Program-made: the position numbers and the translations under genes
In this document: piece by piece, positions 1-51,902 of the stretch
Layout of the letters: every line of letters begins with the position of its first letter
Position numbering within the stretch: position 1 is the first letter of the stretch
Notes under the pieces: model-generated
The model's database searches: none
What the model was told of the DNA's origin: nothing
The model's input: the letters and a program-made list of their open reading frames with translations, nothing else
From: an uncultured Acetobacteraceae bacterium
GTDB taxonomy: Bacteria; Pseudomonadota; Alphaproteobacteria; Acetobacterales; Acetobacteraceae
Direction: 5' to 3'
Length of the DNA stretch: 51,902 bases
Assembly: GCA_902805625.1 (NCBI GenBank)
Contig: CADCTL010000166.1
Location: 1 to 51,902, forward strand

Positions 1-459
1 TCCCGCGCCGGGCTCGACATGGTCCACGTGCCCTACCGCGGCTTCCCGCAGGCCACGCTCGACCTCGTCGCCGGCCGGATCGAGGCGATGTTCGTCATCT
101 CCGCCGGCATCCTGCCGCAGGTGCAGTCCGGGCAGGCGCGCGCGCTGGCGGTCACGGCCGAGAACCGCATCCAGCAGGCGCCGTCCGTTCCCACGCTCGC
201 CGAGGCGGGGGTGCCCGACGCCGCGAGCTACGCCTGGATCGGCTTGGTGGCCCCGGCCGCGATGCCGCCGGCGCAGGTGGCGCGCTTGGCCGAAGAAGCG
301 AAGCGCGGCCTGGGCGAACCGCAAACCCGGGCCGCGTTGGAACGGGCGGGGTTCGAGGTCGTCGCCAGCGGCCCCGGGGAGTTCGCCCGCTTCATCGCCG
401 CCGAATCCGACCGCTGGGGCGGCCTCATCACCCGTCTCGGCATCAAGGCGGAGGCCTGA
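1..459 (+). CDS. Bug/TctC-family solute receptor, C-terminal part
   Basis: This frame is open from the first base and enters the window mid-gene, so only the last 152 residues are present and the start is outside. The residues around 19-42 carry the MVHVPYRG motif of Bug/TctC periplasmic receptors (tripartite tricarboxylate transporter receptor family). It is followed by the usual second-lobe pattern: LDLVAGRIEAMF, then GQARALAVT, then PSVPTLAEAGVP. Such proteins bind small carboxylated solutes in the periplasm. No TctA or TctB membrane gene is visible nearby, which is common for this expanded family, so the ligand cannot be deduced. The gene ends in TGA and is followed by a 349-base gene-free stretch. 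Confidence 0.9.
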   Translation, partial: SRAGLDMVHVPYRGFPQATLDLVAGRIEAMFVISAGILPQVQSGQARALAVTAENRIQQAPSVPTLAEAGVPDAASYAWIGLVAPAAMPPAQVARLAEEAKRGLGEPQTRAALERAGFEVVASGPGEFARFIAAESDRWGGLITRLGIKAEA

Positions 460-808
460 GGTCCCAGTCCCACTCGGCGGAAACGCTCGCCCCGCCGGAA
501 CGAGAACGGTAAACTCCTCCCGCCGACGCGCGGACCGCGCCATTCGTCCGAAGACGGCCGGTGTGGGGCAGCAAGATAGTAAGCCAGTAAGATGGTAAGG
601 CAGGCGGAAAGTAAGGCCAGAGGGGGAAGGGAAGCGCCACGGCACCCGCGCCCCGATCAAGGCCGGTCGCCGGCCCCGGTGCCCCTGGACCCGTATATTT
701 CACGTTTGCGCCGCCGGGGGCGCGGCCTTAGTGTCCGGCCTGACCGGGTGACCGCGGGCAAGCGCCCGCCAGCGTCGCTCGCCACGGACAGGATCATCGG
801 AACTTCAC
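460..808. other. gene-free stretch before tatA
   Basis: I find no convincing gene here. The stretch is less GC-rich than its flanks. It holds a short inverted repeat (531-550) followed by an octamer repeat (571-618), both annotated separately, and then GC-rich sequence with a small AT-rich patch near 697-708 (GTATATTTCACG) that could belong to a tatA promoter. Open frames crossing it have poor codon composition. Confidence 0.6.
531..618 (+). repeat. hairpin plus GTAAGNNN octamer array, copy 1
   Basis: CGGAC (531-535) can pair with GTCCG (546-550). TCGTCCGAA lies at 544-552. After an 18-base spacer come six consecutive 8-base units from 571: gcaagata, gtaagcca, gtaagatg, gtaaggca, ggcggaaa, gtaaggcc. 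Four of the six match GTAAGNNN exactly and all sit in strict 8-base phase. A second element with the same order of parts lies at 23322-23387. The function is unknown. Confidence 0.7.
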
Positions 809-1090
809 ATGGGTACCTTCAGCATCTGGCACTGGCTCGTCGTGCTGCTGGTCATCCTGCTGCTCTTCGGCGGCGGATCGAAGATCAGCGGTTTGATGGG
901 CGACCTGGCCAAGGGCATCAAGTCGTTCAAGAAGAACATGAACGACGAGGAAAAGGACGCGTCGATGGCGGCGGACGCCCCGCCGGCGCCGGGCACCCAC
1001 CCGACTGGGAGCATCCCCGGCCCCACCACCGGCACCACGCACGCGACCGGCGCCGCCACTGCCCCGAACACCAGCCGCCCCGCCGCCTGA
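809..1090 (+). CDS. tatA: Sec-independent translocase protein TatA
   Basis: TatA forms the pore-like oligomer of the twin-arginine pathway, which exports folded proteins across the inner membrane. The 93-residue product has a short N-terminal membrane helix (residues 4-21, [15 protein letters not shown]). An FGGGSK hinge and an amphipathic helix follow ([14 protein letters not shown]), which is the TatA/E architecture. The last 40 residues are a Pro/Thr/Ala-rich, probably disordered tail. Its length fits TatA rather than TatB. No tatB or tatC follows; the next gene is a purine-catabolism decarboxylase on the same strand 33 bases on. The ribosome site upstream is weak. Membership in the family is clear; whether it is the main TatA or a paralogue cannot be told here. 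Confidence 0.92.
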
Positions 1091-1123
1091 CGACAGCGGT
1101 TCCGCTTGCGGCGAGGCCTCGGC

Positions 1124-1618
1124 GTGACGCGCGACGAGTTCCTCGCCCGCTTCGGCTCGGTGTTCGAGAACCGACCGGATCTCGCGGCCCAAGCCTGGGA
1201 TCGCGGCCAAGTTGATGTCGCGGCCGGCGCCAAAGGGGTGCATCGAGCCTTCGTGGAGGTTCTGCACGCCCTCCCGCCCGACGCCCTGACCACGTTCCTG
1301 AACGGCCACCCCGATCTCGCCGCCAGATCGACACGGCCCGGCGATCTCACGCCCGACTCGCAGCGCGAGCAGGGATCGGCCGGTCTCGACGGCCTGGACA
1401 CCGACGCCGGAACCCGCCTCCGGAACCTGACCAGCGCCTACCGCGGGCGTTTCGGCTTTCCCTTCATCATGGCCGTGAAGGGCAAGCAACCCGCCGAGAT
1501 TTTGACCGCCCTCGAAGCCCGCCTGCACAACCAGGCGGCAGACGAGCGGGCGGAAGCCTTGCGGCAGGTCGAACGCATCCTGTTGCTCCGCTTGGAGGAC
1601 CGGCTGGGCGAGGCCTGA
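1124..1618 (+). CDS. uraD: OHCU decarboxylase (ureide pathway)
   Basis: 2-oxo-4-hydroxy-4-carboxy-5-ureidoimidazoline decarboxylase converts the unstable product of urate oxidation into S-allantoin. The 164-residue product shows three family hallmarks: the GHPDLAAR segment containing the catalytic histidine, the SQREQGSAGL segment, and FGFPFIMAVKGK near the C-terminus. I chose the GTG at 1124 because it puts the conserved RDEFLARFGSVFEN segment at the N-terminus; a TTG at 1106 in the same frame is the alternative. No other urate-degradation gene (transthyretin-like hydrolase, urate oxidase, allantoinase) is present in the window. The neighbours tatA and a Bug receptor give no functional context. 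Confidence 0.9.
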   Translation: MTRDEFLARFGSVFENRPDLAAQAWDRGQVDVAAGAKGVHRAFVEVLHALPPDALTTFLNGHPDLAARSTRPGDLTPDSQREQGSAGLDGLDTDAGTRLRNLTSAYRGRFGFPFIMAVKGKQPAEILTALEARLHNQAADERAEALRQVERILLLRLEDRLGEA

Positions 1619-1736
1619 GCCGTCGGCGGCCGGCGCCCTCGCCGGGATGCTCCTGCGGCGGGTCCGGCCGCTTCGTTCACCGTGCGCGCCAGAGCAGGCC
1701 CGTCGTGCGGGCCGCCGCGGCCGGAGCGTCCGCCTT

Positions 1737-2729
1737 TCAGTCCAGTTGCATGCCCAGGCCGGCCACGAGGCCGCCGATCTCGCGCACCTGCTGCGTCACA
1801 AGGCCGGCAAAGGCTTCGGGCCCCAGGGGCTCGCCAGTGATGCCGCGCTCCTCCAAGCGCCGGCGGACCTCCGGGGTGGCGAGGGCCGCCACGGTCTCGG
1901 CGCGGAGCCGCTCCACGATCGGGGCCGGGAGGTTGGCCGGGCCGCTCAGGCCGACCCAGTTGTCGATCTGGATCTCGGGGAAGCCCAACTCGGCGGTTGT
2001 CGGCACCTCGGAGGCCATCGGCTGGCGGGCGGCGCTGGTCACGGCGAAGGCGCGCAGCCGGCCGGCGCGGATGTTCTCCACCGTGTCGGGCAGCACGTCG
2101 AAGCCGAGCGGGAGGCTGCCGCCCAGCAGCTCCGCCTGCATCGGCGCGCTGCCGCGGTAGGGCACGTGGGTCATCCGCGCGCCGGTTTCGCGCTCGATCA
2201 GCACGCCCAGAACATGCGGCACCGAGCCGTTGCCGGAGGTGCCATAGGCCGGCGGCTTCGGCTGCGCCTTGATCCAGGAGATCAACTCTGGAAAGTCCTT
2301 GGCCGGCACCGCGGCGGGGTTGGCGGTGATCACGGCCGGCGTGGTGCCGAGCCAAGCGATGTGGGTGAAGGAACGGACCGGGTCGTAGCCGGACCGGGGA
2401 TAGAGCGGCGGCGAGGCGACGATCGGCGCCGTGTTGGACAGCATCAGCGTGTAGCCGTCGGCCGGCTGTTGCGCGACGTGGGCCGCGCCGATGGTGCCGG
2501 CGGCGCCGGCGCGGTTGTCCACCACGAAGCGGGCGCCCATCCGGGCGGACAGCGCTTCCGCCAGCACGCGCGCCACGATGTCGGAGGCGCCGCCGGGCGG
2601 GAACACCACCACGATCCGCACCGGCCTCGCGGGCCAAGCCCCCTGCGCGGCGGCGGGACGGGAAAGGCGGGCCGCCGCGCCGAGAGAGGGCAGGGCGGCA
2701 GCGGCGGCGAGGACGAGGCGGCGCTTCAT
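1737..2729 (-). CDS. Bug/TctC-family periplasmic solute receptor
   Basis: The product is 330 residues, typical for Bug receptors. It has a cleavable signal peptide (KRRLVLAAAAALPSLGAAA, cleavage near residue 29), then WPARPVRIVVVFPPGGASD, the first ligand-loop motif. VVDNRAGAAGTIGA follows, and then the second-lobe motif MTHVPYRGSAP near residue 186. It should bind an organic acid in the periplasm. It stands alone, convergent to uraD and divergent from an SDR gene (137 bases between starts), with no TctAB permease. The ligand is unknown. It is one of five such receptors in this window. Confidence 0.93.
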   Translation of the reverse strand: MKRRLVLAAAAALPSLGAAARLSRPAAAQGAWPARPVRIVVVFPPGGASDIVARVLAEALSARMGARFVVDNRAGAAGTIGAAHVAQQPADGYTLMLSNTAPIVASPPLYPRSGYDPVRSFTHIAWLGTTPAVITANPAAVPAKDFPELISWIKAQPKPPAYGTSGNGSVPHVLGVLIERETGARMTHVPYRGSAPMQAELLGGSLPLGFDVLPDTVENIRAGRLRAFAVTSAARQPMASEVPTTAELGFPEIQIDNWVGLSGPANLPAPIVERLRAETVAALATPEVRRRLEERGITGEPLGPEAFAGLVTQQVREIGGLVAGLGMQLD

Positions 2730-2866
2730 GGTGCGATTCCCGACTGGGGACAGTAGGCCGCGGAGGCCCTTGCAAGGCGCGCGCCAGCGCGGGTGCCGCC
2801 GGGGAACGCACCTGACGCGCGCCCCGGAATGCCGGTAGCGTCGCCGGACAAGACGAGGAGGAAACG

Positions 2867-3676
2867 ATGGGTCAGGTCGAAGGCAAGGTGGCCCTCATAA
2901 CCGGCGGCGCGTCCGGCATCGGCGCCGCCTGCGCGGAAACCCTGGCGCGGGAAGGCGCCAAGGTCGTCCTCACGGACCTGGACGGCGCGCGCGGCGAGGC
3001 CCTGGCCGCCAAGCTCCGCTCGGCGGGCCGCGAAGCGCGCTTCCTGCACCAGGACGTCACGGACGAGGGCCGCTGGGCCGAAGTGGTGGCGGAAACCGAA
3101 CGCCTGTTCGGCGGCCTGCACGTCCTGGTGGCCAACGCCGGCATCGCCGTCATGGCCGCGGTCTTCGACATGACGTTGGCCGACTGGCGCCGGCAAACGG
3201 CGGTCAACCTGGACGGCGTGTTCCTGTCCGTGAAGCACGCGGTGCCCGCGATGCGGCGCGCCGGTCGCGGCGGCTCGGTCGTCCTGATGTCGTCCGTGGC
3301 CGGCCTGCGCGGCTCGGCCGGCCTGGCGGGCTACTCCGCCACCAAGGGCGCGGTCCGGCTCTTCGCCAAGTCGGTCGCCATGGAATGCGCCGCGGCGCGC
3401 GACGGCGTCCGCGTCAACTCCGTCCACCCCGGCATCATCGAAACGGCGATCTGGGGGAAGATGCCGGCCGGCCTCCCGGACGGCCGCAACGCCCCGCTCG
3501 ACCCCCAGGCCATCGCCGCGCAGGGCGTCCCGTTGGGCGAGCCGGGCCAGGCCTCCGACGTCGCGGACGGCGTGCTCTTCCTCGCCTCCGACGCGTCGCG
3601 CCACATGACGGGCTCGGAGCTGGTCATAGACGGCGGCATGACGGCGGGGCGCGTCGGCAACCTCGCCGCGCGCTAG
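2867..3676 (+). CDS. SDR-family NAD(P)-dependent dehydrogenase
   Basis: This is a classical short-chain dehydrogenase of 269 residues. The TGGASGIG cofactor motif lies at residues 13-20, D(38) after the second strand favours NAD, and NAG lies near residue 90. The catalytic Ser and Tyr-x3-Lys are seen in SSVAG and GYSATKGA. The HPGIIET segment after the active site is also typical. Similarity is to cyclopentanol and hydroxysteroid dehydrogenase-type SDRs, but the substrate cannot be named. The start is supported by a strong AGGAGG six bases upstream. It is divergent from a Bug receptor, so both could share a promoter region. Confidence 0.9.
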   Translation: MGQVEGKVALITGGASGIGAACAETLAREGAKVVLTDLDGARGEALAAKLRSAGREARFLHQDVTDEGRWAEVVAETERLFGGLHVLVANAGIAVMAAVFDMTLADWRRQTAVNLDGVFLSVKHAVPAMRRAGRGGSVVLMSSVAGLRGSAGLAGYSATKGAVRLFAKSVAMECAAARDGVRVNSVHPGIIETAIWGKMPAGLPDGRNAPLDPQAIAAQGVPLGEPGQASDVADGVLFLASDASRHMTGSELVIDGGMTAGRVGNLAAR

Positions 3677-3911
3677 GACACCATGCCGCTCCGAGGTGAC
3701 TCCGGCGGCTCTTCCCGCTAAGGTCGCTCCCGATCAGGACGCGGGCCGACCGGCACGGGCGATGCCCCGCGCCGGGGCCGCGACGCTTGCGTGGCGAGGC
3801 GCCGGCGCCGGGAGGGCGCGGCGGGACCGCCGGGGCGGAAGCGCGGCCTGGTCGGCGCAACCTTGAACAGCAGCCGCGCCTCGGGGCGCCCGACTGGCCG
3901 GGAGTGGCCCC

Positions 3912-4898
3912 ATGCTGACCACCTACACCGTCGAGAACGGCGGCCTCGCCGTGCGGGACGGCGCGCAGGACGCCGAGGCCCTGCGCCGCGCCGTTTGGAT
4001 CGACATGCTCAGCCCGTCGCCCGAGGAGGAACGGCAGGTCCAGGCCGCGCTGCGCCTCGAGGTGCCTACGCGCGAGGAGATGCAGGAGATCGAGAGCTCC
4101 TCCCGCCTCTACCGCGAAGGCGAGACGCTGTTCCTCACCGCGAACTTCCTCTACGGCGTCGAGGGCGGCGAATACGGCTCAACCGCCATCACCTTCGTGC
4201 TCGGCAACAGCAACCTGATCACGGTGCGCTACGCCACGCCGCGCGCCTTCGAGGTGTTCGGCGCCCGGTGCCAAAGGACCCCCAAGGCCCTGCTCGGCGC
4301 GCCTGACGCCGTGATGCTGCACCTGTTCGAGCAGGTCGTGGACCGCTTGGCCGACATACTGGAGCGGATCGGCTCCGACATGGACCGCGCCAGCCAAGCG
4401 GCCTTCCGGACCGCGCGCGCCAAGACCAAGGCCACCGCGAAGGACGCCGACCTCAAGGACACCCTCATCACCCTCGGGCAGGTGGGCGAGGTGACGACGC
4501 GCGCCAGCGAGACCCTGCTCGGCCTGTCGCGCATCCTGAGCTTCGTCAGCGCCGAGAAGGCCGGGGCGGTCCGCAAGGAGAACCAAGGGCTGATCAAGAC
4601 GCTCGTGCGCGACGTGCGGAGCTTGGTGGAGCACGCGAGTTTCCTGAACAGCAAGGCGCAGTTCCTGCTGGACGCCGTGCTCGGCATCATCAACGTCCAG
4701 CAGAACGCCATCATCAAGACCTTCACCGTGGCCTCGGTGGCGCTGATGCCGCCTACCCTCATCGCCAGCGTCTACGGCATGAACTTCGACGTCATGCCGG
4801 AGCTGCGTTGGACGGTCGGCTACCCGTTCGCCCTGGTGCTGATGGTGATATCGGCCGTGGTCCCGGTGTTCTACTTCAAGCGGAAAGGGTGGCTTTGA
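3912..4898 (+). CDS. corA: CorA-type divalent cation transporter
   Basis: CorA is a homopentameric channel for Mg2+ (also Co2+ and Ni2+) in the inner membrane. The 328-residue product has a large cytoplasmic N-terminal domain with long helices. Two C-terminal membrane helices follow (about 268-287 and 302-321). The diagnostic YGMNF selectivity motif is at residues 288-292, and a basic end KRKGWL follows the second helix. Length and layout match the family exactly. The stop codon overlaps the start region of the next gene, implying translational coupling to a secreted protein. Confidence 0.95.
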   Translation: MLTTYTVENGGLAVRDGAQDAEALRRAVWIDMLSPSPEEERQVQAALRLEVPTREEMQEIESSSRLYREGETLFLTANFLYGVEGGEYGSTAITFVLGNSNLITVRYATPRAFEVFGARCQRTPKALLGAPDAVMLHLFEQVVDRLADILERIGSDMDRASQAAFRTARAKTKATAKDADLKDTLITLGQVGEVTTRASETLLGLSRILSFVSAEKAGAVRKENQGLIKTLVRDVRSLVEHASFLNSKAQFLLDAVLGIINVQQNAIIKTFTVASVALMPPTLIASVYGMNFDVMPELRWTVGYPFALVLMVISAVVPVFYFKRKGWL

Positions 4899-5587
4899 GG
4901 CTGGCCGCCGCCCTCGCGGCGGCCGCCTCCCTCGCGGCGGGCGCGGCGGCCGCCACGGAGCCGGATTGCCCGCCGACGCGCCCGCGCGTCGAGGTCACGC
5001 TCGACGACCCGGAGCCGTCGTTCCATCAAGGCCTGGGGATGGACGCCGTCCGCGGCGAGGCCGCCGCGCCGGGCGGCGCCGTCCACCGCCACCTCGGCGT
5101 CACGACCTTTCGGGTGGAGTGGCAGACCGAGATCGAGGCGCGCATCGTGTCGGCGTCCGGTCGGTTCTGCGCGCGGCCGGAGCGGGTCTCGCTCAACATG
5201 CGCCACGTCGAGCACAGCGTCCGCATCGCCGGCGAACTGCCGCGCGGGGGGTGCCTCTACCGGGAAACGGAGGCGCACGAGCGGCGCCACGTTTCGGTGA
5301 ACCGCGCCACCCTGCGCCGGGCCGCCGCCCAGGCCGAGGCGGCGGTGCGGCGCTGGGCGGCATCGGCGGCCGGGCGCGGCGACACGGAGCAGTCGGCGAC
5401 CGCGGCGTTGCGGGACGGCCTGCGCCAAGCCATGGCGCCCGCGGTGGAAACGGCGCAAGCGGAGCGGGACGCGGCCCACCGCCGGATAGACCGGCCCGAG
5501 GAGTACCGGCGCCTGGGCCGCGTTTGCCCAGGAGACCAGAGGGTCCTGCGGGAGCGGCTGCGGGCGCGGACAGCAACGGCGGATTGA
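4889..5587 (+). CDS. secreted DUF922-like protein with HExxH motif
   Basis: The 232-residue product begins with an Ala/Leu signal peptide (LRLAAALAAAASLAAGAAAA). The mature part contains ETEAHERRHVSVNR around residue 130. HERRH is an HExxH zinc-binding signature of the kind seen in DUF922 predicted Zn-dependent proteases. Two cysteine-containing segments (SGRFCARP and GGCLYRE) flank the core and could form a disulfide. It starts inside the last codons of corA: GTG at 4889 or TTG at 4895, both in the same frame, so it is probably co-translated with corA. Peptidase function is predicted from the motif only. Confidence 0.75.
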   Translation: MALRLAAALAAAASLAAGAAAATEPDCPPTRPRVEVTLDDPEPSFHQGLGMDAVRGEAAAPGGAVHRHLGVTTFRVEWQTEIEARIVSASGRFCARPERVSLNMRHVEHSVRIAGELPRGGCLYRETEAHERRHVSVNRATLRRAAAQAEAAVRRWAASAAGRGDTEQSATAALRDGLRQAMAPAVETAQAERDAAHRRIDRPEEYRRLGRVCPGDQRVLRERLRARTATAD

Positions 5588-5636
5588 CCCCGCGCCGACC
5601 TCTGCCTTCCTTGGCTCCCCACCCGAGGAGCCCGCC

Positions 5637-6602
5637 ATGCCCGCCACGCACCACGTCGCGCCCACGCCGCAGACCGTCCGCTGGGGCGCCTTCGACGCGT
5701 CCTTCCCGCCGGTCGCCACCGCCGATCCGGGCGACCTCGTGGTGCTGGAGTGCGTGTCCGGCGGGCCGGAGCAGTGCCCGCCGCCGGGCGGCGCCTTCGC
5801 CATCCCGGAGCGGCTGCTGGCCATCCACCAAGGCGACGTGCCGCGCCTCGGCCCGCACATCATCACCGGGCCGGTCGCGGTGCGCGGGGCGGAGCCGGGC
5901 GACTGCCTGCGGGTGCAGGTGGAGAGGATCGAACTCGGTGCCGACTGGGGCTTCTGCGGCTTCCGACCGCTGGTCGGCACCCTGCCGGAAGACTTCCCCT
6001 ACCGCCGCATCCTGCACATCCCGGTGGACCGCGCCGCGCGCACCTGCACGGTGCCGGTCGGGCCGGGGATCACCCTGCCGCTCTCGCCCTTCTTCGGCGT
6101 CATGGGCGTGGCGCCGCCCGCCGAGTGGGGCCAGCTCTCAACCAAGGAACCGCGCGCGCACGGCGGCAATCTCGACAACAAGGAGATAGGCGAGGGGGCG
6201 ACGCTCCACCTGCCCGTGTTCAACCCCGGCGCGCTGTTCTCGGCCGGCGACGGGCACGGCGTGCAGGGCGACGGCGAGGTGTGCATCAACGCGCTGGAGA
6301 TGTGCCTGACCGGCCATTTCCGCCTGGACCTGGAAAAGGGCGGCGGCGCCAAGGACCCCGTCCTGCGCTTCCCCCGCGCGGAGACGGCCACGCACTTCAT
6401 CAGCATGGGGATGCACGAGGACCTGGACCTCGCCATGAAGCAGGCGCTGCGCGAGATGATCGCCTTCATCGTGGCGCGCGCGAACCTCTCGGCCGCCGAC
6501 GCCTACCAGCTCTGCTCCCTGGCCGTGGACTTCCGGGTGACGCAGACCGTGAACGGCGAGAAGGGCGTCCACGGGATGCTGCGGAAGGGGCTGTTGTTTT
6601 GA
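5637..6602 (+). CDS. acetamidase/formamidase family protein
   Basis: The family hydrolyses short amides such as formamide and acetamide to ammonia and the acid. The 321-residue product matches along its length. HIITGPVAVRGAEPGD lies near residue 80, and the conserved central block HGGNLDNKEI with LPVFNPGALFSAGDGH is present. GDGEVCINALE and FRVTQTVNGEKG complete the family pattern. No signal peptide is seen, so it acts in the cytoplasm. A good GAGGAG ribosome site precedes the start. It sits downstream of the corA pair and convergent to a membrane-protein gene. The exact amide substrate is not known. Confidence 0.9.
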   Translation: MPATHHVAPTPQTVRWGAFDASFPPVATADPGDLVVLECVSGGPEQCPPPGGAFAIPERLLAIHQGDVPRLGPHIITGPVAVRGAEPGDCLRVQVERIELGADWGFCGFRPLVGTLPEDFPYRRILHIPVDRAARTCTVPVGPGITLPLSPFFGVMGVAPPAEWGQLSTKEPRAHGGNLDNKEIGEGATLHLPVFNPGALFSAGDGHGVQGDGEVCINALEMCLTGHFRLDLEKGGGAKDPVLRFPRAETATHFISMGMHEDLDLAMKQALREMIAFIVARANLSAADAYQLCSLAVDFRVTQTVNGEKGVHGMLRKGLLF

Positions 6603-6615
6603 GGCGGCGCGGCCC

Positions 6616-7089
6616 TCACCAGTAGGCGATCATCCGCCCGGCCGAGACGGCGGTGAGCCAAGCCGCCAGGGAAATGCCTCCCGCGAGCGCGAGGCGGCGG
6701 CGGGCACGCGGCATCTCGCCGCCGTCCCGCCAAGCCGCGGAGCCGTGCAGCGCGCCGAGGTTGGCGATCCCGATCGCCACCGCCCCGAACTTCGCCCAAA
6801 GGAATGGATTCTCCACGTACTCCGTGGCTCTCACGGCGAGCAGCGCCGGGCCCGTGGCGAGGGCCAAAGCGAGGCCGGCGCCGGCCACCGGGACCGTCGC
6901 CCGCGCCAGCGCCGCCCTCGACACGCCCGGCCAGGCCCCGACGAGCCGCAGGTCGAGCACGGCGATGGCGCCGAGCAGCAGCGCGATGCCGAGCACGTGC
7001 GCGAGGTTCACCAGCGGGTAGAGCCACGGCCCGCTCCGCAAGGTCCGCGCCAGCAGCGACGCTTCGAGCCAAACGGCGACGTCCGCCAA
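6616..7089 (-). CDS. DUF6644-like integral membrane protein
   Basis: The 157-residue product is almost wholly hydrophobic with four or five predicted membrane segments: PLVNLAHVLGIALLLGAIAVL near the N-terminus, a LALATGPALLAV segment, FGAVAIGIANLGAL, and a C-terminal helix. The conserved His in NLAHVLG resembles membrane proteins annotated as DUF6644. It starts with TTG at 7089, 19 bases downstream of the DUF6152-like gene on the same strand, so the two form an operon. The function is unknown. A role for the pair in electron transfer or metal handling at the membrane is conceivable but not shown. Confidence 0.7.
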   Translation of the reverse strand: MADVAVWLEASLLARTLRSGPWLYPLVNLAHVLGIALLLGAIAVLDLRLVGAWPGVSRAALARATVPVAGAGLALALATGPALLAVRATEYVENPFLWAKFGAVAIGIANLGALHGSAAWRDGGEMPRARRRLALAGGISLAAWLTAVSAGRMIAYW

Positions 7090-7108
7090 GCGCGCGCGCG
7101 CCGGGCGC

Positions 7109-7504
7109 CTAAAGGCGGTCGGGGTAGATGTCGAACACGCGCTCCGCCACCCGGAGGCGCTCGGTCTTCATCTCCAGCCGGTTCGGGTCGAGGTGGCGAT
7201 GGCCGGAGGCCGTCACGGCGGCGCCCGCCGGCAACGCGGCTTCCGTCAGCCCGGCGCGGCTCTGGTTGCGCGGCGGCCCGAGCACCGCGTCCCACACCCG
7301 CCCGCCCTCGTCCCGCACCCGCACCACGCCGTGCGGGCCGCCCAGGTTGGCCGACTGCACCGTGCCGGACAGGGAGAACTCCTCGGCGCCGTAGCCGCCC
7401 CACCCGTGGTGCGCCAGCGCCGGCGCGACGCAGCCCAGGCCGGCCGCGGCTAGACCGAGGCGGGCCGCCAATGCGCGGCGCGGCAAGTTCGATGCGAAAA
7501 CCAT
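7109..7504 (-). CDS. DUF6152-like exported protein
   Basis: The 131-residue product has a signal peptide (RRALAARLGLAAAGLGCVAPALA) followed directly by HHGWGGYGAEE, the HHGW-Y opening characteristic of DUF6152 proteins. A small beta-rich domain follows, with SLSGTVQSANLGGPHG and a C-terminal DIYPDRL. The paired histidines at the mature N-terminus could bind a metal, but this is inference. The ATG lies 10 bases after a GGAGCG ribosome site. It is upstream of the DUF6644-like membrane gene and divergent from gcrA, sharing a 187-base intergenic region. Confidence 0.75.
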   Translation of the reverse strand: MVFASNLPRRALAARLGLAAAGLGCVAPALAHHGWGGYGAEEFSLSGTVQSANLGGPHGVVRVRDEGGRVWDAVLGPPRNQSRAGLTEAALPAGAAVTASGHRHLDPNRLEMKTERLRVAERVFDIYPDRL

Positions 7505-7575
7505 GGATCGCTCCTCCGACCGTGGGTGCGCGACGAGAACGCGCGATCCCCGGCGCCGGCCGTCAGAACCTGGGG

Positions 7576-7584
7576 TTTTCCACA
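7576..7584 (+). promoter_or_regulatory. candidate DnaA box upstream of gcrA
   Basis: TTTTCCACA differs at one base from the DnaA-box consensus TTATCCACA and lies 108 bases before the gcrA start, in the region shared with the divergent DUF6152-like gene. DnaA control of gcrA is established in Caulobacter. The single-site match here is suggestive only. Confidence 0.35.
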
Positions 7585-7650
7585 GATTTCTGCCGTACTG
7601 ATCGCAGCTAGAACTTGTGGGGCAGATCCGTGTTGTCATACCGTATCTTG

Positions 7651-7674
7651 CGACCCACGAAATGTAGTGGGTCG
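7651..7674 (+). promoter_or_regulatory. perfect 8-bp inverted repeat in the gcrA leader
   Basis: CGACCCAC (7651-7658) and GTGGGTCG (7667-7674) form a perfect inverted repeat around an 8-base spacer, ending 17 bases before the gcrA ATG. It could be an operator, or an RNA hairpin just upstream of the ribosome site (GGGGAGAA at 7680-7687). Confidence 0.45.
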
Positions 7675-7691
7675 AGGTCGGGGAGAACCGC

Positions 7692-8165
7692 ATGGAATGG
7701 ACAGCGAAGGCCATTGACCTGCTTCGCGCCCTCTGGGCCGAAGGCCACTCCACCGCCGAGATCGGGCGCCGCATGGGGGTCACGAAGAACGCCATCGTGG
7801 GCAAGGCCCACCGGCTCGACCTCCCCGCGCGGCCGAGCCCCATCCGCAAGCAGGAAGCGGGCGGCTCCTCGGCGGCTCCCCGTCGCAGGCCCTCCGTGCG
7901 CGAGGCGGCCTTGCCGGCGCGGCGCATCGTTCCCCAGCCCCAACCGGCGGCGGCGCCGCCCCCCGCGGCGGCGGGACCGGTCGCCGCCGCGGTGCGGCCT
8001 TTCCCGCGCGCGTCCATGCGGAGCTGCTGCTGGCCGATCGGCGAGCCCGGCGCGCGGGACTTCCGCTTCTGCGCCGCCGAGGCAGACCCCGGGAAGCCGT
8101 ACTGCGCGTCCCACGTCGCCGTCGCCTACGTGCGCGTCCGCGACCGCCGTTCCGACGCGGCCTGA
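7692..8165 (+). CDS. gcrA: GcrA cell-cycle regulator
   Basis: GcrA is an alphaproteobacterial transcription factor that works with sigma70 RNA polymerase at promoters with methylated GANTC sites to time the cell cycle. The 157-residue product has the N-terminal helix-turn-helix (WTAKAIDLLRALWAEGHST, then GVTKNAIVGKAHRL). A Pro/Ala-rich linker of about 70 residues follows. The C-terminal polymerase-binding region contains CCWPIGEPG, FRFCAAEA and YCASH. The cysteines of this region are conserved in the family. The leader contains a perfect inverted repeat and a candidate DnaA box. Confidence 0.95.
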   Translation: MEWTAKAIDLLRALWAEGHSTAEIGRRMGVTKNAIVGKAHRLDLPARPSPIRKQEAGGSSAAPRRRPSVREAALPARRIVPQPQPAAAPPPAAAGPVAAAVRPFPRASMRSCCWPIGEPGARDFRFCAAEADPGKPYCASHVAVAYVRVRDRRSDAA

Positions 8166-8175
8166 CACTGGATGG

Positions 8176-8199
8176 CCGGCGCGCCACGCGGCGTGCCGG
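8176..8199 (+). terminator. GC hairpin downstream of gcrA
   Basis: CCGGCGCGCC (8176-8185) and GGCGTGCCGG (8190-8199) form a 10-base-pair stem with one G-U wobble and a four-base loop, starting 11 bases after the gcrA stop. No T-run follows, so it may be a weak terminator or a 3' stabilising hairpin. Confidence 0.45.
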
Positions 8200-8282
8200 A
8201 AAGGCAGCCATGCCGTTTCCGCGCTTGTGGGATAATGTGCGGATGCTCATTCTCGCGGCATGGTTGATTTCGCTGGCCGGCG

Positions 8283-9149
8283 ATGAGTGGCCGGCTCGTC
8301 GGCGTCGCGCTGCACCTGTCCGCGCTGGCGCTCTTCGTCGTGATGGACACGCTCGTGAAGCGGCTGACGGCGCACTACGCCGTGCCGCAGCTCATGTGGG
8401 CGCGCTTCCTGTTCAGCCTGCTGGGCGCCGCGCTGGTCATCAGGGTCGTGACCGGCGGCCTGCCCTGGCGGTCCCGCGCGCCGCGGCTGCAAGCCTTGCG
8501 CAGCATGCTGCTCGCCGCTTCCAACCTGCTCTTCTCCACGGCCCTGGCGCACATACCGCTGGCCGACGCGACCGCGGTCGGCTTCGCCTCGCCGGTGCTG
8601 ACGGTGGCGCTGGCCGCGGTGTGGCTGAACGAAACCGTCGGGTGGCGGCGCTGGGCCGGGGTCGGCATCGGCCTGCTCGGCGTGACGATCGCCCTGCGGC
8701 CGCCCGTCCTCACCGGCGGGGCGCCGCCGCATTGGGCCATGGTGCTGCCGCTCGGCACGGCGATGCTCTTCGCGGTTTACCAGATCCTCACCCGGAAGCT
8801 GGCGACCGTTGACGACCCGCGCACCACCATCCTGCACACCGGCTTCGCCGCCGCGGTCGCGACCAGCTTGGTGCAGCCGCTGTTCTGGACCCCGCCTCCG
8901 CTCGGCGATTGGCTGCTGCTGGCGAGCCTGGGCCTCCTCGGCGGCGCCGGGCATGGACTGCTGGTGCTGGCCTTCGCCCGCGCGCCGGCGAGCCTGCTGG
9001 CGCCGCTGACCTACACGCAGCTCCTTTGGGCGACCTTGGCGGGCGCGCTGGTTTTCGGCGACTGGCCCGACGCGGTGTCGCTGGCCGGGGCGGCGGTGAT
9101 CGCGCTTGGCGGCGTGTTGGTTGCCTTGCCGGACCGGCACCGGCGGTAG
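8283..9149 (+). CDS. EamA-family (DMT superfamily) transporter
   Basis: This is a polytopic inner-membrane carrier of the drug/metabolite transporter superfamily. The 288-residue product has about ten hydrophobic segments in two EamA halves. The first half has the typical LVKRLTAHYAVPQLMWARFL opening, and the two-half repeat is visible as LADATAVGFASPVLTVALA versus LLAPLTYTQLLWATLAGAL. No substrate-specific feature is recognised; members export amino acids, nucleosides or riboflavin-like compounds. The ribosome site before ATG 8283 is weak. It is followed by a methyltransferase gene on the same strand 70-150 bases on, depending on that gene's start. Confidence 0.88.
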   Translation: MSGRLVGVALHLSALALFVVMDTLVKRLTAHYAVPQLMWARFLFSLLGAALVIRVVTGGLPWRSRAPRLQALRSMLLAASNLLFSTALAHIPLADATAVGFASPVLTVALAAVWLNETVGWRRWAGVGIGLLGVTIALRPPVLTGGAPPHWAMVLPLGTAMLFAVYQILTRKLATVDDPRTTILHTGFAAAVATSLVQPLFWTPPPLGDWLLLASLGLLGGAGHGLLVLAFARAPASLLAPLTYTQLLWATLAGALVFGDWPDAVSLAGAAVIALGGVLVALPDRHRR

Positions 9150-9295
9150 CCGAACAACCGCCGCCATGCCTTGCGCCCGCGGCCCCGGCGGTCTAGCGCA
9201 AGGCCGGTTACGAGAGGATTAAACCCATTCCACAAGCAGGGCTGCACCAGGCCGACAGGCACGGCCACCCACGCGCGGCGCTCGACGCCGAAGCG

Positions 9296-9907
9296 GTGCG
9301 GGAGGCGTACCGCCGCTGGGCCGGCGTCTACGACGAGGTGTTCGGCGCCGTGTCGTCGGCCGGGCGCCGGCGCGCCGTGGCGGCGGTGAACGGCCTGCCC
9401 GGCGCGCGCGTGCTGGAGGTGGGCGTCGGCACCGGCCTCGCCTTGCCGCGCTACGCGCCGGAGAAGCGGGTGGTCGGCATCGACCTGTCGCGTGAGATGC
9501 TCCAGCGGGCGCGGGAGAAGGTGCGGACGCAGCGACTGCGGAACGTGGTCGGCCTGGTGGAGATGGACGCGGAAGCGATGGCCTTCCGCGACGCCTCCTT
9601 CGACATCGCGGTGGCCATGTTCACCGCGACCGTGGTGCCGGACGCCCGGAAGCTGTTGCGCGAGATGCGGCGCGTGGTGCGGCCGGGCGGCGAGCTGCTG
9701 TTCGTGAACCACTTCGCCGCGGAGGGCGGCGTGCGCTGGTGGGCGGAGCGCACCCTCGCCCCGCTGTCCCGCGTGCTCGGCTGGCACCCGGACTTCTCCC
9801 TGGGTGACCTGCTGGAGCACCCCAAAGCGGCGGCCGAGATCGCGTCCTGCCCGCCCTTCGGCCTGTTCACCCTGGTGCGCGTGCCGAACCGGATGGAGTT
9901 CGCCTAG
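9296..9907 (+). CDS. class I SAM methyltransferase, likely PmtA-type PE N-methyltransferase
   Basis: The product carries motif [16 protein letters not shown] near residue 40, [16 protein letters not shown] as motif post-I, and the [17 protein letters not shown] and [12 protein letters not shown] segments. The opening [13 protein letters not shown] is typical of PmtA, which methylates phosphatidylethanolamine to phosphatidylcholine in alphaproteobacteria. GTG 9296 is the first standard start in the frame. However, [13 protein letters not shown] appears to be conserved upstream of it, and the frame is open back to a TAG at 9194. The true start could therefore be a rare ATT at 9218 or CTG at 9242. 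Its stop overlaps the mntH stop on the other strand within one CTAG. Confidence 0.82.
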
Positions 9908-11232
9908 CCTCCGACGAAGCCCAGCAGCAGCTTCAAGTTCAGGGTCACGATCAGCGCGGTGGCGGCCCAGCCGAACACCAACTGCCAGCGCGGCGCCGTC
10001 AGTTCGCCGAACCGCTTGCGGTCGGAGGCGAACAGCATCAGCGGCACCACCGCGAAGGGCAGTTGCAGCGACAGGATCACCTGGCTCAGGATCAGCAACT
10101 GCGCGGTGCCGCTCGCCCCGTAGAGCCACGTCACCACGATGGCCGGCACGATCGCCACCAGCCGCGTCACCAGTCGGCGCAGCACCGGCGGCAGGCGTAG
10201 GCCCAGGAAGCCCTCCATCACCACCTGCCCGGCGAGCGTGGCCGTGACGGTGGCGTTCAGGCCGCAGGCCAGCAGCGCCACGGCGAAGAGCGTCGCCGCC
10301 GCGGCGCTGCCGACCATCGGCGTCAGCAGCTCGTAGGCGTCGCCGATCTCGGCGACCTCCGTCCGGCCGCCGGCGTGGAACACCGCCGCGGCGGTGATGA
10401 GGATGGCGGAGTTCACCAGCAGGGCGAGCGACAGCGCCACCGTGCTGTCGATGGTGGCGAAGCGGATCGCCTCGCGCTTGGCCGGGAGGCCCGGGGCGTA
10501 GGCGCGGGACTGCACCACGGCGGTGTGCAGGTAGAGGTTGTGCGGCATCACCGTCGCGCCGAGGATGCCGATGGCGATGTAGAGCTGCGTCTCGTTTGTC
10601 AGGATGCTGGCGGAGGGCACGTAGCCCGCGAACACCTCCGCCCACACCGGCTGCGCCATGGCGAGCTGCGCGGCGAAGCAGCCGAACACCAGGAAGATCA
10701 TGCCCGCGATCAGGGCCTCCAGCCACCGCACGCCGCGGTTCTGGAGCCAGAGGATCAGCAGGGCGTCGAGCGCGGTCAGCACCACGCCGAGCAGGAGCGG
10801 GATGCCGAACAGCAGTTGCAGCGCGATTGCCGTGCCGATCAGCTCCGCGAGGTCGGTGGCGCAGATGGCGACCTCCGCCAGACCCCAGAGCGCGAAGTTG
10901 ACCGGCTGGGGGAAGCGTTCGCGGCAGAGCTGCGCCAGGTCGCGTCCCGTGACGATGCCGATGCGTGCGCAAAGGGCCTGCAACAGCATGGCCATCAGGG
11001 ACGAAACGAGCGCGACGGAGAGCAGCGTGTACCCGAACGCCGAACCGCCGGCGAGCGCGGTGGCCCAGTTGCCCGGGTCCATGTAGCCCACCGCCACGAG
11101 GTAGCCCGGCCCGACGAAGGCCATCAGCCGCCGCAGCCATCCCGCGGCGTTCGGGACGACCACGCTCCGGTGGATCTCCGGGAGGCTCACCTCGGGCGGC
11201 GGCGCGGGCACCGTTTCCGGGCGGGTCAGCAC
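9904..11232 (-). CDS. mntH: Nramp-family divalent metal transporter
   Basis: MntH is a proton-coupled importer of Mn2+ (also Fe2+, Cd2+). The product is about 442 residues with eleven hydrophobic segments. The metal-binding DPGN (YMDPGNWAT) is in the first membrane helix and the second ligand motif MPHN ([13 protein letters not shown]) is in the sixth. [17 protein letters not shown] in the third helix is also a family mark. GTG 11232 is chosen because the alternative GTG at 11262 lies inside a metalloregulator-like palindrome. It is divergent from an SmtB-type ArsR gene, strongly suggesting metal-responsive control. Confidence 0.94.
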
Positions 11233-11255
11233 CGCGCGAAACCCGCCGCAACGAC

Positions 11256-11269
11256 TGAACACGTCTTCA
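11256..11269. promoter_or_regulatory. candidate SmtB/ArsR-type operator (6-2-6)
   Basis: TGAACA-CG-TCTTCA is an imperfect 6-2-6 inverted repeat (TGAA-N6-TTCA), the layout recognised by SmtB/CzrA-class ArsR repressors. It lies between the divergent mntH and arsR-family genes. A further TTCAA-CTG-TTCAA direct repeat begins at 11266, partly overlapping it, and could contribute. Assignment is by resemblance only. Confidence 0.55.
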
Positions 11270-11403
11270 ACTGTTCAAATACCCTTTGCATTTCAGAGCG
11301 TTAGCTTAGTAGAGCAGATGCGTGCCGCCGCCGCTCCTGTCAAGCGTCGCTTGCCGAGCCACGGCGGAAGCGCAACCCTGCCGCGACGATGAAGGAGCGA
11401 AAC

Positions 11404-11730
11404 ATGCGCGGGCGCGCCCGGATCGGGGACGACCAAGTGGTCGAACTGGCGGAGATGTTCCGCTTGATGAGCGACCCGACCCGGCTCCGCATCATCCTCG
11501 CCTGCCTGGACGCGCCGGCGGCTCCAGGCGAGATGGCGGAGCGACTGGGCATCTCCGCGTCGCTCGTTTCGCACCACTTGCGCTTGTTGCGCGCGGCGCG
11601 CCTCCTGGGCGCGGAGCGGCGCGGGCGGCAGGTCTTCTACGTCGTGGGCGACCTGCACATCCGCTCCATGCTCTCCGACATGGTGGACCACGTGGCGGAG
11701 GAGGACGCCGAAACGGAAGCGGCGCCCTGA
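11404..11730 (+). CDS. ArsR/SmtB-family metal-sensing repressor
   Basis: The 108-residue product has the ArsR winged helix: MFRLMSDPTRLRIILACL, the recognition helix ISASLVSHHLRLLRAA, and the wing RRGRQVFYVV. The last helix contains D83, H85, H96 and E99. This reproduces the D-x-H-x10-H-x2-E pattern of the SmtB alpha5 metal site (Asp104, His106, His117, Glu120 in SmtB). There is no CxC pair in the N-terminal region, so an alpha5-only sensor is expected. ATG 11404 is preferred over 11389 because AAGGAG at 11391-11396 precedes it. It is divergent from mntH, with a TGAA-N6-TTCA palindrome between them. Zn(II) is the usual effector for this site; Mn is not excluded. Confidence 0.9.
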   Translation: MRGRARIGDDQVVELAEMFRLMSDPTRLRIILACLDAPAAPGEMAERLGISASLVSHHLRLLRAARLLGAERRGRQVFYVVGDLHIRSMLSDMVDHVAEEDAETEAAP

Positions 11731-11809
11731 GTCCGTCCGCTTCCGAACGCCCGCGGACGCGCGTGCGCCAAGTGCCGTCCAGGCTTGCGATTCCGCTCGG
11801 GAAGCTCAC

Positions 11810-11838
11810 TTGTCTAGCGCAGCCTAGCGCGCCTATAG
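11810..11838 (+). promoter_or_regulatory. candidate sigma70-type promoter for coxBA
   Basis: TTGTCT (11810-11815) and CTATAG (11833-11838) are separated by 17 bases, about 115 bases before the coxB start. The fit to TTGACA/TATAAT is partial. Confidence 0.3.
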
Positions 11839-11952
11839 GTCCGCCGCGCCACGGCCCGACGGCCCCTGACGCCTCGGCCGGTCGGTGCCGGCGGAACAAG
11901 CGTCGAGCCGTTGAATGGCGCGCGGCGCGTCTGGATGGGTGAGGTGCGGGGC

Positions 11953-12867
11953 GTGATCGGTCGGTGGTTCGGTAGGGCATTGGGGCTGGCGCTGGCCGGT
12001 TCCCTGGCGGTGTCGGTTCCCTTCGGGGCGGCGCTGGCGCAACTGCAGTCGCAAGACAACCGCAGCTCCGGCGGCTACGTGGGGGAGACGACCTCCTCCT
12101 TCGGCGCGCCCATCCCGTGGGGCACGGGGCTGCAACCCGGCGTCGGCCCGGTGAACGACGCGATACAAGACTTCAACAGCACTGTGCTGTGGATCATCGT
12201 CGCCATCACGATCTTCGTCTTGGCCCTCCTGGCGTATTGCATGTGGCGCTTCCGCGAAACGGCCAATCCCACGCCGTCCCGCACCAGCCACCACACCTAC
12301 CTGGAGATCGCCTGGACGGTGTTGCCGGTGTTGCTCCTCCTGATCATCGCCATTCCGTCCTTCCGGCTGATCTATTTCGAGGACGCGCCGCGGGAAGCGG
12401 ACATGACCGTCAACGTGCAGGGCCGGCAGTGGTACTGGAATTACACCTTCCCGGACCACGGCGGCCTGACCTTCGACAGCCGCCCGATCCCCGACACCGA
12501 TCTCCAGCCCGGTCAGATCCGCAACCTGACGGTGGACGAGCCCCTCGTCATCCCGGTGAACGCCACCATCCGTATTCTGACGACCGGGCAAGACGTGATC
12601 CACAGTTTCTTCGTGCCCTCGCTGGGCGTGCAGAAGTACACCATACCGGGTCGCACGCTGGAAACTTGGTTCCGGGCGGACCGCGAAGGCACGTTCTACG
12701 GCCAGTGCAACCAGATCTGCGGGACGAACCATTGGTTCATGCCGATCACTGTCCGCGCGGTGCCGCAGGCCGAGTTCCTGACCTGGGTCGAAGAAACGAA
12801 GAAGAAATACGCGCAGGCCGACGACGGCGCGGCGGCGCGGGTGCAGACAGCCGAGGCCGCCCGCTGA
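11953..12867 (+). CDS. coxB: cytochrome c oxidase subunit II
   Basis: Subunit II holds the binuclear CuA centre that receives electrons from cytochrome c. The product is about 304 residues. A signal peptide (RALGLALAGSLAVSVPFGAALA) is followed by two membrane helices (VLWIIVAITIFVLALLAYCMW and the segment after YLEIAWTVLPVL). A cupredoxin domain follows. CuA ligands are visible: GQDVIHSFFVP (His), then GQCNQICGTNHWFMP (Cys, Glu position, Cys, His, Met). The aromatic electron-entry patch GRQWYWNYTFP is intact. Of several in-frame starts (11911 TTG, 11935 ATG, 11953 GTG) I prefer 11953, because GGTGAGG lies eight bases upstream and the signal peptide then begins cleanly. It is followed by coxA 51 bases on. 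Confidence 0.95.
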   Translation: MIGRWFGRALGLALAGSLAVSVPFGAALAQLQSQDNRSSGGYVGETTSSFGAPIPWGTGLQPGVGPVNDAIQDFNSTVLWIIVAITIFVLALLAYCMWRFRETANPTPSRTSHHTYLEIAWTVLPVLLLLIIAIPSFRLIYFEDAPREADMTVNVQGRQWYWNYTFPDHGGLTFDSRPIPDTDLQPGQIRNLTVDEPLVIPVNATIRILTTGQDVIHSFFVPSLGVQKYTIPGRTLETWFRADREGTFYGQCNQICGTNHWFMPITVRAVPQAEFLTWVEETKKKYAQADDGAAARVQTAEAAR

Positions 12868-14732
<1,865 letters not shown>

Positions 14733-14744
14733 CGACGGCGCCCC

Positions 14745-16121
14745 TCAAACCGCGCGGAGGGCGGCCGGGGTGGGCTGCGCCGCCGCCGCCTCCTCGCCGG
14801 CGGCGCGGAACTGGCCGGGCGCCCGGGCCTGCCCGGGGATCGGCACGGCGTTGCCGCCGCGCGGCTCCCGCCCGGTGATGAGGCGGGCGCCGCGCTGGAA
14901 GGTCAAGTAGCTCCACAGCCACTCGAAGGAGACCACGACGCGGCTGCGGAAGCCGACCAGGTACCAGATGTGGGCGACGCACCAGAACACCCAGCCGACG
15001 AAGCCGGTCAGCCGGATCTTGCCCAGTTCCACCACCGCCGAGCGGCGCCCGATGGTGGCGAGGTCGCCGTGGTGGCGGTAGCTGAAGGGCGGCGGCGCCG
15101 GCTTGCCCGCGGCGCGCGCCGCGAGCACCCGGCCCACGTGGCGCCCCATCTGCTTGGCGCCCGGCGCGGTGCCCGGCACGGGGCGCCCTGATCCGTCTTT
15201 CGCCGTCACGAGGTCGCCCACCGCGAAGATGTCGGGGCGGCCCGGCACGGTGAGGTCGGGCCCGACCGGGATGCGGCCTTGCCGGTCGCGCTCGGCGTCG
15301 ATCCAGGCGCCGGCCGGGGACGCGACCACGCCGGCGGCCCAGACGATGGTGCTGGCGCCGATGCGTTCGGCCCCGCACTCCACGCCGTCGGGGCCGCAGT
15401 GCGTCACGCGCGTGCCGGTCAGCACCTGCACGCCCATGCGCTCCAGCGAAGCGTGCGCGACGGCGGAGAGCTCCTCCGGGAAGCTCGGCAGCACGCGCGG
15501 CCCGGCCTCGATCAGCACCACGCGCGCCATGGCCGGGTCGATGCGGCGGAACTCGCGCGGCATGGCGTGACGCGCGAGCTCCACCATGGCGCCGGCGAGC
15601 TCCACGCCGGTCGGGCCGGCGCCCACCACGACGAAGGTGAGCAGGCGCCGCCGCTCGGCCTCGTCGGCGGTGACTTCGGCGCGCTCGAAGGCGAGCAGCA
15701 GCCGCCGCCGGATGTCGGTCGCGTCCTCGATGGTCTTCAGGCCGGGCGCGACCGGCGCCCATTCGTCGTGGCCGAAGTAGGAATGGGTCGCGCCGGTGGC
15801 CAGCAGCAGCGCGTCGTAGGGGATGGCGAGCCCGTCGCCCGCGCGCACGACGCGCGCTTGCGTGTCCACGCCCGTCGCCTCGGCCATCACCACCGCCAGG
15901 TTGCGCTGGCGGCGGAACACGGTGCGGACCGGCCAGGCGATGTCGCCGGGCGAGAGCGCCGCGGTCGCCACTTGGTAGAGCAGCGGCTGGAACAGGTGGT
16001 GGTTCTGCCGGTCCACCAAGGTGATCTCGACCGGTGAGCGGGCCAGCGCCCGCGCCGCTTCCAACCCGCCGAAACCGGCGCCCAAAATCACCACGCGGAA
16101 GGGTTTCGCGGGCCCGGCCAT
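14745..16121 (-). CDS. ndh: type II NADH:quinone oxidoreductase
   Basis: This single-subunit, non-proton-pumping enzyme passes electrons from NADH via FAD to quinone. The 458-residue product has two Rossmann motifs: VVILGAGFGGLEAARAL (FAD, residues 9-25) and FVVVGAGPTGVELAG (NADH, near 165). It also has the FAD-closing IFAVGDLVTAKD and the NDH-2 segment APGAKQMGRHVGRVL. NHHLFQPLLYQVATAALSP is the family-specific quinone-region block. The C-terminal region has a hydrophobic membrane-contact segment (GWVFWCVAHIWYLVGF) and a Pro/Ala-rich end. It converges on coxA with 12 bases between it and the small frame ending at 14732, placing an alternative NADH entry next to a terminal oxidase. Confidence 0.93.
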   Translation of the reverse strand: MAGPAKPFRVVILGAGFGGLEAARALARSPVEITLVDRQNHHLFQPLLYQVATAALSPGDIAWPVRTVFRRQRNLAVVMAEATGVDTQARVVRAGDGLAIPYDALLLATGATHSYFGHDEWAPVAPGLKTIEDATDIRRRLLLAFERAEVTADEAERRRLLTFVVVGAGPTGVELAGAMVELARHAMPREFRRIDPAMARVVLIEAGPRVLPSFPEELSAVAHASLERMGVQVLTGTRVTHCGPDGVECGAERIGASTIVWAAGVVASPAGAWIDAERDRQGRIPVGPDLTVPGRPDIFAVGDLVTAKDGSGRPVPGTAPGAKQMGRHVGRVLAARAAGKPAPPPFSYRHHGDLATIGRRSAVVELGKIRLTGFVGWVFWCVAHIWYLVGFRSRVVVSFEWLWSYLTFQRGARLITGREPRGGNAVPIPGQARAPGQFRAAGEEAAAAQPTPAALRAV

Positions 16122-16237
16122 CCGTCACGCTCCACCGCGCCGTGTAGGCGCCGCAGCTTTGGGACGGTCGCCCCGCGCGTCAAGCCGCGCGGGACGCCCG
16201 CCGTGGAATGTCGGAGATTAGCGCCGACGCCGGCCGG

Positions 16238-16618
16238 TCAGACCGCCCGCCCGCCCGTTACGCCCGTCGCGTCCTCGGGCACGGTGCGGGTCATCAGCCC
16301 GGCGCCGATCTCCATGATGCCGACGAGCAGGTGCGGCCAGAAGACCTTGTCGGCGAAGCCGAACAGCCAGGGCGACAGGGCCAGCAGCGCGCCCGACCCG
16401 ATGTCGATCATCAGGTGGACCGGCATCGGGATCACCCGCATGACGCCGAGTTCGTAATCGGTCATCAGCGCGCCGCCGATCGCCACCAGGCCGAGGGCCT
16501 GCGGCACCCACTGCGCCGCGGTGCCGTCGGCGAAGCCCAGGATGTAAGGCACGACGATCAGCAACGCGCCGACAACGTAGTCCAGCACGCCGTGCGTGCG
16601 CGTAGAGATGAACCGCAT
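16238..16618 (-). CDS. SPW-repeat membrane protein
   Basis: The 126-residue integral membrane protein has four hydrophobic helices arranged as two copies of the SPW repeat. SPWLFGFAD is the exact motif in the second half, and VPYILGFADG is its degenerate counterpart in the first. The family function is unknown. A GGAGGGTGGT ribosome site precedes the ATG. It lies upstream of nothing on its own strand except, across 116 bases, the NDH-2 start, so co-transcription with ndh is possible. Confidence 0.8.
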   Translation of the reverse strand: MRFISTRTHGVLDYVVGALLIVVPYILGFADGTAAQWVPQALGLVAIGGALMTDYELGVMRVIPMPVHLMIDIGSGALLALSPWLFGFADKVFWPHLLVGIMEIGAGLMTRTVPEDATGVTGGRAV

Positions 16619-16792
16619 ACCACCCTCCCGCGGCGTCCGACCGCCGCTGTCCTGGGAGGCGAACGCGAGGGAAACCGCCGCGGTTCGTCGCGCTAGAAGA
16701 ACGTCCGCCGCTTAAGCCGTTGAAAACGCAAGTGCGCGGCGTTCGATTCCGTACAAAGAGAGGGCGGCCGAGCGCCCCCTGGACGGCACAGC

Positions 16793-16816
16793 AAAAAGGG
16801 CGGGGATGACCCGCCC
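16793..16816 (-). terminator. intrinsic terminator of the 48-residue membrane ORF
   Basis: On the minus strand GGGCGGG, a five-base loop and CCCGCCC are followed by TTTTT (16797-16793). This is a textbook rho-independent terminator nine bases past the stop of the small gene at 16826-16972. Confidence 0.8.
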
Positions 16817-16825
16817 TCGTGCTGC

Positions 16826-16972
16826 TCAGCTACCTTCTTGGGCGGCGCCTGCCGGCATCCCGCCGGCTCCGAGGGCCAGCCCGCTGCGCTTCACCGCGCG
16901 GCGAACCATCGTGCCCCAGATCACCAGCGCCGAACCGGCCCCGGCGCCCAGCAAGCCTACGACGGAAAACAT
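16826..16972 (-). CDS. 48-residue single-pass membrane microprotein
   Basis: A strong ribosome site (AGGAGAAGGTG directly before ATG) opens a 48-codon frame whose product begins with a membrane helix (FSVVGLLGAGAGSALVIWGTM). A basic patch RRAVKRS and a Gly/Ala-rich tail follow. An intrinsic terminator follows the stop at once, so this is a compact monocistronic transcription unit. No family is recognised. The combination of ribosome site, membrane helix and terminator makes it a likely real gene. Confidence 0.7.
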   Translation of the reverse strand: MFSVVGLLGAGAGSALVIWGTMVRRAVKRSGLALGAGGMPAGAAQEGS

Positions 16973-17141
16973 CACCTTCTCCTGGCGGGGCGTATCGGGT
17001 GAGCGCCCCATGCGCTCTTCCTGGCACCCGCCTTCTTTCGACAGGCGTAACATGGGCGCGCGGAGGCTCGATCTCAACCGAAAAGGGACACTTCGCAGGT
17101 GCTCCGCACGCCATTCTGGTATGCACGGAACGCAGGGCGAA

Positions 17142-18311
17142 CTACCCCACCTCCTTCAGCACGCGTCGGGCGATGGCCATTCGATGCACTTCGCTCGGCC
17201 CCTCGTAGACGCGCATCACGCGCACCTGCTGAGCCATGAGCTGCAAGGGCAGCTCCTTCGTCACGCCCATAGCGCCGTGGCATTGCATAGCGTTGTCCAC
17301 CACGTCCTGCGCCATCTCGGTGGCGAACACCTTCAGCATCCCCGCCTCGTGCCGCACGTCCCGGCCGGCGTCGAGCGTGGCGGCGGCGGAGGCCACCATG
17401 AGGCGGCAGGCGTGGATGCGCGTGGCCGCGTCCGCGATCCACCACTGCACGGCCTGCCGATCGGCGAGCGGCACGCCGAAGGTGACGCGCTGCTTGGCGT
17501 AGGAGCACAGCATCTCCAGCGCCCGCCGCGCGATGCCGACGCAGCGCGCGCCCATCTGCAAGCGGCGCACGTTGAGGCGGAGCTGCATGGGCGCGTAACC
17601 TTTGCCCACCTCGCCGAGAACTTGGCTCCCCGGCACGCGGCAGTCCTCGAACACCAGCTCGTAGGTGCGGCGCCCGCCGACCATGGCGATCTCGCGCTCG
17701 ATGAGGAAGCCGGGCGTGCCGCGCTCCACGATGAAGGCGGTCACGCCCTCCGCCCGCTTGCCCTCGCCCGTGCGCGCCATGACGATGATGAAGTCCGCCG
17801 CCGGCACGCCGCTGACCCAGATCTTGCGCCCGTTGATCCGCCAGCCGCCGTCGCCGTCCGGCACGGCGCGGGTGATCATGCCCGCCGGGTCGCCCCCCGC
17901 GCCGGGCTCGGAGATCGCCATGGCGGAGCGCGCTTCGCCCTCGGCGTAGGGCCGCAGGTAGCGCTCCCGTTGGTGCGGGTCCGCCACGGCCAGCATCATG
18001 TGCAGGTTCGGGCTGTCCGGCGGGAAGATGAAGGGCGTGAGCGTGCGGCCCAGCTCCTCCTCTACGGCCATGAGCGGCAGCACGGGCAGGTTCGCGCCCC
18101 CGAACTCCTCCGGCACGTCCAACCCCCAAAGCCCCAGCTCGCGCGCCTTGGCGCGGAGCGGCCCTTCCTCGTCCGGCGTGAGCGAGATCTTGCCGCCGCC
18201 GGCCTCGCGCGCCAGCACGGCGGGCTCCAGCGGCATCAGCTCGCGTTCCACGAACTTCGTCACGAGGTCGCGGAGCATCCGGTGCTCCTCGTTCAGCTCC
18301 GCCCAGGCCAT
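17142..18311 (-). CDS. acyl-CoA dehydrogenase
   Basis: This FAD enzyme introduces a 2,3-double bond into an acyl-CoA and passes electrons to ETF. The 389-residue product has the three-domain family pattern. GLDVPEEFGGANLP lies in the N-terminal helices, the FAD-contacting AMAISEPGAGGDPAGM lies near residue 130, and GWRINGRKIWVSG lies in the beta domain. The C-terminal base region RVYEGPSEVHRMAIARR supplies the catalytic Glu. Resemblance is to ACADs found with CoA-transferases in carboxylic-acid and terpenoid catabolism rather than to straight-chain FadE. It is the last gene of a five-gene leftward run, 12 bases after the SDR gene. Confidence 0.93.
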   Translation of the reverse strand: MAWAELNEEHRMLRDLVTKFVERELMPLEPAVLAREAGGGKISLTPDEEGPLRAKARELGLWGLDVPEEFGGANLPVLPLMAVEEELGRTLTPFIFPPDSPNLHMMLAVADPHQRERYLRPYAEGEARSAMAISEPGAGGDPAGMITRAVPDGDGGWRINGRKIWVSGVPAADFIIVMARTGEGKRAEGVTAFIVERGTPGFLIEREIAMVGGRRTYELVFEDCRVPGSQVLGEVGKGYAPMQLRLNVRRLQMGARCVGIARRALEMLCSYAKQRVTFGVPLADRQAVQWWIADAATRIHACRLMVASAAATLDAGRDVRHEAGMLKVFATEMAQDVVDNAMQCHGAMGVTKELPLQLMAQQVRVMRVYEGPSEVHRMAIARRVLKEVG

Positions 18312-18323
18312 GCCTTGTTCTCC

Positions 18324-19166
18324 CTACCGCGCCGGCGTCCGGGCGCGCTGCCGCGCCCACTCCGCCTCGCCCCACCCTAGCATCTCCTCCGCCCCGGCGC
18401 GGGCGCCGCCCAGCAACCGCCGGCCGCCGTCCACGACGACGCACTCGCCGGTGATGTAGGCGGCCAGATCGGACACGAGGAAGGCCGCGAGGTCCGCCAG
18501 CTCCCGCTGCGTCCCGGTCCGCCCGAGCGGCACGCCCCGCGCGGGGTCGCCATCAGGGTCCGCGCGCAGCCGCGCCGTCGCGGCCTCGGTCGGGAAGCTG
18601 CCCGGCGCGATGGCGACCAGCCGTATCCCGTGGCGCCCCCACTCCACGGCGAGGCTCCGCGTCATCGCCAGCAGTCCGGCCTTGGCCATGGCCGAAGGCG
18701 CGGTGAAGGCGCCGCCCTGCAAGGCGGAGAGCGTCAGCACGCTGAGCACGACGCCGCCGCGCCGTTGCTCGATCCACCGCCGCCCGCAGCCGATCGTGGC
18801 GTAGGCCGCGCCGTGCAGGGTGGTGCCGAGCACCGCGTCCAGCGCCCGCGCCGAAAGCAGGTGCGTGCGCGCCAGGAAGTTGGCCGCGGCGTTGTTCACC
18901 AGCACGTCGAGCGGCCCGACGGCGTCCAGCATCGCTTCCACCGCCGCCGGGTCGCGCAGGTCGCACGCGGCGGTCACGACCCGCGTCCCGTGCCGCGCGC
19001 CCAGTTCGGCCGCGGCCTCCTCCAGCACCTCCGCCCGCCGGCCGCAGATGGCCAAGCCCGCGCCGAGTTCCAGGAATCGCTCGCCCATCGCGCGCCCGAG
19101 GCCCGTGCCGCCGCCCGTCACCAGGATGCGCCGGCCGGCGAGGAGATCGGGCGCGAGGCCGCTCAT
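18324..19166 (-). CDS. SDR oxidoreductase of the 2,4-dienoyl-CoA reductase type
   Basis: The 280-residue product has the TGGGTGLG cofactor motif and NNAAANFLARTHLLS. The active-site segment SALQGGAFTAPSAMAKAGLLAMTRSL follows the SDR layout (split across two windows of the motif). At the place of the usual catalytic Tyr it has no tyrosine, while the Lys is kept (AMAKAG). This is the pattern of 2,4-dienoyl-CoA reductases, where Tyr of the YxxxK motif is missing. LAVEWGRHGIRL and CVVVDGG also fit. It would reduce a conjugated enoyl-CoA with NADPH. Its ATG overlaps the TGA of the upstream crotonase gene (ATGA), so the two are translationally coupled. Confidence 0.85.
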   Translation of the reverse strand: MSGLAPDLLAGRRILVTGGGTGLGRAMGERFLELGAGLAICGRRAEVLEEAAAELGARHGTRVVTAACDLRDPAAVEAMLDAVGPLDVLVNNAAANFLARTHLLSARALDAVLGTTLHGAAYATIGCGRRWIEQRRGGVVLSVLTLSALQGGAFTAPSAMAKAGLLAMTRSLAVEWGRHGIRLVAIAPGSFPTEAATARLRADPDGDPARGVPLGRTGTQRELADLAAFLVSDLAAYITGECVVVDGGRRLLGGARAGAEEMLGWGEAEWARQRARTPAR

Positions 19167-19969
19167 TGGCCGGTGAACCGCGGCCGGCGCTTCTCGCGCA
19201 GCGCGGTCATCGCCTCCTTGTGGTCCGCCGTGGTGTGTGCGACGGCCTGCATGGCGGCGGACATCTCCAGCACGGTGTCCAGCCGGTTGTTCCACGCCTC
19301 CCGCAGCAGCCGCCGCGCCATCCGCACGGCGTGCGGCGGGTTGGCGGCGATCCGACCGGCCAGCTCCCGCGCCGCCGGCAGCAGCTCCGTGTCCGGCACC
19401 ACGCGCGAGACGAGGCCGCACGCCAGGGCCTCCGCCGCCGAGAGCGCGTCGCCGGTGAGCGCCATCTCCGCCGCCTTGGCGAAGCCAACCACGCGCGGCA
19501 GCAGCCAAGCGCCGCCGTCGCCGGGGATGATGCCGAGCTTGACGAAGCTCTCGGCGAAGCGCGCGCTCTCCGCCGCGATCCGCAGGTCGCACATGCAGGC
19601 CAGGTCGCAGCCCGCGCCCATCGCCGGGCCGTTCACGGCCGCGACGATCGGCAGCTCGATCCGCTCGAAGGCCACGGGTATGCGCTGGATGCCGTGCCGG
19701 TAGTAGCGCCGCGCGTCCGCCGGGCTGCGCTCCGTCGGGCCCGAACTCGCCGCGCCCATCCGGCGGACGTTGCCGCCGGCGGAGAAGGCGCTGCCCGCGC
19801 CGGTGAGGATGGCCACGCGCACGCCGGGGTCGGCGTCGAGGCGCAGCACGGCGGCCACCAGCGCGTCCTGCACCTCCGGGTCGAGCGGGTTGCGCGACTC
19901 CGGCCGGTTCAGCGTGACCAGCGCCACGCCGTCCTCCCCGACCTCCACCAGCACGCAGTCCTCGCCCAT
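19163..19969 (-). CDS. enoyl-CoA hydratase/isomerase (crotonase)
   Basis: The 268-residue crotonase-fold enzyme opens with the usual VALVTLNRPESRNPLD. The oxyanion-hole segment SAFSAGGNVRRM and GPAMGAGCDLACMCDLRIA follow. RFAESFVKLGIIPGDGG places Glu at the first catalytic position and Asp where the second Glu of classical hydratases lies. Hydration of an enoyl-CoA or a related crotonase reaction is expected. It lies between an MDR-family oxidoreductase (five bases upstream) and a dienoyl-CoA-reductase-like SDR (ATGA overlap) in the same leftward operon. Confidence 0.9.
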   Translation of the reverse strand: MGEDCVLVEVGEDGVALVTLNRPESRNPLDPEVQDALVAAVLRLDADPGVRVAILTGAGSAFSAGGNVRRMGAASSGPTERSPADARRYYRHGIQRIPVAFERIELPIVAAVNGPAMGAGCDLACMCDLRIAAESARFAESFVKLGIIPGDGGAWLLPRVVGFAKAAEMALTGDALSAAEALACGLVSRVVPDTELLPAARELAGRIAANPPHAVRMARRLLREAWNNRLDTVLEMSAAMQAVAHTTADHKEAMTALREKRRPRFTGQ

Positions 19970-19974
19970 CGCCC

Positions 19975-20961
19975 TCACTCCCCCGGCAGCACGACCACCG
20001 TGCCGCGCTTGCCGCCCGCCTCGACCGCCGCGTGCGCCGCCGCCGTCTCCGCCAGCGGGAAGCTGCCCGCGATCCGGTGCAGCCGCGGCCCCTCGCGCAG
20101 CCACGCCACGATGTCGGCCTGCGCTCGGCGTCTCGCCGCGAGGGGCGCGTTGTTCAGCATCACCGTGCGGACCGTGATGTTCCGCCGCATCAGCGCCGAG
20201 AAGGCGACCGAGGGCGCGGGATCGCCGCCGGAGGCGTAGGCGGCCACCACGCCGTTGTTCGCCAGCACGGCGGACCAGACGGCCGCGTTGCCGCCGAAAT
20301 CCACCTCCACCACCCGGTCCACCCCGCGCCCGTCTGTAACCTCCCGCACCCGCGCGGCCACGTCCTCGCCACGGTCGATGACGACGTGCGCGCCGGCGGC
20401 CCGCGCGTCCTCGGCCTGCCACCCCGCGCGCGCGGTCGCCAGCACCAGCGCCGCCCCGCCCCAGCGCGCGAGTTGCACGGCGTAATTGCCCACCGCGCCG
20501 CCGCCGCCCGTCACCAGCACGTTCAGCCCGGTGAGCGGCCCGTCCGCGAACAGGCAGCGGTGCGCCGTCATGGCGGGGATGCCGAGGCAGGCGCCCGCCT
20601 CGAACGGCACGTCGTCCGGCAGCGGCGAAACGCAATCCGCCGGCACGCAGGTGAACTCCGCCGCCGTGCCGAAGGGGCGCCCGCGCTGCGCGTTGTAGAG
20701 CCACACGCGGCTGCCGGGCGGCGCCCCGTCGGCGCCCGGCCCGAGCGCGTCCACCACGCCCGCGCCGTCGCTGTTCGGCACCACGCGCGGGAACTCCATC
20801 CCGTAGCCCTGCCCGGCGCGGCGCTTGCAATCCGCCGGGTTCACCCCGGAGGCCAGCAGCCCCACCCGCACCTCGCCTACTCCCGGCTCCGGGCGCGGCA
20901 GGTCGCCGAACTGGAGCACCTCCGCCGCCGGCCCCTGCCGGTCGTAGAACACGGCGCGCAT
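19975..20961 (-). CDS. MDR-family NADPH:quinone reductase-like oxidoreductase
   Basis: The 328-residue product is a medium-chain dehydrogenase of the zinc-free quinone-oxidoreductase type. MRAVFYDRQGPAAEVLQFGD and ASGVNPADCKRR open the catalytic domain. VLVTGGGGAVGNYAVQLAR is the NADPH motif near residue 145. The cysteine cluster that binds structural zinc in alcohol dehydrogenases is absent. In a CoA-thioester operon it may act as an enoyl-CoA or enone reductase; the substrate is unknown. ATG 20961 is chosen for its fit to the family; an ATG at 20973 would overlap the upstream CoA-transferase stop. Confidence 0.88.
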   Translation of the reverse strand: MRAVFYDRQGPAAEVLQFGDLPRPEPGVGEVRVGLLASGVNPADCKRRAGQGYGMEFPRVVPNSDGAGVVDALGPGADGAPPGSRVWLYNAQRGRPFGTAAEFTCVPADCVSPLPDDVPFEAGACLGIPAMTAHRCLFADGPLTGLNVLVTGGGGAVGNYAVQLARWGGAALVLATARAGWQAEDARAAGAHVVIDRGEDVAARVREVTDGRGVDRVVEVDFGGNAAVWSAVLANNGVVAAYASGGDPAPSVAFSALMRRNITVRTVMLNNAPLAARRRAQADIVAWLREGPRLHRIAGSFPLAETAAAHAAVEAGGKRGTVVVLPGE

Positions 20962-20962
20962 C

Positions 20963-22186
20963 TCAGGCGGCATTGAGCTTCGAGCCCACGACACCCGCCG
21001 CCCGTAGGGCCTCGCGCTCCGCGTCGCTCAGGCCGAGCAGCCCGCCGAGCACCTCCGCCTCGTCCGCGTTGTGCCGCGAACTCGGCACGATCTCCAGCGC
21101 CGGCGCGCCCTCGAAGCGCAGCGGCGAGGAAGGCAGGGTCACGCGGCCGACCTCCGGGTGGTCCACCCAGCGCAGCATCCCGCGCTCGTGCAGGTGCAGG
21201 TCGTTCACCACCTCCTCCAGGTCGCGCACCGGCGCCGCGGGCACGCCGGAGCGCTGCGCCGCCGCCACGGCTTCGGCGCGCGAGAGGCCACGCATCCAGT
21301 CCTCCACCATCCCGTCCACCTCCGCCATGTGCTGGACGCGGGCGGTGTTGGAGGCGAAGCGCGGGTCGTCGAGCAAGTCGTCCCGCCCCATCGCGCGCAG
21401 CAGGCCGCGCCAGTGCTCCTCCGTCACGGAGATCACCGCCACCCAGCCGTCTGCCGCGCGGTAGACGTTATAGGGCGCCATGGAGAGGCCGCCGTGCCGG
21501 TTGCCCGTGCGCGGCGGCAGCGCGTCCCGCTTCCCGCCGAAGAACATCCCCAGGTTGGAGGCCAGCGCCGGATAGGCGGCGTCCTGCATCGCCACCTCCA
21601 CCGCGCGCCCGCGCCCGGTGCGCTCGCGCTCGAACAACGCGGTGACGACCGCGGCGTAGAGGTGCGCGCCGCCGAGGAAGTCCACCACCGCCGGGCCGCA
21701 CTTCACCGGCGGCCCGTCCGTGAAGCCGGTGCAGTGCAGGATGCCGGACGCCGCCTGCACCGTGATGTCCATGGCCAGGTTGTGCGCGTCCCGCCCGGTC
21801 TGGCCGTAGCCGGACGCCGCGGCGTAGACCAGCCGCGGGTTGCGCGCTTGCAGCGCGGCGGCGCCAAGTCCCAGCTTATCCATGCTGCCGGGCGCGAAGT
21901 TCTCGATGAGCACGTCGGCGCGGTCCGCCAAGCGCAGGAAGACCTCCCGCCCGGCGGGGTTCTTCAGGTCGAGCGCGAGCGACTTCTTGTTGGAGTTCAG
22001 CATGGCCATCGGCACGCTGCCGCCGGCCACCGCGGCGCGGCGCCGAAGCGGCTCGCCGGCGGGCGGCTCGATCTTGACGACGGTGGCGCCCGCCATGGCC
22101 ATCAAGAAGCCGGCGTAAGGCCCCTGGTAGATCTGGCCGAGGTCGAGCACGAAGAGGCCGTCGAGCGGGCGCGGCGTGCCGGCCAT
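20963..22186 (-). CDS. CaiB/BaiF (class III) CoA-transferase
   Basis: Class III enzymes move CoA between thioesters and free acids by a ping-pong mechanism through an aspartyl-CoA anhydride. The 407-residue product has the family opening [37 protein letters not shown], and [16 protein letters not shown]. The active-site Asp lies in [27 protein letters not shown] marks the small domain. A strong GGAGGAG ribosome site precedes ATG 22186. It is the first gene of the leftward run CoA-transferase, MDR, crotonase, SDR, ACAD, so it probably activates the acid degraded by that run. Confidence 0.93.
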
Positions 22187-22399
22187 GCTTCTCCTCCCGC
22201 CGTTCTTGTCGTTGCCGATCATGGCTACGCTGAAACCGGGGCGACGGCAACGTCCCGGCCCGGCGCTTGCAACCGGGCCGCAATGCTCCGGCGAGGCTTG
22301 CGCGGCTTCGGCGGCGCGGGCAAACGCCGCCCCGGAGCCGGCCGCGCCCCGCCCGCGCCGAACCGGCGGGCGCCCGGCACGAAGGAGCCCCCGAAGCGA

Positions 22400-23188
22400 A
22401 TGGACTACCTGCTCGCGCTGGCCGCCGACCCCAACGCCTGGGCCGCCCTCGTCACGCTGACGGCGATGGAGGTGGTGCTCGGGATCGACAACCTGATCTT
22501 CATCTCGATCCTCACCAACAAGCTGCCCGAGCACCAGCGGGCGCGGGCGCGCCAAGTGGGCATCGGCGCGGCGCTGGTCCTGCGCCTGGCCCTGCTGGGG
22601 ACGGTCGCCATCATCGTGCGGCTGACGGACCCGGTCGTCTTCGGCCTATCCTGGCGCGACATGATCCTGATCGGCGGCGGCCTGTTCCTCGTGTGGAAGG
22701 CCACCAAGGAGATCCACCACAACGTGGACCCCGACCACGGCCCCGACCTGTTCGAACCCGCGCAGCCGGCGGCCGGCCCGAGCTTCGCCGCGGCCATCGG
22801 CCAGATCCTGCTGCTGGACCTCGTGTTCTCCATCGACAGCATCATCACCGCGGTGGGCATGACGGAGCACATCCCGATCATGGTCATCGCCGTGGTGGTC
22901 ACCGTGGGCGTGATGCTCTTCGCGGCCACGCCGCTGGCGAACTTCATCAGCGCGAACCCGTCGGTGGTGATGCTGGCGTTGGGCTTCCTGCTGCTGATCG
23001 GCACGACGCTGATCGCCGAGGGCTTCGGCGCGCACGTCCCCAAGGGCTACATCTACAGCGCCATGGCCTTCTCGGCGTTGGTGGAATGCCTCAACCTGCT
23101 CCGCCGGCGCCGGCGGGCGCGTCTGCGCGCCGCCGCCACGGGCGGGCCGGCGGGGGGCGCCGGCGGACACGCGACGGCGCGGGAGTAG
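22400..23188 (+). CDS. TerC-family integral membrane protein
   Basis: The 262-residue product has seven to eight membrane helices and the TerC hallmarks: [15 protein letters not shown] in helix 1-2 and the mirrored [18 protein letters not shown] in the second half, with the paired acidic residues that bind metal. TerC proteins act in Mn2+ efflux or metal loading of exported proteins. The C-terminus is Arg-rich and cytoplasmic. It is divergent from the CoA-transferase gene (213 bases between starts) and convergent to a crotonase, so it is an independent unit between two catabolic runs. A link to the mntH locus 11 kb away is possible but untested. Confidence 0.9.
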
Positions 23189-23410
23189 GTGGGCGCGGCC
23201 ACCTCAAGCCAGCAAAAAAGGCCTTGGCTCACGTCCGCCTGCCATGCTTTGACACGTCAAAACGATTATAGGAATGTCGTCTTTATAAACTGCTTATCCT
23301 GTGCCCTGAGCCCATCGCACTGGACGCACATCGTCCGAAACACCCCGAAAACCGGGTAAGACGGTAAGGAAGTAAGGAACAAAGGCCGACGCCCCGCCGG
23401 CCCGCCGCCG
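23189..23410. other. AT-richer gap between terC and a crotonase
   Basis: No gene is seen. The gap is clearly lower in GC than its surroundings. It contains TTGAC-AC-GTCAA (23249-23260, an inverted repeat). A perfect TATAAT lies on the minus strand (23270-23265) without a convincing -35. The second copy of the hairpin-octamer element is at 23322-23387. Confidence 0.5.
23322..23387 (+). repeat. hairpin plus GTAAGNNN octamer array, copy 2
   Basis: GGACG (23322-23326) and CGTCC (23332-23336) form a stem with a five-base loop, and TCGTCCGAA is at 23331-23339. After a 16-base spacer come gtaagacg, gtaaggaa, gtaaggaa and caaaggcc in strict 8-base phase from 23356. The same parts in the same order and orientation occur at 531-618, there with six units. 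Confidence 0.7.
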
Positions 23411-24157
23411 TCACTTCCCCCGGAACACCGGCGCCCGCCGCTCCCGGAACGCCGCCACGCCCTCGGCGAAATCGTCCGAACCGCGTATCGCCGCCAGCCG
23501 CTCCCCTTGCAACGCCCAGCGCTCGGACGGGCCGCGCGGCAGGATGTCGTCCACCACCATGCGCTTGATCGCGCCCATCACCAGCGGCGCGAAGCCCGCC
23601 ATCTCGCGTCCCCACTCGACGGCCCGCGCCAGCGCCTCGCCCTCCGGCACGACCTCGTTCACCAGGCCCACCGCCGCCGCGCGCTCCGCTTCGAAGGTGC
23701 GGCAGAGCAGCATCAGCTCCATGGCGATCTTGTGCGGGATGCGGGACGGCAGTGCGGCGATCATGCCGCCGGTGAGGCCGAGCTTCGCTTCCGGGTAGTA
23801 GAACCGCGCCCCCGCCCCGCACACGGCGAGGTCGGCCATCATCGCCAAAACCAGCGCGCCGCCGACGCACCAGCCCTCCACGGCCGCGACCACCGGCTTG
23901 TCCGTTTGCCAGCCGACGTTCGGCACCGCGCGCCACAGCTCCGGCGGGTCGGACACGTCGGCGCCGACGGAGAAGGCCTTGTTGCCCGTCCCTGTCAGCA
24001 CCGCGACGCGGCTGTCGGAGCGGTCGAACTCGCGCATGGCGGCCTGCACCTCCTCCGCCATGGCGCGGTTGATGGCGTTGCCCTTCTCCGGCCGGTTCAG
24101 CGCCACCACGCGCACCAGCCCGTCGTCCCAAACCTTCACGTGTTCCATCGCCTTCAC
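23411..24157 (-). CDS. enoyl-CoA hydratase/isomerase family protein
   Basis: The 248-residue crotonase-fold protein opens with VRVVALNRPEKGNAIN. GNKAFSVGADVSDP forms the oxyanion hole and GWCVGGALVLAMMADLAV the core helix. In the catalytic stretch YYPEAKLGLTGGM the first Glu is kept, but the second acidic position (Glu or Asp in hydratases) is Gly. It may therefore be an isomerase, hydrolase or decarboxylase-type crotonase rather than a hydratase. GTG 24157 overlaps the TGA of the upstream Bug receptor and is preceded by GAGGGCGGA; ATG 24148 is the alternative. It is last in a leftward run with MFS permease, acyl-CoA synthetase and Bug receptor. Confidence 0.87.
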   Translation of the reverse strand: MKAMEHVKVWDDGLVRVVALNRPEKGNAINRAMAEEVQAAMREFDRSDSRVAVLTGTGNKAFSVGADVSDPPELWRAVPNVGWQTDKPVVAAVEGWCVGGALVLAMMADLAVCGAGARFYYPEAKLGLTGGMIAALPSRIPHKIAMELMLLCRTFEAERAAAVGLVNEVVPEGEALARAVEWGREMAGFAPLVMGAIKRMVVDDILPRGPSERWALQGERLAAIRGSDDFAEGVAAFRERRAPVFRGK

Positions 24158-25122
24158 TCCGCCCTCGCGCCCGTCCGCCGCACCGCCGCGCCGAACAGTT
24201 CCCGGTCCCGCCGCAGCCGTTCCGCGAAGGCCTCGCCCGCCTCGAAGTTCGGCCGCAGGCCGACCGGCGCCATGGCCCGCGCCACCTCCGGCATCGCCAG
24301 CACCTGCCGCAGCGCCGCCGTCAGCCGCTCCGCCACCTCGCGCGGCAACCCGGCCGGCGCGGCGAGGCCGTGGAAGGACAAGCCGCTGTCGCCGGCCAAG
24401 CCCAGTTCCTTCAGGGTCGGCAAGTGAGGCAGTTCCGGGCTGCGCCGGTCGCCGGTGATGGCGAGGCCGATCAAGCGGCCGTCCTTGATGGCGGGCATGG
24501 CGATCGGATCGAATTGCAGGTCCACCCGCCCGCCCAGCAGGTCGGTCAGCGCCGGGGCGGAACCGCGGTAGGGCACGTGCTCCAGCCGGATGCCCGCGGC
24601 CTCGGCGAACAGCTCGCCCGTCATCTGGGTGATGGTGCCGTTGCCGGCGGAGCCGAAGCGGAGCCGGGTGGGGCTGGCCTTGGCGTGCGCGATCAGCTCC
24701 GGGACGCTGCGCGCCGGCACGGACGGGTGCATCGCCACCACCCCGTCGCCGAAGGCGAGCATGGACACCGGCTCGAACGCCTTCGCGGGGTCGTAGGGCA
24801 GCGCCATCATGTGCGGGCTGATGGTCAGGACCGCCGTCGGGAACACCAGCAGCGTGTAGCCGTCCGGCTTCGCCCCGGCGACCACCGCCGCGCCGAGCGA
24901 CCCGCCGGCGCCGCCCCGGTTCTCGATCACCACCGGCTGCCCCAGCGCCTCGCCGAGCTTCGCCGCCACCGGCCGCGCCGCGTTGTCCGAACTGCCGCCC
25001 GGCGGATAAGGCACGATGAGGGTGACGGTCCGGTTCGGATACCGCTCCCCCTGCGCCAGGGCCGGCGCGGCCAAGGGGGCGGCAGTTGCGGCGAGCAGCG
25101 GCAGACGGCGGCGGCGGATCAT
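24154..25122 (-). CDS. Bug/TctC-family periplasmic solute receptor
   Basis: The 322-residue product has a signal peptide (RRRRLPLLAATAAPLAAPALA) and the ligand-loop motif VPYPPGGSSDN. VVIENRGGAGGSLGAAVV and LEHVPYRGSAPALTDLLGG are also typical, together with FDPIAMPAIKDGRLIGLAI of the second lobe. It is translationally coupled on both sides: its ATG overlaps the stop of the acyl-CoA synthetase gene (ATGA) and its stop overlaps the GTG of the crotonase gene. This placement suggests that its ligand is the acid activated by the neighbouring synthetase. No TctAB is present; the MFS gene upstream could be the partner permease or an independent route. Confidence 0.93.
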   Translation of the reverse strand: MIRRRRLPLLAATAAPLAAPALAQGERYPNRTVTLIVPYPPGGSSDNAARPVAAKLGEALGQPVVIENRGGAGGSLGAAVVAGAKPDGYTLLVFPTAVLTISPHMMALPYDPAKAFEPVSMLAFGDGVVAMHPSVPARSVPELIAHAKASPTRLRFGSAGNGTITQMTGELFAEAAGIRLEHVPYRGSAPALTDLLGGRVDLQFDPIAMPAIKDGRLIGLAITGDRRSPELPHLPTLKELGLAGDSGLSFHGLAAPAGLPREVAERLTAALRQVLAMPEVARAMAPVGLRPNFEAGEAFAERLRRDRELFGAAVRRTGARAE

Positions 25123-27248
25123 GGCGTGGCCTCCGGCAAAAGGGTGGCGCGCGCGTCCACGGCGACGGCGCCGGCCCCCGCCGCGCGCAGCAGGAGCGGG
25201 TTCAGGTCCAGCTCGACCAGGCGCTCGCCCAGATCCGCGGCGAGCCAGGACAAGCGCACCAGCGCGTCCGCCGCCGCGGCCGCGTCCAGCGCGGGACGCC
25301 CTCGCGCGCCGTCGAGCACGGGCCACAACCGCAGCCCGCGCAGCATGGCCATCGCGTCCTCCGCCCGGAGCGGCGCCGGCGCGAGCGCGGTGTCGGCCAA
25401 CAGCTCCGCCAAGGTGCCGCCGGCGCCGACGAGCGCCATCGGGCCGAGGCCGGGCTCGTGCCGCGCCCCGAGGATCAGCTCCGCTTCGCCGCGCGCCATC
25501 TTCTGCACCAGCACGCCTTCGCCGGTGCCCGGCGCGGCGGCGTCGAGCCGCGCGGCGACGTCGGCGAAAGCGGCGCGGACCGCCTCGGCGTCGTCCAGGT
25601 TCAACCGAACCAGGCCGAAGTCGCTCTTGTGGGCGACGGCGCGGCTCACGCCTTTCAACGCGACGGGGAAGCCGATGCGGCGCGCCGCCGAAACGGCGCC
25701 CTCGGCCCCGTCCGCCGACAGCCCGCGCGCGACCGGGATGCCGTAGGCCGCCGCCAGCCGCTTCGCCTCGTCCTCGGTCAACGCGCCCGACGGCAAGCCG
25801 GGCGGCAACGGCCCCGCGCCGGGCGGGCGCTCCGGCGGGGGCAGCCCGGCCCGGCCGCGCCCGGCCGCCTCCGCTTCCAACGCCCGCAGCACGGCGAGGG
25901 CGTCCGACACGCGATCGAAGCAGGGAAAGTCCGCCTCGCGCATCCGCCGCCGCGCCGCGTCGCCCACCTCCCCGGCCGTCATCGCGTAGAGCAGCGGACG
26001 CCCGCCCTCGCGGCAGAGCGGCGGCAGGAGGGCCGCGCGCTCCGCCATCGCGGGCTGAGTCGTCATCGGCACCAGCACGGCGCCGATGTCGGGGTCGGCC
26101 ATGAAGGCGCGGACGCACTCGCGCATCCCGGCCTCGCCCACGCCGTCGTGGAAAGCGCCCGTGTCGAGCGGCAGGTGGACGTGGCTCTCCGGCATGAAGC
26201 GCCGCAGCACCGCGCGCGTCCCGTCCGACATGGCGCCGAGGCGGAGGCCGGCGCCGGGCAGCATGTCCGCCGTCGCCGCGGTGCTGCCGCCGGAGGAGGC
26301 GACGACCGCGACGCCCATGCCCGCGCGCGGCAGGCGCGGCAAGCGGTCCAGCGCGTCGGCGGCCAGCACCATGGCGGCCGGGTCGTCGAGCAGCGCCGCG
26401 CCGGCGTCGCGGCACACCGCCGCGAAGGCCTCGAAGCTCCCGGCGAGGCTCGCGGTGTGGCTGCGCGCCGCTTGCGCGCCCGCCGCCGAGCGCCCGGCCT
26501 TGACGCAGAGCACCGGCTTGCCCGCTTCCCGCGCCCGCCGCAGCAACGGGGCGAAGCGCGCCGGCTCGCGCAGCCCCTCGACGTAGAGCGTGACCACGCG
26601 CGTGTCCGGGTCCTCGACCAGGAATTCCAGGATGTCGCACAGCTCGACGTCCGCTTGGTTGCCCACCGAAACGCAACGGCTGAACCCCGCGCCGTGCGAA
26701 TGGCCAAGCGAAACCAACGTGCCCATCAACGCGCCGCTCTGGCTCGCCATGCCGATGCCGCCCCGCCGCAACGGCCCCGCTTCCAGTGCCAGCGACGAGG
26801 AGAGCATGGCGGAAGCGGCCACGTTGAACACGCCGAGGCAGTTCGGCCCGAGGAGGCGCATCCCCGCCGCCCGCGCCGCCGCCAACACTTGGTCCTGCAA
26901 CGCCGCGCCCGCCGGCCCCGCGTCCGCCAGCTTGCCGGTGATAACGATGCAGGCGCCCACGCCGGAAGCGGCGCACTCCTCCACTTGGCCCAGCAAGGAC
27001 ACGGCCGGCACCGCCAGCACCGCCACATCGGCCGGCTCCGGCGCGGCGGCAACGGAGGGATAGGCGGGCAGGCCGCGGATCGTGCGGCGATTCGGGTTGA
27101 TGGGGAAGATCCGCCCCGGGAAGCCGTGCCCGAGCAGGTAATGCACCACGCGCCCGCCGAACTTCCCGACGTCCTCCGACGCGCCCACCACGGCGACCGA
27201 GCGCGGGCCGATCAGCCGGGCGAGCGGGATGCGATCCGCTTGCGGCAT
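25119..27248 (-). CDS. NDP-forming acetate--CoA ligase family protein
   Basis: This is a fused acyl-CoA synthetase of 709 residues. The N-terminal CoA-binding Rossmann domain (PRSVAVVGASEDVGKFGGRV, near residue 15) comes first. Succinyl-CoA-ligase-like domains follow, with the phosphorylatable His in ARSHTASLAGS. The C-terminal ATP-grasp domain (from about 465, LTEDEAKRLAAAYGIP) contains FPVALKGVSRAVAHKSD. It forms acyl-CoA with ATP cleaved to ADP or acts in reverse. The acid is unknown. Start 27248 is chosen for its fit to the CoA-binding domain; 27284 is in frame upstream. It lies 77 bases after the MFS gene and overlaps the Bug receptor start. Confidence 0.9.
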   Translation of the reverse strand: MPQADRIPLARLIGPRSVAVVGASEDVGKFGGRVVHYLLGHGFPGRIFPINPNRRTIRGLPAYPSVAAAPEPADVAVLAVPAVSLLGQVEECAASGVGACIVITGKLADAGPAGAALQDQVLAAARAAGMRLLGPNCLGVFNVAASAMLSSSLALEAGPLRRGGIGMASQSGALMGTLVSLGHSHGAGFSRCVSVGNQADVELCDILEFLVEDPDTRVVTLYVEGLREPARFAPLLRRAREAGKPVLCVKAGRSAAGAQAARSHTASLAGSFEAFAAVCRDAGAALLDDPAAMVLAADALDRLPRLPRAGMGVAVVASSGGSTAATADMLPGAGLRLGAMSDGTRAVLRRFMPESHVHLPLDTGAFHDGVGEAGMRECVRAFMADPDIGAVLVPMTTQPAMAERAALLPPLCREGGRPLLYAMTAGEVGDAARRRMREADFPCFDRVSDALAVLRALEAEAAGRGRAGLPPPERPPGAGPLPPGLPSGALTEDEAKRLAAAYGIPVARGLSADGAEGAVSAARRIGFPVALKGVSRAVAHKSDFGLVRLNLDDAEAVRAAFADVAARLDAAAPGTGEGVLVQKMARGEAELILGARHEPGLGPMALVGAGGTLAELLADTALAPAPLRAEDAMAMLRGLRLWPVLDGARGRPALDAAAAADALVRLSWLAADLGERLVELDLNPLLLRAAGAGAVAVDARATLLPEATP

Positions 27249-27325
27249 GGTGGGCGTCTTGTCCGTGTCCTCTGCGCCGAGCATGGCACGCCGCCGCCGC
27301 AGGCGGTAGCGCCGCCCGGCCCGGG

Positions 27326-28567
27326 TCAGGCCAGGGCCGTTCGCGGCCGCCGCGAGCGGGCCAGCAGCCAAGCCGCGATCGCCATGTTCAGCCCGTTCCA
27401 CACCAAGCCGTTGACCACCGCGGCCTGGTAGGACCCGGTCGCGTCGAAGATCGCGCCCGACATCCACCCGCCCAGCGCCATGCCGGCCAAGGTCGAGGAG
27501 AGCGCCAAACCGACCCGGGTGCCCGCTTCGCGCGGCGGGAAGTATTCGCGCACGATCATGGCGTAGCTCGGCACGATGCCGCCCTGGAACAGGCCGAACA
27601 CGGCGGAGACCGCGTAGAGCGACGCGAGCCCGTCGAAGGGCAGGAACAGCGCCAAGGCCGTCGCCTGCAACATCGAGCCGAGCAGCAGGGTGGCGAGCCC
27701 GCCGATCCGGTCCATGACGAGGCCGAAGGCGAGCCGGCTCGCCACGCCGCAGGCGAGCATGAGCGACAGCATCTCGGCGCCCCGGGCCGCCCCGTAGCCG
27801 AGGTCAACGCAGTAGGCCACGATGTGCACCTGCGGCATCGCCATCGCCACGCAGCACGAAACGCCCGCCAGCGCGAGCAGCGCCTGCAAGCCGTTGGGCG
27901 GCAGCCCGAGGACCTGCCCGGCCCGGCCGGCGTCCGCGACGGAGGCCGGCGCGACCAGCGGCGGCGGGCGGCGCAGCACCAAGGCCAGCGGCAGCATGGC
28001 GGCGAGGCAGAACAGCCCGATCCCCGTGTGGGTCTGCCGCCATCCCACGGTCTCGACGAAGTGCTGGATCACCGGCGGCCAGACCGCGCCGGCGAAGTAA
28101 TTGCCGCTGGCGCAGAGCGCGACGGCGATGCCGCGACGGCGGCTGAACCAGAGCGACGTGTCGGCCACCAGCGGCCCGAACACCGCGGCCGTCCCGAGCA
28201 GCCCGATCGCCCCGTAGGCCAAGGAGAACAGCCACAGGCTCTCCGCCTGCGCGGCGGCGAGGTAGCCGAGCCCGAGCGAGACGCTGCCGATGACGGCCGG
28301 CACCACCGCGCCGAAGCGGTCCGCGAGCCGCCCCATCAGCACGCCGCCCATCACCAAGCCGAGGGTGATGAGGGTGTAGGGCAGCGACGCGCCGGCGCGG
28401 GCGACGCCGAACTCGGCCTGCACCGCGGGCAACACGACGACGACCGACCACATGCCCACGCCGCCGACCGTGCCGAGGCAAACCGCGGCGGCCAAGCGCA
28501 GCCAAGCGTAGGGCGACTCGACCTCGCTCGACCGCGGCGGCGCCGCGCCGGTCCCGATGGGCACCAC
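27326..28567 (-). CDS. MFS transporter (monocarboxylate-permease-like)
   Basis: The 413-residue product has twelve hydrophobic helices. Between helices 2 and 3 lies GVLMGRLADRFGAVVPAV, the MFS signature loop. A second related loop FGLVMDRIGGLATLLLG follows helix 8. CLGTVGGVGMWSVVVVLP in helix 1 and YGAIGLLGTAAVFGPLVAD resemble the oxalate/formate and monocarboxylate antiporter branch. GTG 28567 is chosen because CAGGAGAAC lies six bases before it; a second GTG follows at once. It is first in the leftward run leading to acyl-CoA synthetase, Bug receptor and crotonase, so an organic-acid permease is likely. Confidence 0.88.
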   Translation of the reverse strand: MVPIGTGAAPPRSSEVESPYAWLRLAAAVCLGTVGGVGMWSVVVVLPAVQAEFGVARAGASLPYTLITLGLVMGGVLMGRLADRFGAVVPAVIGSVSLGLGYLAAAQAESLWLFSLAYGAIGLLGTAAVFGPLVADTSLWFSRRRGIAVALCASGNYFAGAVWPPVIQHFVETVGWRQTHTGIGLFCLAAMLPLALVLRRPPPLVAPASVADAGRAGQVLGLPPNGLQALLALAGVSCCVAMAMPQVHIVAYCVDLGYGAARGAEMLSLMLACGVASRLAFGLVMDRIGGLATLLLGSMLQATALALFLPFDGLASLYAVSAVFGLFQGGIVPSYAMIVREYFPPREAGTRVGLALSSTLAGMALGGWMSGAIFDATGSYQAAVVNGLVWNGLNMAIAAWLLARSRRPRTALA

Positions 28568-28750
28568 GTGTTCTCCTGAACCGACGTTCCCCGGACCGCC
28601 GGCCGAAGCGGACGATCCACTCCGAGCGTAGGATCGCCGGGAACCCGCCGCAACGTCGCCGGCGCGCAACCGCCGGTGTCGGAGTGCGCGCCGGGCGGCA
28701 GATGGGAGGAGGGCCTTCGATCGCGCACCGCCGCGCCCCATATGCTCCGC

Positions 28751-29751
<1,001 letters not shown>

Positions 29752-29755
<4 letters not shown>

Positions 29756-30108
29756 GGGCGTCGCGCCCCTCCCACCCACTCGGCCAGCCGCGCGAGGAGC
29801 GCGGCGGCGTCCCCGGTCAGCTCCAAGAGCTTCAGCCGTCCCCGCTGTCCCGAAACGATGGCGATGTCCGACTTCCGCACCCGCAGCGCCTCCGCGACGT
29901 AAGCGACCAACGCCGCGTTCGCCGCCCCTTCCACGGGCGGCGCCGCCACGCGCAGTTGCAACGCGGGCCGCCCGTAGGGGCCGGGCATCACCCCGTCGAG
30001 CCCGTTCCGCGCGGCCCTGGGCGTCAGGCGCACGGCGAGGCGAACCCCGGCGCCCGTGGCGACCGCGAAGGGCAAGCCGGCGGCGTGGTCATCGTCGTCG
30101 TTGCGCAT
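29752..30108 (-). CDS. DUF167 (YggU-type) family protein
   Basis: The 118-residue product matches DUF167. It has [20 protein letters not shown] at the start of the domain, [27 protein letters not shown] (helix; split motif) in the middle, and [18 protein letters not shown]. The family is small, cytoplasmic and of unknown function. ATG 30108 precedes an acidic stretch (RNDDDDH) that is not part of the domain. The gene converges on the luciferase-like gene with overlapping stop codons and is divergent from the SRPBCC gene. Confidence 0.87.
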
Positions 30109-30240
30109 CGTGCTGATGAAGCTTTGCGGACCTTCGCCGCAACATAGCGCCGCGACTGAACCGCGCCCCGCCCGCCGGCGTTCGGGAGTCGGGCCGATCG
30201 CGCGCCGCGGGCGCCTCTGCCCGGCAGAAGGGAAACGCAC

Positions 30241-30687
30241 ATGGGCGAGTACGAGCAGACCATGACCGTGCAGGCCTCGCCCGAGCGGGTCCTCGACTTC
30301 GTCGCCGACATCCAGAACATGCCGAGATACCTGCCCACCACCAAGAGCGCGCAGCCGCAGGGCGAAGATCGCGTGCGCGTGCAGGGCGAAGCGCAGGGCC
30401 ACAAGTACGACAGCGACGGCTACCTCCGCCGCGACCCGCAGGGGAAGCGCCTCGAATGGGGCGCCGACGAGGGCTATTACTCCGGCTGGCTCCAGGTCAG
30501 CGAAGCCGGCGCGGGCGCGTCTTCCGTCACGGTCCACATCTCTCTGCGCGACAAGCCGCCCGGCGCCGACCAGTCCGGCGGCCCCAGCGACGAGCAGATC
30601 AACGAGGGCTTGTTGAAGGGATTGCAGTCGATCCAAAATCACGTCGAAGGCCGCGGCGGCAAGGTGGAGCCCAGCGCCGCTACGTGA
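30241..30687 (+). CDS. SRPBCC-fold polyketide-cyclase-like protein
   Basis: The 148-residue product begins YEQTMTVQASPERVLDFVADIQNMPRYLP (seen in two overlapping parts), the usual opening of START/Bet v1-like SRPBCC domains. WGADEGYYSGWLQV and VTVHISLRDKPPG form the later strands. The C-terminal helix is EGLLKGLQSIQNHVEGR. A ligand-binding or cyclase-like role is possible; many homologues sit in stress-associated operons. GAAGGGAAA precedes the ATG. A small disordered protein gene follows 25 bases on, so the two probably form one transcript. Confidence 0.82.
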   Translation: MGEYEQTMTVQASPERVLDFVADIQNMPRYLPTTKSAQPQGEDRVRVQGEAQGHKYDSDGYLRRDPQGKRLEWGADEGYYSGWLQVSEAGAGASSVTVHISLRDKPPGADQSGGPSDEQINEGLLKGLQSIQNHVEGRGGKVEPSAAT

Positions 30688-30712
30688 GCGGCGCGAGGAG
30701 GAGTGGACGGCG

Positions 30713-30934
30713 ATGGCGAGCGACTCCAAGGACGAGAAAGCCGGCGCGCCGGCCCTGGACGACGTGAAGACGGAGCGGGAAGCGGAGGCCGTGCTCCGCG
30801 CGAGGGAAGCCGGCGCGGCGGCCGGCGGCGCCGCGGCGCCGTCGCCCTCGGGCGACAGCCCCAAACCGCACGGCGACAAGATGGAGAACGCCGTTCGGGA
30901 AGCGGCGGACGCGCCCTCGAAAGACAAGGGCTGA
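30713..30934 (+). CDS. small disordered hydrophilic protein
   Basis: A GAGGAGGAG ribosome site precedes a 73-codon frame. The product is rich in Ala, Glu, Asp, Lys and Gly, with no hydrophobic segment: an N-terminal charged part (DSKDEKAGAPALDDVKTE), a Gly/Ala-rich middle and a charged C-terminus (ADAPSKDKG). It looks intrinsically disordered, similar in style to stress-associated hydrophilins, but no family is recognised. It follows the SRPBCC gene closely on the same strand. Confidence 0.65.
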   Translation: MASDSKDEKAGAPALDDVKTEREAEAVLRAREAGAAAGGAAAPSPSGDSPKPHGDKMENAVREAADAPSKDKG

Positions 30935-30955
30935 ACGGACCGCCGCGGCGGCGCG

Positions 30956-31837
30956 TCACCGCATCCCGAGGATCGTCCCTGCCGTCGCGCGCGGGTCGCG
31001 CATCGGCCAGCGGCCGCAATCCACCTGGGCCAGGAAGTCCCCGACGATCCGGTTGAACCCGTCCGGGTCTTCCAGGTTGATGGTGTGGCCGCAGTTCGGC
31101 ATCACCGCCAGCGCCGCCGACGGGATGTTCTCCTTCATCAAGACGCCGGGCAGCAGGCAGGGCCAGTCCTCGTCCCCCGTCAGCACCAGCGTGGGCACGC
31201 GCATGGCCCTCATCTCTCCGGTCAGGTCGTACAGGGAGGGCCGCTCCCGCTGCACGCCCAGTTGCGTGTTCGCGGAACCGGTGGCGTCGTGCTCGGCCAG
31301 CGCGCGCTGGAATTCGGCGAAGCCGCGCGGGTCCTTGTTCTCGAATTGCACGCGCGTAGGGCCGCGGGCGTAGCGCTCGGCGAAGGCGGCCATGCCCTGC
31401 GCCCGGATGAACTCCACGACCTTGGCCCCCTCGTCCCGGAAGGCTTCCCGCTTGCCGGGTTCGGCGCCGTAGCCGCAGCCGGCAACGGTCAGCGAGCGGG
31501 CGCGGGCGGGGTGGCGGAAGCCGAAATGCAAGGTGGCGAAGCCGCCCATCGACAGGCCGACCACGTGCGCGGCCTCGATGCCGAGGTGGTCCAGCACCGC
31601 GGCGATGTCGTCCGCCGCGCGGCCCTGCGAATAGGCGGACGCGTCGCCCGGCACGTCGGAGGGCGGGTAGCCGCGGGCGTTGTAGGCGATGGCGCGGTAG
31701 CGCTGGCCGAAGTGGCGGAGCTGCGGCTCCCAACTGCGGGCGTCGCCCGCGAACTCGTGGACGAAAATCACCGGAGTCCCGGACCCGGTCTCCTCGTAGT
31801 GCAGCTTCACGCCGTCGTCGGCGGTGGCGTGCGGCAT
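30956..31837 (-). CDS. alpha/beta hydrolase
   Basis: The 293-residue product is a single-domain alpha/beta hydrolase. The oxyanion segment VIFVHEFAGDARSW, AYNARGYPPSD, the nucleophile elbow GLSMGGFAT (Ser), VLTGDEDWPC for the acid region, and NCGHTINLEDPDGFN with the catalytic His are all present. Resemblance is to 3-oxoadipate enol-lactonase and haloperoxidase-like esterases. It follows the Bug receptor gene 24 bases on, in a run that starts with benzoylformate decarboxylase, so hydrolysis of an ester or lactone linked to that substrate is plausible. The substrate is unknown. Confidence 0.88.
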   Translation of the reverse strand: MPHATADDGVKLHYEETGSGTPVIFVHEFAGDARSWEPQLRHFGQRYRAIAYNARGYPPSDVPGDASAYSQGRAADDIAAVLDHLGIEAAHVVGLSMGGFATLHFGFRHPARARSLTVAGCGYGAEPGKREAFRDEGAKVVEFIRAQGMAAFAERYARGPTRVQFENKDPRGFAEFQRALAEHDATGSANTQLGVQRERPSLYDLTGEMRAMRVPTLVLTGDEDWPCLLPGVLMKENIPSAALAVMPNCGHTINLEDPDGFNRIVGDFLAQVDCGRWPMRDPRATAGTILGMR

Positions 31838-31861
31838 CGTTTCCTCCTCTGGACGCTGTTG

Positions 31862-32842
31862 TCAGTCAGCCCGCATCCCGCTGCCGCGGACCACGGGTTC
31901 CAGCTTCGCGCGCTCGGCCTCCATGAAGCGGCCGAAGGCGTCCGGCGTGCCGCCGCCGGGCACCGCGCCCTGCTCGGCCAAGCGCCCGCCGATCTCGGGG
32001 TCGCGCAGCGCGGCGTCCACGGCGGCGGCTAGGCGCTCCGCCACCGCGGCCGGCGTGCCGGGCGGCGCCACCAGGCCGAACCACGTCCCGAAGCGCAACG
32101 CGGGCAGCCCGGCTTCGGCGGTGGTCGGCACGTCCGGCAGTTGCGGCAGCCGCGCTTCGGTGGCGGTCGCCAGCGCCCGCACCGCGCCGGCGCGGATCTG
32201 CGCCAGGATGTTCGGCACGTTGTCTATGATGAGGTCGAGCCGGCCGCCGACCAGGTCGGTGATCGCCGCCGCCGCGCCGCGGTAGGGCACGTGGGTGACG
32301 TCCACGCCGGCGGCGCGCTTGTACAGTTCCAGCGCGATGTGGAGCGAGCTGCCGTTGCCGGCCGAGCCCGCGGAAAGCCGCCCCGGCGCGGCGCGCGCGG
32401 CGGCGGTCAGCTCCTCCAGGCCGCGCCACGGCCGCGACGGGTTCACCGCCACCACCTTCGGCGTCTCGATCAGCAGCGACACCGGCGCGAAGGCGCGCGG
32501 GTCGAAGGGCAAGGAGGCGAACAGCCAGGCGTTCACCGCCAACGGCCCGAGCGAGCCGACCAGCACGGTGTGCCCGTCCGGCTCGGCCTTCGCCACCGCC
32601 TCCGCGCCGAGGTTGCCGCCCGCGCCGGGCCGGTTGTCCACGACGAAGGGCTGGCCGAACACCGTCGTCAGCCGCGCCGCCAACGGCCGCGCCACCGAGT
32701 CCGCCAAACCGCCGGGCGGGAACGGCACCACCATCCGCACGGGGCGCGCCGGCCAAGCGGCTTGGCCCGGCGCGCCGCGGACGGAAAGCGCCGCCGTGGC
32801 CGCGCCCACCAGCGCGGTCCGACGCTTCAAAACCGCCGTCAT
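31862..32842 (-). CDS. Bug/TctC-family periplasmic solute receptor
   Basis: The 326-residue product has a signal peptide (LKRRTALVGAATAALSVRGAPGQ, shortened) and RPVRMVVPFPPGGLADSVA. FVVDNRPGAGGNLGAEAVA and VTHVPYRGAAAAITDLVGG follow, all diagnostic for Bug receptors. RLDLIIDNVPNILAQIRAG marks the second lobe. Its ATG overlaps the TGA of the benzoylformate-decarboxylase-type gene (ATGA), so the two proteins are made together. This is the best clue in the window to a Bug ligand: an aromatic or other 2-oxo acid handled by the decarboxylase. That link is inference. An alpha/beta hydrolase follows. Confidence 0.93.
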   Translation of the reverse strand: MTAVLKRRTALVGAATAALSVRGAPGQAAWPARPVRMVVPFPPGGLADSVARPLAARLTTVFGQPFVVDNRPGAGGNLGAEAVAKAEPDGHTVLVGSLGPLAVNAWLFASLPFDPRAFAPVSLLIETPKVVAVNPSRPWRGLEELTAAARAAPGRLSAGSAGNGSSLHIALELYKRAAGVDVTHVPYRGAAAAITDLVGGRLDLIIDNVPNILAQIRAGAVRALATATEARLPQLPDVPTTAEAGLPALRFGTWFGLVAPPGTPAAVAERLAAAVDAALRDPEIGGRLAEQGAVPGGGTPDAFGRFMEAERAKLEPVVRGSGMRAD

Positions 32843-34485
32843 CGCGCGTCCTCCCCCGCCTCGCGGTAGAGGCGCGGAACCGCCGCGTCCACCGCCACGT
32901 CGAGCAGCGCCGGCCCGTCCGACGCCAGCACCCAGGCCAGCGCCTCGTCCAGCGCGCCCGGGCGCTCCACCCGCTCGGCGGCGCAGCCGTGGCCACGGGC
33001 GATGGCGGTGAAGTCCAGTCCGGGCAACTCGATCCCGGGCACCGAATGCGTGCCCATCACCCGGCTGAAGGCCCGCATCGCGCCGTAGCCGCGGTTGTTG
33101 AGCACCACCACCGAGAGCGGCAGCCGGTGCTGGGCCGCCGTCCACAGCGCCTGCACGGAGTACATGAGCGACCCGTCGCCGATGAGGCATACCACGCGCG
33201 CGGCGTTCCCCGCCTCCGTCCGCGCGAGCGCGGCGCCCACCGCCGCCGGCAGCGCGTAGCCCAGCCCGCCGCTCGCCATGGTGAAGAACGATCCCCACTC
33301 GCGGAACGGCAGGTGCGCGTGCATGGCCGGGCGGTGCGACGGCGCTTCCTCCACCACGACGGCGCCGGGCGGCAGGCGGGCCGCCAACCGCGACAGCACG
33401 AAGGCCGCGGGCAACGGGTCCACCGCCGCCGGCGCGGACGGGCGTGGGCGAGGCGGCGGGTCCGCCCGGCCATGCGTTTCCGGCAAGAGGGGCAGCAGCG
33501 CCGGCAGGCCGAGGCGCAAGCTGCCCAGCACGCCACGCCCCACCGGCGCGCGGGCCGCGGCCTCGGCGTCGGTGGTCAGGTGCCACAGCGGGGTGGCGCC
33601 GTCGAACAGCGCGCAATGCCCGGCGACGTGGAAGGTGAACACCGGCGCGCCGAGCACGAGCACCAAGTCGTGGTCGGCCAGCGCCGCGGCCACAGCTTCC
33701 GGCGCCGCGGCCAAGTGGCCCGCGAACAGCCGGTGGTCCTCGGGGAAGCAGAGGCGGCTGGCGAAGGGGCTGGCCCAAGCCGGCGCGTTCAACCGCTCGG
33801 CCAACGCCACGGCGGCGGGGCCGGCGCCCTCCTCGTCCGCCTCGGGCCCGATCACCAGCGCCGGGCGATGCGCCGCGGCCAAGGCAGCCGCCAACTCCGC
33901 CAGCGCGGCCGGGTCCGGCGCGGGGTCGCTGAGCGCAGCCCGCGGCACGACGGGCGCCGCGGGCCGCGCCCAATCGTCCACCGGCACGGAAACGAAGGTG
34001 GGGCCGCGCGGCCGCTGCATGGCTATCCGCCAGGCTTGGGCGACGGCGGCCGGCACGTCGGCGGCGCGCGCCGGCTCAGCGCTCCACTTCACGTAGGGCT
34101 TGGGGAACTGCGCGGCGTCCGTGGCGCCGAGGAAGGGCTGGAGCGGCAGCAGCTCGCGCGCCTGCTGGCCGGCGGTGATCACCAGCGGCGCGTTGTTGCG
34201 GTGCGCGGTGAACACGTTGCCCAGCGCGTGCCCGACGCCGGCGGCGGAGTGCAGGTTGCAGAAGGCGGCGCGGCCGGAAGCGCGGGCGTAGCCGTCCGCC
34301 ATCGCCACCACGGAGGCCTCCTGCAAACCGAGCACGTAGCGCAGGCTGTTCGGCCACTCGCCGAGGAACGGGATCTCGGTCGAGCCCGGGTTGCCGAACA
34401 CGGTGGTCATGCCGAGGCCGCGCAGCAGCTCCACCACCGCGTCGCGCACCGTGCCGCCGTGCCTCGCGGCGCTTTCCTTTTCCAT
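32839..34485 (-). CDS. mdlC: thiamine-diphosphate enzyme, benzoylformate decarboxylase type
   Basis: Benzoylformate decarboxylase turns phenylglyoxylate into benzaldehyde and CO2. The 548-residue product has FGNPGSTEIPFL (residues 30-41), close to the FGNPGSNELPFL of the Pseudomonas enzyme. LQEASVVAMADGYA has the cofactor-activating Glu56, and NLHSAAGVGHA has His79. GAPVFTFHVAG keeps the third active-site His. The C-terminal ThDP motif is VCLIGDGSLMYS to VVVLNN. Ser35 of the active site is also kept. These residues argue against acetolactate synthase. Other 2-oxo-acid substrates remain possible. A GGGGAGGGG ribosome site precedes ATG 34485; the stop overlaps a Bug receptor start. Confidence 0.85.
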   Translation of the reverse strand: MEKESAARHGGTVRDAVVELLRGLGMTTVFGNPGSTEIPFLGEWPNSLRYVLGLQEASVVAMADGYARASGRAAFCNLHSAAGVGHALGNVFTAHRNNAPLVITAGQQARELLPLQPFLGATDAAQFPKPYVKWSAEPARAADVPAAVAQAWRIAMQRPRGPTFVSVPVDDWARPAAPVVPRAALSDPAPDPAALAELAAALAAAHRPALVIGPEADEEGAGPAAVALAERLNAPAWASPFASRLCFPEDHRLFAGHLAAAPEAVAAALADHDLVLVLGAPVFTFHVAGHCALFDGATPLWHLTTDAEAAARAPVGRGVLGSLRLGLPALLPLLPETHGRADPPPRPRPSAPAAVDPLPAAFVLSRLAARLPPGAVVVEEAPSHRPAMHAHLPFREWGSFFTMASGGLGYALPAAVGAALARTEAGNAARVVCLIGDGSLMYSVQALWTAAQHRLPLSVVVLNNRGYGAMRAFSRVMGTHSVPGIELPGLDFTAIARGHGCAAERVERPGALDEALAWVLASDGPALLDVAVDAAVPRLYREAGEDAR

Positions 34486-34751
34486 CGCGCGCCCCTCCCC
34501 TCCCGCCGCCGGTGTCCCCTCCAACCTACAGCCCAGCCCGACGCTCGCCATCCTTCCGGGCGCCGTCACGCCCCGGACGAGGACCCCCGGTGCCGCCGCG
34601 CGGACGGGGTTCGCCTCGACGCCCCGGAACGCGCCGGCGGCCTTGGCCGTGCCGCACCGCGCCGGATTCGAGCGCGGGAACTCCGTCGCGGCCCGGAGTC
34701 GTTAGCGACCTGGCGACGAGAAGCGGTCGTCGCCGGGCGGGCAAGCCAAAG

Positions 34752-35654
34752 ATGGAGGACCGATTGGACGCGAAGCAGCGGCGCAAGCTGGTGAAACGCT
34801 ACCGGGTCGAGGACGGCGGGGATTTCCGCCTCAAGCGGTACGCGACCGACGACACGGCAGGCCTGGACGCGGACAAGCAGGAGATCGCGGCGCTGCTCCA
34901 CGAAGGGGTCGAGCGGCTGTCGGACATCCAGGATCGGCTTTACGCGCAGGACCGCTGGAGCGTGCTTTGCATCTTCCAGGCCATGGACGCGGCGGGCAAG
35001 GACGGCGCCATCAAGCACGTGTTCAGCGGCCTCAACCCGCAGGGTTGCCACGTCACGAGCTTCAAGGCGCCGAGCACCCTGGAGCTGGACCACGATTTCC
35101 TGTGGCGGCACGTGGTCAACCTGCCGGCGCGCGGGATGATCGGCATCCACAACCGCTCCTGGTACGAGGAGGTGCTGATCGCCCGCGTCCACCCGGAGAT
35201 CCTGGACAAGCAGAAGCTGCCGCAGGAACTGCGGGCCCGGAAGCGGCTGATCGACGAGCGGCTGGAGGACATCGCCGCCTTCGAGCGCTACCTCGCGCGG
35301 CAGGGCGTGCTGATCCTCAAATTCTTCCTGCACGTCGGCAAGGACGAGCAGCGCCGCCGCTTCCTGGCCCGCATCGAGGAACCGGAGAAGAATTGGAAGT
35401 TCAACGCCGGCGACGTGGCGGAACGGCGCCGCTGGGACGACTACCAAGAGGCCTACGAGGCGGCGATCCGCGCCACCGCCGCGCCGCACGCGCCCTGGCA
35501 CGTCATCCCGGCGGACAGCAAGGGCTTCGCGCGGCTGGCGGTGTCGGTGGCCCTGTCGGAGGCCCTGGAGGGGTTGGACCTGCACTACCCGCGGCTGGAC
35601 GAGGCGGAACGGGCGGCCCTGGAGGAGGCGCGGAAGGGGCTGGCCGAGGAGTGA
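34752..35654 (+). CDS. PPK2-family polyphosphate:nucleotide phosphotransferase
   Basis: PPK2 enzymes transfer phosphate between polyphosphate and nucleoside mono- or diphosphates. The 300-residue product has the Walker-A-like FQAMDAAGKDGAIKHVFSGL near residue 75. NPQGCHVTSFKAPS, IHNRSWYEEVLIARVHP (lid and Walker-B region) and ILKFFLHVGKDEQRRRF follow. The opening KRYRVEDGGDFRLKRY and the end of the domain resemble class III PPK2, which can phosphorylate both AMP and ADP. The class is inferred by memory of family sequences. ATG 34752 has no strong ribosome site. It is divergent from the decarboxylase operon. Confidence 0.9.
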   Translation: MEDRLDAKQRRKLVKRYRVEDGGDFRLKRYATDDTAGLDADKQEIAALLHEGVERLSDIQDRLYAQDRWSVLCIFQAMDAAGKDGAIKHVFSGLNPQGCHVTSFKAPSTLELDHDFLWRHVVNLPARGMIGIHNRSWYEEVLIARVHPEILDKQKLPQELRARKRLIDERLEDIAAFERYLARQGVLILKFFLHVGKDEQRRRFLARIEEPEKNWKFNAGDVAERRRWDDYQEAYEAAIRATAAPHAPWHVIPADSKGFARLAVSVALSEALEGLDLHYPRLDEAERAALEEARKGLAEE

Positions 35655-35725
35655 TCGCGGCCCGTCGGGGTTTATCGCGCTCGGCGCGCTTGACGGCACC
35701 GCCCGGCATTTGCGATCCAAGGGGC

Positions 35726-36007
35726 GTGCCGGATCTCGTCAGCCTCGGCAGGGAAGACGACACGCTCTGGGCTGTCGTCGCCACGGTGGGGCGCACAAAT
35801 CGCGTCGCGGACATCTACCGCAGCCGGCAGGCGGCGTTGGAAGACAGGGCTTGGCGCGCGCAGCAGGTGCGCGCCTACGAGGACTTCCTCCGGCGGTCCC
35901 GCCAGCCGGTGCCGCACTACAGCGTGGCGCCGATCCGCCGCGCCGACCTGCCGCGCAAGTGGACTCCCCTGCCGGCCCTGGGCTTCTTGCGGGGGCAGTT
36001 CATCTGA
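35726..36007 (+). CDS. hypothetical 93-residue protein
   Basis: GTG 35726 opens a frame with GC-rich third positions. The product has a strand-like start (DDTLWAVVATVGRTNRV), a charged helical middle (QAALEDRAWRAQQVRAYEDFLRR, in two pieces) and a basic C-terminus. It has no signal peptide, membrane segment or recognised domain. It lies 71 bases after the PPK2 gene, and its stop falls at the likely start of the esterase gene, so the three may be co-transcribed. Confidence 0.6.
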   Translation: MPDLVSLGREDDTLWAVVATVGRTNRVADIYRSRQAALEDRAWRAQQVRAYEDFLRRSRQPVPHYSVAPIRRADLPRKWTPLPALGFLRGQFI

Positions 36008-36906
36008 GGCTTGCGGGCGCGAGGGCGGGGCGTCGCGCGTTGCTGGCGGCCCTCCCGGCCGCTTGTTGCGGTTGCAGCCCGGCCGGCTTGGCCAACGTCC
36101 TCACGCCTGGCGGCTACAAGCGGATCGCCGATCTGCCCTATGGGACGCTGCCGCGGCAGCGACTCGACCTGTACCTCCCGGCGGAAGCCGGGGCGGACAC
36201 GCCGCTCGTCGTCTTCTTCTACGGCGGCAACTGGCGGCAGGGCAGCCGCGAAAACTATCCCTTCCTGGCCCAAGCGTTGACGTCGCGCGGCATGGCCGTG
36301 GCCGTCCCGGACTACCGCCTGTACCCCGAAGCGCGCTGGCCGGATTTCCTGGAGGACGGCGCCCTCGCGGTGGCGTGGCTGCGCGGCGAGCGCGGGCGGG
36401 CCGCCGGCGCGCCGCAGGAGGCCTGCTTCGCCATGGGCCACTCCGCCGGCGCCTACACCGCGGCGGCGCTGGCCTACGATCCGCGGTGGCTGGACGCGGT
36501 CGGAACGCCCGGCGGCCGGAACGCGCTGGCCGGCTGCATCGCCCTCGCGGGCCCCTTCGATTGGACGCCGCGGGACGAACCGCTCGCCACGATCTTCGCG
36601 CCCGCGCCGGGCGGGCGCTTGGACGCCGCGCCCTCCGACGCCGCGCTCGCCGGCGCGCCGCCGGCGCTGCTGTTGCACGGCGATGCCGACAGGACGGTCG
36701 GCCCGTTCCATTCGGTCCGCCTCGCCGAACGCCTCCGCGCAACCGGCGGCGCGCCGGAACTGCGCGTGTACCCGGGCCTCGGCCACATCGGCATCGTGGC
36801 CGCCTTCGCCGCGCCGCTGCGCGCGCTCGGCCTGGAGCGCGCGCCCGTGTTGGAAGACCTAGCGGCGTTCGTGGCGCGGGTGCGAGCGGCCCACGCCAGG
36901 GCTTAG
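36004..36906 (+). CDS. exported alpha/beta hydrolase (esterase-like)
   Basis: The frame encodes an esterase of the BD-FAE/lipase type. VVFFYGGNWRQGSRENY carries the HGG-like oxyanion segment as YGG. AVPDYRLYPEARWPDF, the nucleophile elbow GHSAGAYTA, HGDADRTVGPF with the acidic residue, and GLGHIGIVAAF with His follow. The N-terminus (RRALLAALPAACCGCSPAG) resembles a signal peptide ending in a lipobox-like LPAAC. The start is uncertain: CTG 36004 overlaps the preceding stop (CTGA), GTG 35959 and TTG 36040 are in the same frame. I use 36004 because the basic residues before the hydrophobic part fit a signal peptide. Confidence 0.8.
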   Translation: MRLAGARAGRRALLAALPAACCGCSPAGLANVLTPGGYKRIADLPYGTLPRQRLDLYLPAEAGADTPLVVFFYGGNWRQGSRENYPFLAQALTSRGMAVAVPDYRLYPEARWPDFLEDGALAVAWLRGERGRAAGAPQEACFAMGHSAGAYTAAALAYDPRWLDAVGTPGGRNALAGCIALAGPFDWTPRDEPLATIFAPAPGGRLDAAPSDAALAGAPPALLLHGDADRTVGPFHSVRLAERLRATGGAPELRVYPGLGHIGIVAAFAAPLRALGLERAPVLEDLAAFVARVRAAHARA

Positions 36907-36954
36907 GGTCCGGAGAGTCAGGGTGGAGATGGAGCGACGGGACGCCGCCCCACT

Positions 36955-37317
36955 TCAGCCGCCCTGCCCTGCCCCATCCACCGCGTCCAGCACATGCAGG
37001 CTGTAGGTCAGCGCGGCCCCGGCGTTGAGGGCGATGGCGACGCCGAGCGCCTCGGCGATCTCCTCCTTCGTCGCGCCCGCCGCCTTGGCCTTGCGCGTGT
37101 GGGCGTCGATGCAGCCCTCGCAGCGGGTGGTGACGGACACCGCAAGGGCGATCAGTTCGCGCGTCTTGGCGTCGAGGTGCTTCGTGGTGGCGGCGCCGCG
37201 GCTGAGCGCGCCGAAGCCCTTCATCAGTTCGGGGTGCAGCGCCGTCAGCTCCCGTCCGCGGTCGCGCAGGCCGGCGCTGTAGGCGTCCCAATCCTCGATG
37301 CGGGTGTCGGCGGTCAT
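36955..37317 (-). CDS. carboxymuconolactone decarboxylase/AhpD-like protein
   Basis: The 120-residue all-helical product has the CxxC pair and following His in TTRCEGCIDAHTRKA, the active-site pattern of AhpD-type alkylhydroperoxidases. ELIALAVSVTT before it and GATKEEIAEALGVAIALNAGAA after it complete the domain. The two cysteines argue for a redox (peroxidase) role rather than lactone decarboxylation. It lies downstream of nothing obvious on its strand and upstream of clpA with a strong hairpin between, so it is probably monocistronic. Confidence 0.88.
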   Translation of the reverse strand: MTADTRIEDWDAYSAGLRDRGRELTALHPELMKGFGALSRGAATTKHLDAKTRELIALAVSVTTRCEGCIDAHTRKAKAAGATKEEIAEALGVAIALNAGAALTYSLHVLDAVDGAGQGG

Positions 37318-37340
37318 GGCGCGTCCTTCTCCTCACGCGA

Positions 37341-37372
37341 AACGGGCGCGGCCCTCGCGGACCGCGCCCGTT
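37341..37372 (-). terminator. strong hairpin downstream of clpA
   Basis: AACGGGCGCGG (37341-37351) and CCGCGCCCGTT (37362-37372) form a perfect 11-base-pair stem with a ten-base loop, 32 bases past the clpA stop. It could end clpA transcription on the minus strand, although the T-run (TTT) is short. Confidence 0.6.
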
Positions 37373-37403
37373 CGATCATGCCATCCTGCGCGGGCGCAGG
37401 ACC

Positions 37404-39740
<2,337 letters not shown>

Positions 39741-39922
39741 GCTCAGAACGCTCCCAAATCAGGCCCCTGGTCCGAAAGCGTTCGGACGCACGAGAGGTTT
39801 CCGGTATCCACCCTGGGCCATGTTGTAGGTCTCCGACAGGCACCGCCAAGCAACGGCACGCCGTCCCGCCCTCCACATCGGTGCGGAACCGCATTGAAGC
39901 GGTTTTCGCGCCGGAGAGGGGA

Positions 39923-40270
39923 TCATTCCTTCTCGATCGTGCACTGCAGAGGGTGCTGGTTCTGCCGAGCCAAATCCATGACCTGCGTCACCTTGGTTTC
40001 GGCGACCTCGTAGGTGTAGACGCCGCACACCCCTACGCCGCGCCGGTGCACGTGCAGCATGATGCGGGTCGCCTCCTCGCGGTTCTTTTGGAAGAACCGC
40101 TCCAGCACGTGAACGACGAACTCCATGGGAGTGTAGTCGTCATTCAGCATGAGCACTTTGTACATGGACGGCTTTTTGGTTCGCGGGCGCGCCTTGACGA
40201 CCACGCCCGTGTTAGGGGTGGTGTCGCCCGGCGTGTTGCCCCCGTTCGGCCACTTGTCTCGATCGCTCAT
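39923..40270 (-). CDS. clpS: ClpS adaptor of the ClpAP protease
   Basis: ClpS binds N-end-rule substrates and delivers them to ClpA. The 115-residue product has a flexible N-terminal extension of about 35 residues. The folded core follows, with [25 protein letters not shown] containing the [10 protein letters not shown] degron-pocket motif (segment given in part). [23 protein letters not shown] is also typical. ATG 40270 is chosen over longer in-frame starts because it puts the usual short polar tail before the core. It is upstream of clpA. Confidence 0.95.
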
Positions 40271-40346
40271 GGGATCCCCGGTCGGCGAGGCGCACCCTTC
40301 CGCAGGCTGCGAAGCGACGGCCGCCACTGTGCACGTGAAGGATATC

Positions 40347-40380
40347 GAGAGGGGGGGCCGAGGTGAAGTGGCCCCCTCTC
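40347..40380 (-). promoter_or_regulatory. inverted repeat upstream of clpS
   Basis: GAGAGGGGGGGCC (40347-40359) and GGCCCCCTCTC (40370-40380) can form an 11-base-pair stem with a ten-base loop (one arm has two extra G), 77 bases before the clpS start. It could be an attenuator, a terminator of upstream transcription or an operator. Confidence 0.4.
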
Positions 40381-40410
40381 GCCGGACGGGCATATGGGAA
40401 GGGGTCGCTC

Positions 40411-40448
40411 GGAATTAACCGCCCCGCCGCGGAAAGGCGGGGAATTAA
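40411..40448. repeat. GGAATTAA direct repeats framing a hairpin
   Basis: GGAATTAA occurs at 40411-40418 and again at 40441-40448. Between and partly within them CCCCGCC (40422-40428) pairs with GGCGGGG (40436-40442). The AT-rich octamers stand out in this GC-rich sequence. Confidence 0.5.
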
Positions 40449-40451
40449 GAT

Positions 40452-40501
40452 GGCCCGGTCCGGCCCCCTTCCGCCACGCGGAACAAGGGCCCGACCGGGC
40501 C
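40452..40501 (-). terminator. long imperfect stem downstream of phasin
   Basis: GGCCCGGTC (40452-40460) pairs with GACCGGGCC (40493-40501). Inside it CCCTTCCGC (40466-40474) pairs with GCGG (40478-40481) and AAGGG (40485-40489), with a three-base bulge. The whole is a rod-like stem 73 bases past the phasin stop. No long T-run follows. Confidence 0.45.
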
Positions 40502-40530
40502 TTGGGCTCACGCCCAGTGCCCGCCGCCAC

Positions 40531-40552
40531 CCGCCCGGTTTTCGCCGGGCGG
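40531..40552 (-). terminator. hairpin directly after phasin
   Basis: CCGCCCGG (40531-40538) and CCGGGCGG (40545-40552) form a perfect 8-base-pair stem with loop TTTTCG (CGAAAA on the transcript), 22 bases past the phasin stop. It is terminator-like but lacks a T-run. Confidence 0.45.
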
Positions 40553-40573
40553 CGGGGCGGCGCGCCGTTTTCC

Positions 40574-41113
40574 TCAGGCGCCGATCGGGCGGCCCATCTT
40601 CTCGACCGCCAAAGTCACGCGCGCGGACAACGGCGCGAAAGACTGCTCGGCCACCTTGAGGGCGGTCTCTTGCAGCTTCGTGGCGTCGTTGATGGTCCGC
40701 TCGAAGGCCTTGCGGGTGAGGTTCGCCTGGATCTCAGCCGCTTCCTTGAGGCTGCGGACGCCACTGAGCGCCTTGGCGCCTTCGAGCGCCTGGTCCGTCA
40801 GCCCCTGCACCATCGCCATGGTCTGCCGGTTCAGGTCCTGCACGCCCGACACATAGGCCTGGGTCGCCTTGGCCAAGGCCTCGACGTTGCCGCGGCCGAA
40901 CGCCGCGACTCCCTCAGCGGCCTTGAACATGTTCTCGCCGGCGCGGTTCACCTGGTCCATGTTCTTCTCCGCCGCTGCCCGCGCGCCGGTCGCGCGCTCG
41001 TCCGCCAGCATCCGGCCATAAGCGGCGCTGGCCTGCGCCGTTTCGCCCACTAGCTTCTTGACGTCCGCCACCTTGGCCGCGTCGCCCGCCTTCGTCTCCA
41101 ACACACCCGACAT
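40574..41113 (-). CDS. phasin family protein (PHA granule-associated)
   Basis: Phasins coat polyhydroxyalkanoate granules. The 179-residue product is almost entirely amphipathic helix, with the phasin-domain segment KAAEGVAAFGRGNVEALAKA and YVSGVQDLNRQTMAMVQGL in the middle. AAEIQANLTRKAFERTINDATKL (abridged) lies near the end. ATG 41113 is chosen because CAGGAGG lies seven bases before it; the frame is open further upstream but without support. Two TGCA-N-TGCA palindromes lie 65 and 121 bases upstream. It is divergent from the D-Ala-D-Ala carboxypeptidase gene. No PHA synthase gene is in the window. Confidence 0.9.
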   Translation of the reverse strand: MSGVLETKAGDAAKVADVKKLVGETAQASAAYGRMLADERATGARAAAEKNMDQVNRAGENMFKAAEGVAAFGRGNVEALAKATQAYVSGVQDLNRQTMAMVQGLTDQALEGAKALSGVRSLKEAAEIQANLTRKAFERTINDATKLQETALKVAEQSFAPLSARVTLAVEKMGRPIGA

Positions 41114-41177
41114 GTTTCCATCCTCCTGAACGAGATAGCCCGACCGACGGAGATGGGACACGAGCCGGCCGATTTGC

Positions 41178-41186
41178 TGCACTGCA
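41178..41186. promoter_or_regulatory. TGCA-C-TGCA palindrome, candidate PhaR-type site
   Basis: The palindrome lies 65 bases upstream of the phasin ATG. A second, TGCA-A-TGCA, is at 41234-41242. PhaR repressors of phasin genes bind TGC-rich palindromes, so these are candidate operators by position and sequence style. Confidence 0.4.
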
Positions 41187-41233
41187 ATATGGGTGTCTTG
41201 AACGCCCATGTCCACCGCCTCGAAGAAGGTTTT

Positions 41234-41242
41234 TGCAATGCA
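41234..41242. promoter_or_regulatory. TGCA-A-TGCA palindrome, candidate PhaR-type site
   Basis: This is the second of two nine-base palindromes in the phasin upstream region, 56 bases from the first. It is flanked by TTTT and AAAAAA runs that are unusual in this GC-rich DNA and could belong to a promoter. Confidence 0.4.
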
Positions 41243-41406
41243 CAAAAAAGCGCCGCGGCGGGATTCCGGGCGCGCTGCGCCGGCAGCAATCTTTACGAAA
41301 CCGATAGTTCCTATTCGGTTCATGGTGACAATGGGCTTCGCCTTCCAATAGGATGCCTGGAGATATGAAGGCAGCCGGGGGGGCGGGCCTCGTATCGGGG
41401 GGCCGC

Positions 41407-42582
41407 ATGTCAGCGAGCAGCGCAGGAACGCGCGTACGGGCCATCGCGGCCCTGGCGATTGTATGTTTCGTCCACGGCATGGCCGCTCCGGGAACGGCGC
41501 AGGCGCAGATCGGTAGTGATCGCTACGCCGCGATCGTGGCCGACGCGCAGAGCGGCAATGTGCTCATGTCGGCCAGTCCGGACGAGCAGCGCTACCCCGC
41601 CTCCTTGACCAAGATGATGACCGTCTACATGGCCTTCGAGGCCCTGCGGGACGGCCGCATCGCCCTCCACTCCCCCATCCGGGTCTCGGCCGACGCCGCT
41701 TCCATGCCGCCCTCGCGGCTCGGCCTCGCCGCCGGGATGACGCTGACGGTCGAGGAGGCGATCCTCGCCCTCGTCACCAAGTCCGCCAACGACGCCGCGG
41801 CGGCGCTCGGCGAGTTCCTCGGCGGCGGCAGCGAATACCGCTTCGCCCAGATGATGACCCTGAAGGCCCGGGCGCTCGGCATGACGCGCACCACCTTCCG
41901 CAACGCCTCCGGCCTGCCGGACCTCGACCAAGTGACCACCGCGCGGGACATGGCCCAGCTCGGCCGGCGTTTGATGCACGAGTTCCCGGAGCGCTTTTCC
42001 TACTTCTCGACCCCGCACTTTGTGTTCCGCGGCCGGACCCATTGGAACCACAACCGGCTCCTCAACGAGTACGAGGGCACGGACGGCATCAAGACCGGCT
42101 ACGTCAACGACAGCGGCTTCAACCTGGTGGCCAGCGCCCAGCGCGACGGGGTGCGGCTGGTGGCGGCCGTGTTCGGCGGCCGCACCGGGCGCGAGCGCGA
42201 CCGCCACATGATGACGATCCTCGACCGCGGCTTCGCCGCCATGGGCGTGGCGCCGCGCGGCGACGACGGGCCCGTGATGGCGCGGGGCGCCACGCCGGGC
42301 CTGCTGGCGCGCGCCGCGCAGGCCGCCTCGTTCCGGTTGGCGTCCCGGACCGTCAGGCCAGCCGCCGCCCGCCTCGCCACCGTCAGGCTCGCCGCGGGTA
42401 CCCGCTCCACGTCCCGGACCGGGGCCGCGCCGCGGCAGGCCATGGCGCCGCAAGCCGGCGTCCTGCGGCGCACCGTGCGGCTGGAGCAGGGCGACGTCGG
42501 CCGGGGCGCGGTGGTGCGCGGCGCCCAAGCGGCGCGCGGGAGCCAGCATACGGCCGCCCCGGCGCGAAAGGGGCGGCGGTAG
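41407..42582 (+). CDS. D-alanyl-D-alanine carboxypeptidase (DacA/PBP5-like, S11)
   Basis: This is a periplasmic penicillin-binding protein that trims the terminal D-Ala of peptidoglycan stem peptides. From ATG 41407 the product has 391 residues. A signal peptide (RAIAALAIVCFVHGMAAPGTAQA, abridged) is followed by the catalytic S66-L-T-K69. S126-A-N128 (TKSANDAA) and K-T-G in GIKTGYVND follow. The peptidase domain ends near residue 285. What follows is not the PBP5 C-terminal beta domain but about 110 residues rich in Arg, Ala, Thr and Val, probably cationic and disordered. ATG 41365 and 41353 are in frame upstream; 41407 gives the normal signal-peptide length. Confidence 0.93.
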   Translation: MSASSAGTRVRAIAALAIVCFVHGMAAPGTAQAQIGSDRYAAIVADAQSGNVLMSASPDEQRYPASLTKMMTVYMAFEALRDGRIALHSPIRVSADAASMPPSRLGLAAGMTLTVEEAILALVTKSANDAAAALGEFLGGGSEYRFAQMMTLKARALGMTRTTFRNASGLPDLDQVTTARDMAQLGRRLMHEFPERFSYFSTPHFVFRGRTHWNHNRLLNEYEGTDGIKTGYVNDSGFNLVASAQRDGVRLVAAVFGGRTGRERDRHMMTILDRGFAAMGVAPRGDDGPVMARGATPGLLARAAQAASFRLASRTVRPAAARLATVRLAAGTRSTSRTGAAPRQAMAPQAGVLRRTVRLEQGDVGRGAVVRGAQAARGSQHTAAPARKGRR

Positions 42583-42706
42583 GGCACCCGGAGGCGGGCG
42601 CGGCTCGGTGGCCGTTTGAAAGTGGCGCGGCCCCGCGGCATCCGGCTGGCCGATCATCGCGGCGCCCCCGGGTAGCAGTGCTTCCGGCCCCTTCTCAAGC
42701 GGGATC

Positions 42707-43813
42707 TCAGGCCATCCCGCCACGCGCGGCGACCGGCCACAGGCACTCCACCCGGCCGTTCCGGACGCCGACGTACCAATCGTGGCGGTCCACGGTCGGG
42801 TCGCAGTGGCCCGGCACGAGCCGCAGCTTCTCGCCGAGCGCCGGCGCTTCGCCGTGCTCGATCCGCAAGCTGCCGTGCTCGTCGGAGGCGCCGGTGCAGC
42901 GCAGCCCCGGCCGCCCCCACACGGAGGGCAGGCCGGAGTCCACCGCCACCGCCTTGTGCCCGGCGTCCACCACCGCGACGCCCGGCACCGCGCGGCTCAT
43001 CACCGTCGCCAGCACGAAGAGCGATTGGCGGAAGGGCGGCGGCGCCTCGTTGCGGGCGTAGTCGCCGTCCATGAAGGCGTAGGAGCCGGCCTGGATCTCG
43101 GTGAACACGCCGCTGCCGGCCTCCAACGCGAAGGTGCCGGTGCCGGCGCCGCCGACGATGCCGCACGCCAACCCGCGCTGGCGGAGCTGCTCCACCGTGC
43201 GGCGCGTCCCCTCCACCGCGGCGCCGACCGCGGCTTCCCGCTCGGCCGGCGCGCGGCGGTGCTGGGCGCCGCCGTGGTAGGCCTGGAGCCCACCGAAGCG
43301 CAGGTGGCGGCTGCCGGCGATCCGCTCCGCCAGGGCCACGGCCGGCGGCCCGGGCTCCACGCCGCAGCGCCCGGCGCCCACGTCGATCTCCACCAGCACG
43401 TCGAGGCGGACGCCAGCCGCCTCCGCCGCGGCCTCGTAAGCCGCCACCTGCGCGGCGTCGTCGGCGCAGACCGCGACGCGGGCGATGCGCGTAAGCGCCG
43501 CCAAGCGCGCCAGCTTGCGCGCCCCCACCACCTCGTTGCTGACCAGGATGTCGGGCACGCCGCCCCAGGCGAGGGCCTCCGCCTCCGCCACCTTCTGCAC
43601 GCACTGGCCGACCGCGCCGCGCGCCATCTGCAAGCGCGCGACCACGGGCGACTTGTGCGTCTTGGCGTGGGCGCGCAGCCGGGCGCCGGTGGGCTCCAGC
43701 AGCGCCGCCATGCGGTCCAGGTTGTGCTCGAAGCTGTCGAGGTCGAGCAGGAGGGCGGGCGTGTCCACCTCCTCCTCGCGCATCCCCGGTTCCGCGGGCG
43801 GCGGGTGCGGCAT
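42707..43813 (-). CDS. DSD1/D-threonine aldolase-type PLP enzyme
   Basis: The 368-residue product belongs to the alanine-racemase-fold group that includes D-threonine aldolase, 3-hydroxy-D-aspartate aldolase and D-serine dehydratase. VDTPALLLDLDSFEHNLDRM opens the barrel. LRAHAKTHKSP holds the PLP lysine (K51). VEIDVGAGRCGVEPG, GLQAYHGGAQH and IVGGAGTGTFALE follow. The C-terminal domain has RLVPGHCDPTVDRHDWYVG with the His and Cys ligands of the divalent metal. Aldol cleavage or dehydration of a D-beta-hydroxy amino acid is expected. A GGGAG ribosome site precedes ATG 43813. Confidence 0.88.
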   Translation of the reverse strand: MPHPPPAEPGMREEEVDTPALLLDLDSFEHNLDRMAALLEPTGARLRAHAKTHKSPVVARLQMARGAVGQCVQKVAEAEALAWGGVPDILVSNEVVGARKLARLAALTRIARVAVCADDAAQVAAYEAAAEAAGVRLDVLVEIDVGAGRCGVEPGPPAVALAERIAGSRHLRFGGLQAYHGGAQHRRAPAEREAAVGAAVEGTRRTVEQLRQRGLACGIVGGAGTGTFALEAGSGVFTEIQAGSYAFMDGDYARNEAPPPFRQSLFVLATVMSRAVPGVAVVDAGHKAVAVDSGLPSVWGRPGLRCTGASDEHGSLRIEHGEAPALGEKLRLVPGHCDPTVDRHDWYVGVRNGRVECLWPVAARGGMA

Positions 43814-43907
43814 GATCGGACTCCCTTGACGGCGCGGCGCGCAGGCTAGGGCCGCCCGCCGCCGCGGCAACCCCGACGGCGGAGCGGCCCCGCCCGGGGC
43901 ACCGGGC

Positions 43908-45116
43908 TCAAGCCGCCAGGAAGCCCTCCACCTCCGCGAGGAAACGCGGCCATTCCGGCTCGCCCGGGAGCACGACGTGGTTGTCGCTTTCGAGCACCAC
44001 GAGCCTGGCGCCGGGGATCGCCGCGGCGATGCGGCGCCCTTGGTCGAGCGGCACCACGTTGTCGCCGCGGCAGTGCAGGACCAGCGTGGGCGCCCGCACC
44101 CGCGGCAACAGGTCGAGCACGTCGATGTCGTCGCAGGCCAGTCGGATGCGCATCGCGTCCTCGGGCGAGGCCGACAGGCGCTGCATCTCCGCCCAGCCGC
44201 GGAGCTGCTCGGGCGCGGCGCCCGGGAAATACAGGGAATAGTAGGCGCGCATGAAGGCGGATCGCTCGTCGCCCCAACCGCGGCGGATCAGCGCGGCGAA
44301 GGCCCGCGCCACGTCCCGCTCCTCCTCCGACCCGCGCCGGTTCCGGCCCTGCGCGTAGGCGCCGAGCAGGACGAGCCGCGACACGCGGTCCGGGTGCAGG
44401 GCGGCGTAGGCGGCGGCGACCGCGGCGCCTTGCGAGGGGCCGAACAGGGCGAAGCGGCCGAGGCCGAAGCTGTCCACCACCGACTCCAGGTCGCGCAGGT
44501 AAGCGCCGAAGGAGATGTCGGCGACGCGCCGGTCCGACAGCCCGCTGCCGCGCGCGTCGTAGCGGACCAGGCGCCGCCCGTGCGCGAGGCGGCGCAGCAG
44601 GTGCGACCAGAACGGGCTGCGCCAATCGTGCTCCAGGTGCGTGAGCCAGTTGGCGGTCTTCACCAGCGTCACCGGACCCTCGCCGATGGAGGCGGCCGCG
44701 AGGGTCACGCCGTCTGCGGCGCGGCAGAAGACGACCTCTTGCGGCGGCGGTGTCGGCGCGGCGGCCCCGGCCGCTCCGCCCGCGGCCGCGGTGCCGGGCC
44801 CGCCTTCCTCCTCCCGCACCGATCCGACGAAGCGGAAGCCCCGGCGCGCCAAAGTGCGGATCAGCCCTTGCTCGGCGCCGCCGTCGCCCACCGCCCGGCG
44901 CGCGGCGTTGATGCGGCTGCTCAGCGTGGACTCCGAGACGATCCGTCCGTTCCACACGGCGTCCAGGAGCTCGTCCTTGGACACGACGTGCTCGCGGTTG
45001 CGGACGAGGTGCAGCAGCAGGTCGAAGACCTGCGGCTCCACCGCGACGGACCCGCCCGCGCGGCGCAGTTCGCGCCGATCCGCGTCGAGGACGCAATCGC
45101 CGAAGTGGAAGCGCAT
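43908..45116 (-). CDS. winged-helix DNA-binding domain fused to alpha/beta hydrolase
   Basis: The 402-residue product joins two domains. Residues 1-100 are an OmpR/CadC-type winged helix: FHFGDCVLDADRRELRR, VEPQVFDLLLHLVRNREHVV, the recognition helix region SESTLSSRINAARRAVGD, and the wing RTLARRGFRFVGSV. After a Gly/Ala/Pro linker (about 103-125), residues 128-402 are an alpha/beta hydrolase with RYDARGSGLSD, the nucleophile elbow GPSQG (Ser228), HCRGDNVVPL and ESDNHVVLPG with the catalytic His. Both domains look intact. It has no membrane segment or receiver domain. It is divergent from a small gene and a SAM methyltransferase. A role as a ligand-sensing regulator is inferred. Confidence 0.9.
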   Translation of the reverse strand: MRFHFGDCVLDADRRELRRAGGSVAVEPQVFDLLLHLVRNREHVVSKDELLDAVWNGRIVSESTLSSRINAARRAVGDGGAEQGLIRTLARRGFRFVGSVREEEGGPGTAAAGGAAGAAAPTPPPQEVVFCRAADGVTLAAASIGEGPVTLVKTANWLTHLEHDWRSPFWSHLLRRLAHGRRLVRYDARGSGLSDRRVADISFGAYLRDLESVVDSFGLGRFALFGPSQGAAVAAAYAALHPDRVSRLVLLGAYAQGRNRRGSEEERDVARAFAALIRRGWGDERSAFMRAYYSLYFPGAAPEQLRGWAEMQRLSASPEDAMRIRLACDDIDVLDLLPRVRAPTLVLHCRGDNVVPLDQGRRIAAAIPGARLVVLESDNHVVLPGEPEWPRFLAEVEGFLAA

Positions 45117-45139
45117 CGCCCTGACCCCGTGCCCCGGAA

Positions 45140-45157
45140 GGCGCCCCGCGCGGCGCC
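45140..45157. promoter_or_regulatory. GGCGCC-N6-GGCGCC inverted repeat
   Basis: This repeat of two GGCGCC hexamers lies 24 bases upstream of the winged-helix/hydrolase start, in the divergent region. It is a possible operator, but such motifs arise easily in GC-rich DNA. Confidence 0.3.
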
Positions 45158-45254
45158 GGCGGGACAGGGTCGGGCGAAAATGGACGGCATCTCAAGGAAA
45201 AACCGGGGCGGCCTTCAAGCGGCCCCCGCCGCGCCCTGGCAGTGTCGGCGCCGC

Positions 45255-45274
45255 GCCCGGGACCGGCCCCGGGC
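45255..45274. promoter_or_regulatory. GCCCGGG-N6-CCCGGGC inverted repeat
   Basis: A perfect 7-base-pair inverted repeat ends 18 bases before the ATG of the 65-residue protein and just before its ribosome site. It could be an operator for the divergent regulator or a leader hairpin. Confidence 0.35.
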
Positions 45275-45292
45275 GAGCAAAGGGAGCGCTCC

Positions 45293-45490
45293 ATGGCTGG
45301 CGCAGCAGGCAACATCGGAGTCCGCCGCCACGACGACGGCTCGTTGGACCTCGATTTCTACCGCGAGCGCGCGCGCCGGTTGCGGAGCGCGGCGCGGCGG
45401 CGGCTGTGGCGAGGTGTGCGGCGGCGCACAGCCGACGCCCTGGCGTCCGCCGTATGGGCGCCCCGACGCGAACGGCACGTCCCGGCGTGA
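45293..45490 (+). CDS. 65-residue basic microprotein (DGSLDLDFYR motif)
   Basis: ATG 45293 is preceded by AAAGGGAGC. The product has GVRRHDDGSLDLDFYRERARR, a short motif I recognise from small proteins that accompany DUF1127 genes in alphaproteobacteria. A strongly basic helix follows (RRLRSAARRRLWRGVRRR, abridged) and a C-terminal ALASAVWAP segment. The function is unknown. It lies 56 bases upstream of the SAM methyltransferase gene, separated by a stable stem-loop, and divergent from the winged-helix/hydrolase regulator. A DUF1127 gene follows 1.3 kb downstream. Confidence 0.75.
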   Translation: MAGAAGNIGVRRHDDGSLDLDFYRERARRLRSAARRRLWRGVRRRTADALASAVWAPRRERHVPA

Positions 45491-45491
45491 T

Positions 45492-45526
45492 CCGGACCAA
45501 CCGCCGCGCCCGGTTAACGGGTCCGG
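45492..45526 (+). promoter_or_regulatory. 12-bp stem-loop in the methyltransferase leader
   Basis: CCGGACC-AACCG (45492-45503) pairs with CGGTT (45511-45515) and GGTCCGG (45520-45526), leaving a seven-base loop and a four-base bulge. It sits between the microprotein stop and the GAGGAG ribosome site of the methyltransferase. It lacks a T-run, so translation control or mRNA processing is more likely than termination. Confidence 0.5.
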
Positions 45527-45546
45527 CACCGAAGAGGAGACCCAGC

Positions 45547-46659
45547 ATGAGCACCGCCGTTCTCGACGCCGCGACCGCCGCGCCCGCGCCTGCGGCCCCC
45601 GATCCCGACCGGCTGGACGCGCTCGTCGGCCGGATGCTCGGCGACCTCGGCGCCGTCTACATCCTGCCGCTGGTCCGCATCGGCGACGAGCTCGGCCTGT
45701 ACGCGGCGCTGGCGGAGGCCGGCCCGGTGACGCCCGCCGCGCTGGCCCGCCGCACCGGCGCGCAGGAGCGCCTCCTGCGCGAATGGCTTTCGGCGCACGC
45801 CGCCGCGGGCTACGTCGAGCACGACGCCGCCTCCGGTCGCTTCAGCATGACGCCGGAGCAGGCCATGGTCTTCGCCCGTTCCGACAGCCCGGCCTTCATG
45901 CTCGGCGCCTTCGAGGTGGCCTACGCCAACACGCTCGACGTCCCCGCCGTGGCGCGCGCCTTCCGCGGCGACGGGCGCGGCGCCGGCTACCACGGACGCT
46001 GCGCCTGCCTGTTCAGCGGCATCGAGCGGTTCTTCCGGCCGGGCTACGCGGCGCACCTGGTGGAGAGCTGGCTGCCGGCGCTGGACGGCGTCGTGGCGAA
46101 GCTGGAGCGCGGCGCGCTGGTGGCCGACGTCGGCTGCGGCCACGGCGCGTCCGCCATCCTGATGGCGCAGGCCTTCCCGCGCTCCCGGTTCCACGGCTTC
46201 GACTACCACGCCGCCTCCGTCGCCTGCGCGCGCGACGCGGCGGCGCGGGCGGGCGTCGCCGCGAACACGAGCTTCGAGGCCGCGGGCGCGGCCGACTTCC
46301 CTGGCAGCGGCCAGTACGACCTCGTCGCCTGCTTCGACGCGCTGCACGACATGGGCGACCCGGTGGGCGTGGCGCGGCACGTCCGCGCGGCGCTCGCCAC
46401 GGGCGGGACCTTCATGGCGGTGGAGCCCCGCGCGGGCGACCGGCTGGAGGACAACATGAACCCGGTCGGGCGGGTGTACTACGCCGCGTCCACCATGATC
46501 TGCACGCCGGTGGCGCTGGACCAGGCGCCGGACGGCCCCGCGCTCGGCGCCCAGGCCGGCCCGGCGCGGCTCCAGGCGGTGCTGCGCGAGGCCGGGTTCT
46601 CCCGCGTCCGCGTCGCCGCGGAGACGCCCTTCAACATGGTGATCGAAGCGCGGCCCTGA
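45547..46659 (+). CDS. class I SAM-dependent methyltransferase with N-terminal helical domain
   Basis: The 370-residue product has an N-terminal winged-helix-like dimerisation domain (ALAEAGPVTPAALARRTGAQERLLREWLSAH, abridged, about residues 55-90), as in O-methyltransferases and Rv2258c-type proteins. The catalytic Rossmann domain follows, with motif I ADVGCGHGASAILMAQAFP near residue 195. FHGFDYHAASVACARDAA, YDLVACFDALHDMGDP and GGTFMAVEPRAGD complete it. The substrate is unknown. GAGGAG precedes the ATG. It is the second gene of a rightward run divergent from a winged-helix/hydrolase regulator. Confidence 0.9.
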   Translation: MSTAVLDAATAAPAPAAPDPDRLDALVGRMLGDLGAVYILPLVRIGDELGLYAALAEAGPVTPAALARRTGAQERLLREWLSAHAAAGYVEHDAASGRFSMTPEQAMVFARSDSPAFMLGAFEVAYANTLDVPAVARAFRGDGRGAGYHGRCACLFSGIERFFRPGYAAHLVESWLPALDGVVAKLERGALVADVGCGHGASAILMAQAFPRSRFHGFDYHAASVACARDAAARAGVAANTSFEAAGAADFPGSGQYDLVACFDALHDMGDPVGVARHVRAALATGGTFMAVEPRAGDRLEDNMNPVGRVYYAASTMICTPVALDQAPDGPALGAQAGPARLQAVLREAGFSRVRVAAETPFNMVIEARP

Positions 46660-46747
46660 CCGAACACGGCCCGCCGCGGCCCCGGCCGGTGCGCCCCGGC
46701 CGCTGCGGGTCCTCCCCACTCGGGCGCACCCAAAGGAGCACACGACC

Positions 46748-46942
46748 ATGGCCATCGACTCGGACACGGGCGGCGCGCGCCCGAATCCCCTTGCGCGGGC
46801 CCGGCACGCCTTCTCGGCCTGGCTCGGCCGCGCGCGCGACCTGCGGGCGCTGGCGGCGCTGGACGAGCGGACGCTGAAGGACCTCGGCCCGAACCGGCAC
46901 GAGATCTCGGCCGAGGCGGCGAGGTGGCGGTGGCGGGCTTGA
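46748..46942 (+). CDS. DUF1127 (YjiS-like) small protein
   Basis: The 64-residue product has the DUF1127 core LRALAALDERTLKDLGPNRHEI near its C-terminus (abridged), preceded by a helix containing AFSAWLGRARDL. DUF1127 proteins are short, Arg-rich regulators; some bind RNA or affect phosphate and stress responses in alphaproteobacteria. A strong AAAGGAG lies ten bases before the ATG. The end of the gene overlaps the likely start of the GNAT gene by 19 bases. Confidence 0.88.
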   Translation: MAIDSDTGGARPNPLARARHAFSAWLGRARDLRALAALDERTLKDLGPNRHEISAEAARWRWRA

Positions 46943-47454
46943 TCGCCGCGGCGGCGCCGGCCGTCCGCCGCCTCGGCCGGCGCGACCTGCCGGAGGTGCA
47001 GCGCCACCTCCTGGCGCTCGGTTCGGCGGACCGGCGCAAGCGCTTCCTGTCGCCCGCCGACGACGGCGCGATCGCCGGGTACGTCGCGCGGCTGGACCCC
47101 GGCCGCACGGTGCTCGTCGGGGCGGCGGACGCGGATGGGCGCCTCATCGGGATCGCGGAAGCGCACCCCGTGGTGGACGCGCCGCGGACGGTGGAGGTGG
47201 CGGTGTCCGTCCACCCCTACCACCGGCGCGAGGGGCTCGGGCGGCGGCTCGCCGCGCGGGCCGTGGCGCTGGCCTTCGCGGAGGGCGCGGAGGCGGCGGT
47301 GTTCCTGTTCGCGCCGGAGAACCGGGCGGTCGCCGGCTTGGCGGCTTCGCTCGGGGGGCGCCTCACGGCGATGGGCTGCGCGGTCCTCACCGGGGTGCCA
47401 TCCATCGACGCCCCCACCGGGGCGGTGCCGGACGCGCTGGGACTGGCCGCCTGA
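46924..47454 (+). CDS. GNAT-family N-acetyltransferase
   Basis: The 176-residue product has a GNAT fold. RRLGRRDLPEVQRHLLAL opens it, VEVAVSVHPYHRREGLGRRLAARAV carries the acetyl-CoA loop (RREGLG) and following helix, and AVFLFAPENRAVAGLAASLGG is motif B. Substrate residues are not recognisable; the family resembles those placed beside universal-stress or phosphate genes. GTG 46924 overlaps the DUF1127 gene, suggesting coupled translation. Later in-frame starts would also keep the domain. Confidence 0.85.
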   Translation: MAVAGLIAAAAPAVRRLGRRDLPEVQRHLLALGSADRRKRFLSPADDGAIAGYVARLDPGRTVLVGAADADGRLIGIAEAHPVVDAPRTVEVAVSVHPYHRREGLGRRLAARAVALAFAEGAEAAVFLFAPENRAVAGLAASLGGRLTAMGCAVLTGVPSIDAPTGAVPDALGLAA

Positions 47455-47505
47455 GGGCGTTGTCCGCGCGCCGCCATCCGGGACCGCGGCCAAGGCGTCC
47501 ACCGG

Positions 47506-48114
47506 TCAGCCCGAAGGCGGCTGGTGGACGACCCGCAGCCCCGGCCAGCGCCGGAGCCACCCTTTCATGGCGATCCGGCGTGCGAACACCTCGCGCCGCG
47601 CGGGGTCGGCCGCGAAGGCGGGCGTCGGCCTGACGACGCCGGCGAGGAGGTCGCCCACGCCCCAGGGCGCCGCCACCTCCACCGCGCCTCCGGGGCCGAG
47701 CCTCGCCGCCACCGCCGTCGCGGTGTCCGGCCAGCGGGCCATGGCGTCGAGGGTGTCGGCGTAGGGCGCGTCGCCGTTGCGCGTCGCCATGCGCGCTTGG
47801 TTGCGGACGGACCACGGGATGCCGGGACGGGCCGCGCGGAGTTGCGCCTCGACGGCCGCGTCCTCGGCGGGGGTGGTCCGGGCGGGGTCGAACCAGACCA
47901 CATCGACGTCGCCGGGCGGGTTGGTGCCGGGGGCGAAGCCGGCGAGCGCGTCCCAGACCGGGTTGCGGAGGAAGCCGGCGCCGATCCAGGCGTCCGGCAA
48001 CCCGAGCGCCGCCACGGCGCGCAGCGGTTCGAGCAAGGCCGGGCGTGCGGCGATGAAGCGGGCGAGGCCGGCGGCGTTTCGGGCGAATGGTTCAGGGGCG
48101 GCGGGCGGGGCCAT
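47506..48114 (-). CDS. nucleotidyltransferase-like protein (NTP_transf_6, DUF925 type)
   Basis: The 202-residue product has LPDAWIGAGFLRNPVWDAL and NPPGDVDVVWFDP, where D-V-D matches the metal-binding aspartates of nucleotidyltransferases. WSVRNQARMATRNGDAPYADTLDAM (abridged) and APWGVGDLLAGVVRPTPAF follow. This order is that of the DUF925 family. The function is unknown; nucleotide transfer is inferred from the fold. It converges on the GNAT gene and follows the AIG2-like gene on the same strand by 53 bases. Confidence 0.82.
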   Translation of the reverse strand: MAPPAAPEPFARNAAGLARFIAARPALLEPLRAVAALGLPDAWIGAGFLRNPVWDALAGFAPGTNPPGDVDVVWFDPARTTPAEDAAVEAQLRAARPGIPWSVRNQARMATRNGDAPYADTLDAMARWPDTATAVAARLGPGGAVEVAAPWGVGDLLAGVVRPTPAFAADPARREVFARRIAMKGWLRRWPGLRVVHQPPSG

Positions 48115-48167
48115 CGTCAGGCAGGCTCCATCCAGCGGGGGACGCGGGCGCCGCGTGGCGAGTCCGC

Positions 48168-48590
48168 CTACAGATCCTTGGTTTCTGAGAGCCGCTCGGC
48201 TCTGCGCGACGGTTCGGGAAAGCGACCTCCGTCGCTCCAGTCCCGCGGCACCGATCCGCCTTCGCCAAGCGCTGCCCGCCACCGCGCCGCCATCCAGGCC
48301 CTTGCCCGCACCGGGCCGCGCCGCGTCTCCACCCGCACCGGCACCAGCCGGTACTGCGCCCCCTCGTAGGCCGCCAGCCGCCGCCGCGCCGCCGGCCCGG
48401 CGCGCAGCACCGCGCCCGGCGGCCTCGCGCCGGGCCGCCGCACCAGCGTCGGGTAGGGCGTGCCGCGCAGTTCGGCGCGGGCGTAGCCCTCCAGCCGCGC
48501 CGGGCGCAGCCGCCGCGCCAGCCCCCGTTCCCCCGACTGCCGCGCCAGCACCCGCGGGTCCAGCAGCGTGCCGTAGAGGAACAGCAGCAC
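48168..48590 (-). CDS. gamma-glutamylcyclotransferase/AIG2-like protein
   Basis: The 140-residue product opens with LLFLYGTLLDP, the YGTL ligand-loop motif of the GGCT/AIG2 fold. ARLEGYARAELRGTPYPTLV and RLAAYEGAQYRLVPVRVET follow, with the Glu of the YEG segment at the usual catalytic place. It may cyclise a gamma-glutamyl amine or have another activity of this diverse fold. The C-terminal 40 residues are polar and not conserved in style. GTG 48590 lies eight bases after the Bug receptor stop, so the two are probably co-transcribed. Confidence 0.82.
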   Translation of the reverse strand: MLLFLYGTLLDPRVLARQSGERGLARRLRPARLEGYARAELRGTPYPTLVRRPGARPPGAVLRAGPAARRRLAAYEGAQYRLVPVRVETRRGPVRARAWMAARWRAALGEGGSVPRDWSDGGRFPEPSRRAERLSETKDL

Positions 48591-48598
48591 GGTGGCCG

Positions 48599-49609
48599 CT
48601 ACTCCACCTGCATGCGCAGCTCCGCCACCAGCGGCCGCACCTTGGCGAGCTGGTCGCGCACCGCGGCGCCGAACTCGGCGGCGCTGTTGCCGCCCGGCTC
48701 CGCGCCCAGCTCGTTTATGCGGCGCGCGACGTCCGGGTGGCGGGCGGCGGCCGTCAGCTCCCGGTGCAGGCGCTCCAGCACCGGCGCCGGCGTGGCGGCG
48801 GGGGCGAAGAAGCCGTTCCAGCCCAGCAGCTCGATGTTGGGGAAGCCCTGCTCCCGCGCCGTCGGCACCTCCGGCAGCAGCCCGGCGCGCCGCGCGGCGA
48901 TGGTCGCCAAGGGCCGGAGCGCGCCGTTGCGGATGTGGCCGAGCGAGGAGGAGAGCTGGTCGCCGCCGAACTGGATGCGGCCCGCCAGCATGTCCTGCAC
49001 CAGCGGCGCGGCGCCGCGGAAGGGGATGTGTTCCATCCGGATGCCGGCGTCGCGCTTCAGGATCTCGCCCACGAGGTTCATCGTGCTGCCCGGCCCGGTG
49101 GAGCCGTAGAACAGGTCCGTCCGCCCCTTGGCGTGCGCCACGAACTCCGAAAGGTCGCGCGCCGGCACGGCGGGGCTCGCCAGCAGCATCAGCGGCACGT
49201 TGGCGCCCATGGTGATCGGCGCGAAGTCGCGCTCCACCGAGTGCGGCGCGCGGCCGGCGAACTCCAGCGCCGCCGTGGTGGTGGAGAAGGTCAGGTTGTG
49301 GAACAGCAGGGTGTGGCCGTCCGGCTGGGCCTTGGCCACCACGTCGGCGCCGATGGAGCCGCCGCCGCCGCCGCGGTTCTCCACCACCGCCGTCTGCCCG
49401 AGCGTTTCGCTCAGCCGCTGCGCGAAGAGCCGCGCCAGCAGGTCCGTGGTGCCGCCGGCCGGGAACGGCACGACGATGCGGACGGGTCGGGACGGGAAGG
49501 ACTCCTGCTGCGCCCCGGCCGATCGGAGGCCGGGTGGAAGGAGGCCGGCGGCGAGGCCGCTGCCCAGCAGCAGCGCCCGGCGGCCCGTGCGGCGTCGCGT
49601 TTCCACCAT
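48599..49609 (-). CDS. Bug/TctC-family periplasmic solute receptor
   Basis: The 336-residue product begins with a twin-Arg-like n-region (ETRRRTGRRALLLGSGLAAG) and signal peptide. VRIVVPFPAGGTTDLLARLF, AVVENRGGGGGSIGADVVA and MEHIPFRGAAPLVQDMLAG follow (Phe replaces Tyr in the usual PYRG). GPGSTMNLVGEILKRD is the usual middle segment. It has the expected length for a complete receptor. It is upstream of an AIG2-like gene and downstream of a SYLF gene, without TctAB. The ligand is unknown. The RRRTGRRALL start is only loosely like a Tat signal. Confidence 0.93.
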   Translation of the reverse strand: MVETRRRTGRRALLLGSGLAAGLLPPGLRSAGAQQESFPSRPVRIVVPFPAGGTTDLLARLFAQRLSETLGQTAVVENRGGGGGSIGADVVAKAQPDGHTLLFHNLTFSTTTAALEFAGRAPHSVERDFAPITMGANVPLMLLASPAVPARDLSEFVAHAKGRTDLFYGSTGPGSTMNLVGEILKRDAGIRMEHIPFRGAAPLVQDMLAGRIQFGGDQLSSSLGHIRNGALRPLATIAARRAGLLPEVPTAREQGFPNIELLGWNGFFAPAATPAPVLERLHRELTAAARHPDVARRINELGAEPGGNSAAEFGAAVRDQLAKVRPLVAELRMQVE

Positions 49610-49649
49610 TCCCGTTCCTCCCTCTCCGCCCCGGCGGCGGCGCGTGCGT

Positions 49650-50492
49650 TCAGCGCATCGGCGGCAGCGGCGTGCGCTCCACGGCCCCGCCGCGCATCGG
49701 CCCGCTGCCGAGCGTGTTGCCCGCCACCGGCGGCAGGCCGTCCGCGCCGCCGCCCGTCGGCCCCGAATAGGCCGGAGGCGGCGGAGCGACGGCCGCCGCC
49801 GCGCCGCCGCCGCTGCCGTAGCGCAGCAGCGCGGCGCGCAGCGGGTCGGCGCCCGGGTTGTGCGCTTGCATGCCCACCGCGATCTGCCGCGGCGACACGT
49901 CCTGCCGGTAGTAGGAGCGGTTCCACTCGCTGCGCGCCGCCAGCAAGGACCCTTCCAGGGTGAGGCCGGCGTAGAGGCCGCGGGCGCGGGCGAAGGCGAG
50001 GATGTCGGCGCCCACCGCCGCCGTGGTGCTCGCTTCCACCGAGCCGCCGAGCGTGGCCACCGCCAGCGACGCGTCGGCGCCGAACTTGAGCTGGTTGTCC
50101 AGCACCGCGGTCAGCGCCCGGTCGTTCATGACGAGCATGACGATCTGGAGGTCCTGGATGCCCGCCTGGAAGCCGAAGGAGCCCGACCCGATCGAGTAGA
50201 AGGCCGGCGACGACCAGGAGCCGGCGGCGTCGCGCCCCACCAGCACGCAGCCGCCGCCCTCGCCGCCGACGATGAAGCCGGCCTTGAAGATGCGCGGGCA
50301 GACCACGACGGCGCGGGCCCGGCGCAGCAGGCGGGCGGCGTTGAGCCGGTCGTTGCCGTTGCCGAAGACATCGTTGACGGCGAGCGTGGCGCGGTCCACC
50401 AGCGCCTGCTCCTCGCCGGCGCGCGGCACGCCGCCCGAGCACCCCGCGAGCGCCGCCAGCGCCAAGCCCAACCCGATCAAGCGACGGCGCAT
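49650..50492 (-). CDS. SYLF-domain (YSC84-like) lipoprotein
   Basis: The 280-residue product has a lipoprotein signal (RRLIGLGLALAALAGC, lipobox LAGC). The SYLF domain follows: ARAVVVCPRIFKAGFIVGGEGG, SPAFYSIGSGSFGFQAGIQ, and VMNDRALTAVLDNQLKFGADAS (abridged). LYAGLTLEGSLL closes the domain. SYLF domains bind phosphoinositide-type or other lipids in eukaryotes; the bacterial role is unclear. The last 60 residues are Gly/Pro-rich and probably disordered. ATG 50492 follows a CAGGGGG element. It lies 40 bases upstream of the Bug receptor gene on the same strand. Confidence 0.9.
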   Translation of the reverse strand: MRRRLIGLGLALAALAGCSGGVPRAGEEQALVDRATLAVNDVFGNGNDRLNAARLLRRARAVVVCPRIFKAGFIVGGEGGGCVLVGRDAAGSWSSPAFYSIGSGSFGFQAGIQDLQIVMLVMNDRALTAVLDNQLKFGADASLAVATLGGSVEASTTAAVGADILAFARARGLYAGLTLEGSLLAARSEWNRSYYRQDVSPRQIAVGMQAHNPGADPLRAALLRYGSGGGAAAAVAPPPPAYSGPTGGGADGLPPVAGNTLGSGPMRGGAVERTPLPPMR

Positions 50493-50565
50493 CCACACCC
50501 CCTGAAGCAGTCCCGTATCGGGGGCGAAGCTACCTGCAAGCGCCGGGGCTTCCAAGCCCGTCGGA

Positions 50566-51195
50566 TCAGGCGGGCGGCGTCCAGGGCTCCTCGTTCACCG
50601 ACGCCACCCGCCAATCGGCGCCGTGCCGCTCCAGCCGGGTCAGGCCGAGGTTGCGGACGGAGAAGCCGAAGGCTTGGTGCGCCGACAGGTCCAGCGCGTG
50701 CGCCACCGCGGCGCGGATGGAGCCGCCATGCGCCACCACGACGACGTCCTCGCCCGCGTGCCGGTCCGCCAGCCGCTCGATCACCGGCCCGACGCGGGCG
50801 CGCACGTGGGCGAAGCTCTCGCCGCCGGGCGGCTCCTCCTCGGCGCCGTGCGGCCAGAAGGGGTGCGGCGCGTGGCGCAGCCGCTCGGCCAGCGCCTCGT
50901 GCGCCAGGCCCTGCCACTCCCCCAGGTGCTGCTCGGCGAGGTCGGGCTCCTCGGCCAGTTCGGCTTCGGGGTAGCCGGCGGCGAAGACGGCGGCGGCGGT
51001 GGCGCGGGTGCGCGACAGGCCGGACACGACCCAATGCGCCGGTTGCGGCAGGCGGTACGCCAGCCAGCGGTGCAGCGCCGCCTCCTCGCGCAAGGCGGTG
51101 TCGCAGAGGGAAACGTCCATGGCGCCGTAGAGCATGGCGCGGGCGCTGGGCTCGACGAGGGCGTGGCGGATGAGGAAGAGGCGGGTGGGCTCCAT
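50566..51195 (-). CDS. histidine phosphatase family protein
   Basis: The 209-residue product has the phosphohistidine motif LFLIRHALVEP (RH at residues 10-11) and VSGLSRTRATAAAVF. EQHLGEWQGLAHE and VVVVAHGGSIRAAVA, with the second catalytic His, follow. This is the phosphoglycerate-mutase-like branch 1 fold (GpmB/CobC type). The substrate is unknown; alpha-ribazole phosphate and small sugar phosphates are typical of the group. It is upstream of the SYLF gene on the same strand by 73 bases. Confidence 0.88.
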   Translation of the reverse strand: MEPTRLFLIRHALVEPSARAMLYGAMDVSLCDTALREEAALHRWLAYRLPQPAHWVVSGLSRTRATAAAVFAAGYPEAELAEEPDLAEQHLGEWQGLAHEALAERLRHAPHPFWPHGAEEEPPGGESFAHVRARVGPVIERLADRHAGEDVVVVAHGGSIRAAVAHALDLSAHQAFGFSVRNLGLTRLERHGADWRVASVNEEPWTPPA

Positions 51196-51492
51196 GGCGC
51201 GCGGGCTTGCCGCAACGACCCGGCGCCGGCAAGCGAGCGCGGCGGCCGATCCGCTTCCGGGGCCGCCCAACGCCCGCTCGCCGCGCGCCGGCGGCATTGC
51301 CCGCCGGGATCGTGGAAACACCTCGGACTGCCCCCATCGCGGCGGACGCCCGCCCCCCCTGTGACGGGGCGCACAGCCCCGGCCGTGGGACGCGCCCAAC
51401 CTCGGCCCGCGAGATCGGGCAGCGCCCCGCCGCGACCGCGGACGGACCGCGGCGGCGGTCACGCCCTCGGCCGTCGCGGGGAGGTGCGGAAC

Positions 51493-51902
51493 ATGTCCGA
51501 TTTCGATCTCATGGTGCTGGGGCTGGCCCTCTGCCTCAGCGTGCTGCTGCCGGCGGCCATCCTGTCGCTCCGGAAGACCGTCCGCCTGCAGCGGCAATCG
51601 GTCATCCTCGACCTGCAGCACATGTTTGACATGAAGGCGAGAAACGGTGGCCAAGACAAGGTCGTCCCGTCGTTCGAGTTCGTCCGGAACAAGTATTTCC
51701 CCCACATGCTCGAATTCGACGCGGTGAAGTCGGGCATCTCCTACGGGGAGCACCACTCCCGGCAGGAGGGTAGGAAGCAAGAAAGGTCGCAGCACCCGCC
51801 CACCTCCACCTTCATCGTGTGCAGCATCCCGCTGGTGCTGCTGGTCTTCGCGTCCAGCGTGTTCGCGTTCAGCGTGATCTTCGTGACGGTGCTGCCGGTG
51901 GG
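51493..51902 (+). CDS. unknown membrane protein, N-terminal part
   Basis: GGGAGGTGCGGAAC precedes ATG 51493, and the frame stays open to the window end, giving 136 residues and no stop. It shows a first membrane helix (LMVLGLALCLSVLLPAAILSL, abridged), then a soluble stretch of about 75 residues with FEFVRNKYFPHMLEFDAV and YGEHHSRQEGRKQER. A second long hydrophobic segment (IVCSIPLVLLVFASSVFAF) runs toward the edge. Codon use is less GC-biased than elsewhere (AGA, AGG, CAA, TAT, GAA occur), hinting at a different origin. No family is recognised. Confidence 0.6.
   Translation, partial: MSDFDLMVLGLALCLSVLLPAAILSLRKTVRLQRQSVILDLQHMFDMKARNGGQDKVVPSFEFVRNKYFPHMLEFDAVKSGISYGEHHSRQEGRKQERSQHPPTSTFIVCSIPLVLLVFASSVFAFSVIFVTVLPV

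Follow-up and report, generated by a model that had tools for sequence, protein, structure and literature searches.

The GTAAGNNN octamers in the stretch of DNA analysed here (the window, 51,902 nucleotides from an uncultured Acetobacteraceae bacterium) are probably operators of an orphaned VapB-like antitoxin of the AbrB/MazE/SpoVT fold that has turned into a genome-wide DNA binder. A rough probability of 0.75 is given to this reading, which is drawn from comparison of genomes.

Octamer arrays in the window and in the genome

Array 1, proposed here as an operator of the orphan AbrB-like protein, is located at positions 571 to 618 on the forward strand and is composed of GCAAGATA GTAAGCCA GTAAGATG GTAAGGCA GGCGGAAA GTAAGGCC. 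An earlier inspection of the letters (the sequence-only reading) had described six octamers in unbroken register, of which four read GTAAGNNN, and re-reading the letters bears this out. Array 2 lies between convergent genes at 23356 to 23379 on the forward strand and has three phased GTAAG octamers, GTAAGACG GTAAGGAA GTAAGGAA. Both arrays are preceded by TCGTCCGAA (544–552 in copy 1, 23331–23339 in copy 2), so the second copy does have the same order of parts, as had been claimed. This sequence belongs to a companion motif on the forward strand, TTCGTCCGAA at 543 to 552 in copy 1, which is conserved and is found 18 bp 5’ of the first octamer, and ATCGTCCGAA at 23330 to 23339 in copy 2. The pair motif with at most one mismatch occurs five times in the window, compared with 0.15 expected from shuffles.

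The genome to which the window belongs (3.77 Mb in 307 contigs, 77% complete) was counted by pattern searches and by fetching 70 arrays with their flanks, hence a figure of at least 70 arrays. Exact GTAAG-N3-GTAAG gives 173 pairs and 101 triples, with none of either for the reversed-pattern control. Two GTAAG separated by 1 to 22 bases give 217 matches (control, 12), and the GTAAG-to-GTAAG spacing is 8, 16, or 24 bp in 100 of 100 among the matches listed. TTNGTCCGAA followed 10 to 30 bp on by GTAAG has 36 matches genome-wide and none in the control. The sequence-only reading was to be abandoned if phased counts were no higher than in a control, or if the arrays had no tie to the TCGTCCGAA part; with 173 and 101 against 0, and 36 against 0, it stands. 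Its suggestion of a dispersed repeat family is right insofar as at least 70 copies exist.

Most of the 70 arrays have four or five units, with the octamer consensus GTAAG[G/A][C/A/T][G/A]. GCG follows the last octamer in 48 of them, and in some copies, including the array of the window, the phase continues through GGCGGAAA to another GTAAG. The linking bases and the number of units vary between copies while GTAAG is constant, and many copies in this genome are alike in the array only. Tandem clusters of arrays are present at L055, L063, L065, L070, L086, and L095. At L041/L080 and L046/L087 the array regions are paralogous on both sides (82–96% protein identity), so that either the array was copied along with the genes around it or these are near-copies in the assembly.

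Two coding explanations were rejected. A mini-ORF within the array (ATG GTA AGG MAG TAA) does not hold in general, although an ATG often stands behind the first unit. GTAAG might serve to stop translation in all three frames, since the 8-bp phase places TAA in each of them, but the arrays are outside genes and mostly well past the stop codon.

The AbrB-like gene and its relatives

Triple arrays match in 20 genomes of a family sample of 397, and four of these 20 were set aside as single odd matches or simple tandem repeats. The genomes left out of the array count for simple tandem repeats or single unlike matches were G013, G046, G095, G151, and G033. About 16 genomes, belonging to at least five genera, have real arrays, among them Roseococcus suduntuyensis (G139) and Humitalea rosea (G005). 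The arrays are far more numerous in some of these genomes than in others, with counts from about 2 to at least 70.

The recurring neighbour of the arrays is the gene of a small protein (MLAKLTAKNQLTLPKRVVDALGNPTHFEIQVHKGALILWP...), about 65 to 95 amino acids long and 79 in Roseococcus suduntuyensis, which has an array in its promoter, CTTACNNNCTTAC on the coding strand. This array often overlaps the presumed −10 region of the AbrB-like gene. In the genome of the window, the gene is on contig C160 (L076:1267–1548, reverse strand), with two four-unit arrays upstream and TTCGTCCGAA between them. Strong homologues (E < 1e-20, alignment search) occur in 16 of the 397 genomes, and phased CTTAC repeats are found directly 5’ of the start in all 16. 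Gene and arrays coincide, with 14 genomes common to the 16 with the gene and the 16 with arrays (p = 6e-22); some of the counted arrays are the gene’s own operator, and most array genomes have further arrays elsewhere. The agreement is kept within the two best-sampled genera (p = 2e-4) and is therefore not due only to shared ancestry. G380 is an exception, with one triple array and no AbrB-like gene detected. G016 and G401 have the gene and no triple array, only short operators at the gene itself, and in G060 the gene is cut by a contig end.

The AlphaFold model of the protein encoded in this genome (pLDDT 84) best matches AbrB, SpoVT, and MazE domains. The top Foldseek matches are AbrB (9a4b, 1z0r with a TMt of 0.71, and 1yfb), SpoVT, and MazE, and nine of the ten best are from these families. 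The Foldseek E-values do not reach significance, as a short domain would lead one to expect, and the Pfam MazE match is below its cut-off. From the model, the protein is predicted to have a swapped-hairpin AbrB-like N-terminal domain of the AbrB/MazE/SpoVT fold. No Pfam or NCBIfam match to the MraZ family model was found among the proteins scanned.

A further palindrome, AGGAATATATTCCT, fills the spacer from the −35-like box to the first CTTAC repeat in AbrB-like gene promoters of the Pseudoroseomonas type (L221, L222, L224, and L228), and may be bound by a second regulator. At L251 (Humitalea rosea), the orphan AbrB-like gene is followed by one for an antitoxin of the ParD type (Pfam PF03693); no such gene was found behind it in the few other genomes examined.

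A scan of 84,980 genomes in a public collection gave 80 homologues. Outside the roseomonads (beta- and gammaproteobacteria, cyanobacteria, and others), the gene typically has an inverted repeat, AAGTAAGGATTCCTTACTT (GTAAG-N5-CTTAC), on its 5’ side. GTAAG repeats lie within 120 bp upstream in 67 of the 80 homologues: 35 as exact inverted pairs, 19 as exact direct 8-bp pairs, and 13 as pairs of either kind with one mismatch. The control windows (n = 1457) have such repeats in 0.2% with one mismatch, and none are exact. The repeats that antitoxins carry in their own promoter are thus seen here at the level of sequence.

Nearly all inverted-repeat homologues have a PIN_3 toxin gene directly 3’ of the gene. 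A nearby PIN toxin is present in 0 of 28 roseomonad-clade entries, some genomes being listed twice. With the toxin absent beside the gene, the system described here is not a toxin–antitoxin pair. In a tree built from few columns, in which the protein of this genome has a long branch, the toxin-less orphans are all on one side of a single branch with support of 100/98. The C-terminal tail (..ADAVRAKLAELGI..DVADAVAWAR) is kept in the PIN-linked relatives and is diverged or shortened in the orphan clade, where the KNQ[LI]TLP core is unchanged. This tail is likely the toxin-binding part.

Another DNA-binding protein might bind the arrays, the AbrB-like gene being just one conserved target. Arrays at many places besides the AbrB-like gene would fit this, and a second conserved motif beside many arrays, TTYGTCCGAA, suggests that a further protein is involved. 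However, the same GTAAG half-site stands in another arrangement upstream of the distant homologues, leaving the AbrB-like protein as the common partner, and antitoxins of AbrB-like fold bind and repress their own operators (PMC4803016). The alternative is considered unlikely. Binding of the arrays by the AbrB-like protein itself is, on the comparisons above, probable.

Position and surroundings of the arrays

Genes were called with a simple codon-based caller, by which 84% of the sequence is coding. None of the 70 arrays is inside a called gene. Convergent gaps make up 22 of the 59 array-bearing gaps (37%), compared with 12% of the array-free gaps (15% by length; p of about 1e-6 and 1e-5). Among tandem genes, orientation is even (15 versus 13). 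A position after forward-strand genes, as first proposed, thus holds as enrichment between convergent genes and fails as an orientation preference among tandem genes. At L195:2466–2503 (G376), the array seems to span a gene junction, where the first GTAAG seems to contain the TAA that ends the upstream gene, and the last unit reaches the ATG of the next.

Upstream of the arrays, the conserved parts are TTYGTCCGAA and, about 60 to 70 bp before the array, a promoter-like stretch, not a hairpin. The two-part element first drawn at 531 to 618 is therefore retained in its array and its TCGTCCGAA part, loses its hairpin, and is longer, with a promoter-like stretch in front. The CGGAC/GTCCG stem (531–550, forward strand) is present in the letters (531–535 and 546–550), but CGGAC is lacking in other copies, most of which have CGARCC, and the stem is judged a chance feature of copy 1. 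Among 24 copies, no column pair shows convincing covariation, folding of the hairpin region equals that of shuffles (z of −0.16 and 0.09), and Rfam has no match in the window. These results rule against a structured RNA element, which the sequence-only reading had offered as one option.

TTYGTCCGAA occurs 77 times in this genome (control, 1), part of the copies being without arrays; the sequence suggests that part of them fall inside genes. Seven copies, spaced in tandem with a register of 40 bp (80 bp) and separated by GGCGCCTCC..CGC, have no GTAAG array; they are located on contig C80 (G000; 13001–13447, L326:502–947). Looser clusters are present in L327 and L328.

The promoter-like stretch before many arrays combines a −10-like hexamer (TACACT, TACAAT, or TAAACT), a CGCTCGC that is conserved, and a spacer rich in A. 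In copy 1 it spans 484 to 515 on the forward strand and points at the array, with CGCTCGC at 484–490, the spacer GGAACGAGAA at 497–506, and TAAACT at 510–515. Copy 2 has a second type, TTGAC...TAGGAAT...GTAAACT, at 23249 to 23291 on the forward strand (TTGACA at 23249–23254, TAGGAAT at 23269–23275, and TATAAACT at 23284–23291), and similar stretches precede L062, L073, L077, and L084. The sigma-70 score exceeds that of shuffles in this genome (p = 2e-13) and in some relatives; since the copies are homologous, the p value is not from independent samples and is suggestive only. In G320 (loci L196–L208), many arrays have promoter-like TTGACN-N16-17-TATA stretches and a conserved GCTGTTTTGACAACCGCATCCG on their 5’ side, and TTTGTCGCAA, similar to TTTGTCCGAA of the genome described here, is often found 3’ of the arrays.

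The promoter-like stretch pointing at the array and the enrichment at convergent 3’ ends would also suit arrays that act as RNA, with the CUUAC strand serving at gene ends as a Rho-utilisation site rich in C and U, or with the GUAAG strand in a small RNA family transcribed from the upstream stretch. The CTTAC strand, with 40% C, 37% T (77% pyrimidine), and 9% G, has a composition that fits a Rho-utilisation site. Such a site needs neither a strict 8-bp register nor a fixed GTAAG, however, and the missing covariation, stable fold, and Rfam match, the even orientation among tandem genes, and the inverted-repeat form at antitoxin promoters, which points to DNA operators, make an RNA role improbable.

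Nine array places of G231 recur at orthologous positions in G139 and G060, eight in all three species and one in two; in the third species, the array of the ninth place is probably on a contig end. The orthologous arrays have 3 to 8 units. All 171 aligned GTAAG columns are identical, compared with 70–83% in the flanks and 84% in the linking bases, a comparison that is biased because the arrays were found by GTAAG. The recurrence at nine places is free of that bias, and it indicates that the arrays were maintained in place in that Roseococcus-like genus and were not recently scattered. The flanking genes of dispersed arrays are mostly different between genera, so no obvious regulon emerges, and a regulon common to several genera was rejected. 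Mobile repeats of the REP or MITE type, in which recent copying alone would explain the conserved parts, would account for the many similar copies, several in tandem clusters, and for the differing copy numbers and flanking genes. This reading is very unlikely because the insertion sites, variable between close relatives in REP and MITE elements, are here at orthologous positions in three species from a related genus, GTAAG stays constant although the linking bases and the number of units change, many copies are alike in the array only, and no terminal palindrome was seen.

Proposed origin and comparison with known systems

A protein-binding array, also among the options first listed, is strongly supported by the co-occurrence of gene and arrays, the arrays in the gene’s promoter, the orthologous conservation, and the tree of toxin loss. 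The ancestors of the protein would have been antitoxins of PIN-toxin (VapBC-like) pairs, autoregulated through a single inverted repeat in the promoter, GTAAG-N5-CTTAC. One roseomonad clade of the Acetobacteraceae would then have lost the toxin gene, and the operator would have become an array of direct repeats with a period of 8 bp. Further such arrays would have arisen at other intergenic places, so that a genome now has from about 2 to at least 70, and been held by selection. The protein may bind the array cooperatively, with one unit per octamer, and would repress its own promoter, as the array overlaps or adjoins the −10 region.

At the dispersed sites, bound arrays would act mainly as a transcription block or boundary between neighbouring, often convergent, genes, a role that is held tentatively, at somewhat less than even odds. 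Alternatively, they may repress short transcripts from the upstream promoter-like stretch. A broader and more speculative idea is that an antitoxin without a toxin has become a chromosome-wide binder that coats 8-bp-phased arrays at dozens of gene ends. The arrays might then be sites of a new kind, bounding transcription or organising the nucleoid, and the protein would bind DNA in a spiral mode unlike that of known AbrB-fold complexes. The geometry counts against the operator reading as a whole, as an 8-bp direct repeat places successive units on different helix faces, and we know of no solved AbrB-fold complex that explains such binding.

VapBC-type pairs, in which an antitoxin of the AbrB/SpoVT/MazE fold is coupled with a PIN_3 toxin, share the KNQLTLP core, the fold, and GTAAG half-sites in the gene’s own promoter. 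The roseomonad clade differs from them in having no adjoining toxin, direct repeats in place of one inverted repeat, and many sites away from its own promoter. MraZ has an AbrB-like fold with two AbrB-like repeats per chain and is a member of the cell-division cluster. Its operator in Mollicutes consists of phased direct repeats, (AAAGTGKN3)3, with a period of 10 (PMC5282649). It is alike in its short core motif, fixed phase, and place in its own promoter; here, the period is 8, the protein has a single domain and no match to the MraZ family model, and there are dozens of sites.

AbrB of Bacillus subtilis is a global transition-state regulator. It has the same DNA-binding fold and many chromosomal sites, and differs in its varied targets, where the pentamer here is nearly invariant; the present protein is from a different lineage and has no known regulon. 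The sequences that AbrB recognises are varied (PMC4022651). REP/BIME-type repeats are likewise dispersed, intergenic, and common at 3’ ends; the arrays differ from them in having no conserved palindrome or hairpin, in places conserved between species, and in their tie to a gene of a DNA-binding protein. MqsA differs in keeping its toxin and in its fold, and we know of no phased arrays for it. The likeness lies in an antitoxin acting outside its own operon, as MqsA is reported to regulate genes beyond it (PMC4803016). No published orphan antitoxin with dozens of phased direct-repeat arrays was found in the literature searched, which most subscription journals lie outside, and neither a description of arrays of this kind nor a paper with the palindrome GTAAGGATTCCTTAC was found there.

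Standard annotation misses the arrays, which have no Rfam family, and is unreliable for the protein, which scores below the Pfam cut-off. An 8-bp direct-repeat mode would be a new structural question for the AbrB fold. The change from a toxin–antitoxin module to a global regulator would here be a concrete case readable from genomes: the toxin-bearing relatives, the inverted and direct operators, the loss of the toxin on a single branch, and the rise in the number of sites, from about 2 to at least 70, are all visible in living genomes.
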